Shown here: in pieces, positions 1 to 64,000 of the stretch | How the letters are laid out: the number at the start of each line of letters is the position of its first letter | Numbering within the stretch: the first letter of the stretch is position 1 | From: Parafilimonas terrae | Lineage (GTDB): Bacteria > Bacteroidota > Bacteroidia > Chitinophagales > Chitinophagaceae | Assembly: GCF_900115755.1 (NCBI RefSeq) | Contig: NZ_FOXQ01000001.1 | Span: 310,001-374,000, forward strand | Length of the DNA: 64,000 nt | Reading direction: 5' to 3' | Translations under genes and position numbers: made by a program | Notes under the pieces: generated by a model | Databases searched by the model: none | Told to the model about the DNA's origin: nothing | Seen by the model: only the letters and a program-made list of their open reading frames with translations

Positions 1-150
1 AAGCTTTGCTAAAGGCGTTGCATTATGCTGCGGATGATGCTCTAAAATACCAAGCGCTTTTTCAACCTGCATGCCACGAATAACATCAGCCAGCAAACGC
101 ATTTTGCGCGGACCTGTGGGATAATTTTTAAGTTTAGCTACTGCTTCCAT
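1..150 (-). CDS. rplV: 50S ribosomal protein L22, N-terminal part (runs off the window)
   Basis: The reverse strand reads MEAVAKLKNYPTGPRKMRLL and continues with DVIRGMQVEKAL, the N-terminal signature of ribosomal protein L22 (RKMRLLADVIRG). L22 binds 23S rRNA and lines the nascent-peptide exit tunnel. The ATG is at 148-150; only about 50 residues are inside the window and the frame is open to base 1. It is the last visible gene of the S10 cluster, 90 bp downstream of rpsS, separated by a heptamer-repeat hairpin. Confidence 0.93.
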   Translation of the reverse strand, partial: MEAVAKLKNYPTGPRKMRLLADVIRGMQVEKALGILEHHPQHNATPLAKL

Positions 151-160
151 AATTATTAAA

Positions 161-242
161 GTCAAAAGTCAAAAGTCAAAATTCAAAAAGCTTAAATTCG
201 AAGTCTCTGATTTTTACTTTTCACTTTTTAATTTTGAATTTT
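161..242. repeat. Heptamer-repeat inverted structure in the rpsS-rplV spacer
   Basis: Three exact GTCAAAA heptamers and one TTCAAAA lie in tandem at 161-188. The facing arm at 211-242 is a period-7 complement (TTTTTAC, TTTTCAC, TTTTTAA, TTTTGAA). The ends pair perfectly over 11 bp (178-188 with 232-242), and the right foot includes part of the rpsS stop codon. It could fold into an AU-rich hairpin between two ribosomal genes; its function is unknown. Confidence 0.7.
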
Positions 243-507
243 ATTTACTGCCTGAATGTCCTCTGAAGTTCCTGGTTGGAGCGAATTCGCCTAATTTATG
301 GCCAACCATAAATTCTGTTACATAAACCGGGATGAATTTGTTACCGTTGTGTACAGCGAAAGTATGTCCAACAAAATCAGGTGTAATTGTAGAGCGGCGG
401 CTCCATGTTTTAATAACTGATTTTTTGTTTTTACCCTCGTTGATATTCAGAACTTTTTTATCCAGCTTTACGTCAACGTAAGGACCTTTTTTAATCGAAC
501 GACCCAT
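241..507 (-). CDS. rpsS: 30S ribosomal protein S19
   Basis: An 88-residue basic protein with the S19 signatures: N-terminal [12 protein letters not shown], the central [20 protein letters not shown], and a C-terminal [17 protein letters not shown]19 pairs with S13 in the head of the small subunit and contacts A-site tRNA and helix 42. Length is normal for the family. It lies 30 bp after rplB and upstream of rplV, the universal order of the S10 operon, so it is surely cotranscribed with them. Confidence 0.98.
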
Positions 508-537
508 TTATATTCTGTTTAACGATTTCTGATTTAA

Positions 538-1377
538 TTATTTAGCCAGCTTTTTACCATTCTTTCTTTGCAGGATAAGCTTATTGCTTGCCTTGCCTCT
601 CTTACGGGTAATTTCGCCCTTAGCGTATTTACCTGTCCTGCTTCTCGGATGGCCGCCTGAAGCTTTACCTTCACCTCCACCCATCGGGTGATCTACAGGG
701 TTCATAGCCACACCACGGTTGCGTGGGCGAATACCTCTCCAGCGGTTACGGCCGGCCTTACCCATTGTTTGCAGGTTATGGTCGCTGTTTGAAACCACAC
801 CAACTGTTGCATAACAATTAATAAGAATCCTGCGCAATTCGCCTGAAGGCATTTTCAATACAGCGTATTTTTCTTCTTTGGCATTAAGCTGTGCGGAAGC
901 GCCTGCGCTTCTTGCCAGCTTTCCGCCCTGGTTAGGCTGCATTTCAATATTGTGAACATTTGTACCCAGCGGCATGTTTTTCATTTGCAATGCATTGCCA
1001 ATTTCGGGGGCTACTGCATCTCCGGAAATAATAGTGGCTCCCACCTGCAGGCCCTGCGGCGCAAGTATGTATCTTTTTTCACCATCCGTATATTCAACCA
1101 AAGCGATGAATGCCGAACGGTTAGGATCATATTCAATGGTTTTTACCGTTGCTGCAATATCTTTTTTATTACGTTTAAAATCCACAACACGGTATTTCCT
1201 TTTATGGCCACCGCCCATGTAACGCATTGATCTTCTGCCCTGAGCATTACGGCCAGCCGTTTTTGACATCGGCTCCAGCAAACTCTTTTCAGGTTCGTTG
1301 GTAGTTATTTCAGCATACGCATTACCAATTCTCCAACGCATGCCTGCTGTAACCGGTTTATACTTTTTTAATGCCAT
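538..1377 (-). CDS. rplB: 50S ribosomal protein L2
   Basis: A 279-residue protein matching L2 along its whole length. It begins [16 protein letters not shown], has the [21 protein letters not shown] core and the conserved C-terminal segment [23 protein letters not shown] followed by a GGGEG motif. That His-containing loop approaches the peptidyl transferase centre and is needed for activity in the family. The first strands differ from the proteobacterial N-terminus, as is usual in Bacteroidota. It sits between rplW (52 bp upstream) and rpsS (30 bp downstream) in the S10 operon. Confidence 0.98.
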
Positions 1378-1429
1378 TGTACTTTTATTTTATCAACTTT
1401 TGCGGCAGTTGCTGCCTTAACTTATTTGC

Positions 1430-1729
1430 TTAAATATTTGCGTACAAATCAATTGTATCGCCTTCTGCTACGGTAACCATTGCTTTTTTATAAGCCGGTT
1501 TTACACCTTTTACAAAACCAGCCTTTGTAAACTTGGTTTTGTTTTTACCCGGAACAACCAGGGTATTTACATCCACTACAGATACTCCGTAAAATTCTTC
1601 AACGGCTTTTTTAATTTCAAGCTTATTTGCTTTACGGCTTACCTTAAAAGCATAACGCTTCAGCTTTTCCTGCTGGCCATTTGCCTTTTCTGTAAGGATT
1701 GGTTTTATTAAAACTTCTGCTAACTGCAT
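1430..1729 (-). CDS. rplW: 50S ribosomal protein L23
   Basis: A 99-residue L23: N-terminal LIKPILTEKANGQQ, then RYAFKVSRKANKLEIKKAVE, the usual order of the family fold, followed by a basic loop (GKNKTKFTKAGFVKG) and a C-terminal strand. L23 sits at the polypeptide exit and docks trigger factor and SRP. The gene lies 26 bp downstream of rplD and 52 bp upstream of rplB. Confidence 0.97.
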   Translation of the reverse strand: MQLAEVLIKPILTEKANGQQEKLKRYAFKVSRKANKLEIKKAVEEFYGVSVVDVNTLVVPGKNKTKFTKAGFVKGVKPAYKKAMVTVAEGDTIDLYANI

Positions 1730-1755
1730 TTTTCTTTTATTGAAATGTTATTCAA

Positions 1756-2400
1756 TTATGCTTTTTCTTCTGCCACTTCTGTTTCGTCAACAAATATTTT
1801 TGCCGCACCTTCTGTTAAAACAAGCGCATCTGCATTTAAAATATCATACGTATTTAAATCTGTTAATGCACAGCTTAATACGGTATCAATGTTGCGAAGA
1901 CTTAAATAAAGATTATCATTCAGTTCATCTGTAACAAACAAAGTTTTCTTGCCACCTAAATTCCAGCTTTTTAAAGCATCAGCCACCTGTTTTGTTTTAG
2001 GAGTATCCAGCTTTACATCTTCAACAACCAATAAAGCATTATTTTTTGTTTTGTATGATAAGGCGCTCACTTTGGCGAGGTCTTTCACTTTCTTGTTCAG
2101 CTTAAAATCGTAGCTGTGTGGCTTAGGCCCGAAAATGGTACCACCACCCTTGTATAAGGGGTTACGAATGTTACCTTTTCTGGAACCACCGGTACCTTTC
2201 TGACGGTGAAGTTTGCGGCTTGCACCATGCACCTCAGCACGGGTTTTTACTTTATGTGTACCCTGGCGCTGAGCGGCCTGGTATTGTTTAACAGCGAGAT
2301 AGATTACATGATCATTTGGCTCTGCTCCAAAAATATCATCAGGCAATTCTAATGTCCTGCCGGTTTTTTCACCTTTTATATTTAAAACGTCAACTTGCAT
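1756..2400 (-). CDS. rplD: 50S ribosomal protein L4
   Basis: A 214-residue L4 with the conserved extended loop around residues 45-100 (KTRAEVHGASRKLHRQKGTG, then GSRKGN, and FGPKPHSYDFKLNKK), which reaches into the exit tunnel wall, followed by the globular Rossmann-like part. It is slightly longer than the E. coli protein because of an acidic C-terminal tail (VDETEVAEEKA). In gammaproteobacteria L4 represses its own operon; nothing here shows that it does so in this organism. A 32-bp perfect palindrome lies immediately upstream. Confidence 0.97.
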   Translation of the reverse strand: MQVDVLNIKGEKTGRTLELPDDIFGAEPNDHVIYLAVKQYQAAQRQGTHKVKTRAEVHGASRKLHRQKGTGGSRKGNIRNPLYKGGGTIFGPKPHSYDFKLNKKVKDLAKVSALSYKTKNNALLVVEDVKLDTPKTKQVADALKSWNLGGKKTLFVTDELNDNLYLSLRNIDTVLSCALTDLNTYDILNADALVLTEGAAKIFVDETEVAEEKA

Positions 2401-2419
2401 TTCGCTTTATTTATTTTTA

Positions 2420-2451
2420 AAACCTATAAGGTTTATAAACCTTATAGGTTT
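2420..2451. repeat. 32-bp perfect palindrome between rplC and rplD
   Basis: The two 16-bp arms (AAACCTATAAGGTTTA and its exact complement) meet with no spacer. Each arm is itself an inverted repeat (AAACCT-ATA-AGGTTT), so the transcript could form one long hairpin or two small ones. It fills most of the 54-bp spacer between the rplC stop and the rplD start. No T-run follows on the transcribed strand, so it is unlikely to be a full terminator. Confidence 0.85.
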
Positions 2452-2454
2452 CGA

Positions 2455-3072
2455 TTATTTCTGAATTAATACAATAGAGCCGTTATGCCCCGGTACAGAA
2501 CCGCTGATAAGAATATAATTCTTTTCAGGAAACAGCTTTACCACTTTCAAACCTTTAAGCTTTACGCGGTCGCCGCCCATTCTGCCGGCCATACGCACAC
2601 CTTTAAATACACGTGAAGCATCGGAAGAGTTACCGATAGAACCGGGAGCCCTCTGGCGGTCATGCTGGCCGTGAGACTGCTGTCCTACACCACCAAAACC
2701 GTGACGTTTTACAACGCCCTGAAAACCTTTACCTTTTGTTGTACCAACAACATCAACTTTTTCACCTTCGGTAAAAATGTCGATAGTAACAGTTTCGCCT
2801 AAAGCTTTATCAATATTATAATCGCGGAATTCTTTTACGAACTTTTTAGGAGCAGTGCTTGCTTTTGCAAAGTGATTGGTCTCGGCTTTAATGGAGTGTT
2901 TTTCAGTTTTGTCGCCGAATGCCAACTGGAGAGAAGAGTACCCATCTGTTTCTTTTGTTTTAACCTGGGTTACCACGCAGGGGCCAGCTTCAATAATGGT
3001 ACAAGCTGTTTGCTTGCCATCCGGAGTGAAGATGCTGGTCATCCCGATCTTTTTACCAATAATTCCTTTCAT
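2455..3072 (-). CDS. rplC: 50S ribosomal protein L3
   Basis: A 205-residue L3: starts [20 protein letters not shown], has the conserved central [17 protein letters not shown], the [14 protein letters not shown] stretch containing the glutamine that is methylated by PrmB in other bacteria, and [16 protein letters not shown] near the C-terminus. L3 organises the 3' end of 23S rRNA near the peptidyl transferase centre. It is separated from rpsJ by an unusually long 333-bp spacer, while the following rplD starts 54 bp after its stop. Confidence 0.98.
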
Positions 3073-3405
3073 TTTTTGCGGTTTTAGCCCCGCATGGTTA
3101 TAAGGACTTCCTTTTTTGTCAGGAATCGATCCTCTGTTTAGCTACCGACCTTTTCTTTTGTTTCCCGATTTTACACCGGGAGAGAAGTACCGGAAGTAAG
3201 CAAACCTCGAAGGGCTTGTTTATATGTTGTCTGAAGCGGTATCTTGGATATTCTGCTAATTTTCAGGATTAATCCAAAACTCCTTTCAGATATTTCATTT
3301 TTCAGAGCTCTTTTTTCAAACTTTCGATTGATTGAGAGATGATATTATTTGTAAGAACTTTTTATCCGATAATCCCTGAATCCTAAGAATCCAGGTTCAG
3401 ACAGT
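3073..3405. other. Long rpsJ-rplC spacer without a gene
   Basis: This 333-bp gap lies inside an operon whose other spacers are 26-90 bp. No ORF of convincing length or codon use is present. The part nearest rpsJ (3371-3402) has AATCCCTGAATCCTAAGAATCC followed by AGGTTCAGACAG, and AATTTTCAGGATTAATCC recurs at 3258-3275, a pattern of ATCCTGA-like words. On the transcribed strand it could be a structured leader for rplC or an inserted intergenic repeat; I cannot tell which, and see no exact TAnnTTTG promoter in it. Confidence 0.5.
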
Positions 3406-3711
3406 TTACGCCTTGATCTCTACTTCAACGCCTGAAGGAAGATCGAGCTTGCTCAGCGCATCCACGGTTCTTGATGAAGAAGTGTAGATGTCCAGTAAAC
3501 GCTTATGTGTTGCCAACTGGAATTGCTCACGGCTTTTCTTGTTTACGTGGGGAGAACGGAGAACAGTGAAAATCCTCGTATGTGTTGGAAGAGGAATTGG
3601 GCCTGTTACTACGGCGCCTGTGCCACGTACTGTTTTCACGATCTTTTCGGCTGATTTATCAACCAGGTTATGATCGTATGATTTCAATTTTATTCTTATT
3701 CTCTGAGACAT
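3406..3711 (-). CDS. rpsJ: 30S ribosomal protein S10
   Basis: A 101-residue S10 ([20 protein letters not shown], then the loop [28 protein letters not shown]). S10 is a head protein of the small subunit and, as NusE, part of transcription antitermination. The start at 3711 is preferred over an in-frame ATG at 3732 because it gives the family N-terminus and because a promoter match at 3743-3773 would put the transcript start close to 3736. First gene of the visible S10 operon. Confidence 0.97.
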
Positions 3712-3742
3712 AATCAAAACCAATTTTTTCAAATTGGGAGCG

Positions 3743-3773
3743 CAAAGGTAGGTTTCTCACAGATATGGCACAA
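3743..3773 (-). promoter_or_regulatory. Predicted Bacteroidota promoter of the S10 operon
   Basis: On the minus strand a perfect TAnnTTTG (-7) element, TACCTTTG, occupies 3750-3743, with TTG (-33) at 3773-3771; the 20-nt gap fits the 17-23 nt spacing known for the Bacteroidota housekeeping sigma factor. It lies about 30 bp before the rpsJ ATG. Confidence 0.65.
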
Positions 3774-3872
3774 GCATTTAGAGAAGTTTTTTTGATAATT
3801 TTTGTTAAGGATGCACGGAAACTGCAAATTTCATTCATTTAATATGAAAACACCGCTCCTTTCAAATAATAT

Positions 3873-3880
3873 TAAGTTTG
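3873..3880 (+). promoter_or_regulatory. Predicted -7 element of the Crp/Fnr-type gene
   Basis: TAAGTTTG is an exact match to the Bacteroidota TAnnTTTG -7 consensus. It ends 22 bp before the ATG at 3903, which supports that ATG as the original start of the downstream regulator. No clear -33 TTG is seen at the right distance. Confidence 0.5.
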
Positions 3881-3902
3881 CCAAATCAACATCTCAAAGG
3901 TT

Positions 3903-4488
3903 ATGATAAGCTATTTGGCAGAAAAACTCCCGCACCTCAAGCAGGCTCGAACAATTTGCAGCATTATATGAAAGAATTGAAGTGCCGTCGAGAACCATCC
4001 TGCTTAGGGAAGGAGAAATTTCCAGGCAGTTTTTCTTTGTGGAAGAAGGCTGCCTGCGCGCCTGGATTAACAATAATGGCAAGGATTTAACCTTCCAGTT
4101 CTTTTTTGAAGGGCAGGGCGTGTCCTCTGCCGAAAGTTTCCGAAAAAAAATTCCAAGCATTTTTACCATAGAAACAATTGAGCCTTCTGTAATTCAAATC
4201 ATGCATAAAAAAGATTATGATCATATTATGCAGGAACTGAACAATGACACCACTTTTTTGAAAGAAATGACGGAAATAATTTTTGAGCGGCAATTATATT
4301 ATGTACGGGAATTCTTATCCTTTATCCGCGATACCCCGCAGCAACGTTACCTGAATTTATTACAGCAAAAACCACAGGTAGTGCAGCGTGTGCCCCAACA
4401 TTATATAGCCTCTTACCTCGGCATTACATCGGTACATTTAAGCCGCATCCGCAATAAACTGCTAAAAGAAAACAAGCATAGTTCTTAA
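3903..4488 (+). pseudogene. Crp/Fnr-family transcriptional regulator with an apparent frameshift near codon 14
   Basis: From the ATG at 3903 the frame reads MISYLAEKLPHLKQ and then stops after eight more codons. One base further on (from about 3945) the adjacent frame continues LEQFAALYERIEVPSRTILL and the rest of a cyclic-nucleotide-binding-domain regulator through to 4488. Joined, the product is about 195 residues, the usual length of this Bacteroidota group: a cNMP-type beta-roll (about 15-125) and a C-terminal helix-turn-helix (QHYIASYLGITSVHLSRIR). As it stands, only a shortened product from GTG 3982 (168 residues, missing the first strands) can be made. A one-base insertion, a sequencing error or recoding would all explain it. 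The partner is probably the MDR gene 58 bp downstream on the same strand. Confidence 0.8.
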
Positions 4489-4546
4489 CAAATGTTATCG
4501 TTCAATGCCTGCCTGCTGCATCAACTTTGTTTCAAAATAAAGAATT

Positions 4547-5509
4547 ATGAAAGCAGCAGTAATTACCGGCTTCGGGGAAACACCACAATATGCAGACTTT
4601 CCTGACCCAGTAATATCCGGCAATGAGCAATTTATACATGTAAAAGCAGCCGTTCTTGAAAATTTCGACAAAGGCGCATCTTCGGGAAAACATTATTCAA
4701 GCAAAACTTTATTTCCAAAATTCCCGGCAATAGTTGGCAATGATGGTGTTGGCATTACAGAAAATGGAGAGCTGGTGGCTTTTGGAAAAATCAGGCCGCC
4801 TTATGGCGCTTTTGCAGAAAAGGTTTCGGCAGGTTACACTATCCCGGTGCCTTCTGGTATTGATCCTGCTGATGCCGCTGCTATTCTTCCTTCAGCACTC
4901 ACTTCATTACTTCCTTTAAAGCATGCAGCAAAATTACTGCCTGGCGAAACGGTTTTTGTAAACGGCGCTACCGGCGTTTCGGGCAGAATTGCAGTGCAAA
5001 TAGCTAAAATATTAGGTGCAAAAAAAATTGTTGCTGCAGGCAGAAATGATGCTTCGCTTCAACTGCTGAAAACTTTAGGGGCAGATGAAACAATCAGTTT
5101 ATTACAAAGCGATGAAAAGCTTGCAGAGAACCTGATTGCAGCAGGAGGCGATGAAGGTTATGACATCGTGATTGATTTTTTATGGGGCCATCCTGCTGAA
5201 ATATTGATCAATACGTTTATTCCTAAACAAGCAGGTTTTGCCAAACACAGGATACGTTATATACAGGTTGGCGAAAAAGCAGGATCACATTTATCTATAC
5301 CGGGTTCTGCATTCCGTACTTCAGGTTTGGAAATGATGGGCGTGGGAAAAATTGCCGGCGAAGTGCTGACGGAAGAAATTAACCTCGTCTGGAATTTGAT
5401 ACAGGAGAAGAAATTATATATGGATATTGAAAAAGTGCCACTAAAAAATATCAGCGAGGCATGGCAGCGCACTGGCCTTGCCGGTAAACGTTTGGTAATA
5501 GTTCCGTAA
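4547..5509 (+). CDS. Quinone-oxidoreductase-like MDR family enzyme (zinc-independent)
   Basis: A 320-residue medium-chain dehydrogenase/reductase. N-terminal GroES-like domain (MKAAVITGFGETPQ, residues 1-115), then a Rossmann domain with the NADPH-binding glycine pattern VNGATGVSGRIAVQIAKILG at about 140-160. The catalytic and structural zinc cysteines of classical alcohol dehydrogenases are absent, which fits the quinone oxidoreductase/enoyl reductase branch. The substrate cannot be told. It follows the disrupted Crp/Fnr-like gene on the same strand, a pairing in which the regulator often controls the reductase. Confidence 0.85.
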   Translation: MKAAVITGFGETPQYADFPDPVISGNEQFIHVKAAVLENFDKGASSGKHYSSKTLFPKFPAIVGNDGVGITENGELVAFGKIRPPYGAFAEKVSAGYTIPVPSGIDPADAAAILPSALTSLLPLKHAAKLLPGETVFVNGATGVSGRIAVQIAKILGAKKIVAAGRNDASLQLLKTLGADETISLLQSDEKLAENLIAAGGDEGYDIVIDFLWGHPAEILINTFIPKQAGFAKHRIRYIQVGEKAGSHLSIPGSAFRTSGLEMMGVGKIAGEVLTEEINLVWNLIQEKKLYMDIEKVPLKNISEAWQRTGLAGKRLVIVP

Positions 5510-6040
5510 AACAAAATGAAATAATTTCATGCACTTAATTTTACGGAGTGAGCAGTTAAAAGAGCCTATTCCAAATTTTCAACTTTCTGAAACTGCACAA
5601 TCAGGATTTAATGACCAAGCTTAAAAAAACAATATAATTAAAGCGAACAAAATAATAATGGCGTATATAATATCGCCGGTATCAACTTTAAACAGGTTTA
5701 TCTTAAACACCCGTTTTGATTTTATGTTCTTTTTAAAAGGTACGATCATTAAAAGTTATTAAAGCAGTTAGCGTTATTAATTTACGAATTCAGTTATTCT
5801 GCGCAAATGCAATATTGAATTGAAGAAATAGTATTGCTCCCGGATATACCTTAATAAGCAGATGTACGCAGGCTTGTTTGGTGAAATAAAAGTAGTGTAT
5901 TGTTTCTTAAAAAGGACAGTGAAAAATAAAAAACAATTACAATTGACAGCATTTCAGTTTCCGGAGGTAAATTATAATTTTTGCGGCAAAGACTAAATAC
6001 TTCAAACGTTTATCCAAGCATCAGCAACTTTTACCGGTTA
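5510..6040. other. 531-bp region without a recognisable gene
   Basis: Very AT-rich DNA between the 3' ends of the MDR gene and the BT_3928-like gene. Stops are dense in all frames. I found no tRNA, no strong hairpin and no remnant of a known protein. A TTGACA (5943) and a TATAAT (5973) occur but are 24 bp apart and no gene follows. Confidence 0.5.
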
Positions 6041-7150
6041 TTATTTTAAAAGTCTTTCCGGTAAATCAGCATAGCTGAATTTATCCAGCACATCAGCGCC
6101 GTGCATAACAAAATAGGTTGGGTTTACACGCGCTGCCGTTTTAATCACCGTGCCATCACATAATAAAACATCAGCAGGAATGCTGCCTGAGATTCTTTCA
6201 GCACCCTGCTTATCAGCTGTAACAATATAAAAATGTATTTGCTGCTGTTGCAATTGCTGCACATACTTTTTAAAATCATCATTCATCCAGTCATCAACCG
6301 TGCTGAAGTCTTTTGCAAACAGCATTACATACTTTGCATCAGATTGTAATAAATCTTTCGTTGTATCTGTTCCATTAAAAGAAAATAAAGCAAAATCAGC
6401 AATAGGCGGCGTAGCATTTCCTTTTCTTACAACTTTATCTACACGGTCAATAAACTCGTATGTTGAATCGAGATCAGCGGGCAAAGTTTCTGCAGTATAT
6501 TCTTGCACCTTACCATTTTTTCTGTATTTAAAAACCATTACAATACTGTCCGGCACTGCATTTGGCGGCGGCTGCATTTGCTGCAATAAATTATTTCCTT
6601 TTTTATAAGGGAGGCAATCTACTACCGGCAAATGCTTCATTACATAAGCCTGCAATTCACCTATAACAGCAATACAGAATATCAAAGAACAAACAGCCGC
6701 AATGGGTCTTAAAGATGATATTATTTTCTTCCTGTTAATAAACAATATAAGTATCAGGACTAATAAAATAAGGTCTTTTGTAAAAGATTGCGCAGGTGTT
6801 AGTGGCAGGCAATCTCCAAAACAACCGCAAGTTTTTATTTTACCGGAAAACAAAGCATAACCGGTAAGAAAACTAAAAAAGATTATGAGCAATAATAACA
6901 GCCAGCTAAATAAGCGCATGCGCCAGCCAATGATTACCGCGACGCCGGCAAGCACTTCAAATACATTCATTATAAGGGAAAAGGCCAATGTGTAGTCATT
7001 AAAAAAATACATATTCCAGGCTTGAAAAAACTCCTGCATCTTATAACTCAAACCAAGCGGGTCATTCGCCTTAACCAGCCCACTAAAAATAAACAGCAGC
7101 CCAACAACCCAGCGAATAATCAATAAGCCTGTATTTTTTTTTGTTGTCAT
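6041..7150 (-). CDS. BT_3928-like / DoxX-type membrane protein with C-terminal thioredoxin-like region
   Basis: A 369-residue protein. The N-terminal half has four to five membrane helices (about 8-28, 48-70, 74-96, 120-138, 150-170) in the DoxX/MauE arrangement, with a Cys-rich loop TCGCFGDCLPL at about 107-117. The C-terminal ~180 residues are predicted soluble and resemble a thioredoxin-fold or peroxiredoxin-like domain of unknown activity (PIADFALFSFNG, YVMLFAKDFSTVDDW). This matches the BT_3928 family of Bacteroidota, which is often found beside DUF1599, as here (72 bp downstream of it). A role in envelope thiol-disulfide chemistry is an inference from the DoxX/MauE relation. Confidence 0.75.
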   Translation of the reverse strand: MTTKKNTGLLIIRWVVGLLFIFSGLVKANDPLGLSYKMQEFFQAWNMYFFNDYTLAFSLIMNVFEVLAGVAVIIGWRMRLFSWLLLLLIIFFSFLTGYALFSGKIKTCGCFGDCLPLTPAQSFTKDLILLVLILILFINRKKIISSLRPIAAVCSLIFCIAVIGELQAYVMKHLPVVDCLPYKKGNNLLQQMQPPPNAVPDSIVMVFKYRKNGKVQEYTAETLPADLDSTYEFIDRVDKVVRKGNATPPIADFALFSFNGTDTTKDLLQSDAKYVMLFAKDFSTVDDWMNDDFKKYVQQLQQQQIHFYIVTADKQGAERISGSIPADVLLCDGTVIKTAARVNPTYFVMHGADVLDKFSYADLPERLLK

Positions 7151-7222
7151 TGTATCTTTTTTAGGTATGAGGTGTAAGGTTAAATGTATAAGGCCATAGC
7201 AGCGCCGCTTTCTCCTTACGTC

Positions 7223-7774
7223 CTATCCCTTGTGTTTTCCTTCATCAATCATTATTAAAGCAAAAACTGCATAGTTAAGAATATCAGTATAGTTGGCATC
7301 AATGCCTTCGCTTATGAGGGTTTTGCCATCGTTGTTCAAAATTTGTTTTACACGCAGTAATTTTACTATAATTAAATCAACAAAACTTTCCTGGCTCATT
7401 TCACGCCAGGCTTCGCCATAGTCATGATTTTTATTCAGCAAAGTATGCTTTGCAATATGAACTGCTTCATCATACAAATCACCAGCCTGTTTTACAGAAA
7501 GCTCTTCAACAACCGGGTTATTTAGTTTCAACTGAACTAAGCCAATAACGGCATAATTAATAATACCAATGAACTCACTTTGCACATCATCATCCACTTT
7601 ACGTTCTTCCAGGTTTTGTATATTTCTTATGCGCAGCGCTTTTATGAAAATCTGATCAACCACAGATATTGTACGCAGCACGCGCCACGCCGTACCATAG
7701 TCTTTTGTTTTTTTAAGAAAAATTTCTTTGCAACTTTCTATTGCCTTATCAAACTGGGTTTCTGTATTAATCAT
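7223..7774 (-). CDS. DUF1599 domain protein with internal duplication
   Basis: A 183-residue protein consisting of two copies of one module. The first has FLKKTKDYGTAWRVLRTISV (about 19-38) and the second LLNKNHDYGEAWREMSQESF (about 113-132); each is followed by a D-x-I-x-x-K-x-LR-I/V helix and an acidic stretch. This is the DUF1599 family, widespread in Bacteroidota, with all-alpha character. No activity is established that I can name. It is directly upstream of the BT_3928-like gene and probably cotranscribed. Confidence 0.85.
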   Translation of the reverse strand: MINTETQFDKAIESCKEIFLKKTKDYGTAWRVLRTISVVDQIFIKALRIRNIQNLEERKVDDDVQSEFIGIINYAVIGLVQLKLNNPVVEELSVKQAGDLYDEAVHIAKHTLLNKNHDYGEAWREMSQESFVDLIIVKLLRVKQILNNDGKTLISEGIDANYTDILNYAVFALIMIDEGKHKG

Positions 7775-7822
7775 TGTATATTATAGTGAAGTAATTTTTT
7801 GAAAGACTTTTATTCTCAGGCT

Positions 7823-8320
7823 TTACAGGGCTTCATCTGCCGATGGGCCATACATTCCCGGAACAGGCACATTTAATAACCGCAGGTAAACACTTAATTG
7901 CCCGCGATGATGGTAAACATGATTCATTGCCAGGTTGCGCAATGCCACTTTTTTGGGCAATTGAAACATGATTTGTTCGCCGCGGCGGAAAATCCATATG
8001 CTGTTTAAATTATCGTCAGTTGCTGATTCCAATACTTTTATTGCTGCAGCGATGCTGTCATCAAACAGCTTTAAAATTTCTCCGGTGTTTTTAGGCGGTT
8101 CACTATTAAATGATGCTGAAGCCAGGTCAAATTGATCAGCATTTAAAATTCTTTCAAACCAAACAGGCAATTCAGCAATATGCTTTGCAAGCTTGCCAAG
8201 TTTCATTGATTTTTCGTGTGGCTGCCATTCCAGTTTATCGGTTGGAACACGTTCCAGTATTTTTCTTGTATTAATTGCTTCGTGCTTTAATTCTCCAAGC
8301 AAGGCTGTATTCATCGCCAT
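7823..8320 (-). CDS. DinB/YfiT-family four-helix-bundle protein
   Basis: A 165-residue DinB-superfamily protein. The family metal-site histidines are visible in HEAINTRKILERVP (helix 1 region), KHIAELPVWFERIL (about 47-60) and the C-terminal HVYHHRGQLSVYLRLLNVP (about 135-153). Members include thiol-dependent transferases (bacillithiol or mycothiol S-transferases), but the actual substrate is not inferable. Stand-alone gene 104 bp below the radical SAM gene on the same strand. Confidence 0.85.
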   Translation of the reverse strand: MAMNTALLGELKHEAINTRKILERVPTDKLEWQPHEKSMKLGKLAKHIAELPVWFERILNADQFDLASASFNSEPPKNTGEILKLFDDSIAAAIKVLESATDDNLNSIWIFRRGEQIMFQLPKKVALRNLAMNHVYHHRGQLSVYLRLLNVPVPGMYGPSADEAL

Positions 8321-8424
8321 TTTATATTCGTATTTTGACAGGCAGCTAAAGTAGAAAATAAAAAGCCATCAGTAAGCAAATGTTTGCCTAAGTTTATTCA
8401 CGAAGAAGTTTGTGTTAACAGCAA

Positions 8425-9726
8425 TTATACAAAATGGGCAAAATCTTTTTTGTAATCGCCTTTAATTCTTTCAGCAGGAGGATTATAATAACCAAATTTC
8501 AAATGGGGAAATTCTTCTCTTAATAATTCCATTAATTGTTTCACACCAAGCATTTCACCGGTTTCTGTTACATTAATTTTTCCGAGGTACCAATCAGGAT
8601 CAATATTAAAATTGCGCCATTGTATCATGCATAAATCAGTATCAATAATCAGCTTTCGCAAAGCTTCGTATTCCTCAACTGTATCGGTCATTCCCGGGAA
8701 AACAAAATAGTTAATGCTTGTCCAGCCATTATAACTGCGCACAACTTTTAATGATTCAAGCAAATCTTCAAACACATAATTATTAGGCCTGTAATATGAG
8801 GTATAAATATGGCTTTGGGCGCTGTTCATACTTACGCGTATGCTGTTTAATCCAGCTTCGCACAAAGCCCTTACGGCATTGGGTTTGGAGCCATTTGTAT
8901 TAATATTGATGCTGCCGCGATCTGTGTGTTTTCTTATTTCAACAATGGATTCACGAATAGTTTCCCACATTAGCAGAGGTTCTCCTTCGCAACCCTGCCC
9001 AAAGCTCACCAACGGATAAGGCGCGTTCAGCAAATGCGGAACGGTGAACTCTGCAATTTCTTCAGCAGTTGGTTTAAATGTAAGCCTGTCTTGTGTGGAA
9101 ACAATCGTTTCTTCTTCAGGCTGAAAAGAAATACAGCCAATGCAATTGGCATTACATGCCGGTGATGATGGCACCGGGCATTCCCATCTGCCCAACGATA
9201 AATTCCTCGCTGCGGGGCAATGATAGGTTAAGCAGCAATTCTGCATTAAATGTTTCACCAAACGGTTATGCGGGTAATGCTCCAAAAGCCATTGCGCACC
9301 GTTCTGAATTTTTTCATCATTATAACCCGCACATTCCTGTCGAATATCTTCTTCAATTCTCAAAGCAGGTACATAAAATTTATTGTTCAGCCAGCCTGCA
9401 GCCGTGTAGCAAAATAAAGGCAGCGTTGGCGCATCGGGTAAAGTTTCATACGCAGCAATAAACAACCCCGTATGTGCAGGCGGAATAAATGCTGCAACAG
9501 CCCAGCCCTTTTCGCACAAACGCATTTCTCCTGTATGCACATCAATGCCAATACCCCTGCGGCCCGGCAGTTCATATAAATTGCCGCCATCGGGCAATTC
9601 AATCCAGTCTTCTTTTTCTATGGGAAAGGCGTCCCATCCGGCACGGCCAACGGCATAAAGGCTTGTATCTTCAAAGATGTTGCCTTTACCATCTGAATAT
9701 AATATGTATGGGGATTGATGAAGCAT
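8425..9726 (-). CDS. Radical SAM protein with Cys-rich N-terminal extension, function unknown
   Basis: A 433-residue protein starting at ATG 9726 (MLHQSPYILY). Residues 1-160 form a non-SAM N-terminal domain. The CNANCIGC motif at 191-198 is the C-x3-C-x2-C [4Fe-4S]/SAM-binding signature. The barrel continues with FGQGCEGEPLL (glycine-rich SAM motif), NINTNGSKP and IRVSMNSA. Four further cysteines (about C164, C165, C170, C183) just before the SAM motif could ligate a second cluster. Substrate unknown. It follows the membrane-protein gene by 18 bp, probably in one transcript with it and the arginase-family gene. Confidence 0.8.
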   Translation of the reverse strand: MLHQSPYILYSDGKGNIFEDTSLYAVGRAGWDAFPIEKEDWIELPDGGNLYELPGRRGIGIDVHTGEMRLCEKGWAVAAFIPPAHTGLFIAAYETLPDAPTLPLFCYTAAGWLNNKFYVPALRIEEDIRQECAGYNDEKIQNGAQWLLEHYPHNRLVKHLMQNCCLTYHCPAARNLSLGRWECPVPSSPACNANCIGCISFQPEEETIVSTQDRLTFKPTAEEIAEFTVPHLLNAPYPLVSFGQGCEGEPLLMWETIRESIVEIRKHTDRGSININTNGSKPNAVRALCEAGLNSIRVSMNSAQSHIYTSYYRPNNYVFEDLLESLKVVRSYNGWTSINYFVFPGMTDTVEEYEALRKLIIDTDLCMIQWRNFNIDPDWYLGKINVTETGEMLGVKQLMELLREEFPHLKFGYYNPPAERIKGDYKKDFAHFV

Positions 9727-9744
9727 AATATAAAGCTGCAAACT

Positions 9745-10326
9745 TTAAGCCGTGAGCTGCGGGCTGTTTGCAATTTGCTGTTTACAAAATTCGTTAAATT
9801 CCCTTTCTGTTTCAGCGGGAACATCGCTTTCAGTTTCTTTTTGAATAATCTTATTATTATTGAAATCGAGCGTGAGCATATTATCTTTCAGCATAGCATT
9901 CTTTACATCCTGCCATGCATAATTTTTGAATGGGAAGGTGTTGAAAGTAATGGCATCTTTACTAAAGCCTATTTCCTGCGGAAATTTAATTTGCCGCTCC
10001 AGCAAAGCCGCAACAATGAGCAGTACCGCTATCCACGGAAGATGAAGCGGGTACATGAGCCATAAAAATGCGGCTGCATATAAGGCCCATTTAAATGTAA
10101 TTATACTTTCTTTCTGATTGGCCGCTATTGAAAGAACAAAGTTGATTACAATAACCGCCATTAATATTACATTAATCCAGTTGTATGTAAAGAACATGGT
10201 GCTTAACAACGCATATATTTCTGCGGCAATTGTAAGCACACACATCAGCGTTGTTATGATATTATATATTTTGTAATTGGGATGCCTGAGCGTAATTACA
10301 AAATCGTATTCTCTATTTTGGCTCAT
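9745..10326 (-). CDS. Conserved membrane protein with PH-like C-terminal region, unknown function
   Basis: A 193-residue protein not assigned to a named family. It has four hydrophobic segments in pairs (about 20-45, 50-70, 80-95, 98-112), then a soluble C-terminus (ITFNTFPFKNYAWQDVKNAMLKDNMLTLDFNNNKIIQ) whose alternating strands resemble bacterial PH-like domains of the YcxB/DUF304 kind. Its ATG overlaps the last 14 bp of the arginase-family gene, so translation is probably coupled. Confidence 0.6.
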   Translation of the reverse strand: MSQNREYDFVITLRHPNYKIYNIITTLMCVLTIAAEIYALLSTMFFTYNWINVILMAVIVINFVLSIAANQKESIITFKWALYAAAFLWLMYPLHLPWIAVLLIVAALLERQIKFPQEIGFSKDAITFNTFPFKNYAWQDVKNAMLKDNMLTLDFNNNKIIQKETESDVPAETEREFNEFCKQQIANSPQLTA

Positions 10327-11371
10327 CAGTGCAATTACTTTTCACAAATAAATTACAGATCTTCCATAACAGGCGCGATGCAACAACGGCATCGTAATTG
10401 GTTTCGCCCACGCCCACTTCAACCAAATCAAACCCTATTAATTTCTTCCCGCTTTCTATAATCTTTCTCAGCAGGTATAAAACTTCATCACTTTGAAAAC
10501 CACCCGGAACCGGCGTGCCGGTGTTTGGACAAAGTTTGGGATCAAGCCCATCTATATCAAAACTGAAATACACATTATCCGGTAAGTATTGTACCATTTC
10601 ATCGGCAATAATCTTCCAGTTTTCTCCGGCAAAAAAACGTTCCTTTATCTGCTGGTCAAAATAAGTGATCACTTTATAATTACTGCTGCAGATATAATTC
10701 CATTCAGCTTCGCAATAATCACGCACACCTGCCTGCACCAGCCTTTCAATGGCAGGCACTTCATTCAGGGCATTGTACATAATGCTCGCATGGGAATAAT
10801 TGAATTTTTCATAAGCCTTACGCAAATCGCAATGCGCATCAATCTGCAACACGCCAAAGCTTTCATATTTTTCAGCCAATGCTTTAAAATATCCCAGTGA
10901 CACACTGTGGTCGCCGCCAAGCAGGCCAACAAGTTTGCCGCGGTTAAGCAAATCTGCGGTTTGCTCATACACCCAGTTATTCAGCATTTCACTCCCTTCA
11001 TTAATCTCTTTCAGACTTTTTAACATAAACTTATTGTTGTTTATGTCCTGGCCGTGCGCAATAAAATCAATGTAGAGTTCGGCTTCTTTGCGCAGGTAAT
11101 CACTTTTCATCAGGATTTTCTTATCAGGCTCGCGCATGTAAAAGCCTTTTTTCCAGCCGTGCGGCATATTTGGATCGAAAAGATCGATTTGCGTACTTGT
11201 TTTAAAAATATGCTCTATAGCCCTTGCTGTGCCTGCATTACAGCTTACTGTAACTTCCCAGGGAACGGGCAGGATAACAACACGCGCATCATCTTCAGAA
11301 AAGGGCAGGCCGAAAATATTGTTATTGCGGTTTGCCACTTCATTTACGTCAAACTTTGAGAGATCAACCAT
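10313..11371 (-). CDS. Arginase/agmatinase/formiminoglutamase-family hydrolase
   Basis: A 352-residue ureohydrolase with the complete binuclear manganese site: GGDHSVSLGYF (about 153-163), DAHCDLR (about 178-184) and FDIDGLDPKLCPNTGTPVPGG (about 276-296), which provide His, Asp-x-His-x-Asp and Asp-x-Asp ligands. The family cleaves guanidino or formimino groups (arginine, agmatine, formiminoglutamate or guanidinobutyrate). The insertions at 100-140 are typical of the Bacteroidota formimidoylglutamase-like branch, but no hut genes are near, so substrate is open. First gene of a likely three-gene transcript. Confidence 0.85.
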   Translation of the reverse strand: MVDLSKFDVNEVANRNNNIFGLPFSEDDARVVILPVPWEVTVSCNAGTARAIEHIFKTSTQIDLFDPNMPHGWKKGFYMREPDKKILMKSDYLRKEAELYIDFIAHGQDINNNKFMLKSLKEINEGSEMLNNWVYEQTADLLNRGKLVGLLGGDHSVSLGYFKALAEKYESFGVLQIDAHCDLRKAYEKFNYSHASIMYNALNEVPAIERLVQAGVRDYCEAEWNYICSSNYKVITYFDQQIKERFFAGENWKIIADEMVQYLPDNVYFSFDIDGLDPKLCPNTGTPVPGGFQSDEVLYLLRKIIESGKKLIGFDLVEVGVGETNYDAVVASRLLWKICNLFVKSNCTDEPK

Positions 11372-11615
11372 ATCTGTAGTAAAAAGTTGTGCAAGATACT
11401 CGCTATTTTCAAAACAGGTTTGCTAATGCCTGTTAACAAAAAACATAAGTAAGCAGGAAGCGCTCCTTATAATAATGAATTGATTATTTTCCTATCCGTA
11501 AATAATTCTGTAAACCATATTGTTAAACGTTGTTACGGCTTTTTCCATACGTATAATTAACCGGGCTAATCTCATTTCAAAACTTTAATTTGCACACCTG
11601 AAACAATCGCCTGAA

Positions 11616-14600
11616 ATGCTGAGAACCTGTAAGTTGATAGCTCTGTTGATCCTGTTCTTTAACAATGCTTTCGCCCAAACTTCAAACACTGCAAAATACC
11701 CTTCACTTTTTTGGGAAATAACCGGCAACAATTTAAAAAAACCTTCTTACCTGTTTGGCACCATGCATGTAAGCAACAAGATTGCTTTTCATTTAAGCGA
11801 CTCTTTCTACAATGCCATTCAAAGCACCGATATGGTTGCGCTTGAATTAAACCCTGAATACTGGCAAAAAGATATGGTGAAAATGAATGCTGCGCAGGAA
11901 GAAATTGAAAATTTTTACAGGGATAATACAACGCAATATTTAACCGAATCATCTTTTGCGATAAATGATTATTACGACAAATTAAAACCGGCGCTTACAG
12001 CCGAACCGCAGCAAATAAACAGCCTGCTTTACCGCACATTTTCCATGCAGCAGGATTATGAGGAAAACACCTATCTCGATCTTTACATTTATCAAACCGG
12101 CAGAAAATATGGCAAGCTGGCCGGCGGCGTTGAAGATTATTATCAAACCCAGAAAATATTGTTCCAGGCTTATGCGGCCATGGCAAAAGAAAGAATGAAG
12201 CGGTCGAATAACCGTGATGTAACACCTGATATTGATAAGAAAATCCAGGAAGCTTACCGCCGCGGCAACCTGGATTTATTGGATTCACTTGAACATTTAT
12301 CTTTTAACTCGCCTGCTTATGTAAATAAATTTCTGTATGAACGCAATAAAATCCAGGCTAACTCAATAGACTCTTTAGTAAAAAAACACAGCCTGTTTGT
12401 TGGCGTTGGCGCTGCCCATTTGCCAGGCTCTAACGGAGTAATTGAATTACTGCGGAAGAAAGGTTATAAACTGCGTCCCATTTATATGCAGGACAGGGAT
12501 GCAACAGCAAAGGAAGCTGTTGAAAAAATGAAAGTGCCGGTAACCTTTAAAAACTTCACAACGGATGACGGGTTTGTTTCTGTGCAAATGCCCGGCCCTT
12601 TATACAGAATGCCTCAAACATACAGGACCATTAACGATAACTGGCAATATGCCGATATGGATAATGGCGCTTATTATATGCTTACGCGGGTGCAAACACA
12701 CGCAGGTTTACTCAATCAAAATGCGGGCGACGTTTTACAAAAAACAGACAGCCTTTTATATGAAAACATCCCCGGCCGCATCATTAGCAAAAAAACAATA
12801 AAAAGAGATGGTGTAAGTGGCTTTGACATTGTAAACAGAACAAGAAGGGGCGACCTGCAACGCTACAATATTTTCGTAACGCCTTATGAAATACTCATTT
12901 TTAAAATGAGCGGCATCAATGATTATGCAGGCGGCACAGAGGCTGATACTTTTTTTAATTCAATACATTTTAATCCGCCTTCTGCTTCACACCCGGCTTT
13001 CACATCGCCGCAGGCAGGCTTTCATATAAACTTTCCGCAATTGCCGCACATAAATAAAAACACGTATGATGCAGACAATATAGACGAATGGCAATTTGAA
13101 GCCAATGACAGTATCACCGGAAATGCTTATGCTGTTTATAAAAAAACAGTTACCAATTTAAACTTTATGGAAGAAGATACTTTTGATCTCAGCCTTGCAG
13201 AGCTGAGTTTAAAATCTTCTGATATAATTGATAAAGAAATTTTAAGAAGTTTTACAAAAGTGGAAGGCTTTAATGCGCTGAAAATGCAGTTCGCCTGTAA
13301 GAATGGTAATTATATAAATGCACAAGCTGTTTTAAAGGGCCCGGATTATTATCTTATTATTCAAACAAGCCGCAAAAAAAATAATATCGACGCTGCATTT
13401 TTTAATTCGTTTGGTTTTAATACTTATCAATACAATGCATCTACCACTTACACAGATACTTTGCTTGATTTTACGGTACAAACACCTGTAAAGCCCGTGC
13501 TGGATTCATCGCTTGTTAATTTAATGTACAGCGTGCTGCACGATGCAAGCCTTTTAGCCAAAATACAGGGCGAAAGCTATTGGCCAAAAAGCAAATACGC
13601 CATGTTTAAAAGCGATTCAACAGGCGAATCTGTTTTGGTAAGCATGTATGAATATCCAAAATATTACCATGTAAAAGATGCTGCAACTTATTGGAACAAA
13701 CAATTAAAACCAGGCAATGACGAGGATATTTACCTGTATAAAAAAACGGCTTTTACAGCCTGCGATTCCTGCCAGGGTTATAAATTATACTGGCGTGATA
13801 CCAATACGGTAAGGCAAATAATTAACTACAAAGTTTTAAGCAATAACAGGCTGTATAATCTTTATACCATCTCTGACACGACAGGTGTTGAAAGTAACTT
13901 CATAAAAAATTTCTTTTCAACCTTTACCGTAATTAATAAAAACACGGCTTCAATTTATTCAGATAAAACAAATTTGTTTTTTGAAGACCTCTACAGTAAA
14001 GATTCGCTTACAAAAGCGCGGGCAAGAAATGCAATCTCCAATGTTTATTATGGCGCCGGCAACATTGATAAAGTTGTAAACTTCATCAATAACCTTAATT
14101 ATGGCGAAGAAGATTATTTTGAAATGAAGCAAAAATTCATTGCTGAATTAGGTTACATAAATGATTCATGCTGCAAAGATAAAATTGTGCATACGCTTAA
14201 AGATATTTATATAAGAACTGCCGATACCGCTTATTTTCAGAATGAAGTATTAAAAGCATTACAACATATTGAAACAGATTCTTCATACGCTGCCTTAAAA
14301 AACCTGCTGCTGCAAGACCCGCCATTATTTGACGACTATGATGAATATGGGGATTTCTTCGAAAATTTTGAGGATTCGCTGCAGCTTACACGAACATTAT
14401 TTCCGGAAATATTGCAGCTAACAACCATTGAAGATTATAAAGAACCCGTTATTGCATTGTTATCAGAATTACTTGACAGCGGTTATATAAAAGCAAACGA
14501 TTATAAAGATTATTTCAGTAAAATATATTTTGATGCAAAAATTGAAATGAAAAAGCAGCAGAATGCTGAAGAAAAATTACTTGAACAGCAATCGCAGCAA

Positions 14601-15290
14601 AACTATGATGACAATGACAGTGTAATAAAAAACAGCTATTCCAAAAACAATTATGAAACAACCGATATAAATGAATATGCTGCATTGTTATTGCCTTTTT
14701 ATGATACAGTGCCTGCTTTGCCGAAATTTTTTAACCGCTTATTACAATCGAGGGATACAAGCGTTCAACTGGAAACGGCTGTATTATTGATTAAAAACAA
14801 TAAACCTGTGCCGGATAGTATATTGATGAATATTGCTGCGAAAGATAATTACCGCAGCGACCTGTTTAAGGGGCTTTATGAAATTAACCGCATTGACATA
14901 TTCCCATCAAAATATAAACAGCAGGATTTAATGGCGCGTTCATTATTAACCGGCGATTCGGAAAAAACAAAATTCTTTGATATAAAGCCCGAAGGAAAAA
15001 CGCTTGCAAATGTCAATGGCAAAAAAGGCTATGTTTATTTTTTTAAATACAAATTGCAGAAAGATGATGACTGGGAAATTGCTTTAAGCGGCCCGCAGCC
15101 GGAAAACCTGAATATGGTAAGCACGGACAATGCATTAACGTCTTTAACCAATGAAAAAATTATAGCCGGCAAACCGCTTGCAGAACAGTTCAGCGAACAA
15201 TTATCAAGATTACTGTTATTGCAACATAAAAGCGCCCGGCATTTTTATGAAAACAATAAAGACATGTATGGCAATTTTGATGATTATTAA
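11616..15290 (+). CDS. Very large secreted TraB/GumN-domain protein
   Basis: A 1224-residue protein with a signal peptide (cleavage about residue 21, FNNAFAQ). Residues about 28-295 are a TraB/GumN (PrgY-like, Tiki-related) domain: SLFWEITGNNLKKPSYLFGT with MHVSN at the start and FVGVGAAHLPGSNGVIELL at the end, holding the conserved GT..H and G..H motifs. Stand-alone GumN proteins are about 290 residues, so about 930 residues are extra. Three related beta-rich segments follow (about 310-450, 465-605, 610-765), each opening with an F-x-V/I-x-x-P motif, then a mostly helical region (about 780-1000) resembling HEAT-like repeats, and a C-terminal part of unknown fold. A metal-dependent peptidase role is inferred from Tiki proteins only. 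Confidence 0.8.
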   Translation: MLRTCKLIALLILFFNNAFAQTSNTAKYPSLFWEITGNNLKKPSYLFGTMHVSNKIAFHLSDSFYNAIQSTDMVALELNPEYWQKDMVKMNAAQEEIENFYRDNTTQYLTESSFAINDYYDKLKPALTAEPQQINSLLYRTFSMQQDYEENTYLDLYIYQTGRKYGKLAGGVEDYYQTQKILFQAYAAMAKERMKRSNNRDVTPDIDKKIQEAYRRGNLDLLDSLEHLSFNSPAYVNKFLYERNKIQANSIDSLVKKHSLFVGVGAAHLPGSNGVIELLRKKGYKLRPIYMQDRDATAKEAVEKMKVPVTFKNFTTDDGFVSVQMPGPLYRMPQTYRTINDNWQYADMDNGAYYMLTRVQTHAGLLNQNAGDVLQKTDSLLYENIPGRIISKKTIKRDGVSGFDIVNRTRRGDLQRYNIFVTPYEILIFKMSGINDYAGGTEADTFFNSIHFNPPSASHPAFTSPQAGFHINFPQLPHINKNTYDADNIDEWQFEANDSITGNAYAVYKKTVTNLNFMEEDTFDLSLAELSLKSSDIIDKEILRSFTKVEGFNALKMQFACKNGNYINAQAVLKGPDYYLIIQTSRKKNNIDAAFFNSFGFNTYQYNASTTYTDTLLDFTVQTPVKPVLDSSLVNLMYSVLHDASLLAKIQGESYWPKSKYAMFKSDSTGESVLVSMYEYPKYYHVKDAATYWNKQLKPGNDEDIYLYKKTAFTACDSCQGYKLYWRDTNTVRQIINYKVLSNNRLYNLYTISDTTGVESNFIKNFFSTFTVINKNTASIYSDKTNLFFEDLYSKDSLTKARARNAISNVYYGAGNIDKVVNFINNLNYGEEDYFEMKQKFIAELGYINDSCCKDKIVHTLKDIYIRTADTAYFQNEVLKALQHIETDSSYAALKNLLLQDPPLFDDYDEYGDFFENFEDSLQLTRTLFPEILQLTTIEDYKEPVIALLSELLDSGYIKANDYKDYFSKIYFDAKIEMKKQQNAEEKLLEQQSQQNYDDNDSVIKNSYSKNNYETTDINEYAALLLPFYDTVPALPKFFNRLLQSRDTSVQLETAVLLIKNNKPVPDSILMNIAAKDNYRSDLFKGLYEINRIDIFPSKYKQQDLMARSLLTGDSEKTKFFDIKPEGKTLANVNGKKGYVYFFKYKLQKDDDWEIALSGPQPENLNMVSTDNALTSLTNEKIIAGKPLAEQFSEQLSRLLLLQHKSARHFYENNKDMYGNFDDY

Positions 15291-15327
15291 TAAAGCGAGG
15301 CGGTTTTAATAAACTGCCATTATTTAT

Positions 15328-15759
15328 ATGCTGCAGATAAATTTTCCTGAACATAATTTCCGCATAAAAAAAGAAAAAAACAAGCACATTATTTTTGACG
15401 AAGTGCGTCGCCGCTGGGTGGCATTAACGCCGGAAGAATGGGTACGCCAGAATTTCCTGCAATATTTAATACAGGTAAAAAATTATCCTGCATCGCTTAT
15501 TTCTGTTGAAAAAATTATCAGGGTGGGCGATCTTTCAAAGCGCTACGATATTGTAGTATATAAAGAACACACGCCCTGGCTTATTGTGGAATGCAAGGAA
15601 AGCAATACACCGGTTGATATAAAAGTTATTGAACAGGTGATACGATATAATATGGCGCTCGCTATCAGTTATTTTGTTATCACAAACGGCAATGAAAGTT
15701 TTTGTTATGAGATTTCCCGCAATTCGTTCCGGGAGCTTGCTGCTTTACCGGAATTGTAA
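15328..15759 (+). CDS. HsdR N-terminal-like (PD-(D/E)XK) domain protein
   Basis: A 143-residue protein equivalent to the isolated N-terminal nuclease domain of type I restriction HsdR subunits. The fold's core is visible: KRYDIVVY (Asp at about 74) followed by PWLIVECKESN (Glu-x-Lys at about 90-92), giving D-xn-E-x-K. No hsdM, hsdS or helicase region is near, so it is not part of a restriction system here. Orphans of this kind are common in Bacteroidota, with unknown role. Lies 37 bp after the TraB/GumN gene and 112 bp before relA. Confidence 0.8.
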   Translation: MLQINFPEHNFRIKKEKNKHIIFDEVRRRWVALTPEEWVRQNFLQYLIQVKNYPASLISVEKIIRVGDLSKRYDIVVYKEHTPWLIVECKESNTPVDIKVIEQVIRYNMALAISYFVITNGNESFCYEISRNSFRELAALPEL

Positions 15760-15871
15760 TAAAACCGGCAGAAGCACGCTTTATTCAATTCAATTTTAAT
15801 TTTACGCAGGCAAACAATTAACGCAGCATTAAACTTTTCTTTCGCAGTATTTTTTATTAAATTCGTAGAGT

Positions 15872-18139
15872 ATGAACGAAGTGCAGGCAACCGTACAGGC
15901 AGTGAAGATGCCTACGTACAATCTTACAGACGAGCAGGAGAAAAAGCTAATTTTAAGACAGTATCGCGCTTTATTAAAAACATTACGCAGCAAGCTTAAA
16001 AAAGGCGATAAGGAAATGGTGCGCCGTGCTTTTGAAATTGCAGCGGAAGCCCATAAAACCATGCGCCGCAAAAGTGGTGAGCCTTACATACTTCATCCTA
16101 TTGCGGTAGCCATGATTTGCGTGGAAGAGATAGGCCTTGGCGTGCGTTCTACCATTTGCTCACTGCTGCACGATACTGTTGAAGACACCGACATTACCAT
16201 TGAATATATTGAAAAGGAATTTGGCGCCGAAATAGCCCGCATAGTGGACGGGCTCACCAAGATATCCAACGTAATGGATACCAATACAAGCCAGCAGGCA
16301 GAAAATTTTAAAAAGATATTACTTACGCTTACAGATGATCCGCGGGTAATATTAATAAAGCTTGCAGACCGTTTGCACAATATGCGCACGCTCGATTATA
16401 TGAAGCGTGAAAAGCAGTTGAAGATAGCCAGTGAAACTATATGGGTTTATGCGCCGCTTGCACACAGGATGGGGTTGTATAATATTAAAACGGAGATGGA
16501 AGACCTCTCCATGAAATACCTTGAACCTGAAGCTTACCGCGAAATTGCCCAAAGGCTTTCTGAAACAAAAAGGGAACGCAGCCGTTATATAAACGAATTT
16601 ATCAAGCCTTTAAAAGAGAAACTGAAAAGGGCAGGTTTTACTTTCGATATTTATGGCAGGCCTAAAAGCATTCATTCCATCTGGAATAAAATGAAAAAGA
16701 AAGGCGTTGATTTTGATGAAGTGTATGATTTATTTGCCATACGCATTATCGTTTACGCATCGCCGGAAAAAGAAAAAGAAGAATGCTGGAAGGTTTATTC
16801 AATGATAACCGATGAATACCTGCCCTCGCCTGAACGTTTGCGCGACTGGATAAGCAATCCAAAAAATAATGGCTACGAAGCCCTGCACACAACCGTTATG
16901 GGACCGCAGGGAAAATGGGTTGAAGTGCAGATACGCACCAACCGCATGAACGAAATTGCGGAAAAAGGCCTTGCCGCGCATTATAAATATAAAGAAGGCA
17001 GCAGCGAAGAAGATCGTTTTGATAAATGGTTTTCGCAGATACGCGAAATGATCAGCAGCCAGGATACAGACAGTGTTGACTTTTTACAGGATTTTAAAAC
17101 GAGTTTTCTTGCCGAAGAAATTTATGTTTTTACGCCAAAAGGCGATGTGAAAATGTTGCCTGTAAACAGTACTGCGCTTGATTTTGCCTTCGCCATTCAC
17201 TCTGCAGTAGGCAGCCGTTGTATTGGCGCTAAAGTAAATCATAAGCTTGTGCCCATAAGCCATAAACTGCGCAGCGGCGACCAGGTTGAAATTATTACGA
17301 GCAATAAACAAAGGCCTAATGAAGACTGGCTGAAATTTGTGGTAACGGCAAAAGCAAGGGCAAAAATTAAAGATTCGCTTAAAGAAGAAAAAAGAAAGAT
17401 AGCAGACGATGGCAAACAAATGCTGCAGCGCAAACTTGAAAACAAGGGCACAACATTAAGCCAATATAATATTGATGAACTGGTAAACTTCTATAAAGTT
17501 CCTTCGCAGCTCGACCTGTTTTATAACATAGCCACGAAGCAAACCGATCTTAAAGAACTAAAGGATTTTACAGTTAACGGCGGCAAACTTGAACTGCCTA
17601 AACCACAAAAAGTAATTACTGAAGTAAAAGTTCCCGAAACAGATACAAAGCCTTCACATAAAAAAGATTCAGAGCTTATTATTTTTGGTGAAAGCAGCGA
17701 TAAGATAAAATATTCCCTCGCTAAATGCTGTTCTCCTATTCCCGGCGATGATGTGTTTGGTTTTGTAAGCACGGGCAAAGGCCTCATTATACACCGCACA
17801 AATTGCCCTAATGCAGCAAGGCTTATGGCAAACTATGCACCACGTATTGTAAAAACAAAATGGGCCAAGAACAAGGAAATTTCTTTCTTAACCGGTTTAA
17901 AAATTATTGGTATTGATGATGTGGGCGTTATTAATAAAATAACCAATATTGTTAGCGGCGAGCTGCGCATTAATATAGCAGCGCTCACCATCGAATCGGG
18001 CGAAGGCATGTTTGAAGGAACCATTAAAATTTTTGTGCACGACAAGGAAGAACTTGATGAGCTTGTAAACCGGTTAAAACATCTGAAAGGCATTTATGAG
18101 GTGGAAAGACTGGATACAGAAGACGCTACGCTTTCTTAG
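15872..18139 (+). CDS. Bifunctional (p)ppGpp synthetase/hydrolase RelA/SpoT
   Basis: A 755-residue Rel protein. HD hydrolase domain with HD at residues 100-101 (LLHDTVEDTDIT), so hydrolysis is expected; synthetase domain with YDLFAIRIIV and NGYEALHTTVMGPQGKWVE followed by VQIRT; TGS domain (VFTPKGDVKMLP, about 414-475); conserved CCSPIPGDD (about 621) of the zinc-finger/RIS region; and a C-terminal ACT domain. All parts needed for ppGpp synthesis, hydrolysis and ribosome-dependent control are present. Its last 14 bp overlap the convergent gene at 18126. Confidence 0.95.
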   Translation: MNEVQATVQAVKMPTYNLTDEQEKKLILRQYRALLKTLRSKLKKGDKEMVRRAFEIAAEAHKTMRRKSGEPYILHPIAVAMICVEEIGLGVRSTICSLLHDTVEDTDITIEYIEKEFGAEIARIVDGLTKISNVMDTNTSQQAENFKKILLTLTDDPRVILIKLADRLHNMRTLDYMKREKQLKIASETIWVYAPLAHRMGLYNIKTEMEDLSMKYLEPEAYREIAQRLSETKRERSRYINEFIKPLKEKLKRAGFTFDIYGRPKSIHSIWNKMKKKGVDFDEVYDLFAIRIIVYASPEKEKEECWKVYSMITDEYLPSPERLRDWISNPKNNGYEALHTTVMGPQGKWVEVQIRTNRMNEIAEKGLAAHYKYKEGSSEEDRFDKWFSQIREMISSQDTDSVDFLQDFKTSFLAEEIYVFTPKGDVKMLPVNSTALDFAFAIHSAVGSRCIGAKVNHKLVPISHKLRSGDQVEIITSNKQRPNEDWLKFVVTAKARAKIKDSLKEEKRKIADDGKQMLQRKLENKGTTLSQYNIDELVNFYKVPSQLDLFYNIATKQTDLKELKDFTVNGGKLELPKPQKVITEVKVPETDTKPSHKKDSELIIFGESSDKIKYSLAKCCSPIPGDDVFGFVSTGKGLIIHRTNCPNAARLMANYAPRIVKTKWAKNKEISFLTGLKIIGIDDVGVINKITNIVSGELRINIAALTIESGEGMFEGTIKIFVHDKEELDELVNRLKHLKGIYEVERLDTEDATLS

Positions 18140-18593
18140 GCATTTTAATTTTCGTTTTGGGCGGAATAACGCTGCCAGGCACCCTCTTCTCTCCTCCTGC
18201 ATTTGTAAACGACGGTCCGGCTGGTGTTTTTCTGGTTGTGAAATAACTGTAGGCGCCTTTTATCAAAGCCATAAGGCCTAATTTTTTTGCAGAACCAACA
18301 ATATTCTTTTTTATGCTAAAGCCTCTTGAAAAAGGATTGGCAAATAAGTTAACGCCGTTCAATAATAATTTCCATGTTCCGTTTGCAATCATTTTATTAA
18401 TAAAGGAAGGCAGCAAATTATCTGCTGCAGATTTTATGGCATGTTGCGGCAAACGGCGCAGGCGTTCTTCAAGCTCTTCTTCATCCTTTTTTACGCTTAC
18501 TTTCAAAAGTTCTATCTCTTCCCTCAATTCTTTAATTGTATTGATTTCAGAAAGGTCATAAGCGCCGTTTACCGCAACAATTTTTGAAGCCAT
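18126..18593 (-). CDS. Small conserved protein of a YtxH-holin operon, unknown function
   Basis: A 155-residue basic protein from ATG 18593 (MASKIVAVNG). It has a predicted coiled coil at about 18-48 (IKELREEIELLKVSVKKDEE), a weakly hydrophobic amphipathic middle, and a lysine/proline-rich tail. It starts 1 bp after the holin-like gene's stop, so it is certainly in that operon. Its stop lies inside the 3' end of relA, read convergently. No family recognised. Confidence 0.7.
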   Translation of the reverse strand: MASKIVAVNGAYDLSEINTIKELREEIELLKVSVKKDEEELEERLRRLPQHAIKSAADNLLPSFINKMIANGTWKLLLNGVNLFANPFSRGFSIKKNIVGSAKKLGLMALIKGAYSYFTTRKTPAGPSFTNAGGEKRVPGSVIPPKTKIKMPKKA

Positions 18594-18594
18594 A

Positions 18595-18942
18595 TTAATC
18601 TTTTTTATAAATGAGTTTAACGAATTTGTCAACGAAGGAATTGCGTATAATCTTTCTCAAAAAGAGTATAACAAATAAAAAAACAAACAGGTAAAAAAGA
18701 GCAACTATACCAAAGCCTGCGGCTAAACTGCCGGTTAACGTTGCGAGCCAGTAAGCTGCAGCTATGCTTGCAAATATGAGCACAAACAATACTAATATGG
18801 TAATTATTGTTGCTGTAATTATTGTTGACGCTGCATGGGAAACTTTATCTGCTGCCTGCAGCTTCAGCAATAAAATCCGCCGCTGTATATACTCATTCAG
18901 TTTTTGCCTGGTTTCCTGAAAGTAATTTGCTTCTTCCTTCAT
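18595..18942 (-). CDS. Phage-holin-family (Holin-X-like) membrane protein
   Basis: A 115-residue protein with an amphipathic N-terminal helix and two long hydrophobic helices (about 40-66 and 72-96) ending in basic residues. It matches the 'phage holin family' proteins (PF07332 type) that Bacteroidota carry as core genes next to YtxH. There is no lysin or other phage gene here, so a cellular envelope role is more likely than lysis. Middle gene of the YtxH-holin operon. Confidence 0.7.
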   Translation of the reverse strand: MKEEANYFQETRQKLNEYIQRRILLLKLQAADKVSHAASTIITATIITILVLFVLIFASIAAAYWLATLTGSLAAGFGIVALFYLFVFLFVILFLRKIIRNSFVDKFVKLIYKKD

Positions 18943-18980
18943 TGTAAATAATTATTTTAATTGATTGCTGCTATGCAAAC

Positions 18981-19229
18981 TTAACCCGCAATATCTTTCG
19001 CTTTGCCTTCCATATCTTTTAAAAAAGATTTTCCTTTCTTAATAAAGTCTTTTACCTGGTCTTCATATTCAGCATATTTGTTTTTCAGCTTATCGCCTGC
19101 ATCGCTTGCAGCATCACTTACATCAGCTAACAATTCTTTTCCTTTATCGCTGTTGATAAATAAAGCAATAGCAACGCCCGCTGCTACGCCGAGCATAATA
19201 CCGCCTAAAAATTTTTGTCCGGTAGTCAT
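18981..19229 (-). CDS. YtxH domain protein
   Basis: An 82-residue protein: N-terminal TGQKFLGGIMLGVAAGVAIA membrane segment with glycine repeats, then LFINSDKGKELLADVSDAAS and a charged amphipathic helix rich in Lys, Glu and Asp. This is the YtxH/gas-vesicle-GvpP-like family, often stress-induced (B. subtilis YtxH is under general stress control). First gene of the three-gene operon and divergent from the AI-2E transporter. Confidence 0.85.
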   Translation of the reverse strand: MTTGQKFLGGIMLGVAAGVAIALFINSDKGKELLADVSDAASDAGDKLKNKYAEYEDQVKDFIKKGKSFLKDMEGKAKDIAG

Positions 19230-19295
19230 AATTGTAGATTTAATTGGATGAATATTTGTTTATCATTAAATACCAAAAAAAATTATTTTCATTAT

Positions 19296-20423
19296 ATGGA
19301 GAACTCTTTAAGCAAACAGGTTAACAGGTATATTTTTCTTGCCATTATTTTAATATTCGCTTTTTTTCTGTTTGCCAGTTTGCGGCAGTTCTTCCCCGCA
19401 TTTTTGGGCGCCATCACATTTTACATTTTAAGTAAATCGTTCGCTGCATGGCTTGTAAAGAAAAAAGGATGGAATAAAAGCATGGCCGCCATTCTCATTA
19501 TCATCCTTTCTTTCTTTGTAATTCTTTTACCGGTAGCTACCCTTATCAGTTTGCTTTATAACAAGATTAGTGCCGTGTTAGCTAACCCTGATGTAATTAC
19601 AAACTCCATAAAACAGGCCGATAGTGTTATACAACAAAAATACCACATCAGTGTAATATCAAGCGATACGCTGGCAACCATCAGAACGAAAGCCTCAGAC
19701 CTTTTATCGGTGATATTAAACAAAAGCCTGGGCTTTGTTTCAACCATATTAATGATGTATTTCTTTTTATACTTCATGATCATAAATACCAGCAGGTTTG
19801 AAGCAGCGCTTATTTTATATCTCCCTTTTAAAAAAGATAAAATAAAGTTATTCGGCGATGAACTGGTGCATCAAACATTCAGCAATGCCATTGGCATACC
19901 TGCTATTGCGGTGGCGCAGGGCCTCGCAGGTTTTTTAGCCTATTGGATCATTGGCCTGCATGAGCCTGGTTTTTGGGGAGTTGTAACTGCATTTACATCA
20001 TTCATACCGGTAGTGGGCACTGGTATTGCATGGGCGCCTATTGCCGTTTACATGTTTGTTCTCGGCCATTACTGGCAAGGCATTTTTATGATATTATACG
20101 GCGCCATTATTATGGGCGTGCTCGATAATGTTATCCGTTTTATACTGGCAAAAAAAATGGCAGATGTGCATCCTATTATTACCGTGCTTGGCGTAATACT
20201 TGGCCTCCAGTATTTTGGAATACTCGGCCTGATTTTCGGCCCGTTGCTTATCTCCTACTTCTTTATCCTGCTGAAAATATATTATGTGGAATATCAAAAA
20301 CCCGTAGCAAAGCAATTAAAGAAACGGTATATAGTGCCCGCATATATGCAGCCATTAATTGGATTTACAAAATCTAAAAGCAAACCGGCGGCCTCAAAGC
20401 CCAAAAAAAATACTGCCGGTTAA
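19296..20423 (+). CDS. AI-2E family transporter (PerM/YdiK type)
   Basis: A 375-residue polytopic membrane protein with the AI-2E/UPF0118 pattern: two N-terminal helices (about 10-45), a third at 60-85, a soluble helical stretch, then five C-terminal helices with GLHEPGFWGVVTAFTSFIPV and VGTGIAW and the ILGLIFGPLL signature near 325. The start at 19296 (MENSLSKQ) is chosen because the upstream in-frame extension runs into the YtxH promoter region. Family members export small molecules or act as Na+(Li+)/H+ antiporters. Its stop overlaps the convergent porT stop in a TTAA. Confidence 0.85.
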   Translation: MENSLSKQVNRYIFLAIILIFAFFLFASLRQFFPAFLGAITFYILSKSFAAWLVKKKGWNKSMAAILIIILSFFVILLPVATLISLLYNKISAVLANPDVITNSIKQADSVIQQKYHISVISSDTLATIRTKASDLLSVILNKSLGFVSTILMMYFFLYFMIINTSRFEAALILYLPFKKDKIKLFGDELVHQTFSNAIGIPAIAVAQGLAGFLAYWIIGLHEPGFWGVVTAFTSFIPVVGTGIAWAPIAVYMFVLGHYWQGIFMILYGAIIMGVLDNVIRFILAKKMADVHPIITVLGVILGLQYFGILGLIFGPLLISYFFILLKIYYVEYQKPVAKQLKKRYIVPAYMQPLIGFTKSKSKPAASKPKKNTAG

Positions 20424-21136
20424 GGTTCTATATTAATTGAAAACATTATCATACGGGAACTAAGCCTGCCCAGCACATTGGAATATTTAAGGTCGGGATC
20501 ACGGTCATGAATATTGGTGAGGCCGTTATGAATTTTTATTTCCGGTGAAATGGTTACAAAGTTTAAAAAGAAGTTGAAGCCAACGCCCGCTTCAATGGCA
20601 TAATCATTTTTTTTAAGCTTGATAAGGTCTTCGGCATTACGCTCGTTTGAATTACTGGCGAGGTCGGCATCATACGTAAGCCCTCCAATCATATACACAC
20701 GAAAATTGTCAATGCGGTCTGAATTAAATTTCACCTGCAGCGGAAAAGTGAATAATGTGGAAGTAAGTGTTTTTTTGGCTATCGTTTGCTCAAGCGCATT
20801 TGGATATTTTACGGAGTAAGTAAATACCCTGGCGCCACCAATAGCCAACTGCGGTGCAATTCTAAGTTCAAAGCGGTTATTTAATTTTAATGTAGCCAGC
20901 AGCCCTGCAGAAAAACCGCCGCTGGTACCCGGGTCAACGGAGAGCACACTGTCGTATTGAAGAAAACGCGGGTCTTTTTCTGTATGCAGCCCCATATTGG
21001 CATATCCAAAAGTGAGCCCGAAATAATAAGGCAGGTTATCGTGATCCGGCCGCTTAAGTTCGTGCTGTGCTTTTGAAGAGATAGTTATAAGAAGCAGGCA
21101 CACAAAAACTATTTGCTTCCGCAGTAAATACAGCAT
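20420..21136 (-). CDS. porT: PorT-family outer-membrane beta-barrel protein (type IX secretion)
   Basis: A 238-residue protein with signal peptide (cleaved about residue 23, ISSKAQ) and an 8-strand beta-barrel pattern of alternating hydrophobic residues ending IMFSINIEP. The YYFGLTFGYANMGL start and SAGLLATLKLNNRFELRIAP agree with PorT/SprT, required for type IX secretion and gliding in Porphyromonas and Flavobacterium. Its location directly after ubiE, overlapping it by 28 bp, is the arrangement I know for this gene in Bacteroidota. Other T9SS genes are not in the window. Confidence 0.75.
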   Translation of the reverse strand: MLYLLRKQIVFVCLLLITISSKAQHELKRPDHDNLPYYFGLTFGYANMGLHTEKDPRFLQYDSVLSVDPGTSGGFSAGLLATLKLNNRFELRIAPQLAIGGARVFTYSVKYPNALEQTIAKKTLTSTLFTFPLQVKFNSDRIDNFRVYMIGGLTYDADLASNSNERNAEDLIKLKKNDYAIEAGVGFNFFLNFVTISPEIKIHNGLTNIHDRDPDLKYSNVLGRLSSRMIMFSINIEP

Positions 21137-21852
21137 ATTCCCAAACTAAGCGATTTATAATACGTTTTTCTGAAACCTGCTTTATGCATAATTGCCGCAA
21201 AATTTTCCCTGTCGGGAAAAGCCTGCACCGAATTATTCAGATAGGCATAAGCTTCTTTATTTTTTGCAAACATTTTCCCAAAACCCGGCGCCACAATACG
21301 CATATATAAATTATAAATGCCTTTAAACATAAATGCCCTGGGTTTTGAAAATTCAAGTATCGAAACTTTACCACCGGGTTTCAGCACACGCAGCATTTCG
21401 GCAAGGCCTTTTTCAAGGTTTTCAAAATTGCGCACACCGAATGCAACGGTTATTGCATCAAACGAGGAATCGGCATAATTTATTGTTTCGCTGTCGCCAA
21501 TATGTAATTCGATTTTATCTTCAAGCTGAAGGCTTTGGATTTTTTTCCGGCCAAGTTCAAGCATGCCTTCAGAAATATCAATGCCGGTAATTTTTTCGGG
21601 CCTGAGCATTTTATATGCAGTAATAGCAACATCTGCTGTGCCTGTGGCAACATCCAGCATTGTTTGCGGATGAATTTCCTTTAATTCAGCAATTGCTTTC
21701 TTCCGCCAGCTTTTATCAATTCCAACACTCAAAAAGCGGTTTAAAAAATCGTACCGTCCCGCAATTGAATTAAACATTTCAGCCACCTGGTTTTTTTTGG
21801 CGGCATCACTTTTTTCATCAGGCACAATTTTATCATGCGCATACGTAGCCAT
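21109..21852 (-). CDS. ubiE: Demethylmenaquinone methyltransferase UbiE/MenG
   Basis: A 247-residue class I SAM methyltransferase starting MATYAHDKIVPDE. Family signatures: FNSIAGRYDFLNRFLSVGID (UbiE motif 1), LDVATGTADVAI (SAM glycine loop), TGIDISEGMLELGRKKI, and AFGVRNFENLEKGLAEM with RVLKPGG (UbiE motif 2). It methylates demethylmenaquinone in the last step of menaquinone synthesis. An upstream start at 21903 is rejected because it lies inside a terminator hairpin. Confidence 0.93.
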   Translation of the reverse strand: MATYAHDKIVPDEKSDAAKKNQVAEMFNSIAGRYDFLNRFLSVGIDKSWRKKAIAELKEIHPQTMLDVATGTADVAITAYKMLRPEKITGIDISEGMLELGRKKIQSLQLEDKIELHIGDSETINYADSSFDAITVAFGVRNFENLEKGLAEMLRVLKPGGKVSILEFSKPRAFMFKGIYNLYMRIVAPGFGKMFAKNKEAYAYLNNSVQAFPDRENFAAIMHKAGFRKTYYKSLSLGICCIYCGSK

Positions 21853-21898
21853 GCCGCGAAGATAATGGCACCGGATTAAACTTTTTTTATTATAAAAA

Positions 21899-21945
21899 GC
21901 CACAGATGCACAGATAAGAAAAACAAAAATCTGTGCATCTGTGGC
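21899..21945 (-). terminator. Strong hairpin terminator of the macroglobulin gene
   Basis: Perfect 17-bp arms (21899-21915 and 21929-21945) with a 13-nt A-rich loop. Each arm consists of two copies of an 8-9 bp word (ATCTGTGC, ATCTGTGG). On the minus strand the stem is followed by TTTTTAT, giving an intrinsic terminator 44 bp after the macroglobulin stop and just ahead of ubiE. Confidence 0.8.
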
Positions 21946-21988
21946 AACAATAGATTTATTGTAAACGAATACTTGTTACGTACATATC

Positions 21989-24900
21989 TCATTCCCCTTT
22001 AAGGAACAGAGGTTTCGTGCTTTCGCTGTGTGCCGAAAATTCGGGCGCATACATGCATTGAACACTGGCAATGCCTGCAGAAAAAATTCCTGCATGAGTA
22101 ATGTAAACGGCATATTCCAAAATATATGTGCCTTTTGAAAGATGGTCAATAAAGAAATTAGAAGCTGCGTCTTTTGTTGATTCGTAGTAGCCAAAACCGT
22201 CCCGCCATTTGTATCCGCTCAAAACATTTACAGGTTCCATCGAAGCTGCACGAAGGTCTTTCAGATAAACATAATCCATATCACGGTCTGTTTTCAAAGT
22301 AAGCCTTACAATAATTTTATCGCCGGTTTTTAATGTATCTTTTTCATTAATAGCATATAGCATCTTGCCTTTATCAGAACTTTTTTCTATGAATAATTTT
22401 TTGCTGACAGAAAGTGGCGATGTTGCCGCTGTTATCTTATCCATATCTTCAAAATACTGCCAGTAAACAGCGCCATAAGATGATGGATAATTATTGCTTT
22501 TTGCAACCGGGTTTGAAACAGACACTTCAATATTACTCATTGCCGGCCGTATATCTTTTCCATCAATACTGTGCTTTATATAACCGCTGCCGCTTTCCTG
22601 CATTTCGCTAATCGTGCTAACAACTAAATCTCCCAGTTTAATATTCACCGCAAGATTTTGTGTATTGATATTATTGCCTGATAACAAAGCGTAACAGGCA
22701 TCGGCAGTGGCTTTTGTGGTTTCCCAATTGTTAACCTGCTTGTTAAGTATAAGCCACCTGCGCATAGCATTGATGCAAGTATCTCCGGGCGCAATTTCTT
22801 CAAAAGCATTTATTAAAAGCGATTGCGCTTCCAGCGGGCTTTGGTACCAGTAATAACCACTGGAATTATTCTTCCAGTATATGCCTTTTTCAACATCTTT
22901 CACTGCATTTTCTTTAAGTGATTTAATTATATCAAGCTGTGAATTTTTAAATTTTGATAATGGCTGCATTACAGGAAGCAAACGGTTTAAAGCCAGTGCA
23001 ACCATGCCCTGCAGATAAGGCGTTTGTTTCATCCAGTATTGTTCTGCCTGCTTCATATAAAAATCTAACGCTTCAGCAGGAAATGATTTATGCTGTGCTT
23101 CGCCAAAAAAGCTGCGCATATACCAGTACTGGATCATCAGCGGCGTTAATTGTTCTTTTGTAAGGTCTGCCTTGCGCTTTACGAGTGCTTCATATTCTTT
23201 TTCAGCTTCTTTATCAGCATATAACAATGCCTTATTTGTTATCTCATTCAATATGTTTTGTTGCAGTGCAGGAATGGCGTTCAGCTTCTTTAATTTGCCA
23301 ATACCTGTTAAAATATACTGCGTTATATACCTGTCATCATTACCGCCGCTAAACCATGCAAAAGCACCATTGCTTTTTTGCATTTGCTTTAACTGCTGCA
23401 ATATATTTTCCATACTGCTGTTCATTTTTGCAGAGTCAAATAATAACGCAATATTTCTCTTTTGCTGCTGCCCGCCATTTGCATCCGAAACCCAGGGCGT
23501 TTCGTTCAGCAGGATTTGTTTCAGTTCAGGGTTTGTTTCAAGGTTGCTTTCCATTGCCGTTGTATCCTGCTTCCATTTATTAAATACATTTTTAATGGAA
23601 GGGTTTTGCGAAACAATGAATGCGCCCAATACATTGGCATAAAAACGGTTGAAAGTTTGTTCCGCACATTCATGCGGAAACTGCATAAGATAAGGCAATG
23701 ACTGAACAACATACCAAACAGGGTTTGGCGTATATTCCACAGTGAGACTTTCGTTGGTTAAAGTTGATGAATTATTGTTGAGCAGCTTTTCAAATGTGCA
23801 TGTTTTCGATCCTTCGCCTGGCATATATAAAGGAAGCGTTTCTGTAACCAGCAGCCTGTTTGAAAGCACCGGCAATATTCTTTCTTCACCATCGCTGTAC
23901 CGGCCTGACTGCGCTATAATTTTTACAATAAGCGGGTGCGTAAAACTGCGTGGGATATTAACCGGGAAATTCACAACGGTACTTTTATCTGGGGCTGCAT
24001 TGAAGTTTTGTGCAGTGATATTTATTTTAAAAACATCATTTAAAGGCTCATTATTAATAGCATCAAACAATTGCAGCGTTGCTTTGCCGGTTAATACGCT
24101 GCCGCTGAGATTGGTGAGCTTTGCCGTTATATCAATTGTATCGCCCTGCCTTAAAAAACGTGGCAGGCCGGGTTGTACCATCAATGTTTTTTGGGTGATG
24201 ATATTCTGCCATTTTAAACCGAAGGCAGCATCTTTTGTATGCGCCAGGCTCATCCATTTCCAGGTGGTTAGAGCTTCAGGCATAGTAAAACTGAAACTAT
24301 AATTTCCCGCGCTGTCTGCATGCAATTGCGGGTAAAAGAAAGCCGTTTCATTAAAGTTCTTTCTTATCTGCACCTGTGGCTCTTCTTCTTTCTTTTTACC
24401 ATTACGCAAAGCGAATTCTTTTGTAGTGATAACGATTGCGCCATTAGCTGCTTTTGCCCCATACAGCGCTGTTGCTTCGCTGCCTTTGAGGACAATTATA
24501 TTATCAATATCTTCTGCATTGATATCATCTGCTGATTTATCACTGATTACACCATCAATAACTAAGAGAGCTTTTTCATTCAGGCTTGACGTGCCTCTGA
24601 TTTGAATTGACGCAGCAGCGACTGTTACACTTGTCTTTTTTTGTACACCATAAGCAGTTACAACAGCTTTATTATCTCTTGCCGCTAACCGCATTGCCAT
24701 AAATTCAGGATCAGTTGTAAACTGTTTATCGTAATCTTCAGTTTTAATCTTTCTACCGGAATGCTTTTCGGTTTGCAGTTTATAAATTCTTTTAAAACTA
24801 TAGATATTCCAAAATTCATCCGCAGATTGAGCTATATGATCCCGTGCTTTGAATAGCAAATTATTATTATTTCCAGGATAACTTTCTTCTGAACTTTTAA

Positions 24901-27900
24901 CGTAAAGCAAACTGCTTCTCCAATCATTATTTACATAACTGTTTGTATTAAAATAAGGCAAAGCCCATTCATGCTTTTTAAACTGGTCAAGCGACACATC
25001 GTACATACTCGTTAATAATTCCGCACCCGCTTTTGTACCATCATTATTAGCAACCTGCACCGTCCAGGTTTCTTTACTGCCAGGTTCTGTTTTATTCCGA
25101 AAACTTGAATAGGTTATATCCAGGTTCTTTACTTCATTGGCGATATATACCTGCATACCACCGGTATAAAAACGGTTGTGCTTTATAAAAGCATAGTATA
25201 AACCAATATTATCATGATCGGTGGGCTGTATAGTGTATTCAATTTGTTTTTTATTATTATTGAGGTTTATATACTGAAATGAACCCGCTACATTTTTATC
25301 GCCCCTGCTGAGCTTTTTAATTACAAACACATCAGCGTCACTTGTGCCAATCAGCAACTGCGCTTTATCACCGGGAGCGCCGGTATTACTTATATTCTGA
25401 GAGAAATTTGTTTGCGGCGAAGGCAGGCCTGCAGCATTCATATCATACAACTGAACATAACAAACATCTTTAATAGTATCGCCATATTTATCTTTTGCTG
25501 ATACTTCAATACAATACCAGCCCTGCTGCAATTGTTCAGGCAATTTATAGCTGGAAGTATTGGTTGTGTTAAAAGTATCTTTTACAACAGCACCCAGCTT
25601 TGCCCATTCATGATAATCTGTTTCCGCTTTGTATTCATCATAAGGGAAATATTGCTCAAACGTATTTTTATCCATTACAAACTGATCGGGCTGCTGCCAT
25701 AATCTTTTGCGGTACGCTTTTTCAGGTGTTTTCAATCTTTTAATAACAATATCAACATTTGCAGGAATATTTTCAGCCGAATTGTTTTTTGTAGTGATGA
25801 AAATATTTTTAAAATTATTTACTTCGGCGATGGAAGGAACATTTGCCTGCACCACCATTGATTTATAACCCACCATTACACTGGTTGAGCTTTCCCTCGT
25901 TTCACCGTTGGCATCAGTAGCAGATAATTCAATTTTAAAATTGAACAACGGCTCTGTTTGTTTTTCTATTGATGAATCCGGTTTTGAAACAAAACTTATT
26001 TTGAACACACCATTTACATCTGTGCTGATGATGCTGTCTGCGATTTGTGTTTCAGATGAATAGGGCATTCTTGTTCGCCAAAATAAATAGGAATAAGGAA
26101 AGTTTGCCGTGCGTTGAATATTATAGCTGATGCGTGCATTGTCTATATTACTGCCGGCATAAGATTTTACAATACCCGTAACCGTGATGGTATCATTGAG
26201 ACGATAAGAACCTTTCAATGTATCAAACTCAACATAAAAAGTGGGCCGTTTATATTCCTCCACATTAAATTCTGCTTCGCCGTCAAAGTCCAAAGTTTCA
26301 ATTGAAAATTCGCCGGTCAACACATTTTCCGGTAATAAGAATTTTCCGGCAAATGAGCCATATTCATTCAACATTACAAACATGGAATCAATTTGTTTGC
26401 CGTTTGCATCGTAAAGATCAACCTCTATGCTGTCAGTATAATTATAAAGTTTTTGCTGTTTGGTTTTCCCATCTTTGGTCAATACTATGCCTTTATAAAA
26501 AACAGTTTGCCCCGGCCTGTAAATGCTTCTGTCTGTAAAAAAATAAACCCGCGAATTATCTTCTTCATACGTTGAATCATCAACTTCATCATTATCGTTA
26601 TTATAACTATTGCGGTAAGAATAAAGATAATCACCAGTTTCAAGTTTGTCGTTACCCTTCTGCAACATAAGCTTAACATCGCCATAGATGCCTGCATTAT
26701 TATTGAATGGCAAAACGAAATGCCCGGTGCTATCGGTGTATAGTATTTTAAACTTTTTGTTACTCCATTCTTTGTTCTGCTCATTTTGTACAGAAACAGA
26801 GCCGGTGATTTTTACATTTTGCAAAGGCTGGCCGCTTTCGCGGTCAACCACAAAATAATCAAAACCATTACGCAGGTAAGCAAGACCGGAAACCGTTATT
26901 GGTTGCAATGCCAGTTTATCTTTGTCATCGCTGAAATCTTTATTGTTGCTGAACAGGATTGAATAATTGCCAACAGGCAAACCGTCAATCCTTATTTCAA
27001 CGGCGTGCTGCTGGTAATCTTTTGTTTGCGGCAAAGGCTGTATGAATGTTTTTAAAGGCGATAATAAAGCCACACCTTCCCACCGGTTATAATGTTTCTT
27101 CTTGGCAGGTTTATCTATATCTTTTTGCAAAAGCAACCGTGCATATAATGTATCAATGTTCCTATAATTTACCAGCAACCTGAAAGGCATGTTGGGAACA
27201 TTTACCGATTCTGCATTTGTATTTAATTCAGGCTTTTCTATATCGTTTAATAAAGACTTCATGGCTTCGTTGCCATAACAGGAATCAGGCATAGCTGTCA
27301 GTCTTTCTGTTATTATTTTTTTTGATTTTACATAACCGAAACGTTGCGTTGTATCAGTTAAAGCGTTGTAGGATGATGCTTTATCCGCTTCCAGCTTTGC
27401 CAATAAATACCATGCTTCTGCAGCAGGTTTTGCATTAGGAAAACTGCCTGCTGCATCAGTTAACGCGCTCACATAAAGCGCTTCTTTATCATCAATATTT
27501 GCCCTGGCATTCGCCCAATTTATTCTTTCAAGGTTCACATCAATAAAAGCCGAAGGGTCTGCATCAATCTTATGAAACCGCAGCAGTTCCTGGTATAAGT
27601 GTAAAGTTTTTAAAATATGCGAAGCTGTATCTTTTGTAACAAAATTGTACTGCATAAAATTCTGCGCATTTGCCAAAGCATGCACATCAGTTAACTCAAA
27701 CGTATATGCGGGCCTGGATAAATACGCCAGTCCTGTTTTATAATAATCAAGCGCTTCATGCGCAAGCAGATCGTATAATGTGGGCCTTGTATTGGCCATA
27801 TTGCCTTTTATCAATATAGCCTTAATAGCATTGGTATTTGTTTGCTGTAGTATTTGTTTAGAGATAAGAGCTGCTGCATACAGGCTATCAATAATTTCTT

Positions 27901-28342
27901 TGAATTGTGCGTTGCTCCATGTGGCAACATCAGCTTCCTTTATATCAGTTTCTTTACGGTCTCGGTTTTTCCAGGCATTTTGAGAATAAAATTTTTTTAA
28001 GGTATTAGCCAATATAACAGATAGTATAGCTTTTGAAACCGCATCATTTGTGGTGTGCAACTCTGCTTTAAGTAAAACAACTTTATTATTTATATCATCA
28101 TCTGTTGTCTTGTTTTCAAGGCTTAGCCTGTACAGCAAGGCTTTAATAATTTCATCATGCAAACTTTTTACTTTCGCATCATTATATAAAATATTCACTT
28201 TCTTCAAAGCGGTTTTAGGCAGGTCTTTTAAAACGATAAGTGAATCTATCTCTTCCCATTGCTTTGCATAGCTGCTTGCTGTTTGGGCTGATGTAACGAG
28301 GCTGCAACAAATTATTGCAGTTAGCATTATAAGTTTTCTCAT
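21989..28342 (-). CDS. Bacterial alpha-2-macroglobulin with an embedded SusC-type TonB plug domain
   Basis: A 2117-residue secreted protein (signal peptide 1-19, SLVTSAQ). Residues about 20-450 are helical; macroglobulin domains follow, including VYFFTDRSIYRPGQTVFYKG (MG2, about 600). At about 1225-1310 there is a TonB-receptor plug-like domain: IQIRGTSSLNEKALLVIDGV, then INAEDIDNIIVLKGSEATAL and YGAKAANGAIVITTKE, nearly the SusC plug consensus. Next comes the A2M signature FYPQLHADSAGNYSFSFTMP with TWKWMSLAHTKD, then the thioester site HECAEQ with Cys at 1559 and Gln three residues on. Family members trap proteases through the thioester. The plug domain has no barrel behind it, so it is not a transporter; its position just before the MG7-like part recalls the bait region. 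No pbpC partner adjoins. Confidence 0.88.
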   Translation of the reverse strand: MRKLIMLTAIICCSLVTSAQTASSYAKQWEEIDSLIVLKDLPKTALKKVNILYNDAKVKSLHDEIIKALLYRLSLENKTTDDDINNKVVLLKAELHTTNDAVSKAILSVILANTLKKFYSQNAWKNRDRKETDIKEADVATWSNAQFKEIIDSLYAAALISKQILQQTNTNAIKAILIKGNMANTRPTLYDLLAHEALDYYKTGLAYLSRPAYTFELTDVHALANAQNFMQYNFVTKDTASHILKTLHLYQELLRFHKIDADPSAFIDVNLERINWANARANIDDKEALYVSALTDAAGSFPNAKPAAEAWYLLAKLEADKASSYNALTDTTQRFGYVKSKKIITERLTAMPDSCYGNEAMKSLLNDIEKPELNTNAESVNVPNMPFRLLVNYRNIDTLYARLLLQKDIDKPAKKKHYNRWEGVALLSPLKTFIQPLPQTKDYQQHAVEIRIDGLPVGNYSILFSNNKDFSDDKDKLALQPITVSGLAYLRNGFDYFVVDRESGQPLQNVKITGSVSVQNEQNKEWSNKKFKILYTDSTGHFVLPFNNNAGIYGDVKLMLQKGNDKLETGDYLYSYRNSYNNDNDEVDDSTYEEDNSRVYFFTDRSIYRPGQTVFYKGIVLTKDGKTKQQKLYNYTDSIEVDLYDANGKQIDSMFVMLNEYGSFAGKFLLPENVLTGEFSIETLDFDGEAEFNVEEYKRPTFYVEFDTLKGSYRLNDTITVTGIVKSYAGSNIDNARISYNIQRTANFPYSYLFWRTRMPYSSETQIADSIISTDVNGVFKISFVSKPDSSIEKQTEPLFNFKIELSATDANGETRESSTSVMVGYKSMVVQANVPSIAEVNNFKNIFITTKNNSAENIPANVDIVIKRLKTPEKAYRKRLWQQPDQFVMDKNTFEQYFPYDEYKAETDYHEWAKLGAVVKDTFNTTNTSSYKLPEQLQQGWYCIEVSAKDKYGDTIKDVCYVQLYDMNAAGLPSPQTNFSQNISNTGAPGDKAQLLIGTSDADVFVIKKLSRGDKNVAGSFQYINLNNNKKQIEYTIQPTDHDNIGLYYAFIKHNRFYTGGMQVYIANEVKNLDITYSSFRNKTEPGSKETWTVQVANNDGTKAGAELLTSMYDVSLDQFKKHEWALPYFNTNSYVNNDWRSSLLYVKSSEESYPGNNNNLLFKARDHIAQSADEFWNIYSFKRIYKLQTEKHSGRKIKTEDYDKQFTTDPEFMAMRLAARDNKAVVTAYGVQKKTSVTVAAASIQIRGTSSLNEKALLVIDGVISDKSADDINAEDIDNIIVLKGSEATALYGAKAANGAIVITTKEFALRNGKKKEEEPQVQIRKNFNETAFFYPQLHADSAGNYSFSFTMPEALTTWKWMSLAHTKDAAFGLKWQNIITQKTLMVQPGLPRFLRQGDTIDITAKLTNLSGSVLTGKATLQLFDAINNEPLNDVFKINITAQNFNAAPDKSTVVNFPVNIPRSFTHPLIVKIIAQSGRYSDGEERILPVLSNRLLVTETLPLYMPGEGSKTCTFEKLLNNNSSTLTNESLTVEYTPNPVWYVVQSLPYLMQFPHECAEQTFNRFYANVLGAFIVSQNPSIKNVFNKWKQDTTAMESNLETNPELKQILLNETPWVSDANGGQQQKRNIALLFDSAKMNSSMENILQQLKQMQKSNGAFAWFSGGNDDRYITQYILTGIGKLKKLNAIPALQQNILNEITNKALLYADKEAEKEYEALVKRKADLTKEQLTPLMIQYWYMRSFFGEAQHKSFPAEALDFYMKQAEQYWMKQTPYLQGMVALALNRLLPVMQPLSKFKNSQLDIIKSLKENAVKDVEKGIYWKNNSSGYYWYQSPLEAQSLLINAFEEIAPGDTCINAMRRWLILNKQVNNWETTKATADACYALLSGNNINTQNLAVNIKLGDLVVSTISEMQESGSGYIKHSIDGKDIRPAMSNIEVSVSNPVAKSNNYPSSYGAVYWQYFEDMDKITAATSPLSVSKKLFIEKSSDKGKMLYAINEKDTLKTGDKIIVRLTLKTDRDMDYVYLKDLRAASMEPVNVLSGYKWRDGFGYYESTKDAASNFFIDHLSKGTYILEYAVYITHAGIFSAGIASVQCMYAPEFSAHSESTKPLFLKGE

Positions 28343-28433
28343 GTAAATAATTCTGCTGGCGTATTAAATATAATATGAAGATGCGGGCATTAAGAGAAAT
28401 ACATAAAACAATATCAAACTTTTTAAAATAAAA

Positions 28434-28457
28434 AAGGCAGCCAATACCGGCTGCCTT
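28434..28457 (-). terminator. Intrinsic terminator of the DUF2911 gene
   Basis: AAGGCAGCC and its complement GGCTGCCTT with a 6-nt loop; on the minus strand the stem runs into a T-rich tract (TTTTTTATTTT). It lies 21 bp beyond the DUF2911 stop and ahead of the macroglobulin gene. Confidence 0.9.
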
Positions 28458-28478
28458 CTTTCAATTCTATACTATTAG

Positions 28479-29315
28479 TTACAGGCCCTTCAGCAGTTCA
28501 TTTGCCTGTTTTATATAATCATCATTCTTTGCAGTGGTGGCCAGCTCTATTGTTTTCTCTGCGCTGGCTTTGGCGCCGGTTTTATCACCAAGTTCTTTTT
28601 GAATACGCGCTTTCAGCATATACATAAAGAATGCATCTTTATTAGTTTCGATGGCGTGGTTCACATTCTCCAACGCTTTTGCATAATCTTTATCATACTC
28701 ATAATAAAAACTCGCTGCCTGCCAATAAGGTTTTTTATCGGTTTTTAAAGCAGCTTCAATACCAGCCCTTGCCTTGTCTTTAAAATTTGTTGTAATGGGT
28801 ATAACTACTATTGTATTACCCCAAATCAAAGCAAGATCGCAGCTTTCGGCTTTAATGTTCAGAAATTCTATTGTGAATGTTTCAACATTAAGATCGGTAC
28901 TGTTTTCGGCTGGCACTTTAAAGCGTGCCACATCATCGCTTTCTTTGTAGCCATCCGTGCCCGAATTATTGTAGCCCTTGTTTAATATAATTTCCCATTC
29001 ATTTGCACCAGGAATTGTATAAAGCGCATACGAGCCTGTGTCAACATTTTTTCCACCAAAAGTTACCTTATCTGTAAAGCTTAACTGTGTGGCGGCATTA
29101 GCACCGGTACGCCATAATTTTCCGAGCGGTGCGAGGTCGCTGTTTTCGGCAAACAGTGTTCTTTCTTTAATAGATGGCCTTGAATATACCAGCGTTATTT
29201 TGCCAACGCCAAAATTCTGGGTAACAGTTGCCGTGGGACTTAATTGCGGCAATGGCACTTGTGCAAATAAAAAGTTACATGCTAAAAGCATTAATGGTAG
29301 CAGGATTTTTTTCAT
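28479..29315 (-). CDS. DUF2911 domain secreted protein with C-terminal TPR
   Basis: A 278-residue protein with signal peptide (about 1-19, CNFLFAQ). Residues about 25-190 are DUF2911: LSPTATVTQNFGVGKITLVY followed by SRPSIKERTLF, then LWRTGANAATQLSF, and FTIEFLNIKAESCDLALIWG. Residues about 195-275 form two TPR-like repeats (AKALENVNHAIETNKDAFF; GAKASAEKTIELATTAKND). Function of DUF2911 is not established; it is common in Bacteroidota envelopes. Own terminator downstream, so probably monocistronic. Confidence 0.85.
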   Translation of the reverse strand: MKKILLPLMLLACNFLFAQVPLPQLSPTATVTQNFGVGKITLVYSRPSIKERTLFAENSDLAPLGKLWRTGANAATQLSFTDKVTFGGKNVDTGSYALYTIPGANEWEIILNKGYNNSGTDGYKESDDVARFKVPAENSTDLNVETFTIEFLNIKAESCDLALIWGNTIVVIPITTNFKDKARAGIEAALKTDKKPYWQAASFYYEYDKDYAKALENVNHAIETNKDAFFMYMLKARIQKELGDKTGAKASAEKTIELATTAKNDDYIKQANELLKGL

Positions 29316-29905
29316 ACGATTACAATTGTTTGCTGCAAGATAAAGGCTTTTTATTAACGCTATTTACTGCATTGGAAATATATAGGAAAGCGTTAAGAGG
29401 TTTCAAGGGATTACCTGATATTCAAAAACGCTGCATGCATTTTTATTATGTGCATTAATAATTGAAAACGGTTTATAAGTTGGCGTTTCATAATCTCGGC
29501 TTACGTCCTAAATTTGCGTGCAATTAGTTGTTATCTAACTAATTCGATTGCTAACAACATCACTTATTCTGACAAAAATTGCTCACATTTAAAATTCTGA
29601 CACATGAAAAAGTTTAGCTCCAACCAATTTCGTTTATGCTTTCCCTTCATCTTTTGCGCTGCTGTACTCAAACAATAGCCAAAGCTGTTAAATAGGGCTT
29701 TTTATTTATGCTGATAACTACTTCTTATATGTAGTTATGTTGGCCATTCCTGCAAGCAACCAGCATCGGGATACTCACCCAATGTATAGTTGTTATTATT
29801 TATTGTTGAATAATAGCAGCGCCAGGCCGCTATTGAAAGCTTTCGCTTACCATGTTATTCAAATTTTTTTGCTATTAATTTTTATTCATTTCAAAAACCT
29901 TGTTC
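29316..29905. promoter_or_regulatory. 590-bp upstream region of the SusC/SusD pair with dyad elements
   Basis: Between divergent genes, with no plausible ORF. Dyads seen: AATTAGTT/AACTAATT (29522-29544, 7-bp spacer), GTTGTTA/TAACAAC (29527-29533 and 29552-29558) overlapping it, and ATAACTAC/GTAGTTAT (29714-29738). These could be regulator sites or stem-loops in a long susC leader. No exact TAnnTTTG element was found for susC, and no FecI/FecR or HTCS regulator gene is nearby. Confidence 0.4.
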
Positions 29906-32900
29906 ATGAAAAAAATCCCTCAGATCAGAGCAGGCCTTATTACCTGCCTGCTTTTCTGTTTTTACATGGCTACGGGCCAAACAAAAACCGTAACAGGCCA
30001 TGTTACCGACAGTGCACAAAACGGGCTGCCGAATGTTACTGTAAAAGTTAAAAATCAATCCGGCGGCACCACAACAGATGCGTCGGGCAACTTTTCTATC
30101 ACTGTGCCCTCGTCAAACGCCGTGCTTGTGTTTAATTATGTAGGAATGAAAGCGCAGGAAGTTACTGTAGGCGATCAATCAAGCATAACGGTAACGCTAC
30201 TGCCGGATAACGAAAATTCCACATTAAATGAAGTGGTAGTAATTGGTTATGGCACGGTAAAAAAATCAGACCTTACCGGTGCGGTGGCCACAGTTAAAGG
30301 CGACCGGTTAATGGACAGGCCTGTGCCTAATGTTACGCAAGCATTGCAGGGTAAAGTTGCCGGCGTGGATGTAAGTGTTAACAGCAATGCACCCGGCGCC
30401 GGCGCCAAAGTGCGTGTGCGTGGTATTGGCTCTATCAACTCTAACATAGATCCGCTATATGTTGTGGATGGTGTAATTGGCGTTGATCCAAATTCAATAA
30501 ATCCAAACGATGTTGCTTCGCTTGAAGTATTGAAAGATGCATCTTCCACTGCTATTTTCGGGGCACGCGGCGCTAACGGTGTTATTATCATCACTACCAA
30601 ACGCGGAAGAAAAGGCGGCACTACTGTTTCCTATGATGGTAATGTAAATATGGTTGATTTATACAGGCATCTAAAAACGCTTAATTCCGATGAGTTTGTG
30701 CAGGTATATAACCTGGCTTATGCCAATGGTTCAAAATGGGATCCCGATGGCGCAGTGCAAACACCGCCAAAAGCATTGAACCATGAAAACTTTCCTTTAT
30801 TGTTTGATGCCAACGATAAACCATTGTATAATACCAATTGGGAAAAAGAAACTTATAAACCGGCATTCTCTCAAAGCCACCAGCTTAATTTCCAGGGCGG
30901 CGGAGAAAAATCTATATACAGTTTATCATTAGGTTATCTTGATCAGAATGGCCTCATGGTAGAGTCCTGGTTTAAACGCTATTCTGCAAGATTTACGCTT
31001 GATAACGATATAAACAACTGGCTGAAAGTAGGCGGCAATATCAATATAATTAAAAGCAGGCAGCGCATGGTTTCTGATGCTAACGGCGCTTTAAATGTGC
31101 CGAGAATGGTTACGGAAGAAGTACCGATTGTTCCGGTAAAATATCCCGATGGCACATGGGCTGGCAACAATGACATAGCAGGTCTTGAAGGCGGCCCCAA
31201 CCCGGTGAACATTGCTACCAACAGGTACTCGCTTAACAATAATATGCAAATGCTGGGCGATGTTTACCTGCTGTTCCATATTACAAAAGACCTTGATTTT
31301 AAAACAGACTATGGCTATAATGTAAACTCACAGAAAAACAATTTCTATTCATCACAAGACCTGGCGCACCTTTCACAAGACCAGGGTGGCGTAGCTAATA
31401 TCAATGCTTATAATACCACTTACTGGCAGTCTGAAAACTATCTTACCTATAATAAAACTTTCAATAATAATCACAAGTTGACAGCACTGCTTGGTATGTC
31501 ATTCCAGCAATTCAATAATGAAAGGGTGCGTTCAGAAACACAAAATTTCATTGATGATATTTTCCAGTACCATTACCAGCAGGCAGGCTCTGTAAGAAGT
31601 TCCAACGAATCGCAGGATTATCAATGGTCGATGAATTCTTACTTTGCCCGCGCCACGTATGATATAAGCGGCAAATATTTCTTTACAGCAACAGGCCGTT
31701 ATGACGGCTCTTCAAAATTTGGCAAGAATAACAAGTATGCATTCTTTCCATCTGTTGGTGCAGCATGGCGTTTAAGCGAAGAAGATTTTATGAAGAACAA
31801 TACTTCTATCTCTAACTTAAAACTGCGTGCAAGCTATGGCGTATCAGGTAACCAGGAAATTGGCCAGTATCTTTCCATTGCACAGATTCAGCCAAGCTCT
31901 ACGGTGTTGAACGGCGCATCGCAGTCAACTTTATTACCAAGCTATATCGGCAACCCTGATTTGAAATGGGAAAAGTCAGTACAGTTTGATGCAGGCCTTG
32001 AATTAGGGCTTTTTTCAAACCGCATTAACCTTGATCTTGATTTCTATACACGCGATACAAAAGACCTGTTGCTGCAACAACCCACTCCATGGTCTGCCGG
32101 TTTTGTTAACGCGTACGTATACAGGAATGTAGGATCTGTAAGAAATACAGGTCTTGAAGTAAACCTTACCACAGAGAATATCAGAGGCAAAAACTTTACC
32201 TGGACTACCAATTTCATTTTTGCTACCAACAGAAACAAGGTGCTTAAATTAAATGATGGGAATGCAGATATTTTCCCCGGCCCTAATTTCCTCGGCCAAA
32301 ACTTTGTTATCCGTGTTGGCGAACCAATCGGTTCATTTTATGGCATGACAAGGCTTGGAACATACAGCGATAAAGAAGCTGATGAAGCTGCCAAACATGG
32401 CTTAAAAGTTGGCGACAGAAAATATATATATAATGAAGATGGCAGTAACTATTACAGCATTATAGGCCAGGCTTATCCTAAATGGACCGGCACATTCAGC
32501 AGCAGCATGAGCTACAAAAACTGGGACTTTGCTTTTGACATCCGTTTTGTGCAGGGCGTAAATACTGCAGCCAACTTCAAGCATTCAAGTGAAGACAGGC
32601 AAACCATTGCCAACAGCCTCGCCACTGTATTGGATGCATGGACTCCGGACAATCAAAACACAATGGTATCACAGGTGCGCAATTATAAATATGCACAGGA
32701 TTCCCATTTCGATACATGGTGGGTTGAAGATGGTTCGTTTATACGCGGCCAAAATTTTGTGCTCGGTTATACGGTGCCAACATCTCAAACAGCCAAGGCA
32801 AAAATTCAGAAACTTCGTTTTTATGCCAGCGTGCAGAACCTGTTCATTATTACAAAATATACCGGTTACGATCCTGAAGTTGATACATTCAATTCCGGGT

Positions 32901-32992
32901 ATGGGGCAAATGGTTCTTTCTCTCAGAACTTAGACTTCTTTGCTTATCCGCGCCCACGCACATGGAACCTCGGCGTATCACTGGTATTTTAA
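29906..32992 (+). CDS. SusC/RagA-type TonB-dependent outer-membrane receptor
   Basis: A 1028-residue receptor from ATG 29906 (a TTG six bases earlier is not needed). Signal peptide to about residue 23 (MATGQ); carboxypeptidase-regulatory-like domain at about 25-110 (GHVTDSAQNGLPNVTVKVKN); TonB plug at about 115-225 with VRGIGSINSNIDPLYVVDGV and LKDASSTAIFGARGANGVII; then a large beta-barrel ending in the aromatic RPRTWNLGVSLVF. It imports an oligomer through SusD and TonB. Substrate unknown: no glycosidase, peptidase or sigma/anti-sigma gene adjoins. Confidence 0.95.
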   Translation: MKKIPQIRAGLITCLLFCFYMATGQTKTVTGHVTDSAQNGLPNVTVKVKNQSGGTTTDASGNFSITVPSSNAVLVFNYVGMKAQEVTVGDQSSITVTLLPDNENSTLNEVVVIGYGTVKKSDLTGAVATVKGDRLMDRPVPNVTQALQGKVAGVDVSVNSNAPGAGAKVRVRGIGSINSNIDPLYVVDGVIGVDPNSINPNDVASLEVLKDASSTAIFGARGANGVIIITTKRGRKGGTTVSYDGNVNMVDLYRHLKTLNSDEFVQVYNLAYANGSKWDPDGAVQTPPKALNHENFPLLFDANDKPLYNTNWEKETYKPAFSQSHQLNFQGGGEKSIYSLSLGYLDQNGLMVESWFKRYSARFTLDNDINNWLKVGGNINIIKSRQRMVSDANGALNVPRMVTEEVPIVPVKYPDGTWAGNNDIAGLEGGPNPVNIATNRYSLNNNMQMLGDVYLLFHITKDLDFKTDYGYNVNSQKNNFYSSQDLAHLSQDQGGVANINAYNTTYWQSENYLTYNKTFNNNHKLTALLGMSFQQFNNERVRSETQNFIDDIFQYHYQQAGSVRSSNESQDYQWSMNSYFARATYDISGKYFFTATGRYDGSSKFGKNNKYAFFPSVGAAWRLSEEDFMKNNTSISNLKLRASYGVSGNQEIGQYLSIAQIQPSSTVLNGASQSTLLPSYIGNPDLKWEKSVQFDAGLELGLFSNRINLDLDFYTRDTKDLLLQQPTPWSAGFVNAYVYRNVGSVRNTGLEVNLTTENIRGKNFTWTTNFIFATNRNKVLKLNDGNADIFPGPNFLGQNFVIRVGEPIGSFYGMTRLGTYSDKEADEAAKHGLKVGDRKYIYNEDGSNYYSIIGQAYPKWTGTFSSSMSYKNWDFAFDIRFVQGVNTAANFKHSSEDRQTIANSLATVLDAWTPDNQNTMVSQVRNYKYAQDSHFDTWWVEDGSFIRGQNFVLGYTVPTSQTAKAKIQKLRFYASVQNLFIITKYTGYDPEVDTFNSGYGANGSFSQNLDFFAYPRPRTWNLGVSLVF

Positions 32993-33030
32993 TGAATGCT
33001 TAAGCTGTACAATAAAAATTATCAATCTTA

Positions 33031-34566
33031 ATGATTAAATATTTTAAAATGAAATCGACAAAATATACGCTGGTGGCAATAGCAATATTGTTTGCCTGCT
33101 CCTGTACAAAATTCCTGGAAGAAGATCCGACCAATTTCTTAACGCCGGAATCTAATCTCTCCAGTGTAAAAGTTGCCCGCGCATTTGCGGATGGCGCTTA
33201 TCAAAACCTGCAGCCTGCCATGCTTGGCGGCCAGCCTTCTTCTTATGGCGGTAACACATGGAACCTGATGGAATTTATGACCGGTAAGTCGTTAAGCGAT
33301 CTTGGGCAAACAGGCTTTGTAACATTTCAAAACCTGTCATACGCACCCACTTCGTTCTACTTTGATACATGGTGGCAATATTTATACAGAGGCATTGGCG
33401 CAAGTAATCTTGCCTTGCAAAAAATACCTGATATTAATGCAAGTGGTTTAAGCGATGCAGACAAAACCAATATGCTTGCGGAAGTACATACATTGCGTGC
33501 TTTGTATTATTTCTATCTTGTAAGGATGTACGGGGCAGTGCCAAGTATCACAGAATTAGCCACAGGCCCTGATAGTTTAAAGATACCAAGAACGCCTGCA
33601 AAGGATATTTATGATAATATCATTATTCCTGATCTTTTAACTGCGGAACAATCAACGCTTCCATGGCAAAGCAGCACAGGCCGCGTTTCTATGGGTGCAG
33701 TAAAATCAATTTTGGCTGATGTGTATTTAACGTATGCAGGTGCGGCTATAAATGGCGGAGAACAGTATTATGCAGAATCTGCAAAACGTTCACTTGAAGT
33801 AATTCAAAACGGCGGCTATTCTTTATTTCCTGAGTACACAGATATGATAGATCCGGCAAATAAAAATACCGGCGAATTTATCTTCCAGGTGCAGTATGCG
33901 GCAAGCGTGCCTTCCACCAATCCGTTAACACCGCTTACTATTCCCAATTATTCAGGCATCTCAAATTACTCCGATGAATATGGCTCTGTTTATCCAACAG
34001 ACCAGTTTTATAATTCATTCCCCGCAGGCGATAAAAGAGCGCAGGAAAGGCAATTCTTTTACACCAAGTATAAGAGAAAAGCACCCGCAACTGATACCGT
34101 TCATTTTGCACATCACTACATTTACAAGTGGTTCGATTCCGTTGCAGTGGTAAGTACTGTAAAGTCTGATTTAAACTATACCTTATACCGTTTGGCCGAT
34201 GTTATGCTGATGTATGCGGAAGCATCCAACCGCGCCGAAGGCCATCCTAACAGTAATGCCATTGCTTATGTAAACGCCATAAGGGCAAGGGCAAAACTGG
34301 CGCCGATAGGCACTATGAGCCAGACAGATTTTGAACATGAAGTATGGCTGCAGCGCTACTTCGAATTATGTTTTGAAAACAAAATGTGGTTTGATATGAT
34401 ACGCACCCGTAAAGTGCATAATGATGTAACCGGCAATTGGGATGATTTTGTAGGCCATAAAACCACAGGTGGCGCCACCTTTGCAGAAAAGCAATTATTG
34501 TTCCCGGTGCCACAGCAGGAAATTGATGTTAACCCCAACCTGCTGCCAAACAATCCTGGTTTTTAA
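33031..34566 (+). CDS. SusD/RagB-family outer-membrane lipoprotein
   Basis: A 511-residue lipoprotein: charged start, hydrophobic segment and lipobox ILFACSC with the lipidated Cys near residue 24. SusD-family features: FLEEDPTNFLTPESN opening, LAEVHTLRALYYFYLVRMYG TPR-like helix (about 150-170), and a C-terminal RYFELCFENKMWFDMIRTRK. It is the substrate-binding lid for the SusC partner 38 bp upstream. Start may instead be the ATG at 33049. A strong terminator follows at 34643. Confidence 0.93.
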   Translation: MIKYFKMKSTKYTLVAIAILFACSCTKFLEEDPTNFLTPESNLSSVKVARAFADGAYQNLQPAMLGGQPSSYGGNTWNLMEFMTGKSLSDLGQTGFVTFQNLSYAPTSFYFDTWWQYLYRGIGASNLALQKIPDINASGLSDADKTNMLAEVHTLRALYYFYLVRMYGAVPSITELATGPDSLKIPRTPAKDIYDNIIIPDLLTAEQSTLPWQSSTGRVSMGAVKSILADVYLTYAGAAINGGEQYYAESAKRSLEVIQNGGYSLFPEYTDMIDPANKNTGEFIFQVQYAASVPSTNPLTPLTIPNYSGISNYSDEYGSVYPTDQFYNSFPAGDKRAQERQFFYTKYKRKAPATDTVHFAHHYIYKWFDSVAVVSTVKSDLNYTLYRLADVMLMYAEASNRAEGHPNSNAIAYVNAIRARAKLAPIGTMSQTDFEHEVWLQRYFELCFENKMWFDMIRTRKVHNDVTGNWDDFVGHKTTGGATFAEKQLLFPVPQQEIDVNPNLLPNNPGF

Positions 34567-34642
34567 ATTTTAAATATCATACACTTCGTTGTGTACGATA
34601 ACAATAGTAAACACCGTTTTTTGATTTGGGGGTTTCTTTTTC

Positions 34643-34674
34643 AACCGCCTCATTCATTTGAGGCGGTTTTTATT
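34643..34674 (+). terminator. Intrinsic terminator of the SusC/SusD transcript
   Basis: AACCGCCTCA at 34643-34652 pairs exactly with TGAGGCGGTT at 34659-34668 across a 6-nt loop, followed by TTTATTTT. It separates susD from the PLP enzyme gene, so the latter is not part of the uptake operon. Confidence 0.92.
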
Positions 34675-34728
34675 TTATACAGGTATCAATAATTATTTAT
34701 CTTTTGCGCATCTTAAAATAGATCGTGC

Positions 34729-35907
34729 ATGAATAACAATTATAAAAAAGGAACGAAAGCTGTTTGGGCAGGCGAAGGCGATGTAAATGTAAAAGGTGCT
34801 GCTACTACGCCCATTGTGAACAGCGTGGCTTTTGCATACGATGATCTTGAAGAATGGTACGACGTTTCAAAAGGCAATAAGCCCGGTTATATTTATAGCC
34901 GCAATACCAACCCAACAGTTGCTGCACTGGAAGAAAAGATTCGTGTACTGGAAGATGCTGAAGCGGCAACATCATTTGCAACAGGTATGGCAGGCATCAG
35001 CAATACTTTATTTACTTTTTTAACGGCAGGCAAAAAAGTGGTTTCAATAAAAGATTCTTATGGCGGCACCAGCAAAATGTTTCTCGATTTTTTACCAAAA
35101 TATAATGTGGATGTTGAGTTATGCGATACAACAGATCATGAAGCATTGGAAGCCGCTATTGCCAAAGGCTGCGATGTTGTATATCTTGAAACGCCCACCA
35201 ATCCAACTTTAAAAATTATAGATATAGAAAGGCTAAGCAAAGCTGCAAAAGCAGTGGGAGCGATTGTTTTGGTTGATAACACATTTGCAACGCCCATCAA
35301 TCAAAACCCTTTGCAACTGGGCGCTGATATTGTTATTCACAGTGCAACGAAATATTTATGCGGACATTCCGATGCAATGGGCGGATTGATAGCGGGCAAA
35401 AAAGAACTGGTACAAAAAGTATTTCAGTTCAGGGAAATAAATGGTGCAAGCCTGCAGGCTGATACTGCTTATATGATTGCCCGCGGCATGAAAACGCTGG
35501 AGTTAAGAATTGAAAGACAAAATGCATCTGCTTTAAAAATTGCAGCATTTCTTAAAGCCCATAATAAAGTAAATGATGTATTTTATCCCGGCCTTGAAAC
35601 GCATACAGGCCATGATATTGCTAAAAAACAAATGCGCGGTTTTGGTGGCATGATGAGCTTTGTATTAAATGGCGGATGGAGCAGCGTGCAAAAATTTTTA
35701 CCAGCGCTTAAACTGGTGCATCGCGCTGCCAGCCTTGGTTCTGTAAGCACACTCGCAGGCCCGCCACGCACAACAAGCCATGTTGAATTAACAGAAGCGC
35801 AGCGTAAACAATTAGGCATACCTGAAGGATTGATCCGTTATTCTGTTGGTATTGAAAATGTGGATGACCTGTTGAACGATCTGGATGAAGCATTAAAAAC
35901 TGTTTAA
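34729..35907 (+). CDS. Cys/Met-metabolism PLP enzyme (cystathionine gamma-synthase/lyase or methionine gamma-lyase family)
   Basis: A 392-residue fold-type I PLP enzyme. Tyr/Arg motif YIYSRNTNPTVAALEEKI (about 55), FATGMAGISN PLP phosphate loop, YLETPTNPTLKI, DNTFATP, and HSATKYLCGHSDAMGG with the PLP lysine at about residue 208. The C-terminal SLGSVSTLAGPPRTTSH is typical of trans-sulfuration enzymes. Which reaction it performs (gamma-synthase, gamma-lyase or sulfhydrylase) cannot be decided from these motifs. Transcribed alone. Confidence 0.9.
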   Translation: MNNNYKKGTKAVWAGEGDVNVKGAATTPIVNSVAFAYDDLEEWYDVSKGNKPGYIYSRNTNPTVAALEEKIRVLEDAEAATSFATGMAGISNTLFTFLTAGKKVVSIKDSYGGTSKMFLDFLPKYNVDVELCDTTDHEALEAAIAKGCDVVYLETPTNPTLKIIDIERLSKAAKAVGAIVLVDNTFATPINQNPLQLGADIVIHSATKYLCGHSDAMGGLIAGKKELVQKVFQFREINGASLQADTAYMIARGMKTLELRIERQNASALKIAAFLKAHNKVNDVFYPGLETHTGHDIAKKQMRGFGGMMSFVLNGGWSSVQKFLPALKLVHRAASLGSVSTLAGPPRTTSHVELTEAQRKQLGIPEGLIRYSVGIENVDDLLNDLDEALKTV

Positions 35908-35990
35908 TACATAAGATGGTTTGAATGGAATGCTATCTATTATTTATAATTAACTCAATCGCCGAAAGATCATGCAACTTGAATCAATAA

Positions 35991-36018
35991 AAATGCCTCA
36001 ACAAATGTTGAGGCATTT
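35991..36018 (-). terminator. Hairpin between convergent PLP-enzyme and OYE genes
   Basis: 13-bp perfect arms (AAATGCCTCAACA and its complement) around a 2-nt centre; in practice a 10-11 bp stem. On the minus strand it is followed by TTTTTATTG, fitting a terminator for the old yellow enzyme; on the plus strand there is no T-run, though it may work in both directions. Confidence 0.8.
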
Positions 36019-36059
36019 CAGCACTTACTAACTTATAACTTAAATCCTTTCCATCAATC

Positions 36060-37169
36060 TTAATTCGCCTGTAACTGTTTATCCAATATGGGATAATCTG
36101 TATAGCCTTTCTCGCCTGGCGTATAAAATGTACCAAAGTCAGGTTGTGCAAGTTCTGCATGCAATGCAATGCGTTTTACCAAATCAGGATTTGAAATAAA
36201 CGGCCTGCCAAAAGCAACCAGTTCACCACGGCCTTCTTCAAGTTCAGCTTCAGCACGCGGCGCATCATAACCTCCTGATAAAATAACCGTGCTTCCAAAT
36301 GCATGGCGGATGCCATCTTTAACGGATAATGGTACGGCAGGTGCACCCATTGTAGCATGATCTACAATATGTATATATACAATACCAATTTCGTTCAACG
36401 CTGCTGCAAGCTGAATATATTGTTGTTCGGTGTTTTCATCGGCATGCATATCGTTGAAAGCACCATAAGGCGATAAACGAATGCCGGTTTTATCTTTCCC
36501 AATAGCGTTAGCAACGGCTGTAACCACTTCCAGTACAAAACGGTTGCGGTTTTCAGGAGAACCGCCATATTTATCTGTGCGGTGATTGGAAGCTGAATTT
36601 AAAAACTGGTCGAGCAAATAACCATTGGCACCATGCAGTTCAACACCATCAAAACCTGCTTCAATTGCATATTTCGCGCTTTGTACAAATTCATCAATTA
36701 ACGCCGGGATTTGTGCTGTAGCAATTTCTTCCGGCACCGGCAAAGATTGCAATCCTTCCTGGTCGGTGTACATCTGTGTTGTTGCAGCAGCAATGGCAGA
36801 GACGCCTCTAACTACGCCTTCATCCGGCAGGTTTAAAGGATGGGATATTCTTCCTGTATGCATTAATTGCACGAATATGCGCCCGCCATTTGCATGAACG
36901 GCATCGGTAATTTTCTTCCACGCTTTTACCTGCCCATCATTAAACAGGCCTGGAATACGGGCGTAACCAAGACCATCAGGCGATGGCGCAACGCCTTCTG
37001 TAATAAGCAGGCCTGCTTCTGCACGTTTACTGTAATAGTTCGCCATCAGGTCATTGGGTAAGTTACCAATGGCACGGCTGCGCGTCATTGGCGCCATAAC
37101 AATCCTGTTTTTAAGTGTGAGGCTGCCAAGCTTATACTCACTGAATAATATCGGGTATGACTGGCTCAT
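36060..37169 (-). CDS. Old yellow enzyme-type alkene reductase (NADH:flavin oxidoreductase)
   Basis: A 369-residue FMN-dependent TIM barrel from ATG 37169 (MSQSYPILFSEYKLGSLTLK). OYE motifs: NRIVMAPMTRSRA, FVQLMHTGRISHP, the substrate-binding His-Asn pair in GVELHGANGYLLDQFLNSAS, TDKYGGSPENRNRF, and C-terminal GELVAFGRPFISNPDLV. It reduces activated C=C bonds of enones, maleimides or quinones, generally seen as detoxification. The longer open frame (to 37319) would begin within the promoter and operators and is rejected. Divergent from an HxlR regulator that probably controls it. Confidence 0.93.
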   Translation of the reverse strand: MSQSYPILFSEYKLGSLTLKNRIVMAPMTRSRAIGNLPNDLMANYYSKRAEAGLLITEGVAPSPDGLGYARIPGLFNDGQVKAWKKITDAVHANGGRIFVQLMHTGRISHPLNLPDEGVVRGVSAIAAATTQMYTDQEGLQSLPVPEEIATAQIPALIDEFVQSAKYAIEAGFDGVELHGANGYLLDQFLNSASNHRTDKYGGSPENRNRFVLEVVTAVANAIGKDKTGIRLSPYGAFNDMHADENTEQQYIQLAAALNEIGIVYIHIVDHATMGAPAVPLSVKDGIRHAFGSTVILSGGYDAPRAEAELEEGRGELVAFGRPFISNPDLVKRIALHAELAQPDFGTFYTPGEKGYTDYPILDKQLQAN

Positions 37170-37278
37170 AATAATTTTGTTTTGTAGCTTTAATAAATAA
37201 ATTTTGACAAAAGCAACACAGAATCTTATAGTGTTTAAAGGGTAATTAACTTTCGAAAAAAAAGAAAACCGTACCTTT

Positions 37279-37295
37279 ACTTGCATTTTGCAAGT
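37279..37295. promoter_or_regulatory. HxlR operator 1, perfect 17-bp dyad
   Basis: ACTTGCA-TTT-TGCAAGT, a perfect inverted repeat. It lies just downstream of the old yellow enzyme -7 element, across its expected start site. Confidence 0.75.
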
Positions 37296-37296
37296 G

Positions 37297-37326
37297 CAAA
37301 CATAGATAATTACTTTCAAAATGCAA
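37297..37326 (-). promoter_or_regulatory. Promoter of the old yellow enzyme gene
   Basis: On the minus strand an exact TAnnTTTG (TATGTTTG, 37304-37297) is preceded, after 19 nt, by TTG (37326-37324). Spacing fits the Bacteroidota consensus. The -33 element lies inside operator 2 and the -7 element abuts operator 1. Confidence 0.7.
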
Positions 37327-37328
37327 GT
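37312..37328. promoter_or_regulatory. HxlR operator 2, near-perfect 17-bp dyad
   Basis: ACTTTCA-AAA-TGCAAGT, the same dyad as operator 1 with one mismatch in the left arm. The centres are 33 bp apart, about three helical turns, and it ends 8 bp before the hxlR start codon. Confidence 0.7.
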
Positions 37329-37336
37329 ATTTTTTT

Positions 37337-37771
37337 ATGAAAAAAAATGATGAGGAATTATGCCGCCGTTCAGCATGCGCTATCAGCATGGCATTAGATG
37401 CGATTGGAGATAAATGGTCGCTGCTTATTTTACGCGACCTTATGTTTACAGACAAACGTTCTTACGGAGAATTGCAGTCATCTGACGAAAAGATTGCCAC
37501 CAACATACTTGCCGCAAGATTGCAATCGCTTGAAGCCAATGGCCTGGTGCGGAAAACGGCTGACCCTGAAAATGGCCGCCGCTGTTTGTATTATCTTACT
37601 GAAAAAGGCATTGATCTTTTACCCGTTGTAATTGAATTAAGGCAATGGATGGAGAAACATAGCCCGCTGGCAGAAGGGTGCACAAATGCTCTTAAACTGA
37701 ACGATAAAAACCGTAAAGAAGTATTGGCCGCTTATAAGAAAAAATTGAAAGCAGCACATCTTATAAAGTAA
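37337..37771 (+). CDS. HxlR-family transcriptional regulator
   Basis: A 144-residue winged-helix protein. The HxlR signature is complete: CAISMALDAIGDKWSLLILR starting at Cys14, SYGELQ, ATNILAARLQSLEANGLVRK (recognition helix and wing), YYLTEKGIDLLPVV. Cys14 sits 13 residues before the conserved Trp, the position of the HxlR cysteine; Cys9 is an additional one. YodB- and CatR-like relatives sense quinones or diamide through such a cysteine. Two matching operators lie immediately upstream, so self- and OYE-repression is likely. Confidence 0.9.
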   Translation: MKKNDEELCRRSACAISMALDAIGDKWSLLILRDLMFTDKRSYGELQSSDEKIATNILAARLQSLEANGLVRKTADPENGRRCLYYLTEKGIDLLPVVIELRQWMEKHSPLAEGCTNALKLNDKNRKEVLAAYKKKLKAAHLIK

Positions 37772-37805
37772 AAAACAGGCAATATTCTTTTACCGCTAAA
37801 TTTCG

Positions 37806-39530
37806 TTAATCCTCAGTATAACTTGTGTTGATAACGCCCCAGGAAAATTTATTTACCGAACCCATCAGCAGCCAGAGTGCGGCAGCGCCCACAATTAAAG
37901 CAAGTATAATTAACGGCAAACTGCTGATTATAAAATAATGCAGGACGGCTATTGAAAACGGAATGATCATCCTGAAAATATTACGCATAAAATTGCCCGT
38001 TTTCACATCAATACTTTGATTCTTTGAAAAAGGCAAATCTTTACGGCCCATATATACAAGCGCATAACAAATAATCAATTGGTTTACCATTGCAAGCAAC
38101 AGGTTAGGCAAAAATGAAACACCGGTAAACGCAATGCCTGCAATACTTAATACAGCAATGGCAGGTAAAAAGAACTTTACGGTTGCCGCTTTTACAGAAC
38201 CATTTATAACATTGCCGGGCACATGCAGGGGTGTAATAAAATATATCCATGCAGCTTTATATTTTTCTGAATAAGTGAGCTGCGCTATTGCCATAGATAA
38301 TAAAAGGCTGGAAAAATATAATGCTGTTATAATAATAACGTTTCCGGTTGTAGTATGCTGCTGAACATCTGCAAGGCTTAACTTTTTACTGCTGAAAAAA
38401 ATAATGAATACATACACGAGCAGGTAACCAATGCCTGGATATACTTTCATTTTAAAATCGCGGCTGCGGCTCATCATATTCCATGTAAAAATAAAACCCA
38501 TGCGTTCTCCGCCCGGCCTTGTAATCATTTTTGCAATAACATCAATAAAACTTGTGTTTTTCGTTTTCCTTACTTTAAACGCTTGCTGCGTTAGCTGTGC
38601 GGTGCCTTCGCCTGTATTTGAAATAAGTGATAATTTACGGTTGAATGATGGCGCCAGGAATTTTATAACCAGCCATAAACATATAAAAGGCAATAAAAGC
38701 GCACAGGCTGCGGCGCTATATTCAAGCGCCATACCATGCAAAGTGTATAATACATTCCATGCAGCGGCAAACCAATATGGAGGTAGAATTATAAGCCAGT
38801 TGCTGTTAGTAAAATGAAAATCAAAATTCTCGACCTCTCCGACTAACCTGGGCAGCAACTGAAAACTTGCATATAAAACAATGGCAAAAGCAATTTGGAT
38901 ATAACTGATAATGTTTTTAAACTTTTCAGGCTTTGTGATCTTTAATATAAATATATAAACCGCATTCACTAAAAATATACAAAAGATAACAGTAAGCAGC
39001 CCGGCTAATAAAAGAAAAAGAGAGCCTGCAATGCTGTAGTTTATGCCGATGTATATTAACCCCGGTAATAACATAGGTACTACTATCTTGCAGAGATGAA
39101 TAAAAATATGCAGCAATCTTGCCAGTAATAAGGTTCTGTCGTTTACAGGTTTTGGCAGGATGATATAATTATCACGCACATCAATCAATACGGAAGTAAA
39201 ATCTGCGATTAATGTAGAAGCAAGCATAAAAATAAAATAGCTGAAATAAAAAGTAAGCTGGGCAATAGCAACAGCATTTAATGCAAAGCAGAAAAGAAAT
39301 ACGCAACCCGTTACAGCGCTGATGAACATAGTGGATAAAGTAGCATTGCTTACTTCTTTCTTCGCTTTTTGCCTGCGCCTGTTTTGCATGAACGATGCAG
39401 GCCTGCGGTCGTCCATAGTTAACTTGGCAGTTAATATACTTTGCAGTTGCGCCGCATTAATGCCATTACTGCTGTACAATTTTTGAGGAAGCAGTACAAA
39501 CCTCAATAAAGCGCGGTTAAAAAAATTCAT
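37806..39530 (-). CDS. ABC exporter permease-like membrane protein
   Basis: A 574-residue polytopic protein with about 12 predicted helices in clusters (75-150, 165-230, 245-300, then 365-575) and a soluble basic N-terminus. It lies 9 bp downstream of an ABC ATPase gene, and the pair resembles two-gene exporters in which one large protein forms the channel. No permease consensus motif is recognised, so the call rests on topology and context. Confidence 0.75.
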   Translation of the reverse strand: MNFFNRALLRFVLLPQKLYSSNGINAAQLQSILTAKLTMDDRRPASFMQNRRRQKAKKEVSNATLSTMFISAVTGCVFLFCFALNAVAIAQLTFYFSYFIFMLASTLIADFTSVLIDVRDNYIILPKPVNDRTLLLARLLHIFIHLCKIVVPMLLPGLIYIGINYSIAGSLFLLLAGLLTVIFCIFLVNAVYIFILKITKPEKFKNIISYIQIAFAIVLYASFQLLPRLVGEVENFDFHFTNSNWLIILPPYWFAAAWNVLYTLHGMALEYSAAACALLLPFICLWLVIKFLAPSFNRKLSLISNTGEGTAQLTQQAFKVRKTKNTSFIDVIAKMITRPGGERMGFIFTWNMMSRSRDFKMKVYPGIGYLLVYVFIIFFSSKKLSLADVQQHTTTGNVIIITALYFSSLLLSMAIAQLTYSEKYKAAWIYFITPLHVPGNVINGSVKAATVKFFLPAIAVLSIAGIAFTGVSFLPNLLLAMVNQLIICYALVYMGRKDLPFSKNQSIDVKTGNFMRNIFRMIIPFSIAVLHYFIISSLPLIILALIVGAAALWLLMGSVNKFSWGVINTSYTED

Positions 39531-39539
39531 ACAAGTAAA

Positions 39540-40313
39540 TTATTTATCAAATGCACGCAAGAGATCTTCCGCTACCTGCACACCGGAAGTGTTGCCGGTA
39601 AGCTGCGCAAATATTTGTTCAAGGCTATTATTGCCTTCCTGCTGTTTAAGTTGTTCAAAGCTGCCATCAGCCACAATAACGCCTTCGTTAATAAGAATAA
39701 TGCGGTCGCTCACCTTTTCAACAATATCCATCATGTGGCTGCAATAGAAAATGGTTTTACCTTCTTTTGCAAGTTTATTAATAAGATCTTTTATAATGAT
39801 AACGCTGTTGGCATCGAGGCCGCTTAAAGGTTCATCTAAAATAATGATATCAGGATTATGCAGCAGCCCGCTTGCAATAAGCACTTTCTGTTTCATGCCC
39901 TTGCTGAACGTATCCATGCGCTGGTTCAATTGCTGCTGCAATCCGAATGCTGTCATCATTCTTTCAATCCGGTTCACACAAACGATCTCATCAAGATTAT
40001 ATAAGCTTCCCATCAGCTTTAAAAATTCCATAGGCGTAAGCACGTCATACAATTCAGCCAGCTCCGGCACATAACCTATCATGGCTTTTACAGCAAGCGC
40101 ATCACTTTTTAAGTCCAGGCCTTTCACCTGCACTTCACCTTCATAATCATCCAAAAGCCCGCATAAAATTTTTACGGTAGTGCTTTTACCTGCTCCGTTA
40201 GGGCCAATATAACCCAACACCTGCCCTGCATATACATCAAGATCAATTCCCTTCAATACCTGCCTGCTGCCATAACTTTTACGAAGGTTTTTTATACTTA
40301 TTACGGGTTCCAT
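39540..40313 (-). CDS. ABC transporter ATP-binding protein
   Basis: A 257-residue ABC ATPase. Walker A GPNGAGKST (about 35-43), signature FSKGMKQKV (about 137-145, a FSxGMxQ variant typical of export-type CcmA/Nat ATPases), Walker B DIIILDEPLSGLD (about 154-166) and switch His in YCSHMMD. It powers the membrane protein encoded immediately downstream. Substrate unknown. Confidence 0.93.
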   Translation of the reverse strand: MEPVISIKNLRKSYGSRQVLKGIDLDVYAGQVLGYIGPNGAGKSTTVKILCGLLDDYEGEVQVKGLDLKSDALAVKAMIGYVPELAELYDVLTPMEFLKLMGSLYNLDEIVCVNRIERMMTAFGLQQQLNQRMDTFSKGMKQKVLIASGLLHNPDIIILDEPLSGLDANSVIIIKDLINKLAKEGKTIFYCSHMMDIVEKVSDRIILINEGVIVADGSFEQLKQQEGNNSLEQIFAQLTGNTSGVQVAEDLLRAFDK

Positions 40314-40462
40314 TTATTAATATTTTGATTCGGTAAAAGGTTGCAAAAAATTTGCGGATAAAAGTAAGCGGAATCATTTATTCTTTTTAAAGAAATGCAA
40401 ATAGTTGACATCGATTTTCGCAAATAAAACCGCTTGAAAAATTCAAACCGTAACTTTACAAA

Positions 40463-40768
40463 ATGAATACAGCAAGTTCAAAACCTGTTTTTAACCGGCG
40501 TATTTTCTGGGATGTGAATTTTGATGCCCTGGATTATGACAAACGGGCAAGGTTTGTAATTGAACGCGTGTTTGAACGCGGCGATGTAGATGACATACGT
40601 CAATGCAGAAGATATTATGGAGATAAGCTGATAAAAGAAATATTGACTACTGCAAAATATCTTCCTGAAAGGAGATTGCACCTTGCCTCTGCCATAATAA
40701 ATATACCCGTTAATGATTTTAGATGCTACAAACTAAGGCAATTAAACCCGGCGCTTTATCCGTACTAA
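40463..40768 (+). CDS. DUF6922-type putative antitoxin
   Basis: A 101-residue protein: FWDVNFDALDYDKRARFVIE followed by RVFERGDVDDIRQCRRYYGD and IKEILTTAKYLPERRLHLAS. The W-D...LD....F-V-I-E-R-V pattern matches DUF6922 as I know it. Such proteins precede AbiEii-like nucleotidyltransferase toxins, as here, with a 46-bp overlap. Antitoxin function is inferred from context. Confidence 0.65.
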   Translation: MNTASSKPVFNRRIFWDVNFDALDYDKRARFVIERVFERGDVDDIRQCRRYYGDKLIKEILTTAKYLPERRLHLASAIINIPVNDFRCYKLRQLNPALYPY

Positions 40769-41349
40769 AACGGGTAATGAAATTAAAAGAATTTAATAAT
40801 TTTTCCCTTGTGGGAGGGACAGCATTGGCATTAAAATTCGGCCATAGGATTTCTGTTGATCTTGATTTTTTTTCAAACAAAGATTTTGATATTGAAAATA
40901 TTACAAAAGCATTACAAACAGAATTCACCAGCAATTTCCTTATAGAAAGTAAGAATTTAAAATGGGGGCTTTTTTGTTTTATAGAAGATATAAAAGTTGA
41001 CATAATACACTATAAACATCCAACTATTTATCAGCCTGATACTATTGAAAACATACGCATATACAGTACACCTGATATTGCTGCTATGAAAATAAATGCA
41101 ATTTTAGGAAGAGGGAAGAAAAATTATTTCTGGGATTTATTAGAACTTTTACAGCATTACAAATTAGCTGAATTAATTTCCTTTTATAATAAAAAATATG
41201 CTTCGCAAAATCTTTTAATAACTATTCCCCAGGCCATCACCTATTTTGATGATGCAGAAGATAGCGAAGAGCCTGTAAGCCTCAAAAATCAAACATGGGA
41301 TTCTGTAAAAAAGGCTATCCAAAAAAGTGTAAGAGAGTATTTATCATAA
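40723..41349 (+). CDS. AbiEii/AbiGii-family nucleotidyltransferase toxin
   Basis: A 208-residue protein with the nucleotidyltransferase core SLVGGTALALKFGHRISVDL followed by DFF: GG-T-x-L, R-x-S and D-x-D catalytic motifs (about 27-48). Further AbiEii features: VDIIHYKHP and TPDIAAMKINAILGRGKKNYFWD (about 110-140). Members transfer nucleotides to tRNA or other targets and act in phage abortive infection. The gene overlaps the upstream DUF6922 gene by 46 bp, so translation is coupled. Shorter than classical AbiEii (about 300 residues). Confidence 0.82.
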   Translation: MLQTKAIKPGALSVLKRVMKLKEFNNFSLVGGTALALKFGHRISVDLDFFSNKDFDIENITKALQTEFTSNFLIESKNLKWGLFCFIEDIKVDIIHYKHPTIYQPDTIENIRIYSTPDIAAMKINAILGRGKKNYFWDLLELLQHYKLAELISFYNKKYASQNLLITIPQAITYFDDAEDSEEPVSLKNQTWDSVKKAIQKSVREYLS

Positions 41350-41377
41350 ACAATTATTCACAATAAAATAAAAATTC

Positions 41378-43252
41378 ATGAGACGCATTTGCCTGCTTTG
41401 TATCCTGATTGCCCTATCCAATTCTTTTATCAATGCGCAAGACCTTTATATGCCGCGCAACATTAAAAATGCTTATACAGAAGGCATACGTTCATTAACC
41501 GGCGCACCCGGCTCTAACTACTGGCAAAATAAAGGTGTGTATGACATTAGCATTACCGTGCATGCGGATACAAGGTCTATATCAGGAACAGAAAAAATTG
41601 TGTATTCAAACAACAGCCCCGATACTTTAAAATCGCTGGCCATTCGTTTTGTAAATAATATTCACAAACCCCAGGCGCCACGTTCAGGCTTTCACAGTAA
41701 TGATTTTCTTGATTCAGGTTTGCATATTTCTTCATTTAAAATTAACGGAACCGTATATGACATTAACAGTGATAACTGGAGCACTATTAACGCAGTCCGT
41801 TTAAAATCTTCAATGCGGCCACATAGTAATGCAACCCTGGAGATTGAATGGAGCTATCCTTTATCCAAACAAAGCGGCAGGGAAGGCCAGATTGATTCAA
41901 CTACTTTTTATTGCGCTTACAGCTATCCGCGTGTTTCGGTATATGATGATTATAATGGATGGGACATGATACCACACACCGACAGGCAGGAATTTTATAA
42001 TGATTTTAATGATTATACTCTAAATGTAACAGCGCCAAAAAATTTTGTTGTATGGGCAACCGGTGATCTTTTAAATCCTAGTGAAGTGCTGCAACCCGCC
42101 ATAGCACAGCGTTTGAAAGCATCTTATACTTCAGACAGTGTTATACAAATTGCAAGCTTTGATGAAATGCGGGAGGGGAAAATAACCCTGCAAAACGATT
42201 GGAATACATGGAAGTTTAAAGCCGATCATATTACAGACGTATGTTTTGCAGCAAGTAAAAATTATGTTTGGGATGCGGCAAGTGTAATGGTTGATGCAAA
42301 AAATAACCGCCGTGCAAGTGTGCAATCCGCTTATAACGATACGGCAAAAGATTTTCATTCTTATACCAAATTTGCACAGCATGCTTTAAGTTTCTTTTCA
42401 ACCCAATGGCCTGGTGTTCCTTATCCATTTTCAAAGATGACATCCTTCCAGGGCTATGCAGATATGGAATATCCAATGATGATAAATGACGGCACCACAA
42501 ATAATTTGCACTTTGCACAATTGGTGGCAGATCATGAAATAGCGCATACATATTTTCCTTTTTACATGGGCATTAATGAAACGCGTTACGCTTTTATGGA
42601 CGAAGGCTGGGCAACCACGTTTGAATATCTTATTGGCATTGAAGAGAATGGCAAAGCTGCTGCAGATATGGTTTATAAAGCCTTCAGGATAAGAAGGTAT
42701 ATCAACGATCCATCAACAGAAGAAGACCAGCCGATCATCAGCATGTCAACACAGGTTAGCGGTGCCGGGTATGGTAATAACTCTTATGGCAAAGCATCTT
42801 TATCTTATCTCGCTGTTAAAGATTTATTGGGTGATGACCTGTTTAAGAAAGCGCTGCATCATTACATGGATAACTGGAACGGCAAGCACCCAATTCCATG
42901 GGACTATTTTTATTCAATGAATACAGGGTCCGGCCAGAATTTAAACTGGTTTTGGAACAACTGGTTTTTCAGCAACAATTATATTGACCTGAAGGTTGAA
43001 AATGCCCAACCAAAAAATAATAAAACAGTTATAACCATTCAGAATGTTGGCGGCTTCGCCATCCCTTTTGATATTATTGCTACAACCAAAGACGGCAAAC
43101 AAATCACACAACATTTTACACCGGCTGTTTGGAGCAAGAATGAAAAAAATATTACGGTTACAATAGACAATAAAACTGCAGTAAGTTCTGTAAAATTGGA
43201 TGGTGGCATTTTTATGGATGCAACACCTGGCGACAATGAATATAAATTATAG
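41378..43252 (+). CDS. Secreted M1-family metallopeptidase
   Basis: A 624-residue protein with signal peptide (cleaved about residue 21, NSFINAQ). The zinc site HEIAH is at 386-390 and the third ligand Glu at 409 in FMDEGWATTFE, giving HExxH-x18-E of clan MA(E), family M1. The exopeptidase GxMEN motif is replaced by GYADMEYPMMI (about 362), as in other Bacteroidota M1 proteins. Probably a periplasmic or surface aminopeptidase. Its terminator at 43289-43331 extends into the convergent gene. Confidence 0.88.
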   Translation: MRRICLLCILIALSNSFINAQDLYMPRNIKNAYTEGIRSLTGAPGSNYWQNKGVYDISITVHADTRSISGTEKIVYSNNSPDTLKSLAIRFVNNIHKPQAPRSGFHSNDFLDSGLHISSFKINGTVYDINSDNWSTINAVRLKSSMRPHSNATLEIEWSYPLSKQSGREGQIDSTTFYCAYSYPRVSVYDDYNGWDMIPHTDRQEFYNDFNDYTLNVTAPKNFVVWATGDLLNPSEVLQPAIAQRLKASYTSDSVIQIASFDEMREGKITLQNDWNTWKFKADHITDVCFAASKNYVWDAASVMVDAKNNRRASVQSAYNDTAKDFHSYTKFAQHALSFFSTQWPGVPYPFSKMTSFQGYADMEYPMMINDGTTNNLHFAQLVADHEIAHTYFPFYMGINETRYAFMDEGWATTFEYLIGIEENGKAAADMVYKAFRIRRYINDPSTEEDQPIISMSTQVSGAGYGNNSYGKASLSYLAVKDLLGDDLFKKALHHYMDNWNGKHPIPWDYFYSMNTGSGQNLNWFWNNWFFSNNYIDLKVENAQPKNNKTVITIQNVGGFAIPFDIIATTKDGKQITQHFTPAVWSKNEKNITVTIDNKTAVSSVKLDGGIFMDATPGDNEYKL

Positions 43253-43288
43253 ATTGATATAAACATTGTAAAGGTGCATTAGTCATGA

Positions 43289-43331
43289 ATGTGTATGAGG
43301 CAGGTCATTTAACGGCTTGTCTCATACACAT
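43289..43331 (+). terminator. Terminator of the M1 gene overlapping the neighbouring coding end
   Basis: ATGTGTATGAG (43289-43299) pairs exactly with CTCATACACAT (43321-43331); six more pairs including three G-T wobbles extend the stem. On the plus strand TTTATTT follows. The right arm and loop lie within the last codons (DVYETSR) of the convergent dehydrogenase. Confidence 0.75.
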
Positions 43332-44292
43332 CTTTATTTACAATGTTAGGAAGCTGTTTACCCTGCAAACCTGCAATTACATTCTGCGCAGCCATTGCAG
43401 CCATTGCATTGCGTGTTTCTGTTGTGGCAGAACCAATATGTGGCAGCACACAAACGTTTGGCATAAAAAGCAAAGGATTATCTTTTGCCATCGGCTCGGG
43501 GTTCGTTACATCCAGGCCTGCGCCCCAGATAATTTTTTGCTGCAATGCCTGTATTAAATCCTGTTCATTATGTTCCTGTCCACGGGCTGTATTGATGAAG
43601 ATGGATGTTGGCTTCATCCTGTTGAAAGCCTCTTTATTAAATATATCTTTTGTTGCTGAAGATAAATTGGCATGAACAGATAATACATCGCTTTGCTGCA
43701 GCAATTCATCGAACGAAACATACTTCGCTTCCAATTCCTGTTCTGCTTTATCATTATGGTTGCGGTTGTGATAAATAACCTGCATGTTATATGTTGCCTT
43801 ACATTTCTTTGCCAGTTCAAAACCTATTTTGCCAAGCCCAAAAATGCCAAGCGTTTTATTATATAATTCAATACCGAGGTTTTCATTAGGATCATAAAAA
43901 TCCCACTTGCCATCAATGATGGTTTGATGCATATAAATGGCTTTCCGCGATACTGCCAGCATCAGCAAAAAAGCCACATCAGACGTTGCATCGCTTAATA
44001 CATCAGGCGTATTGCTTACGGGAATTCCTGCCCTGGTAGCAGCCTTCATGTCAACATTATTATAGCCTACAGACATTAATGCCACTAACTTCAAATGCCC
44101 GCAGGCATTAAAAAAAGTTTCGTCCAGCTTATTTCCGCCAACGCTAATCAGAGCGTCCTGCGTTTGACAAGCTTCAATAAGTTCTTCCTGTGTAAGATTT
44201 CTTCTTTCTGTGTATTCCGTGATAGTATAACCGGTATCTTTTAAAAGCTGCAAACCAGCTTCAGGATATTTCCTTGTTATAAGTATATTCAT
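43309..44292 (-). CDS. D-2-hydroxyacid dehydrogenase (glyoxylate/hydroxypyruvate reductase-like)
   Basis: A 327-residue NAD(P)-dependent D-isomer 2-hydroxyacid dehydrogenase. NAD-binding loop LGIFGLGKIGFELAKKC (about 147-163); catalytic Arg in INTARGQEHNEQDL (about 236), Glu in AGLDVTNPEPM (about 265) and His in LPHIGSATTETRN (about 286). This resembles GyaR/GhrB-type glyoxylate or hydroxypyruvate reductases; the exact substrate is not certain. No cotranscribed neighbour. Confidence 0.88.
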   Translation of the reverse strand: MNILITRKYPEAGLQLLKDTGYTITEYTERRNLTQEELIEACQTQDALISVGGNKLDETFFNACGHLKLVALMSVGYNNVDMKAATRAGIPVSNTPDVLSDATSDVAFLLMLAVSRKAIYMHQTIIDGKWDFYDPNENLGIELYNKTLGIFGLGKIGFELAKKCKATYNMQVIYHNRNHNDKAEQELEAKYVSFDELLQQSDVLSVHANLSSATKDIFNKEAFNRMKPTSIFINTARGQEHNEQDLIQALQQKIIWGAGLDVTNPEPMAKDNPLLFMPNVCVLPHIGSATTETRNAMAAMAAQNVIAGLQGKQLPNIVNKDVYETSR

Positions 44293-44419
44293 GTTAGAAA
44301 ATTAAATTCAAAATTGATTATTATATATCAATGTCATTTACTTAAGGCTTTATTTTAAATATTCAATAATCAATGCTCAATATTCATTTTACCGACGTTT
44401 ACAATTGAACCATTGATTA

Positions 44420-45778
44420 TTATTTCACGCCATCACTTACCTTAACGCCTGCCTTATATACAGCATTAATCTTTCGTGTATTCTTTATATCGTCAAGCGG
44501 ATTGGCATTAAGAATAACCAGGTCAGCTATCTTTCCTTTTTCAATAGTGCCAAAGCGATCATCAATCTGTAATAATGCTGCTGCATTCTTTGTTGCAGTG
44601 ATTATAGCCTGCATAGGCGTTAAGCCAGCCTGCACCATTAATGCCAACTCATTATGTTCTGAAAAACCCTGTGCCCGCACAGGCGTTGCACCGCTATCTG
44701 TACCAAGCGCAACAAGAATGCCCGCATCGTATATTTTCTTCAGGTTTTTTAAAGCTGTTTCAAACCCTTTCATATTTCTTTGAAACGAAGGCGAATTTTT
44801 AAGCCCTTCCTGGTATTCGGATGATGTTATCATTTCGTAAACGCCCGGTTCAAGTGAAGCTTTAAAAAATTCATCATTTATCCATGCAGGCTTTTGAGCA
44901 TAAATAAAAGCAAATTCATCTAATGATAAAGTTGGGATATAAGCCACATGCTTTGCTTTCATTTCGTTCAGCAAGGCATCATCAATCACGCTGTCGCGAA
45001 TGCTGTGCGCAATAATATCCAGCCCGTCTGCAACAAGCTTTCTTGCATCAGAAAGATAATATAAATGCGCTGCCACACGCAGGTTACGCTTATGCGCTTC
45101 ATCAATAATAGCTTTATAAACAGCAGGGTCCATCTTTGGAGTAGAGCCGCCAAAATCATCCACCCACATTTTTAAAACCGTAGGCTTTACGGCTGCAACG
45201 CTATCTAATTCGGCAGGCACCTGTTGCGGCGAAGCAGGCCTGAATAACTGATCCATTACAGATGTAATTGGCCCGCCGGCCTGTGGCACATTAAATCCAT
45301 AACCGGCTGAATATAACCGGGTGCCTGGCAACAATCCATTCACAGAAGAATCACGCAGGCCACTTTCAAACAGCATTGGCCTGTCGGTGCCCATCACCAA
45401 AATATTTTCTATACCGTAATCCTGGTATTTCTTTAATTGGGCAAGTATATTATCCCTTGTATAATTTTCCGGTTTTGCACTGGTACCTTTTAATGTGCCA
45501 ATATGAACATGGGCGCTGATAAGTGCAGGCATAATGATTTTGCCTTCCAGGTGAATAACGGCAGCATTTGCGGTATCAATATGTTCATCAACATCTGTAA
45601 TGCTGTCGCCTTCTATACGTACAGATGCATGCTGCAAAGGCGCACCGCCATTTCCGTCAATAATAGTTGCATCATATAAGACGGTTGCCGTTAGATTTTT
45701 TGTTGATGTGGTGTTGCCACAACCTGCAATTACAACTGCTGCAATAAAAAACTGAATAATACTGAATAACTTACTCAT
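44420..45778 (-). CDS. Amidohydrolase-family lipoprotein
   Basis: A 452-residue protein with lipobox AAVVIAGC (Cys at about 20). Metal ligands of the amidohydrolase superfamily are visible: ISAHVHIG (HxH, about 90-92), His in VAAHLYYL and IIAHSIRD, and Asp in VALGTDSGATP (about 370). The C-terminal TIEKGKIADLVILNANPLDD is the composite beta-sandwich typical of imidazolonepropionase/prolidase-like members. Probably a periplasmic hydrolase of unknown substrate. Divergent from moxR. Confidence 0.85.
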   Translation of the reverse strand: MSKLFSIIQFFIAAVVIAGCGNTTSTKNLTATVLYDATIIDGNGGAPLQHASVRIEGDSITDVDEHIDTANAAVIHLEGKIIMPALISAHVHIGTLKGTSAKPENYTRDNILAQLKKYQDYGIENILVMGTDRPMLFESGLRDSSVNGLLPGTRLYSAGYGFNVPQAGGPITSVMDQLFRPASPQQVPAELDSVAAVKPTVLKMWVDDFGGSTPKMDPAVYKAIIDEAHKRNLRVAAHLYYLSDARKLVADGLDIIAHSIRDSVIDDALLNEMKAKHVAYIPTLSLDEFAFIYAQKPAWINDEFFKASLEPGVYEMITSSEYQEGLKNSPSFQRNMKGFETALKNLKKIYDAGILVALGTDSGATPVRAQGFSEHNELALMVQAGLTPMQAIITATKNAAALLQIDDRFGTIEKGKIADLVILNANPLDDIKNTRKINAVYKAGVKVSDGVK

Positions 45779-45975
45779 AGAATATTATTTTAGCGTCAAG
45801 GCCAGGCCTCTGTTGCAGGCCGGCTTGTTTTGTATAAGAGCGTTTAAAATTAACTAAAACCAACGGCTAACCTTCACTCTTTGCACACGGATTTACATTT
45901 ACAGTATAATTATTAATGCAATGCCCGGCCCATGTTGAATTTATTATTATCATTGACAAACAAAACAACCTTTAA

Positions 45976-46953
45976 ATGAGTGAAGAAATTTTTGAGCAAA
46001 GAATAAATCTTGAAGAACTGAATAAAGCAATTTTCAAACTTCAATCCGAAATAAAAAAAGTTATCGTGGGGCAGAATGATATGGTGCGTTTAATTATGGT
46101 GGCATTGCTTGCCAATGGCCATGTATTAATTGAAGGCGTGCCCGGCGTTGCCAAAACATTAACGGCAAAGCTTGTTGCCAAATGTTTAAAAACAGGTTTT
46201 AGCCGTATACAATTTACGCCCGACCTTATGCCAAGTGATGTGCTTGGCACCAATATTTTCAATCCCGGCACAGGCCAGTTTGAATTTAAACGCGGGCCCG
46301 TTTTCAGCAATATTATTTTGATTGATGAAATAAACCGTGCACCTGCAAAAACGCAGGCAGCCTTGTTTGAAGTAATGCAGGAACAACAGGTAACTATGGA
46401 TGGCATTACGCATGTAATGAATAACCCTTTCCTGGTTATTGCAACACAAAATCCTGTTGAACAGGAAGGCACATACCGCCTGCCTGAAGCGCAGTTAGAC
46501 AGGTTTTTATTCAAGATAATTGTGCCTTATCCCAACGAAGCTGAAGAAATAAATATCCTTCAACGCTTTCATCAATTTACAGAAGATAACGTGCTGAACA
46601 TTGTGGAACCGGTTATAAGCGATGAGCAGGTTATCCGGTTAAGGCAGTTAATAAAACATATTGTTGTTGAAGAAAACCTCATTCATTTCATTGCAAAAAT
46701 TTCTGTAGCCACGAGAAACGATAAAGCTGTTTATCTCGGCGCTTCACCACGTGCAACGATTGCTATTTTAAATGCTGCAAAAGCTTATGCAGCTTTATCG
46801 GGAAGGGATTTTGTTATTCCTGATGACATTATTTATACTGCCAAACCAGTATTGCGCCATCGCATAATTCTTACGCCTGAAAAAGAAATGGAAGGAACCA
46901 ATGAAGATGAAGTGATAGAAAAAATTATTCATTCCATTGAAGTGCCAAGATAA
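45976..46953 (+). CDS. MoxR-family AAA+ ATPase
   Basis: A 325-residue ATPase: Walker A EGVPGVAKTLTAK (about 51-63), GPVFSNIILIDEINRAPAKT (Walker B about 115-121), sensor 1 VIATQNPVEQEGTY, sensor 2 region GASPRATIAILNAAKAYA. MoxR proteins act as chaperones that load metals or assemble complexes, usually with VWA/DUF58 partners. Its stop codon overlaps the start of the DUF58 gene (TAATG), so the two are translationally coupled. Confidence 0.93.
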   Translation: MSEEIFEQRINLEELNKAIFKLQSEIKKVIVGQNDMVRLIMVALLANGHVLIEGVPGVAKTLTAKLVAKCLKTGFSRIQFTPDLMPSDVLGTNIFNPGTGQFEFKRGPVFSNIILIDEINRAPAKTQAALFEVMQEQQVTMDGITHVMNNPFLVIATQNPVEQEGTYRLPEAQLDRFLFKIIVPYPNEAEEINILQRFHQFTEDNVLNIVEPVISDEQVIRLRQLIKHIVVEENLIHFIAKISVATRNDKAVYLGASPRATIAILNAAKAYAALSGRDFVIPDDIIYTAKPVLRHRIILTPEKEMEGTNEDEVIEKIIHSIEVPR

Positions 46954-48296
46954 TGCTGAAACGTATATTTTACCGGCTGCGTTTTTATTTCACAAAGCTG
47001 TTTTATACAGCCGGGTCTGTTATAATTGCGCTCTTTATTCTTGCATTTTTTTTCGAGCCGCTGCAACAGGTTGCAGCCATTGCTTTGCTGTGTTTATGTT
47101 TAACAGTAGTGCTTGATTTTATTATTGTATTTGCAGGCAACAAACCTGTAACGGCGCAACGTTTTTGCCCGGAACGTTTCAGCAATGGTGATGATAATAA
47201 AGTAACGGTTAAACTGGCTAATCAACGCGCCTATAAAGTGCATGTTGAAATTATTGATGAACTACCCGTGCAGTTTCAGCAAAGAAACTGGAAAAGAAAT
47301 TTTACGTTGAAAGAGCGTGAAAACATTTTGTTTGATTATTACTTAAAACCAACGGAACGCGGCGAATATTTTTTCGGTATTATTAATATTTTTTTACGCG
47401 GGCCGCTGAATATGGTTATCCGTCATACAACAGGTGGTGAAGAACAAAAGGTTGCTGTTTATCCTTCATTCATGCAAATGAAAAAATACCAGTTGATGGC
47501 TGTTACAAGCCAATTGCAGCAAGGCGGTTCGAGGCGTTTACGCAAAATAGGCAGCAGCCTTGAGTTTGAACAGATAAAAGAATATGTGCAGGGCGATGAT
47601 TACCGCCGCATAAACTGGAAAGCTACTGCCCGTAAAAGCGGCCTGATGGTAAATAATTATATGGATGAGCGTAGCCAGCAGGTTGTTTGTTTGATTGATA
47701 AAGGCCGCAGTATGAAAATGCCTTTTGAAGGCATGACGCTGCTTGATTATGCTATTAATGCAACGCTTGTATTAAGCAATATCGTTTTAATGAAACAGGA
47801 CAAAAGCGGCTTGCTAACCTTTGATAAAAAAATAGGCCAGTTTATCCAGCCCGATAAAAAGCCTTCGCAGATAAGCCTTATCCTGCAAACATTATACAGG
47901 CAGGAAACAGATTTTTCAGACAGCGATTTTGAAGCTTTATATGTACACACCCGCTATCATTTAAAACAGCGGAGCCTGCTGATTCTTTTCACCAACTTTG
48001 AAAGTCTTTACAGCATGGAAAGGCAGTTACTGTATTTAAAACAGCTTTCAACGCATCACCCGTTATTGGTTATATTTTTTGAAAACACCGAACTAACCAC
48101 GTTGCAGCAAACCAAAGCCAAAACAGTTAAAGATATTTATTATCAAACCATCGCTAACAAATTTGCTTTTGAAAAAAGGCATATAGTAAAAGAGCTGCAA
48201 AAGCATGGCATCATGAGCTTGCTTACAGCTCCGCAAAAACTTACAGCAAATACAATCAATAAATATTTAGAGCTGAAGGAAAGGCAGGTAGTGTGA
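46953..48296 (+). CDS. DUF58 (VWA-like) membrane protein partnering MoxR
   Basis: A 447-residue protein with two N-terminal membrane helices (about 16-33, 38-56) and the DUF58 signature VQGDDYRRINWKATARKSGL (about 210-229), followed by a VWA-like fold beginning VVCLIDKGRSM, where the MIDAS D-x-S-x-S is partly altered (D-x-G-x-S). It is the usual second gene of MoxR operons. The BatA/B/D genes that often follow are absent here; a convergent flavodoxin gene comes next. Confidence 0.9.
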   Translation: MLKRIFYRLRFYFTKLFYTAGSVIIALFILAFFFEPLQQVAAIALLCLCLTVVLDFIIVFAGNKPVTAQRFCPERFSNGDDNKVTVKLANQRAYKVHVEIIDELPVQFQQRNWKRNFTLKERENILFDYYLKPTERGEYFFGIINIFLRGPLNMVIRHTTGGEEQKVAVYPSFMQMKKYQLMAVTSQLQQGGSRRLRKIGSSLEFEQIKEYVQGDDYRRINWKATARKSGLMVNNYMDERSQQVVCLIDKGRSMKMPFEGMTLLDYAINATLVLSNIVLMKQDKSGLLTFDKKIGQFIQPDKKPSQISLILQTLYRQETDFSDSDFEALYVHTRYHLKQRSLLILFTNFESLYSMERQLLYLKQLSTHHPLLVIFFENTELTTLQQTKAKTVKDIYYQTIANKFAFEKRHIVKELQKHGIMSLLTAPQKLTANTINKYLELKERQVV

Positions 48297-48359
48297 GCGT
48301 TTACAAGTGCAGAAACACTCCTTCATGATAAAGCAAGCCCCATTCAATTGCTTCATTTA

Positions 48360-48956
48360 TTACATGACTTTTATTCTATGCAGCCATTCCTTTACTTCCG
48401 TTTCTGCTTCTTTTGCCTTTTCATCTTTCATAACAAATAAAATCCCATCTCTTTCTATTCCACCTTTTATTTCAAAACCCTCTAACACTTTACTATTGGG
48501 GCATAATTTTTTAACTGTTTGAAAACCGCTTCCAACTCCATATCCCGCATTGGTATTGAAAGGGATAACTTTCTTACCGCTTAAATTATATTGTTGCAAA
48601 AAGCTTTTCACAGGTGGTGGCATCTGCATATCCCATGTTGGAAAGCCAATGAATACAACATCATAATTTTCTATGCTGTCAATCTTTGTTTTTAAGGGTG
48701 GCAAATAACCGCTTGTATTTTCATCAACAACCTGCTGCACTGTCGCTTTATAATTTCCAGGATATGGCTTTTCTAATTCAAGCGCTACTAATGTGCCTCC
48801 AACATTTCTTTGAATGATTTCTGCTATCGCTTTTGTGTTATTGGTTCGTGATAAATACACAATCAATATTTTGTTTGCTGGCATAGATTGTGCATTTGAG
48901 CAACCTGCGTTACTACTTAATATAATTATCAATAAAAAAAGAGATACATTTTTCAT
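48360..48956 (-). CDS. Flavodoxin-like lipoprotein
   Basis: A 198-residue protein: signal peptide with lipobox SSNAGC (Cys at about 19), then a flavodoxin fold starting ILIVYLSRTNNTKAIAEIIQ (FMN phosphate loop SRTNNT), VVFIGFPTWDMQMPPPVKSF (second FMN loop) and PFNTNAGYGVGSGF. It is of the Flavodoxin_4 type often seen beside aldo/keto reductases and AraC regulators. Its predicted envelope location is notable for a flavodoxin. Confidence 0.85.
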   Translation of the reverse strand: MKNVSLFLLIIILSSNAGCSNAQSMPANKILIVYLSRTNNTKAIAEIIQRNVGGTLVALELEKPYPGNYKATVQQVVDENTSGYLPPLKTKIDSIENYDVVFIGFPTWDMQMPPPVKSFLQQYNLSGKKVIPFNTNAGYGVGSGFQTVKKLCPNSKVLEGFEIKGGIERDGILFVMKDEKAKEAETEVKEWLHRIKVM

Positions 48957-49013
48957 TTAAGATGATTGCACACTTATTATTACTAAAAACAGCCCGATGA
49001 TTTTTGCTTTCAT
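48957..49013 (-). other. 18-codon signal-peptide-like ORF abutting the flavodoxin start
   Basis: MKAKIIGLFLVIISVQSS followed by TAA and, with no gap, the flavodoxin ATG. It has the basic start and hydrophobic core of a signal peptide but no mature protein. It may be a translated leader, or the remnant of a deleted secreted-protein gene between the aldo/keto reductase and flavodoxin genes. It may also be chance. Confidence 0.35.
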
Positions 49014-49119
49014 GTTTTGTTTATTTATAAATGATGTGATAAAAAGAAAATGGCTTTTTTAAACTCATCTTTTCCTGACAGGATTAGGTGAATGCCATTT
49101 TTAAAACAATTAATATTAA

Positions 49120-50175
<1,056 letters not shown>

Positions 50176-50516
50176 CTACCAATATTGCTGATTAGCATAA
50201 CCCGTTTAACTAAAGCAGCAGTTTTGAATTAAGGTAAATATATTGTTATAGATGAAATCAAAAGGTTGAAACAGTCAATGATTACAATGCATTAATAACA
50301 ACAAAACATTGTATCCGTTAATAAGCGTTGTTAACCTTTCAAAAGCGAACTGTGAAATATGTATTTTTAGTTTTTATGCGGTGTTCCTGAAAGGCATTAA
50401 TGCAGAGATTTAGTTTACGGAAAACTTATGATTACCAGGAAGGAATGTTGGCTTTTTCCTGCACCGTGCAAATGGCAGGCATGAATAGCAATGGAGAAAC
50501 TTACCAGCCAAAAGGT

Positions 50517-50597
50517 TATGCACTAATAAGATTATTTAAGCATAGGGTTGGAATAACACCAAATGAGAGCCGGTTATTGAACAATTTTAATTGAACA
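50517..50597 (+). pseudogene. Probable remnant of an AraC-family regulator (C-terminal helix only)
   Basis: The end of a 64-codon ORF reads ALIRLFKHRVGITPNESRLL, which fits the last helix-turn-helix of AraC proteins (RLFKxxxGITPxExR). The upstream codons (50400-50516) and the other two frames show nothing of the AraC domain, so at most a fragment remains. It points away from the aldo/keto reductase-flavodoxin pair, where such a regulator is often found. Confidence 0.45.
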
Positions 50598-50603
50598 TTG
50601 ATT

Positions 50604-50659
50604 ATTGTGCATTGAATATTGAGCATTAAATAACTACCACTCAATATTCAATGCACAAT
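50604..50659. repeat. 19-bp perfect inverted repeat downstream of the small-subunit gene
   Basis: ATTGTGCATTGAATATTGA at 50604-50622 pairs exactly with 50641-50659 across 18 nt. It lies 12 bp past the stop of the gluconate-dehydrogenase-subunit-like gene (minus strand) and may end that transcript, although the T-run is poor. The word TGAATATTGAGCATT inside it recurs, inverted, at 44372-44386. Confidence 0.7.
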
Positions 50660-50671
50660 CCAAATCAATTA

Positions 50672-51313
50672 CTATGTTGCCCAGGCTTTATCGCCTTTTT
50701 TATATGGTATACAGCCTTCATATTTACCGGGAACGGCAATATAACGCAGCGCTTGTGTTGCGCCTGGTTTTGAAGTGAAATAACCAGTAAGCGTCAACTG
50801 CTTTATCATGGTGAAATAATGAGGATCATCCTGCGGATCGCGCTTATACGAGCCGAAGTTTTTATCCAGCGTAATCTGGTGCCGCTGCTCATCGGTTAAT
50901 TTAGCAGCACGTGCACCAATCTCTTTTGATTTTTCTTTCGCTTCCTTGTCCAGCTCTATCAAAAATTCTGTTCTTTGTTCCGGCGTAAGATCCATAAAAG
51001 ACTTGCTGTACTTCTTCTTTGCAGCATCCTGTAATTTGGTTATGCCATCGGTAAAAATCTTCTGGTCGTCTTCTGTATAACAATCAGTGACCATTGTTTT
51101 CATGAACTCGCCTATTTGCGCAGCTTTGGCGCCGGGCGAAGAGGTCGTTGGCAAAATGGTGTCGCCTACTTCATCAAGCAAAGCAACATCGCTCACTGAA
51201 AACAACCCTTCTTTTGCCGGCGTGGTTTTACAACCGGAAAGAAAGGCTTCAGCGCCGATAACTGCGCCGCCCATAATAAGCGCCACACGTTGTAAGGCTT
51301 CTCTTCTATCCAT
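50672..51313 (-). CDS. Gluconate 2-dehydrogenase subunit 3-like small subunit (GMC partner)
   Basis: A 213-residue protein with a twin-arginine-like start (MDRREALQRVALIMGGAVIG) and a possible lipobox (AFLSGC). The body matches the gluconate_2-dh3 family: LDEVGDTILPTTSSPGAKAA, then AQIGEFMKTMVTDCYTEDDQ, and GYFTSKPGATQALRY. Such small subunits fold with, and carry through the Tat pathway, GMC-type flavoprotein dehydrogenases that lack their own signal. It follows three GMC genes, the nearest 99 bp upstream. Confidence 0.88.
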   Translation of the reverse strand: MDRREALQRVALIMGGAVIGAEAFLSGCKTTPAKEGLFSVSDVALLDEVGDTILPTTSSPGAKAAQIGEFMKTMVTDCYTEDDQKIFTDGITKLQDAAKKKYSKSFMDLTPEQRTEFLIELDKEAKEKSKEIGARAAKLTDEQRHQITLDKNFGSYKRDPQDDPHYFTMIKQLTLTGYFTSKPGATQALRYIAVPGKYEGCIPYKKGDKAWAT

Positions 51314-51341
51314 AATATTTAATTTGATTTGAAAATTTATG

Positions 51342-51414
51342 AATTTGAAAATTTGAAAATAAAGTTTACTTATACATGTGCATTTTCAATAGCACATCTT
51401 CAAATTTTCAAATT
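51342..51414. repeat. Spacer hairpin copy 1 in the GMC cluster
   Basis: AATTTGAAAATTTGAA (51342-51357) and its exact complement (51399-51414) flank 41 nt. The right arm is preceded by ACATC and its foot includes the first bases of the GMC stop codon. Confidence 0.75.
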
Positions 51415-53164
51415 AAATATTTTGTTTTTTCAATTGTTCCACTGCATAATTCGCTGCCCTTGCTGTTAATGCCATAAATGTAAGCGACGGGTTTTGCGTG
51501 CTGGTGCTCGTCATGCAGGCGCCATCTGTTACAAACACGTTTTTACAATTATGAAATTGATTATAGGCATTCAGCATAGACGTTTTTGGATCTTTACCCA
51601 TTCTCACGCCGCCCATTTCATGAATGTCCAAACCCGGCGCCTGTTTACTGTCGCGCTGCCGAATATTTTTACAGCCCGCCTTATCCAGCATTTCAGATGC
51701 CTGTGTTAAAAAATCGTTCATCGATTTTACATCGTTATCATCATAATCCACATTAAAAACCAGTTGCGGAATGCCCCATTCATCTTTTTTATCTTTACTT
51801 AAATAAACTTCATTTGTCTGTTTAGGAATGGTTTCGCCCTGCATCATCATCGATACATACCAATTGCCGGCTTCGGTTAATGCGTCTTTATAAGCGCCGC
51901 CAATTTCTTCGTTCAGGCCATCACCAAAACCCCTGCCCCGGCCTGCGCCATAAAAACACATATAACCACGCAGAAAATCTGTTTCCTGCTTATACACATT
52001 CCTGAAGTTAGGCATCATGGGTTGTGTTGGCCTTCTGCCGTAATAATATTTATCCACCGGGCCGTCATAGCTCGCCGAAACGGTGCCGCGGTAATTATGA
52101 AAGGCAATATATTTTCCCAGCAGGCCATTATCATTTCCAAAACCATTTGGAAAACGGCTGGAAACAGAATTCAGTAAGATGAGATTTGTATTGAAACAAG
52201 CCGCATTTACAAAAATTATTTTTGCAAAATATTCAGTTGCCTGTTTTCCTGCCCGGCCGTCAGGCGGGGTATTGGTATTGATAACACGCACGCCAACAGC
52301 TTTATTCAACTTATCATCATAAATAATAGAATGCACTGTTGATTCAGGCTGAATAGTAAGATTACCTGTTTTTAATGCCCACGGAATGGTGGAAGCATTG
52401 GAGCTGAAATAACCGCCAAACGGGCAACCACGTTCGCATAAACTTCTTGCCTGGCATTGTGTCCGGCCCTGGTCAATATGAATTTGATCAGGTTTGGTGA
52501 GATGAGCGCAACGGCCCTGCACCACATTCCTGTCTTTATAAGCTGCATTTATTTTTTGCGCTATATCTTTTTCCACGCAATTCATTTCCCATGCAGGAAG
52601 AAACTCGCTGTCCGGCAGGGTTTCAAGGCCATCATAATTACCGCTTATGCCTGCAAACTTTTCTACATGCGAATACCAGGGCGCAAGATCGTTGTAACGA
52701 ATTGGCCAGTCAACCGCATAGCCATCACGCGCCGGGCCTTCAAAGTCAAATTTGCTCCAGCGTTGTGTTTGCCTTGCCCAAAGCAAAGATTTGCCGCCCA
52801 CCTGGTAGCCGCGAATCCAGTCGAATGGCTTTTCCTGTATGTATGGATGTTCTTTGTCTTTTACAAAAAAATGCTCCGTAGCCTCGCTAAAAGCATAGCA
52901 TCTGGAAACCACAGGGTTTTCCTGTATAACCTGCAAAGGCATTTTGCCACGGTGTGGAAATTCCCACGGCGCTAAGGTTGCTGTTGGATAATCCTTCTTA
53001 TGCACCACATTTTTACCGCGTTCAAGCAGCAGGGTCTTTAAACCATTATCACATAATTCTTTTGCAGCCCAACCACCACTAATGCCGCTGCCAATTACAA
53101 TTGCATCATACGTGTTTTGCTGAACACCACCGGTATTGATATTTATACTGCTGTCTTGTGGCAT
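51413..53164 (-). CDS. GMC-family FAD-dependent sugar dehydrogenase, copy 1
   Basis: A 583-residue flavoprotein without signal peptide. FAD-binding AIVIGSGISGGWAAKEL (about 21-37, Gly-x-Gly-x-x-Gly); VGGKSLLWARQTQRW; cysteines 237, 243 and 247 in CQARSLCERGCPFGG (C-x5-C-x3-C); C-terminal catalytic region DIHEMGGVRMG (His) and QNPSLTFMALTARAANYAVE. The cysteine spacing equals that of the [3Fe-4S] site of the Burkholderia FAD glucose dehydrogenase alpha subunit, which also pairs with a Tat small subunit. Nearly the same N-terminus as copy 2, and adjacent to the small-subunit gene. Confidence 0.9.
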   Translation of the reverse strand: MPQDSSININTGGVQQNTYDAIVIGSGISGGWAAKELCDNGLKTLLLERGKNVVHKKDYPTATLAPWEFPHRGKMPLQVIQENPVVSRCYAFSEATEHFFVKDKEHPYIQEKPFDWIRGYQVGGKSLLWARQTQRWSKFDFEGPARDGYAVDWPIRYNDLAPWYSHVEKFAGISGNYDGLETLPDSEFLPAWEMNCVEKDIAQKINAAYKDRNVVQGRCAHLTKPDQIHIDQGRTQCQARSLCERGCPFGGYFSSNASTIPWALKTGNLTIQPESTVHSIIYDDKLNKAVGVRVINTNTPPDGRAGKQATEYFAKIIFVNAACFNTNLILLNSVSSRFPNGFGNDNGLLGKYIAFHNYRGTVSASYDGPVDKYYYGRRPTQPMMPNFRNVYKQETDFLRGYMCFYGAGRGRGFGDGLNEEIGGAYKDALTEAGNWYVSMMMQGETIPKQTNEVYLSKDKKDEWGIPQLVFNVDYDDNDVKSMNDFLTQASEMLDKAGCKNIRQRDSKQAPGLDIHEMGGVRMGKDPKTSMLNAYNQFHNCKNVFVTDGACMTSTSTQNPSLTFMALTARAANYAVEQLKKQNI

Positions 53165-53218
53165 TTTAATTTGGAACTTTGTGAATGATTAGATGCTACA
53201 TTCTCATATTAGTACATC

Positions 53219-53234
53219 TTCAAATTTTCAAATT
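53219..53234. repeat. Spacer element copy 2 in the GMC cluster (one arm)
   Basis: TTCAAATTTTCAAATT preceded by TACATC, ending in the stop codon of GMC copy 2. The facing arm (from 53168, AATTTGGAACTTTG) is degenerate, so the hairpin is weak here. Confidence 0.65.
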
Positions 53235-54966
53235 ATATGTTTTGCTTTTTTAACTCTTCCACTGCATAATTTGCTGCCCTTGCTGTTAAAGTCATATATA
53301 AAATGCTCGGGCTTTGATTACCGGTACTCGTCATACAAGCGCCATCGGTAACAAAAACATTTTTACACGCATGAATAGCGTTCCACTTATCTAAAACCGA
53401 AGTTTTAGGATCGCTGCCCATTCTGCAGCCACCCATTTCATGAATATCCAGGCCCGGCGCTTGCTTACTGTCCCAATGCTCTATGTTTTTCACACCGGCT
53501 TTTGAAAACATTTCTTCGGTTTGAACAAAGAAATCATTCAATAATTTTTCATCATTATCATCATAGTCAACAGAAGTAATCAATAACGGAATACCCCATT
53601 GATCTTTTTTATCGGCACTTAAACGCACATGATTTTTTTCTTTGGGAATAGTTTCACCCTGCAGGTAAGCATACACCGTCCATCCGCCCGGCTCCGTCAT
53701 ACTTTCTTTATATTCAGCGCCAATCTGTTGCGGGCAATTTTCACCATTATTTCTGTCGCGGTGAGCACCACAATACGTTGTATAGCCACCCAAAAAATCT
53801 GTATCTATTGTATGCAGGTTACGATAGTTGGCAATAATTGCATCTGTTGGATTACGGCCGTAATAATAGGTGTCTGTAAACCCATCAATTTCTCCATTCA
53901 TCCAGCCGCGATAATTATGATGGCAGATATATTTTCCCAGCAACCCGCTATCATTACCCAAACCATTTGGAAAACGGTCAGATGTTGAATTAAGCAGGAT
54001 AAGATTGCTGTTTAAAGCTGAGCCGTTCACAAAAATTATCCTGGCAAAATATTCGGTGGCTTGTTTTGTATTGGTATCGATGATCCTTACGCCGCTGGCC
54101 CTTTGTTTTTGTTCATCATAAATAATTGAATGAACCACAGAAAATGGCCTTACGGTTAAATTACCCGTTTTTTCAGCCCAGGGTAAAGTGGATGAATTAG
54201 AACTGAAATAGCCGCCAAACGGGCATCCGCGCATGCATAAATTTCTTGCCTGGCATTTGCCGCGCCCCTGGTCAATATGCACCTGGTTTGGATGCGTTAA
54301 ATGCGCCCATCGTGCATGTACGAGGTGGCGGTTGCCATAGTTTTTTAAGATGCTTTCTTTTAAATGTTTCTCTACACAATTCAATTCAAATGGCGGGAGG
54401 AATTCGCCATCGGGCATGGCCTCCAGGCCGTCTTTACTGCCGCAAACACCAATAAATTTTTCAACGTGTGAATACCAGGGAGCAACGTCTGCATAGCGAA
54501 TGGGCCAATCCCAACCATAGCCAAAACGTTGCGGGCCGGTAAATTCAAAATCACTCCAGCGCTGGGTACATCTGCCCCAGGTTAAGCTTTTCCCGCCAAC
54601 CTGGTAACCGCGAATCCAGTCGAAAGGCTTTTCCTGTATGTAAGGATGATCATCATCGTTCACAAAAAAATGCTGATCATCTTCACCATAACCTGCAGCC
54701 CTTGATATTAATGGGTTCCGCAATTGTGTTTCCCTTGTAATTGAACCACGGTGCTTCAATTCCCAGGGTGCAAGATTAGCTGTTGGATAATCTTTTACAT
54801 GCTTTACATCGCGGCCGCGTTCCAGCACCAGCGTTTTTAATCCTTGTTCACATAATTCTTTTGCAGCCCAGCCTCCACTAATACCACTGCCGATAACAAT
54901 GGCATCGTATGTGTTTTGCTGAACACCTCCGGAATTAATATTTACTTTATTGCTGTCTTGTGGCAT
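53233..54966 (-). CDS. GMC-family FAD-dependent sugar dehydrogenase, copy 2
   Basis: A 577-residue paralogue of copy 1, starting at ATG 54966 (MPQDSNKVNI); a start 21 bp earlier lacks family support. It shares IGSGISGGWAAKEL, the EKPFDWIRGYQVGGKSLTWG block, the cysteine motif CQARNLCMRGCPFGG at about 238-248, and the C-terminal DIHEMGGCRMG and QSPSILYMTLTARAANYAVE. No signal peptide. The middle region (about 330-430) is the most diverged from copy 1, which may mean a different substrate. Confidence 0.9.
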   Translation of the reverse strand: MPQDSNKVNINSGGVQQNTYDAIVIGSGISGGWAAKELCEQGLKTLVLERGRDVKHVKDYPTANLAPWELKHRGSITRETQLRNPLISRAAGYGEDDQHFFVNDDDHPYIQEKPFDWIRGYQVGGKSLTWGRCTQRWSDFEFTGPQRFGYGWDWPIRYADVAPWYSHVEKFIGVCGSKDGLEAMPDGEFLPPFELNCVEKHLKESILKNYGNRHLVHARWAHLTHPNQVHIDQGRGKCQARNLCMRGCPFGGYFSSNSSTLPWAEKTGNLTVRPFSVVHSIIYDEQKQRASGVRIIDTNTKQATEYFARIIFVNGSALNSNLILLNSTSDRFPNGLGNDSGLLGKYICHHNYRGWMNGEIDGFTDTYYYGRNPTDAIIANYRNLHTIDTDFLGGYTTYCGAHRDRNNGENCPQQIGAEYKESMTEPGGWTVYAYLQGETIPKEKNHVRLSADKKDQWGIPLLITSVDYDDNDEKLLNDFFVQTEEMFSKAGVKNIEHWDSKQAPGLDIHEMGGCRMGSDPKTSVLDKWNAIHACKNVFVTDGACMTSTGNQSPSILYMTLTARAANYAVEELKKQNI

Positions 54967-54984
54967 TTCAATCTGAAAATTGAA

Positions 54985-55064
54985 CAATTGAAAATTTGAA
55001 AATGAACAATTGTGATATGCGGAGAACGCATTTGCAAATCAGCGCATCTTCAAATTTTCAAATT
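54985..55064. repeat. Spacer hairpin copy 3 in the GMC cluster
   Basis: TTCAAATTTTCAAATT (55049-55064), preceded by GCATC, faces CAATTGAAAATTTGAA (54985-55000), complementary at 14 of 16 positions. It fills the 101-bp spacer between GMC copies 3 and 2. Confidence 0.7.
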
Positions 55065-55067
55065 GAA

Positions 55068-56747
55068 TCAGAGATTTTGTTTCTTCAATTCGCTAACAGC
55101 ATGATCGGCTGCGCGGGCTGTAAATGCCATATAAGTAAGTGATGGATTGCAACAGTTTGAGCTTACCATAAAAGCGCCATCGGTAACAAATACATTAGGT
55201 GCATCCCAAACCTGGTTCCATTTATTAAGTACTGAAGTTTTAGGATCGGCGCCCATGCGTGCCGTGCCCATTTCGTGAATACCGCGGCCCGGTGTGCCAT
55301 CGCCATCCCATCCGGAAACATTTTTAACGCCGGCAACGGTGAGCATTTCTATGGCATCATCCTTCATGTCTTTACGCATTTTCAGTTCGTTATCTTTCAG
55401 TTCCACATCAAATGATAAAACATTCAGCCCCCATTTATCTTTTTTATTTTTATCGAGCGTGATCTTGTTACTGTGGTCAGGCAGCATCTCACCAAAGCCG
55501 CCAATACCCATTGTCCAGTTACCCGGTTCAGTCAGGGCATCTTTATAAGCGGCCCCGATATTCAGTTCAGCTATCTCACGGCTCCAGCCCTGTCGGCTGC
55601 CACCACCCTGGTAACCAAAGCCACGCAGGTAATCGCGTTTATCACCAAAATAATTCCTGTAACGCGGAATGTAAACACCATTCGGCCTGCGGCCAAAATA
55701 GTATTTATCTTCATAGCCTTCCACCAACCCGGAAGCACCAACGCCAAGATGATGGTCCATTACATTGTGGCCTAATTCGCCGCTGCTGCTGCCAAGGCCA
55801 TCAGGCCAGATATCAGTGGCAGAATTCATCAATATCCATGCACTGTTTAAAGCAGATGCATTAAGAAAAACGATCTTCGCTTTATACTCATACGTTTTAT
55901 TATCCTGGGCATCCAATATCTCAACGCCGGTAGCACGCTTTGTATCTTTATCGTATAAAATTTTTGTAACAATGGCCCATGGCCGAACCGTGAGGTTGTT
56001 GGTCTTCATGGCAGCTGGCAATGTAGAAGATTGTGTGCTGAAGTAGCCGCCAAACGGGCAGCCGAGCCAGCATTTATTCCTGTACTGACAATTGGTTCTT
56101 TCCTGTATGGGCTTTGTGATATTGGCGGTGCGGCCCATTATCATGGCCCTTGTGCCCTTGTAATGATCTTTAATACGCGCTGCCACATCTTTTTCAACGC
56201 AGGTCATATCCATGGGCGGCATAAACTTTCCATCGGGCAATTGAGGCAAGCCATCGGCGTTGCCGCTAATACCGGCAAACTGTTCTACATAATCATACCA
56301 GGGCGCTATTTCTTTATAACGAACGGGCCAGTCGATGGCAATGCCTTCTTTGGCATTTGCTTCAAAATCCCAGTCGCTCCAGCGATAACTCTGCCGGCCC
56401 CACATCAATGAGCGGCCACCCACATGATAACCGCGGAACCAGTCGAAGCGTTTGACTTCTGTATAAGGGCTGTCGATATCACTTGCCCACCAGTCAAGGT
56501 TCATTTCATTAAGAGGGTAATCTCTGCGCAAAACAGGATAATCTTTTATCATCTGTTGCGTTCTGCCGCCGCGATGGGGAAACTCCCAGGGGTCTTTGTT
56601 TGTGCTTTTGTAATCAGTAACGTGTTTAATATCCATGCCACGTTCCAGCATGATGACTTTTAAACCTTTTTCAGAAAGTTCTTTGGCAGCCCAGCCACCG
56701 CTGATGCCGGAGCCGATTACAATTGCGTCATAAACATTGTCAGCCAT
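55068..56747 (-). CDS. GMC-family FAD-dependent sugar dehydrogenase, copy 3 (diverged)
   Basis: A 559-residue GMC protein with a shorter N-terminus than copies 1 and 2 (MADNVYDAIVIGSGISGGWA). It retains VGGRSLMWGRQSYRW, cysteines 220, 226 and 230 in CQYRNKCWLGCPFGG, and the C-terminal GIHEMGTARMGADP and CNPSLTYMAFTARAADHAVS. The catalytic HEMG..RMG shows T for G relative to the other two. First GMC gene of the minus-strand series, 145 bp after the TIM-barrel gene. Confidence 0.9.
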   Translation of the reverse strand: MADNVYDAIVIGSGISGGWAAKELSEKGLKVIMLERGMDIKHVTDYKSTNKDPWEFPHRGGRTQQMIKDYPVLRRDYPLNEMNLDWWASDIDSPYTEVKRFDWFRGYHVGGRSLMWGRQSYRWSDWDFEANAKEGIAIDWPVRYKEIAPWYDYVEQFAGISGNADGLPQLPDGKFMPPMDMTCVEKDVAARIKDHYKGTRAMIMGRTANITKPIQERTNCQYRNKCWLGCPFGGYFSTQSSTLPAAMKTNNLTVRPWAIVTKILYDKDTKRATGVEILDAQDNKTYEYKAKIVFLNASALNSAWILMNSATDIWPDGLGSSSGELGHNVMDHHLGVGASGLVEGYEDKYYFGRRPNGVYIPRYRNYFGDKRDYLRGFGYQGGGSRQGWSREIAELNIGAAYKDALTEPGNWTMGIGGFGEMLPDHSNKITLDKNKKDKWGLNVLSFDVELKDNELKMRKDMKDDAIEMLTVAGVKNVSGWDGDGTPGRGIHEMGTARMGADPKTSVLNKWNQVWDAPNVFVTDGAFMVSSNCCNPSLTYMAFTARAADHAVSELKKQNL

Positions 56748-56777
56748 TCTCGTTGTTTTATAATTTTAAGAAATTCG

Positions 56778-56878
56778 TTCAATGTTCATAGGTTCGCAAG
56801 CTTATTATTGGTTTCAATGTTCGCGGGTTTACGAGTTTACGGGTTATAAAGCCTGTAAACAATCCTAAACTTGCAAAC
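56778..56878. repeat. Short-word repeat region upstream of GMC copy 3
   Basis: TTCAATGTTC occurs at 56778-56787 and 56813-56822. Then GGGTTTAC, GAGTTTAC and GGGTTATA lie in tandem (56825-56848) facing GTAAAC, CTAAAC and GCAAAC (56855-56878), an imperfect inverted array. Its role is unknown. Confidence 0.55.
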
Positions 56879-56892
56879 TTTAAAACATTAAA

Positions 56893-57774
56893 TTACACAT
56901 CGCATATTTCAATCGCCTTCTTCAGTGAAGCCGCTTTATCCTTTGCAGCAGGGATAAATTCCTGGGCTACATAACCTTTAAATCCTGTTTCCACTATCGC
57001 CTTCATAATGGCAGGATAATACAGTTCCTGCGATTCATCTATTTCATGCCTGCCCGGCACACCGCCTGTGTGGTAATGACCAAAATATTGGTGGTTGTCG
57101 CGGATGGTTCTTATAACATCGCCTTCATCAATCTGCATGTGGTAGATATCGTACAATAATTTAAAATGATCAGAGCCTATACGCTTGCACAGTTCAACGC
57201 CCCATTTATGATTATCGCACATATAATCATGGTGGTCCACCTTGCTGTTTAATAATTCCATCTGCATGGTAACGCCATGTTTCTCGGCTAATTCAACCAT
57301 AGGCTTTAAACCGGTAACGCAGTTTTTTAACCCTGTTTCATCGTCCATCCCATCGCGGCTGCCGCTAAAGCAAATTATATCAGTATATCCGTTTTGTTTA
57401 ATGAGGGGAATAGCTTCTGTGAACTGCTGTGTTAGCAAAGCATGGTTTTCCGTATGGTTCCATCCTTTCGTTAAACTGATATCGCCGTTTGTATAACACA
57501 TTGAACTGTAAATGCCATACTTCTGCAAGGTGGGGAAATCTTTTGGTGAGATCAGGTCAATGGCATTAAACCCAATGCTCTTTACAAGCTTGCATAATTC
57601 TTCAACAGAAAGAAAATTATACGTCCATTGACATACGGAATGATTGATATTGCCTTTTAACTTTAATGGCTTATTGATAGTTGATTCACTCATTTCACCT
57701 GCAAAAATTTTTGATGCGGGTATTGCAACGGAACCCGCAGCCAGGGTTTTCAAAACTGTTCTTCTGTTTGTCAT
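56893..57774 (-). CDS. Secreted hydroxypyruvate-isomerase-like TIM-barrel protein
   Basis: A 293-residue protein with a Tat-type signal (TNRRTVLKTLAAGSVAI). The body is an AP-endonuclease-2/Hyi-like barrel: SVEELCKLVKSIGFNAIDLI, MQMELLNSKVDHHDYMCDN, LLYDIYHMQIDEGDVIRTI (metal-binding Asp/His), GHYHTGGVPGRHEI and AQEFIP with metal Glu. Family members isomerise or epimerise sugars and keto acids. The start overlaps the MFS stop (TAATG). Beside GMC and Gfo/Idh/MocA genes a role on keto-sugars is likely. Confidence 0.85.
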   Translation of the reverse strand: MTNRRTVLKTLAAGSVAIPASKIFAGEMSESTINKPLKLKGNINHSVCQWTYNFLSVEELCKLVKSIGFNAIDLISPKDFPTLQKYGIYSSMCYTNGDISLTKGWNHTENHALLTQQFTEAIPLIKQNGYTDIICFSGSRDGMDDETGLKNCVTGLKPMVELAEKHGVTMQMELLNSKVDHHDYMCDNHKWGVELCKRIGSDHFKLLYDIYHMQIDEGDVIRTIRDNHQYFGHYHTGGVPGRHEIDESQELYYPAIMKAIVETGFKGYVAQEFIPAAKDKAASLKKAIEICDV

Positions 57775-59096
57775 TATTGATCTTCGTATGGATTTGCAAT
57801 AGCAGCATTAGCAACCGGTAAAGGTTTTGTATTTCTTGAACGCATGTACACAAAAAGAATTGCAAATGCTACGATTAATATTATGGGAATGATGGAAGTG
57901 GCATTAATAATTTGAGGCCCGGCCAGCGACTTAGCATTGTTTAAAGCATTTGCCATATCAGAGCCTGCGGGCGCTGTATTGTATGCTGCAAGGTCTGCCC
58001 CCGATGGCAATTTTTGTGCCACCAGTTTATCATAATACCCCCCCATAAATATCATATATACAGAAACCGCAAACATGCCTGCACCACCAATAATATTCAT
58101 ACCAACGGCGCCTGTTTCCGGTAAATTTTCACTTACAAAACCCAGCATGGTTGGCCAGAAATAACAAACACCCATTCCAAAAACAATAGCCCCCACAAAA
58201 AGCATATTGCCTGTTGAATGGCCTAATAAATACAAACCTATTGCTGCGAGAATGGACGACATTAATAAAACACCCTGCGGAGATAATTTATGCACAACGG
58301 GCTCTGCCAAACCCCGCCCTAAAACCATCACCCCGGTTTCAAGCGTAAGCAGCAAGATAGCATTATCGGTTACGTTTTTCAGCAACACATCTATCCATTG
58401 CCCGGTAAATAATTCTGTAATGGCAGTACCTAACATAAGTATCAGCATTACAATAAATAATGGTTTGAATAGCGACTTATACATTTTAGAAGTGCTTATA
58501 CCACTTGCCACACGTTCTGTAACAGGAAAGGTCAACTTAAAAAACATTACACCATATAACAGGGTTGGCAAAAACATAATGCCAACCAGCGTTCTCCAGT
58601 TTGATAAATAAATTGAATCAGCAACATATTGACCAAAGAAGCTTACGATCAGTGTACCAATCACAATACCGCCGGGAAACCACAGATGAAAATAATTAAG
58701 CCTTGTTGTTTTATTGTTGGGATATAAACTTGCTACCAGCGGGTTACAGGCAGCTTCTACTGTTCCGTTGCCCATACCAATTAATAATGTGGAAATAAAC
58801 AAAGGCCAGAACCCGGAAGCAACAATAGTTAAAAAAATACCTGCAGCGTGAAATATAAAAGCCGCAACCAGCAATTTCTTCATACCAATTACATCTACTA
58901 ACACACCGCCTATAAAAATGGCAAGCGGAAAGCCCCAAAATGCGGTACTGGTTATAATTCCAATTTCTTCCTGTGTTAAACCAAACTCATGCGCCCAGGT
59001 ATTTAAAAGCCCGGCGCGAATACCAAACGAAAGTGAAGTAACTAATAAAGCAAGGCAACTTGCAACAAACAATTGATTACGCTTAATTGTTGACAT
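57774..59096 (-). CDS. Major facilitator superfamily transporter
   Basis: A 440-residue protein with 12 predicted helices. Features: GLTQEEIGIITSTAFWGFPL (helix 2), GGVLVDVIGMKKLLV (the conserved loop 2-3 G-x-x-x-D), MGNGTVEAACNPLVASLYPN (helix 4-5), and the C-terminal half with LGRGLAEPVVHKLSPQG. It resembles sugar-proton symporters of the FHS/NagP-like group. First gene of the minus-strand GMC operon and divergent from the Gfo/Idh/MocA gene, so probably imports the sugar handled by these enzymes. Confidence 0.88.
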   Translation of the reverse strand: MSTIKRNQLFVASCLALLVTSLSFGIRAGLLNTWAHEFGLTQEEIGIITSTAFWGFPLAIFIGGVLVDVIGMKKLLVAAFIFHAAGIFLTIVASGFWPLFISTLLIGMGNGTVEAACNPLVASLYPNNKTTRLNYFHLWFPGGIVIGTLIVSFFGQYVADSIYLSNWRTLVGIMFLPTLLYGVMFFKLTFPVTERVASGISTSKMYKSLFKPLFIVMLILMLGTAITELFTGQWIDVLLKNVTDNAILLLTLETGVMVLGRGLAEPVVHKLSPQGVLLMSSILAAIGLYLLGHSTGNMLFVGAIVFGMGVCYFWPTMLGFVSENLPETGAVGMNIIGGAGMFAVSVYMIFMGGYYDKLVAQKLPSGADLAAYNTAPAGSDMANALNNAKSLAGPQIINATSIIPIILIVAFAILFVYMRSRNTKPLPVANAAIANPYEDQ

Positions 59097-59306
59097 GATT
59101 CGTTAGATGATTTTTAAGTAGTTGAATTTTCTATTCTGATGAAAAACAATCGGCGCGCTAAATGTAGGAATAATTACTTTTCAAAATAAAAAACGAAATT
59201 TTTTTTGTCGAATTCTGTAAATATTTTCACAACCTGTTATTTTGCATGGCTTGCATTCAACTTGTAAAACATATATTTATTTTTTTACCTAAAAATTTTT
59301 ATTGTA

Positions 59307-60467
59307 ATGGCACATCGTAAAATAAGAATGGGAATGATTGGCGGCGGCAAAGACGCTTTTATTGGCGCCATACACCGCATTGCTTTAAATATGGATGGTT
59401 TGATTGAACTTAGCTGCGGCGCTTTAAGCCACGATGCAAAAGTAGCGAAGGAGTCAGGCGAAATGCTGTTTCTGCCGGAAGACAGAATATATAAGAGCTA
59501 CGATGAATTGTTTGAAAAAGAAAGCCAGTTGCCGGAAGATAAACGTATTGATTTTGTATCGATCGTTACACCAAACTTTTTACATTTTGATCCTGCTGTC
59601 AAAGCATTGGAACATGGTTTTAATGTAGTGGTTGAAAAACCTATGACGTTTACGTTGGATGAAGCAAAACAATTGCAAAAGAAAGTGGAGGAAACAGGTT
59701 TATCGCTTTGTTTAACGCATACTTATTCCGGTTATCCCATGGTAAAGCAGGCGAAGGAAATGTTTAAAAAAGGCATGTTTGGAAAAGTAAGGAAGATTAT
59801 GGTTGAATATCCGCAGGGCTGGCTGAGCAAATTAAGCGAACGCGAAGGTAATGCACAGGCAGCATGGAGAACTGATCCAAAACGTAGTGGTAAAGCAGGT
59901 GCTATGGGCGATATAGGCACACATGCGGCACATTTGGCTGAATATATTTCAGGCTTAAAAATTACAAAAGTTTGCGCCGATTTAAATATTATGGTAGAAG
60001 GCAGGGCGCTTGATGACGATGGCAATGTGTTATTAAAATTTGATAACGGCGCCGCAGGTTGTTTGGTGGCAAGCCAAATTGCAGCCGGCGAAGAGAATGC
60101 ATTAAAGATTCGTATTTATGGTGAAGAAGGCGGCATTGAATGGGCGCAGATGGAGCCGAATACACTGCTCGTAAAATGGCTGGACAAACCCAGTGAAATA
60201 TACCGTGCAGGACAAGGTTATCTTACAGATATTGCCAAGCACAATACACGCACACCGGGCGGCCATCCGGAAGGTTACCTTGAAGCGTTTGGCAACATTT
60301 ACCGCAATTTTGCTTTAAGTTTAATGGCAAAAATAAATGGTGAAGAACCCACCAGCGCCATGCTTGATTATCCGAGAGTGGAAGAAGGCGTAAGGGGCAT
60401 GGCATTTATTGATACGGTTGTGGCTTCATCGCAAAGCGATAAAAAGTGGACAGATTTTGTGGTGTAG
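59307..60467 (+). CDS. Gfo/Idh/MocA-family oxidoreductase
   Basis: A 386-residue NAD(P)-dependent sugar dehydrogenase. Rossmann start RMGMIGGGKDAFIGAIHRIA (about 7-26), FVSIVTPNFLHFDPAVKALE, the family signature VVEKPMTF (about 110-117), and catalytic Lys-Asp/His region GAMGDIGTHAAHLAEYISGL (about 197-216). It lacks a signal peptide and is presumably cytosolic. Gfo/Idh/MocA enzymes of this kind act on sugars or reduce 3-keto intermediates, which fits the divergent GMC locus. Confidence 0.9.
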   Translation: MAHRKIRMGMIGGGKDAFIGAIHRIALNMDGLIELSCGALSHDAKVAKESGEMLFLPEDRIYKSYDELFEKESQLPEDKRIDFVSIVTPNFLHFDPAVKALEHGFNVVVEKPMTFTLDEAKQLQKKVEETGLSLCLTHTYSGYPMVKQAKEMFKKGMFGKVRKIMVEYPQGWLSKLSEREGNAQAAWRTDPKRSGKAGAMGDIGTHAAHLAEYISGLKITKVCADLNIMVEGRALDDDGNVLLKFDNGAAGCLVASQIAAGEENALKIRIYGEEGGIEWAQMEPNTLLVKWLDKPSEIYRAGQGYLTDIAKHNTRTPGGHPEGYLEAFGNIYRNFALSLMAKINGEEPTSAMLDYPRVEEGVRGMAFIDTVVASSQSDKKWTDFVV

Positions 60468-60491
60468 GTTTTTCTTGAAATAATTCCATTA

Positions 60492-60525
60492 AAATGCCAT
60501 TGCTTTTAATAACAATGGCATTTTT
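60492..60525 (+). terminator. Intrinsic terminator of the Gfo/Idh/MocA gene
   Basis: AAATGCCATTG (60492-60502) pairs exactly with CAATGGCATTT (60513-60523) across a 10-nt loop, followed by TT and ATTAA on the plus strand. Confidence 0.9.
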
Positions 60526-60685
60526 ATTAAACAACTGATATGGTTTTGCGATAGGAATTTATATGCTATACATGATTAAGATTGCTTAATAAAAACCACT
60601 CTTCAGAACTGCTTAATCCATTTTTACAACTTAAAATATCAGACCGGGTACTTAATGGCGTTATTTTTATTAACTCAAACCGCTG

Positions 60686-61357
60686 TTACAGGTAAGGCAA
60701 TAATATCTTTTTCCAAACTTCGTAGCCTTTAGCATTCGGGTGCAGGCCATCGGTGGTGTAAGCTTTATCAAGCCTTCCTTCACTATCTAAAAAATGCGGA
60801 TGCAGGTCAATTAATGTAATGTTTTCTCCGGCAGCAATTTTTTTCAACCCTTCATTCACGGCTTGTATATGTTCATCTTTGTTGTAATGATTTTTAAACT
60901 GTGTGAATGTGTTGTTTACCGGCATTAATGTTTGAAAATAAATTTTTGTTGACGGCGACCCGGCTTTAATGCGCTGTATAATTTTCCTGTCATTATTTAA
61001 TATCACGCTATCCGGAATATTGCGGGAAATATCATTAATGCCGATTAGTACAAACACTTTTGCGGGGTGGCCTTCGATCACTTCATCCAATCTTTCCAAT
61101 ATGCCAAAAGTTATATCGCCTGAAATACCCCTGTTACGGGCATTGGGCATGCCCAGCAATTCTTCCCAATCCACATGATCTGTAATGCTGTTGCCGAGAA
61201 AAATAATATCTTTTTCTGAATTGGGATAGCTCCTGAACAAACCTTCCATCAAAGTATAATTGCCAGGCCTGTATGTGCTGTCCCATTGTTTTTGCTGCGA
61301 AAAAACATGACTGCTGAAGCAGCAAAAAAGAAAAATACAAACAAGAGTTTTGTTCAT
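60686..61357 (-). CDS. Secreted SGNH/GDSL hydrolase
   Basis: A 223-residue protein with signal peptide (about 1-20, SSHVFSQ). SGNH blocks: IFLGNSITDHVDW (Ser of block I), RNRGISGDITFGIL (Gly), VLIGINDISRNIP (Asn) and TDGLHPNAKGYEVW (Asp and His). It is probably an esterase or acetylesterase. It starts 23 bp after the phospholipase stop on the same strand, so the two are likely cotranscribed. Confidence 0.9.
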   Translation of the reverse strand: MNKTLVCIFLFCCFSSHVFSQQKQWDSTYRPGNYTLMEGLFRSYPNSEKDIIFLGNSITDHVDWEELLGMPNARNRGISGDITFGILERLDEVIEGHPAKVFVLIGINDISRNIPDSVILNNDRKIIQRIKAGSPSTKIYFQTLMPVNNTFTQFKNHYNKDEHIQAVNEGLKKIAAGENITLIDLHPHFLDSEGRLDKAYTTDGLHPNAKGYEVWKKILLPYL

Positions 61358-61380
61358 AACATCATTATTTTACTGGTTAA

Positions 61381-63957
61381 TCAGGCTTTCACTTCTCTTC
61401 CCATGAAAGGATCAGAAGAAGTTTCTTTACCGGTTTCCACCCGGCCCGCAAAACGCTTTACAAAATCTTGCTTATTTGATACAGTTACAGAAAAATCATA
61501 CCAGCTAAAACTCTTCGATAAATCCAATACCACTACTTCTGTTTTAGACGGACCGATCTTTTTGGAAATAGCCGCTGCTTTATAAGCGTTGTCTTTAATC
61601 TCAATATCGTAAGCATTTATTTTGCTGAGATTAACAATACTCACAACCACATTGCCGGTGAGCTTGCTTTTATTGGATGGATTAGTTTCGTATGCACAAT
61701 CCACATGAATATCCGGGTCTTGCGCATTGCCCGTAAATTCACGGAAGAAACCGTTTGGCCCATATAAACGAAGATGATATTCATTGTCTTTAAAATTATT
61801 CAGCGGCCATTTTTCCGAAATCGATTCGCCTGCGCTTACTGCAAAATGCCATGCACGCACCGGCTCAAAAACCCGCTGGTTATTTTTCTCTGCTTCAAGC
61901 GGAATATATTCTCCGGGTGCATACACATTGAACGGAGAGCCTGCAGTTTTTTCACCAAACACATCTTTCCTCGTCTCCATCTTTATTTCAAAACTTTTTT
62001 TATCCTTACTTAAAATGCCACTTGCATACAACTGGTAAGGCAGCGGGTTTGCTGGTTTAGTCCCGGGCTCCTGCTGCGACATCAAGGATGAAGATGACGG
62101 ATCATGATTAATTTGCTGTATTTCTGTACCGGTTAATTTTTTAAAGTTCGATGGCTCTTCTTTAAATTTTGCGTTATAAATCGTTTCAACAAATGGGTCT
62201 CTTTTCAAAAAAGGCAACCGTTCCTGTTCTTTTTCATCAAAAACAGTAAACGCCGAAGTAAGATTTCCGCAAACGGCACGGCGCCATTCACTGATATTGG
62301 TTTCCTTTATATTCTTCTTAAATTTCTTATTTAAAAATTCTTCGAGGAATTGCAGGGAAGAAGTGTGATCAAATACCTGCGAGCAAACTTTTCCGCCGCG
62401 GCTCCACGGCGAAGCAATAATCATCGGCACCCTGAAACCCAGGCCAACAGGGCCGCCACGAGCTTCTTTTTTAGATATGCCATCACGAAGTTCATTTTCA
62501 AGCCGTATATGCTCCTCACCTGTGTTATTAATGCCCGGCGAGCATTTGCCGGTTAAAGGTTCTTTATGATCAGGTGCAATAAAAGGCGGAACATGATCAA
62601 AATAACCATCGTTTTCATCATAAGTGAGAATGAAAATAGTTTTCTTCCATACATCAGGATTTTTGGTAAGTATATCCAACACCTCTGAAACCAGCCAGGC
62701 GCCGTACCAGGGTGCGCTCGGATGATCGGAAATATTCTGCGACGGCACCAGCCATGAAACCGTGGGCAATTTACCGGTATCAACATCCTGCCTGAACTGG
62801 TAAAGCACATCGCCTTTGGGAACGGGCAACTCACGATCCACCCCATTATCATCATATTTTAATGTGGTTAGCTCATGATATTCCGGATCGGCGGCGTTCG
62901 TGCTAAATGCCTTGTTATAAATATTTTTTTGATAAGAAGATAACTTTTCAAAATTTTCAGCGCTCCATTTTTGCAACTGTTCTTTTGCGCTGCCTAATAC
63001 TTCCTTCTTTTTTGCAATATCCTTTTGCAGCTTATCGTAATTTTTATCAGTTGAAGATGTAGCCGAAAGCTTGCTTTCCAGCTCCGTTATTTCCTTTGGA
63101 AGTGTTTCAAGCTGCTTTTGCAGGCTTTGCACATACCGGGGATAAAAGCGCACATTATATTGTGCTAAAAACTCCAGCGGGTTACAACCGAAATTAGACA
63201 GCCATGCCCGTTCATCGCCGGTAAAACCGCCGCCGGCCGTAATATCATTCTGATATACTTTCCAGTCTATTCCATTTTCTTCCAGCCTTTCAGGAAAAGT
63301 TTTCCAGCGTGCTTCACCATAAGGTATTTCATTTCTTATGTAAGCCTTTGAAGTATCGTTTTTTTCTTCGCGTATGGTGCCTCCCCAAAGAAACAGGCGG
63401 TTGGGCCAGGTGCTTGTCATGGCCGATGCAAAATGCTGGTCGCAAACTGTGAAAGCATCAGCCATTGCATAATTGAAAGGAAGGTCTTCACGGGTGTAAT
63501 GCCCCAGTGTAAGTGGCATATCCGCATATTTTTGATTGCCTGATCTTTTTGCATCCAGCCACTTGTCATACTTTCCCCGGTTATCGGCATCTACCTGGCT
63601 GGAACGCGAATGCGGCACAGAGCCCATCCAGGTTATTTTTGTATCGCGAATATCAAAACGGAATGGCGAATAAGTTTCGCCTGCTTTATTGGATTGCAGC
63701 CACACCAGGTTTTTATCGGGCAATGTTATAGCTCTCGGATCATTAAACCCGCGAACGCCCCGCAGCATACCAAAGCAATGATCGAAAGAACGGTTTTCCT
63801 GCATTAGTATTACAACATGTTCCGCATCAAGGAAACTGCTGCCGGGCTGCGGATCTATAGCAACGGCACGTGTAATAGAAGCATGCAGCTTACCGGAAAG
63901 GCCTGCTGCGCTGGACAGCATGATTGCATTTTTAATAAAGTTTCTTCTTGTATTCAT
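61381..63957 (-). CDS. Tat-exported phosphocholine-specific phospholipase C-type enzyme
   Basis: An 858-residue protein from ATG 63957 (MNTRRNFIKNAIMLSSAAG, a Tat signal with RRNFIK). It has the phosphoesterase motif HVVILMQENRSFDHCFGMLR (about 40-60), further catalytic ILTYDENDGYFDHVPPF, and PMIIASPWSRGGKV. Two C-terminal beta domains (DUF756 type; about 660-850) follow. This matches the bacterial non-haemolytic phospholipase C/acid phosphatase family. It is complete within the window, with about 40 bp of upstream DNA; an in-frame ATG further up has no family support. Confidence 0.9.
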   Translation of the reverse strand: MNTRRNFIKNAIMLSSAAGLSGKLHASITRAVAIDPQPGSSFLDAEHVVILMQENRSFDHCFGMLRGVRGFNDPRAITLPDKNLVWLQSNKAGETYSPFRFDIRDTKITWMGSVPHSRSSQVDADNRGKYDKWLDAKRSGNQKYADMPLTLGHYTREDLPFNYAMADAFTVCDQHFASAMTSTWPNRLFLWGGTIREEKNDTSKAYIRNEIPYGEARWKTFPERLEENGIDWKVYQNDITAGGGFTGDERAWLSNFGCNPLEFLAQYNVRFYPRYVQSLQKQLETLPKEITELESKLSATSSTDKNYDKLQKDIAKKKEVLGSAKEQLQKWSAENFEKLSSYQKNIYNKAFSTNAADPEYHELTTLKYDDNGVDRELPVPKGDVLYQFRQDVDTGKLPTVSWLVPSQNISDHPSAPWYGAWLVSEVLDILTKNPDVWKKTIFILTYDENDGYFDHVPPFIAPDHKEPLTGKCSPGINNTGEEHIRLENELRDGISKKEARGGPVGLGFRVPMIIASPWSRGGKVCSQVFDHTSSLQFLEEFLNKKFKKNIKETNISEWRRAVCGNLTSAFTVFDEKEQERLPFLKRDPFVETIYNAKFKEEPSNFKKLTGTEIQQINHDPSSSSLMSQQEPGTKPANPLPYQLYASGILSKDKKSFEIKMETRKDVFGEKTAGSPFNVYAPGEYIPLEAEKNNQRVFEPVRAWHFAVSAGESISEKWPLNNFKDNEYHLRLYGPNGFFREFTGNAQDPDIHVDCAYETNPSNKSKLTGNVVVSIVNLSKINAYDIEIKDNAYKAAAISKKIGPSKTEVVVLDLSKSFSWYDFSVTVSNKQDFVKRFAGRVETGKETSSDPFMGREVKA

Positions 63958-64000
63958 ATCAGAAATTGATTTTTTTTGAGCAGCAGCAGGGAGGCTCAAT

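What the first reader, a model, noticed from the sequence alone, without database searches (positions are those of the whole stretch)
21989..28342. Alpha-2-macroglobulin carrying a SusC-type TonB plug domain next to its thioester half
The 2117-residue protein contains a near-complete SusC plug signature (RGTSSL...VIDGV...ED..NIIVLKG..ATALYGAKAANGAIVITTK) at about 1225-1310, between the MG domains and the FYPQL/TWKWMSLAHTKD part, with the CAEQ thioester later (Cys1559). No beta-barrel follows, so it cannot be a receptor. Placed near where A2M bait regions lie, it might be a docking module for TonB, SusD or a protease, or a decoy exposed on cleavage. A macroglobulin that mimics or binds outer-membrane import machinery would be new biology.
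Basis: partly seen in the sequence, partly recalled or inferred. Interest (0 to 1): 0.75.

Follow-up and report, generated by a model that had tools for sequence, protein, structure and literature searches.

The report
Protease trap baited with receptor-plug sequence
A bacterial protein that probably traps proteases carries a piece of the cell's own nutrient-receptor plug in the loop that proteases are meant to cut, and many related bacteria carry similar receptor pieces in that same loop, which suggests, without proof, that the bait copies something proteases attack.

Summary
Confirmed: the 2117-aa ORF 21989-28342(-) is a thioester alpha-2-macroglobulin (A2M) with a SusC/RagA-type plug segment (Pfam Plug 1.5e-8; SusC model 3.8e-22). 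The plug lies in the bait loop; AlphaFold folds about 1260-1309 as a small unit inside a low-confidence linker. It is not unique. Of 152 distinct bait loops sampled from this A2M family, 49 match a full-length SusC profile at the strict threshold, all within its NTE/TonB-box/plug part, none in the barrel or in the other five frames; the earlier 110-bait run had no hits in shuffles, reversed baits or the rest of the A2M. 38 of 40 less related A2Ms lack it. The commonest piece is the TonB box (46 loops, relaxed threshold). Pieces are patchy on the A2M tree, sometimes reordered, and constrained in a Flavobacteriaceae clade. A rarer A2M family carries NTE and plug at the same place. Best reading: the bait mimics receptor peptides that proteases attack. 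TonB docking and non-adaptive capture remain serious rivals; nothing here tests mechanism. Nine open-licence literature searches found no description.

The parts
21989..28342 (-). alpha-2-macroglobulin family protein, 2117 aa
28283..28342 (-). probable signal peptide (residues 1-20, ends VTSAQ)
   Evidence: read from the sequence; no signal-peptide predictor was run
26294..26551 (-). MG2 domain (598-683)
24980..25765 (-). MG strands before the bait loop (860-1121), ending in the conserved block MYDVSLDQF
24569..24946 (-). bait linker predicted mostly disordered (1133-1258)
   Evidence: ten-residue means of pLDDT 34-58 up to 1249, 63 in the last block; some short low-confidence helices
24635..24670 (-). 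degenerate TonB-box-like element KAVVTAYGVQKK (1225-1236)
   Evidence: (relaxed threshold)
24413..24613 (-). SusC-type plug segment (1244-1310); confident folded core about 1260-1309
24341..24412 (-). second low-confidence linker (1311-1334)
24086..24346 (-). A2M domain PF00207 (1333-1419)
23657..23668 (-). thioester motif CAEQ (1559-1562)
22040..22414 (-). bMG10 domain (1977-2101)
29900..32992 (+). neighbouring genuine SusC receptor (NTE, plug, barrel), used for comparison; not part of the A2M

Best explanation
SHOWN by sequence: an A2M with an intact thioester motif has, in its bait loop, a segment related to the TonB-box/plug part of SusC-type receptors, and bait loops of this family hold such segments in scattered lineages. 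INFERRED: the segment is part of the bait. In the published SusC model TonB extracts the plug into the periplasm, so TonB box and plug would be accessible peptides there. A periplasmic A2M that shows the same peptide would be cut by proteases that attack those receptors, and cutting would trigger the thioester trap; the flexible linkers around the small folded core would supply the scissile bonds. The steps 'periplasmic', 'cut here' and 'selected because it looks like the receptor' are all inference.
For: Position: orthologues in three same-family and one same-order genome have a shorter variable linker there; in orthologue L021 Pfam's bait region domain ends before the linker and the A2M domain starts after it. 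Low-confidence linkers on both sides of a confident core. C-x-E-Q in 71 of 74 near-full-length members. SusC HMM: 49 of 152 baits hit, HMM positions 25-251 of 1025 only, 0 in the other five frames; in the 110-bait run 36 hit and there were 0 hits in ten shuffles of each, in reversed baits, or in the rest of 85 A2Ms. Library-wide scans of 85 baits: Plug is the top Pfam family (9 of 85) and TIGR04056 the top NCBIfam family (21 of 85), both at E up to 1; SusD is not among the 25 of 38 Pfam families shown nor the 23 NCBIfam families. Plug-core dN/dS 0.12-0.34 in the 8 (overlapping) pairs where both carry it. PMC7782687 (passages): plug removal by TonB is postulated, and the plug was cleaved in an earlier preparation. 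PMC4498604 (passages): cutting of a disordered bait triggers bacterial A2M.
Against: No protease is known here that cuts TonB boxes or plugs, and there are no cleavage data. PMC7782687 calls the spontaneous expulsion of the plug seen in vitro likely non-physiological. The best conserved part in the window protein is a folded core, and folded cores tend to resist cutting. NTE/TonB-box pieces are also in a VWA/YfbK and a TonB_C-like protein of the same genome, not known as baits. 103 of 152 baits have no strict hit. One clade of A2M plugs is not rejected, so much of the scatter may be loss from one old insertion. None of seven same-genus genomes shows this A2M.
Confidence: 0.37

Rival explanations
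1. TonB docking: the bait loop carries a TonB box so that the TonB C-terminal domain (or TonB_C-like proteins) binds the A2M, placing it at the import machinery or letting TonB pull on the bait.
For: The TonB box is the commonest piece: 46 of 152 baits align over it at a relaxed threshold (E up to 1), with E 39/45, V 42/46, V 42/46 and G 38/46 at its key columns (these rows were found by likeness to SusC, so part of the conservation is by selection of rows). It resembles the VDEVVV box whose loss gives Bt1763 strains a growth defect on levan (PMC7782687, passages). In 91 of 112 related pairs it is more alike than the rest of the bait (pairs overlap and were chosen for having the box). The box also occurs in a VWA protein and in a protein with a weak TonB_C match in the window's genome.
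Against: The window's own box is degenerate (KAVVTAYG). 11 of 152 rows carry the plug core label alone, without NTE or box at the strict threshold. No binding data.
Confidence: 0.25
2. Non-adaptive capture and decay: the bait loop tolerates foreign sequence; the abundant, soluble N-terminal part of SusC genes was inserted (once or several times) and is eroding, with no role for its receptor identity.
For: 8-75 matches to a SusC plug region per genome in 10 genomes. One clade of A2M plugs is not rejected (pAU 0.656 and 0.549). The loop diverges fast (35% identity against 89% in the downstream core for L105/L107). Barrel pieces might be purged as insoluble, which would explain their absence.
Against: Plug-core dN/dS 0.12-0.34 in 8 overlapping pairs; box more alike than the surrounding bait in 91 of 112 pairs; SusD absent from the families shown; a piece like another receptor type in at least one bait (L124); 38 of 40 less related A2Ms without a hit.
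Confidence: 0.3
3. The plug segment still closes or binds a real receptor barrel or SusD.
For: Foldseek top hits are chains of SusC-type systems.
Against: Pfam positions 31-107 only; many baits carry a TonB box without a plug core ('G' label alone in 13 of 152 rows).
Confidence: 0.03
4. Assembly or gene-fusion artefact.
For: None found.
Against: One open frame; similar insertions at the same place in independent records, e.g. L033, L037, L043, L075.
Confidence: 0.01

Closest known systems
Bacterial type I alpha-2-macroglobulins (E. coli ECAM/YfhM, Salmonella sA2M)
   Same: MG domains, bait region before the A2M domain, C-x-E-Q thioester motif, bMG10; Foldseek top hit of the 860-1435 model is 5a42 (ECAM), with 4u48 (Salmonella) fifth
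   Different: About 590 residues before MG2 without a confident Pfam match and a bait loop holding SusC-like sequence
SusC/RagA TonB-dependent transporters
   Same: TonB-box-like element and most of the C-terminal part of the plug; a profile of ten plug-bearing stretches plus the window's SusC plug finds 9 SusC/RagA-type PDB sequences at 1e-17 to 1e-22
   Different: No barrel and, in the window protein, no NTE match
A rarer A2M family with NTE + plug before PF00207 (here L025, L026, L150/L238, L239-L241)
   Same: Receptor module at the same place; C-x-E-Q in the three checked, L025, L026, L150; Pfam NTE and Plug in L025 and L238
   Different: NTE present and plug longer; L026 and L240 have the NTE but no Pfam Plug match at E 0.01, though the SusC HMM aligns a plug stretch in both
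Complement C3/C5 (recalled, from no call)
   Same: A folded domain (anaphylatoxin) sits near the cleavage site of a thioester-type MG protein
   Different: Unrelated domain, released as a signal

Membership tests
alpha-2-macroglobulin (type I bacterial) | MG2, A2M and bMG10 domains in order | tested here: met
alpha-2-macroglobulin (type I bacterial) | C-x-E-Q thioester motif | tested here: met
   CAEQ 1559-1562; C-x-E-Q in 71 of 74 near-full-length members
alpha-2-macroglobulin (type I bacterial) | disordered bait region before PF00207 | tested here: met
   hypervariable and low pLDDT; the A2M_BRD model is not itself matched in the window protein but is in orthologue L021
alpha-2-macroglobulin (type I bacterial) | protease cleavage and covalent trapping | not testable with these tools
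   needs protein
SusC/RagA TonB-dependent transporter | beta-barrel (PF00593) | tested here: not met
   no match
SusC/RagA TonB-dependent transporter | plug domain | tested here: met
   partial only: Pfam positions 31-107 of 107, above cut-off; fold match modest (best E 1.8e-3, none at 0.001), first 13 hits all from SusC-type systems
SusC/RagA TonB-dependent transporter | N-terminal extension PF13715 | tested here: not met
   absent in the window protein; present in some other baits
SusC/RagA TonB-dependent transporter | TonB box | tested here: inconclusive
   KAVVTAYG lacks the Glu and first Val of the consensus
NCBIfam TIGR04056 | curated score 368.25 | tested here: not met
   78.5 bits

The most novel reading that the evidence does not exclude
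Periplasmic macroglobulins of Bacteroidota use self-mimicry: their bait loops are repeatedly rebuilt from the TonB box and plug of the cell's own nutrient receptors, so that any protease able to disarm the import machinery is drawn to and trapped by the decoy. The bait then records which envelope parts are under proteolytic attack, and TonB-box/plug pieces are a shared currency of several non-receptor envelope proteins.
Probability: 0.3. Interest if true: 0.85.

Novelty: new variant of a known kind. Interest (0 to 1): 0.68.

Why it matters
What bacterial macroglobulins trap is largely open. A bait made of a recognisable self sequence names candidate targets (TonB box, plug) and gives testable predictions. 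It also points to TonB-box/plug sequence serving outside receptors, in A2M, VWA/YfbK and TonB_C-like proteins.

Tried and rejected
Plug tree to decide between one and many origins: 80 rows, 83 columns, 53 of 76 inner branches open; A2M plugs as one clade not rejected (pAU 0.656 for 29 rows, 0.549 for 22 rows). So many origins are not claimed for the SusC-type core.

State counts on the A2M tree (at least 23 changes for any label, 11 for plug core, 11 for NTE, 21 for the box; 152 rows, 48 labelled; quick tree with 48 open branches) cannot separate gain from loss.

Motif-order statistics: the loose IRG pattern gives 6.5 of 152 in shuffles and can match the NTE, so only single examples of changed order are cited (L029, L038, L054, L100). 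The motif patterns were chosen after seeing the baits; the profile and library scans do not depend on them.

Gene neighbourhood of the 80 named loci plus the window: of the 14 largest clusters of neighbours printed, none includes the window; their representatives read as metabolic or housekeeping genes (by eye, not searched). No functional hint.

dN/dS: NG86 with Jukes-Cantor, dS often above 1; 15 pairs run, plug-core values for 10. L136/L202 (0.37) and L121/L137 (0.99) compare a carrier with a row lacking the core and are left out of the quoted range; the other 8 share several rows.

Base composition shows no sharp break at the plug: GC 0.39-0.44 in the windows that cover it, 0.31-0.42 in the rest of the gene.

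Full report
What is there. The ORF 21989..28342(-) encodes 2117 aa. Pfam gives MG2 (598-683), Plug (1229-1302, E 1.5e-8, above the curated cut-off), A2M (1333-1419) and bMG10 (1977-2101), and no receptor barrel. NCBIfam gives a partial SusC/RagA match at 3.8e-22, far below that model's cut-off. The thioester motif CAEQ is at 1559-1562; its C, E and Q are invariant in five aligned sequences.

Where it sits. Orthologues in three genomes of the same family and one of the same order align on both sides and have a shorter, variable linker between the conserved blocks MYDxSLDxF and R-x-N-L-x-ETAFF. In orthologue L021 Pfam's bait region domain ends before this linker and the A2M domain starts after it. 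The plug therefore lies in the bait loop. An AlphaFold model of residues 860-1435 (62 sequences, mean pLDDT 77) has confident MG strands on both sides, low confidence over most of 1133-1254 and over 1315-1334, and a confident small unit at about 1260-1309 (ten-residue means 83-92) with strand-strand-helix-strand-helix-strand order. A second model, of 1195-1325 (11 sequences, mean pLDDT 65), agrees for the core (means 82-92). Its first 13 Foldseek hits in PDB are from SusC-type systems, at modest E-values (best 1.8e-3, none at 0.001). A profile of plug-bearing bait stretches plus the window's SusC plug finds nine SusC/RagA-type PDB sequences at 1e-17 to 1e-22.

How general it is. One scan of genome contigs kept the best 80 of at least 573 relatives. 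Their bait loops, with the window's and four more, are hypervariable, and many show receptor-like pieces. Scans of these 85 baits against whole libraries put Plug first in Pfam (9 of 85, E up to 1) and SusC/RagA first in NCBIfam (21 of 85). I then built a full-length SusC profile from 21 receptors of the window's genome (1025 positions). On 110 distinct baits (two of 29 further loci gave no boundaries and two were duplicates) it hits 36, all between positions 35 and 252; it hits nothing in ten shuffles of each, in reversed baits, or in the rest of the 85 A2Ms. With 40 more loci from a phylum survey (140 of 392 genomes had some A2M match; regions) there were 152 distinct baits. Of these 49 hit, positions 25-251 only, and none in the other five frames, whose stops were read as X. 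At a relaxed threshold there were 81 in-frame hits against 1 in the other frames, and 6 of the 81 ended beyond position 260, in barrel territory. All 17 members of one Flavobacteriaceae clade hit. These are related, best-hit samples, so the fractions describe this sample, not the phylum.

Controls among other A2Ms. I took 40 of the lower-scoring A2M places (ORFs 1807-2151 aa). 38 have no hit, one has only an NTE-like stretch (L151), and one (L150) belongs to another family. That family (L025, L026, L150/L238, L239-L241) has an NTE and, by Pfam or the SusC HMM, a plug at the same place, with C-x-E-Q in the three checked. Only five matches stronger than 1e-50 turned up in 392 genomes; one of them, L242, gave no plug row, and L240 and the fragment L026 have no Pfam Plug match at E 0.01.

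Which piece is commonest. 46 of 152 baits align over the TonB box at a relaxed threshold, with E 39/45, V 42/46, V 42/46, G 38/46, Y 37/46 and G 38/46; rows were found by likeness to SusC, so this conservation is partly by choice. A strict pattern for the box is in 31 of 152 baits, in 0 of 85 remainders, and in 1 of 40 of the other set, that one being L150. In Bt1763 deleting or replacing the box VDEVVV gave a growth defect on levan like that of the SusD deletion, and the NTE is PF13715 (PMC7782687, passages). Among 112 related pairs the box is more alike than the rest of the bait in 91 (mean 0.51 against 0.32); pairs overlap and both members were chosen for having the box. In the window protein the box is degenerate (KAVVTAYG).

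History. On an A2M tree of 152 rows the any-label state changes at least 23 times and the plug core at least 11 times; direction is not known. In eight overlapping Flavobacteriaceae comparisons where both carry the core, its dN/dS is 0.12-0.34, against 0.05-0.13 in the downstream A2M part: constrained, though less than the A2M itself. A plug tree does not resolve the origin, and one clade of A2M plugs is not rejected. At least one bait holds a piece of another receptor type: the L124 bait matches seven ORFs of about 950-1020 aa in its own and two related genomes at 36-49% identity; one of them, L301, reads as NTE plus plug (by eye). In genome G209 the first part of the L199 bait piece is 69% identical over about 50 residues to part of a 3080-aa ORF, in a stretch that is not plug-like, and 56% to a linker of a VWA protein, L304; both the bait and L304 also have a receptor-like stretch (ARSNKSVIRVDGLDVSDQF; RGGRSNETQVRVQGTDVGDQF), seen by eye. 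So in at least one genome the loop shares sequence with other envelope-like proteins.

Not only A2M. In the window's genome a YfbK/VWA protein (L306) carries NTE, TonB box and a shortened plug start, and a 438-aa protein after a sigma-factor-like ORF carries NTE, TonB box and a weak TonB_C match (E 0.0018, below cut-off). In contrast, of 60 Pfam Plug matches in that genome this A2M is the only one in an ORF longer than 1198 aa. The first point weakens an A2M-only explanation and fits a common partner, which could be TonB or a protease.

Mechanism. PMC7782687 (passages) postulates that TonB removes the whole plug during import; it also calls the spontaneous expulsion seen in vitro likely non-physiological and mentions proteolytic cleavage of the plug in an earlier preparation. 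Bacterial A2M is triggered by cutting a disordered bait (PMC4498604, passages). Putting these together, the bait would imitate exposed receptor peptides and trap what cuts them. I give this 0.37, TonB docking 0.25, and non-adaptive capture with partial domestication 0.30. None is tested here.

Print. Nine searches of an open-licence full-text library for macroglobulin with plug, SusC, TonB-dependent receptor plug, Bacteroidetes, bait region and related terms listed no paper that, by title and abstract start, describes this arrangement. Subscription papers, preprints and domain databases were not searched. I saw passages of PMC7782687, PMC4498604 and PMC5764988; other papers only as listing entries.

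Noticed in passing
L306:433-2388 (-): YfbK/VWA protein of the window's genome with NTE (PF13715), TonB box LDEVVVAGYG and LSGKAAGIYIRG before the VWA part.
   Followed up: partly
L306:3461-4777 (+): 438-aa protein after a sigma-factor-like ORF: LRGKVSGF, NTE, LNDVVVTGYG and a weak TonB_C match; may be an anti-sigma-like protein (by eye).
   Followed up: partly
L025, L150/L238, L239-L241: Rare A2M family with NTE and plug-like stretch directly before the A2M domain.
   Followed up: partly
G001-G007: No strong match to this A2M in seven same-genus genomes (completeness 63-100%), although other genera have it: patchy gene.
   Followed up: no
L055, L061, L066: Three of 74 near-full-length family members without any C-x-E-Q.
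   Followed up: no
L304 and L199 (genome G209): A VWA protein linker and an A2M bait share a YPNPQIA... piece, and each also has a receptor-like RGGRSN/ARSN stretch.
   Followed up: partly
L307:1753-3902 (-): A TonB receptor appears split into an NTE+plug-like ORF (239 aa) and a barrel-like ORF (448 aa); read by eye.
   Followed up: no
L064, L072, L083: Members of this A2M family in records titled Cloacimonetes, WOR-3 and Opitutia; the L072 bait holds an NTE-like domain, the L064 bait a receptor-like LHIRGGRADEVTYTIDG (by eye).
   Followed up: no
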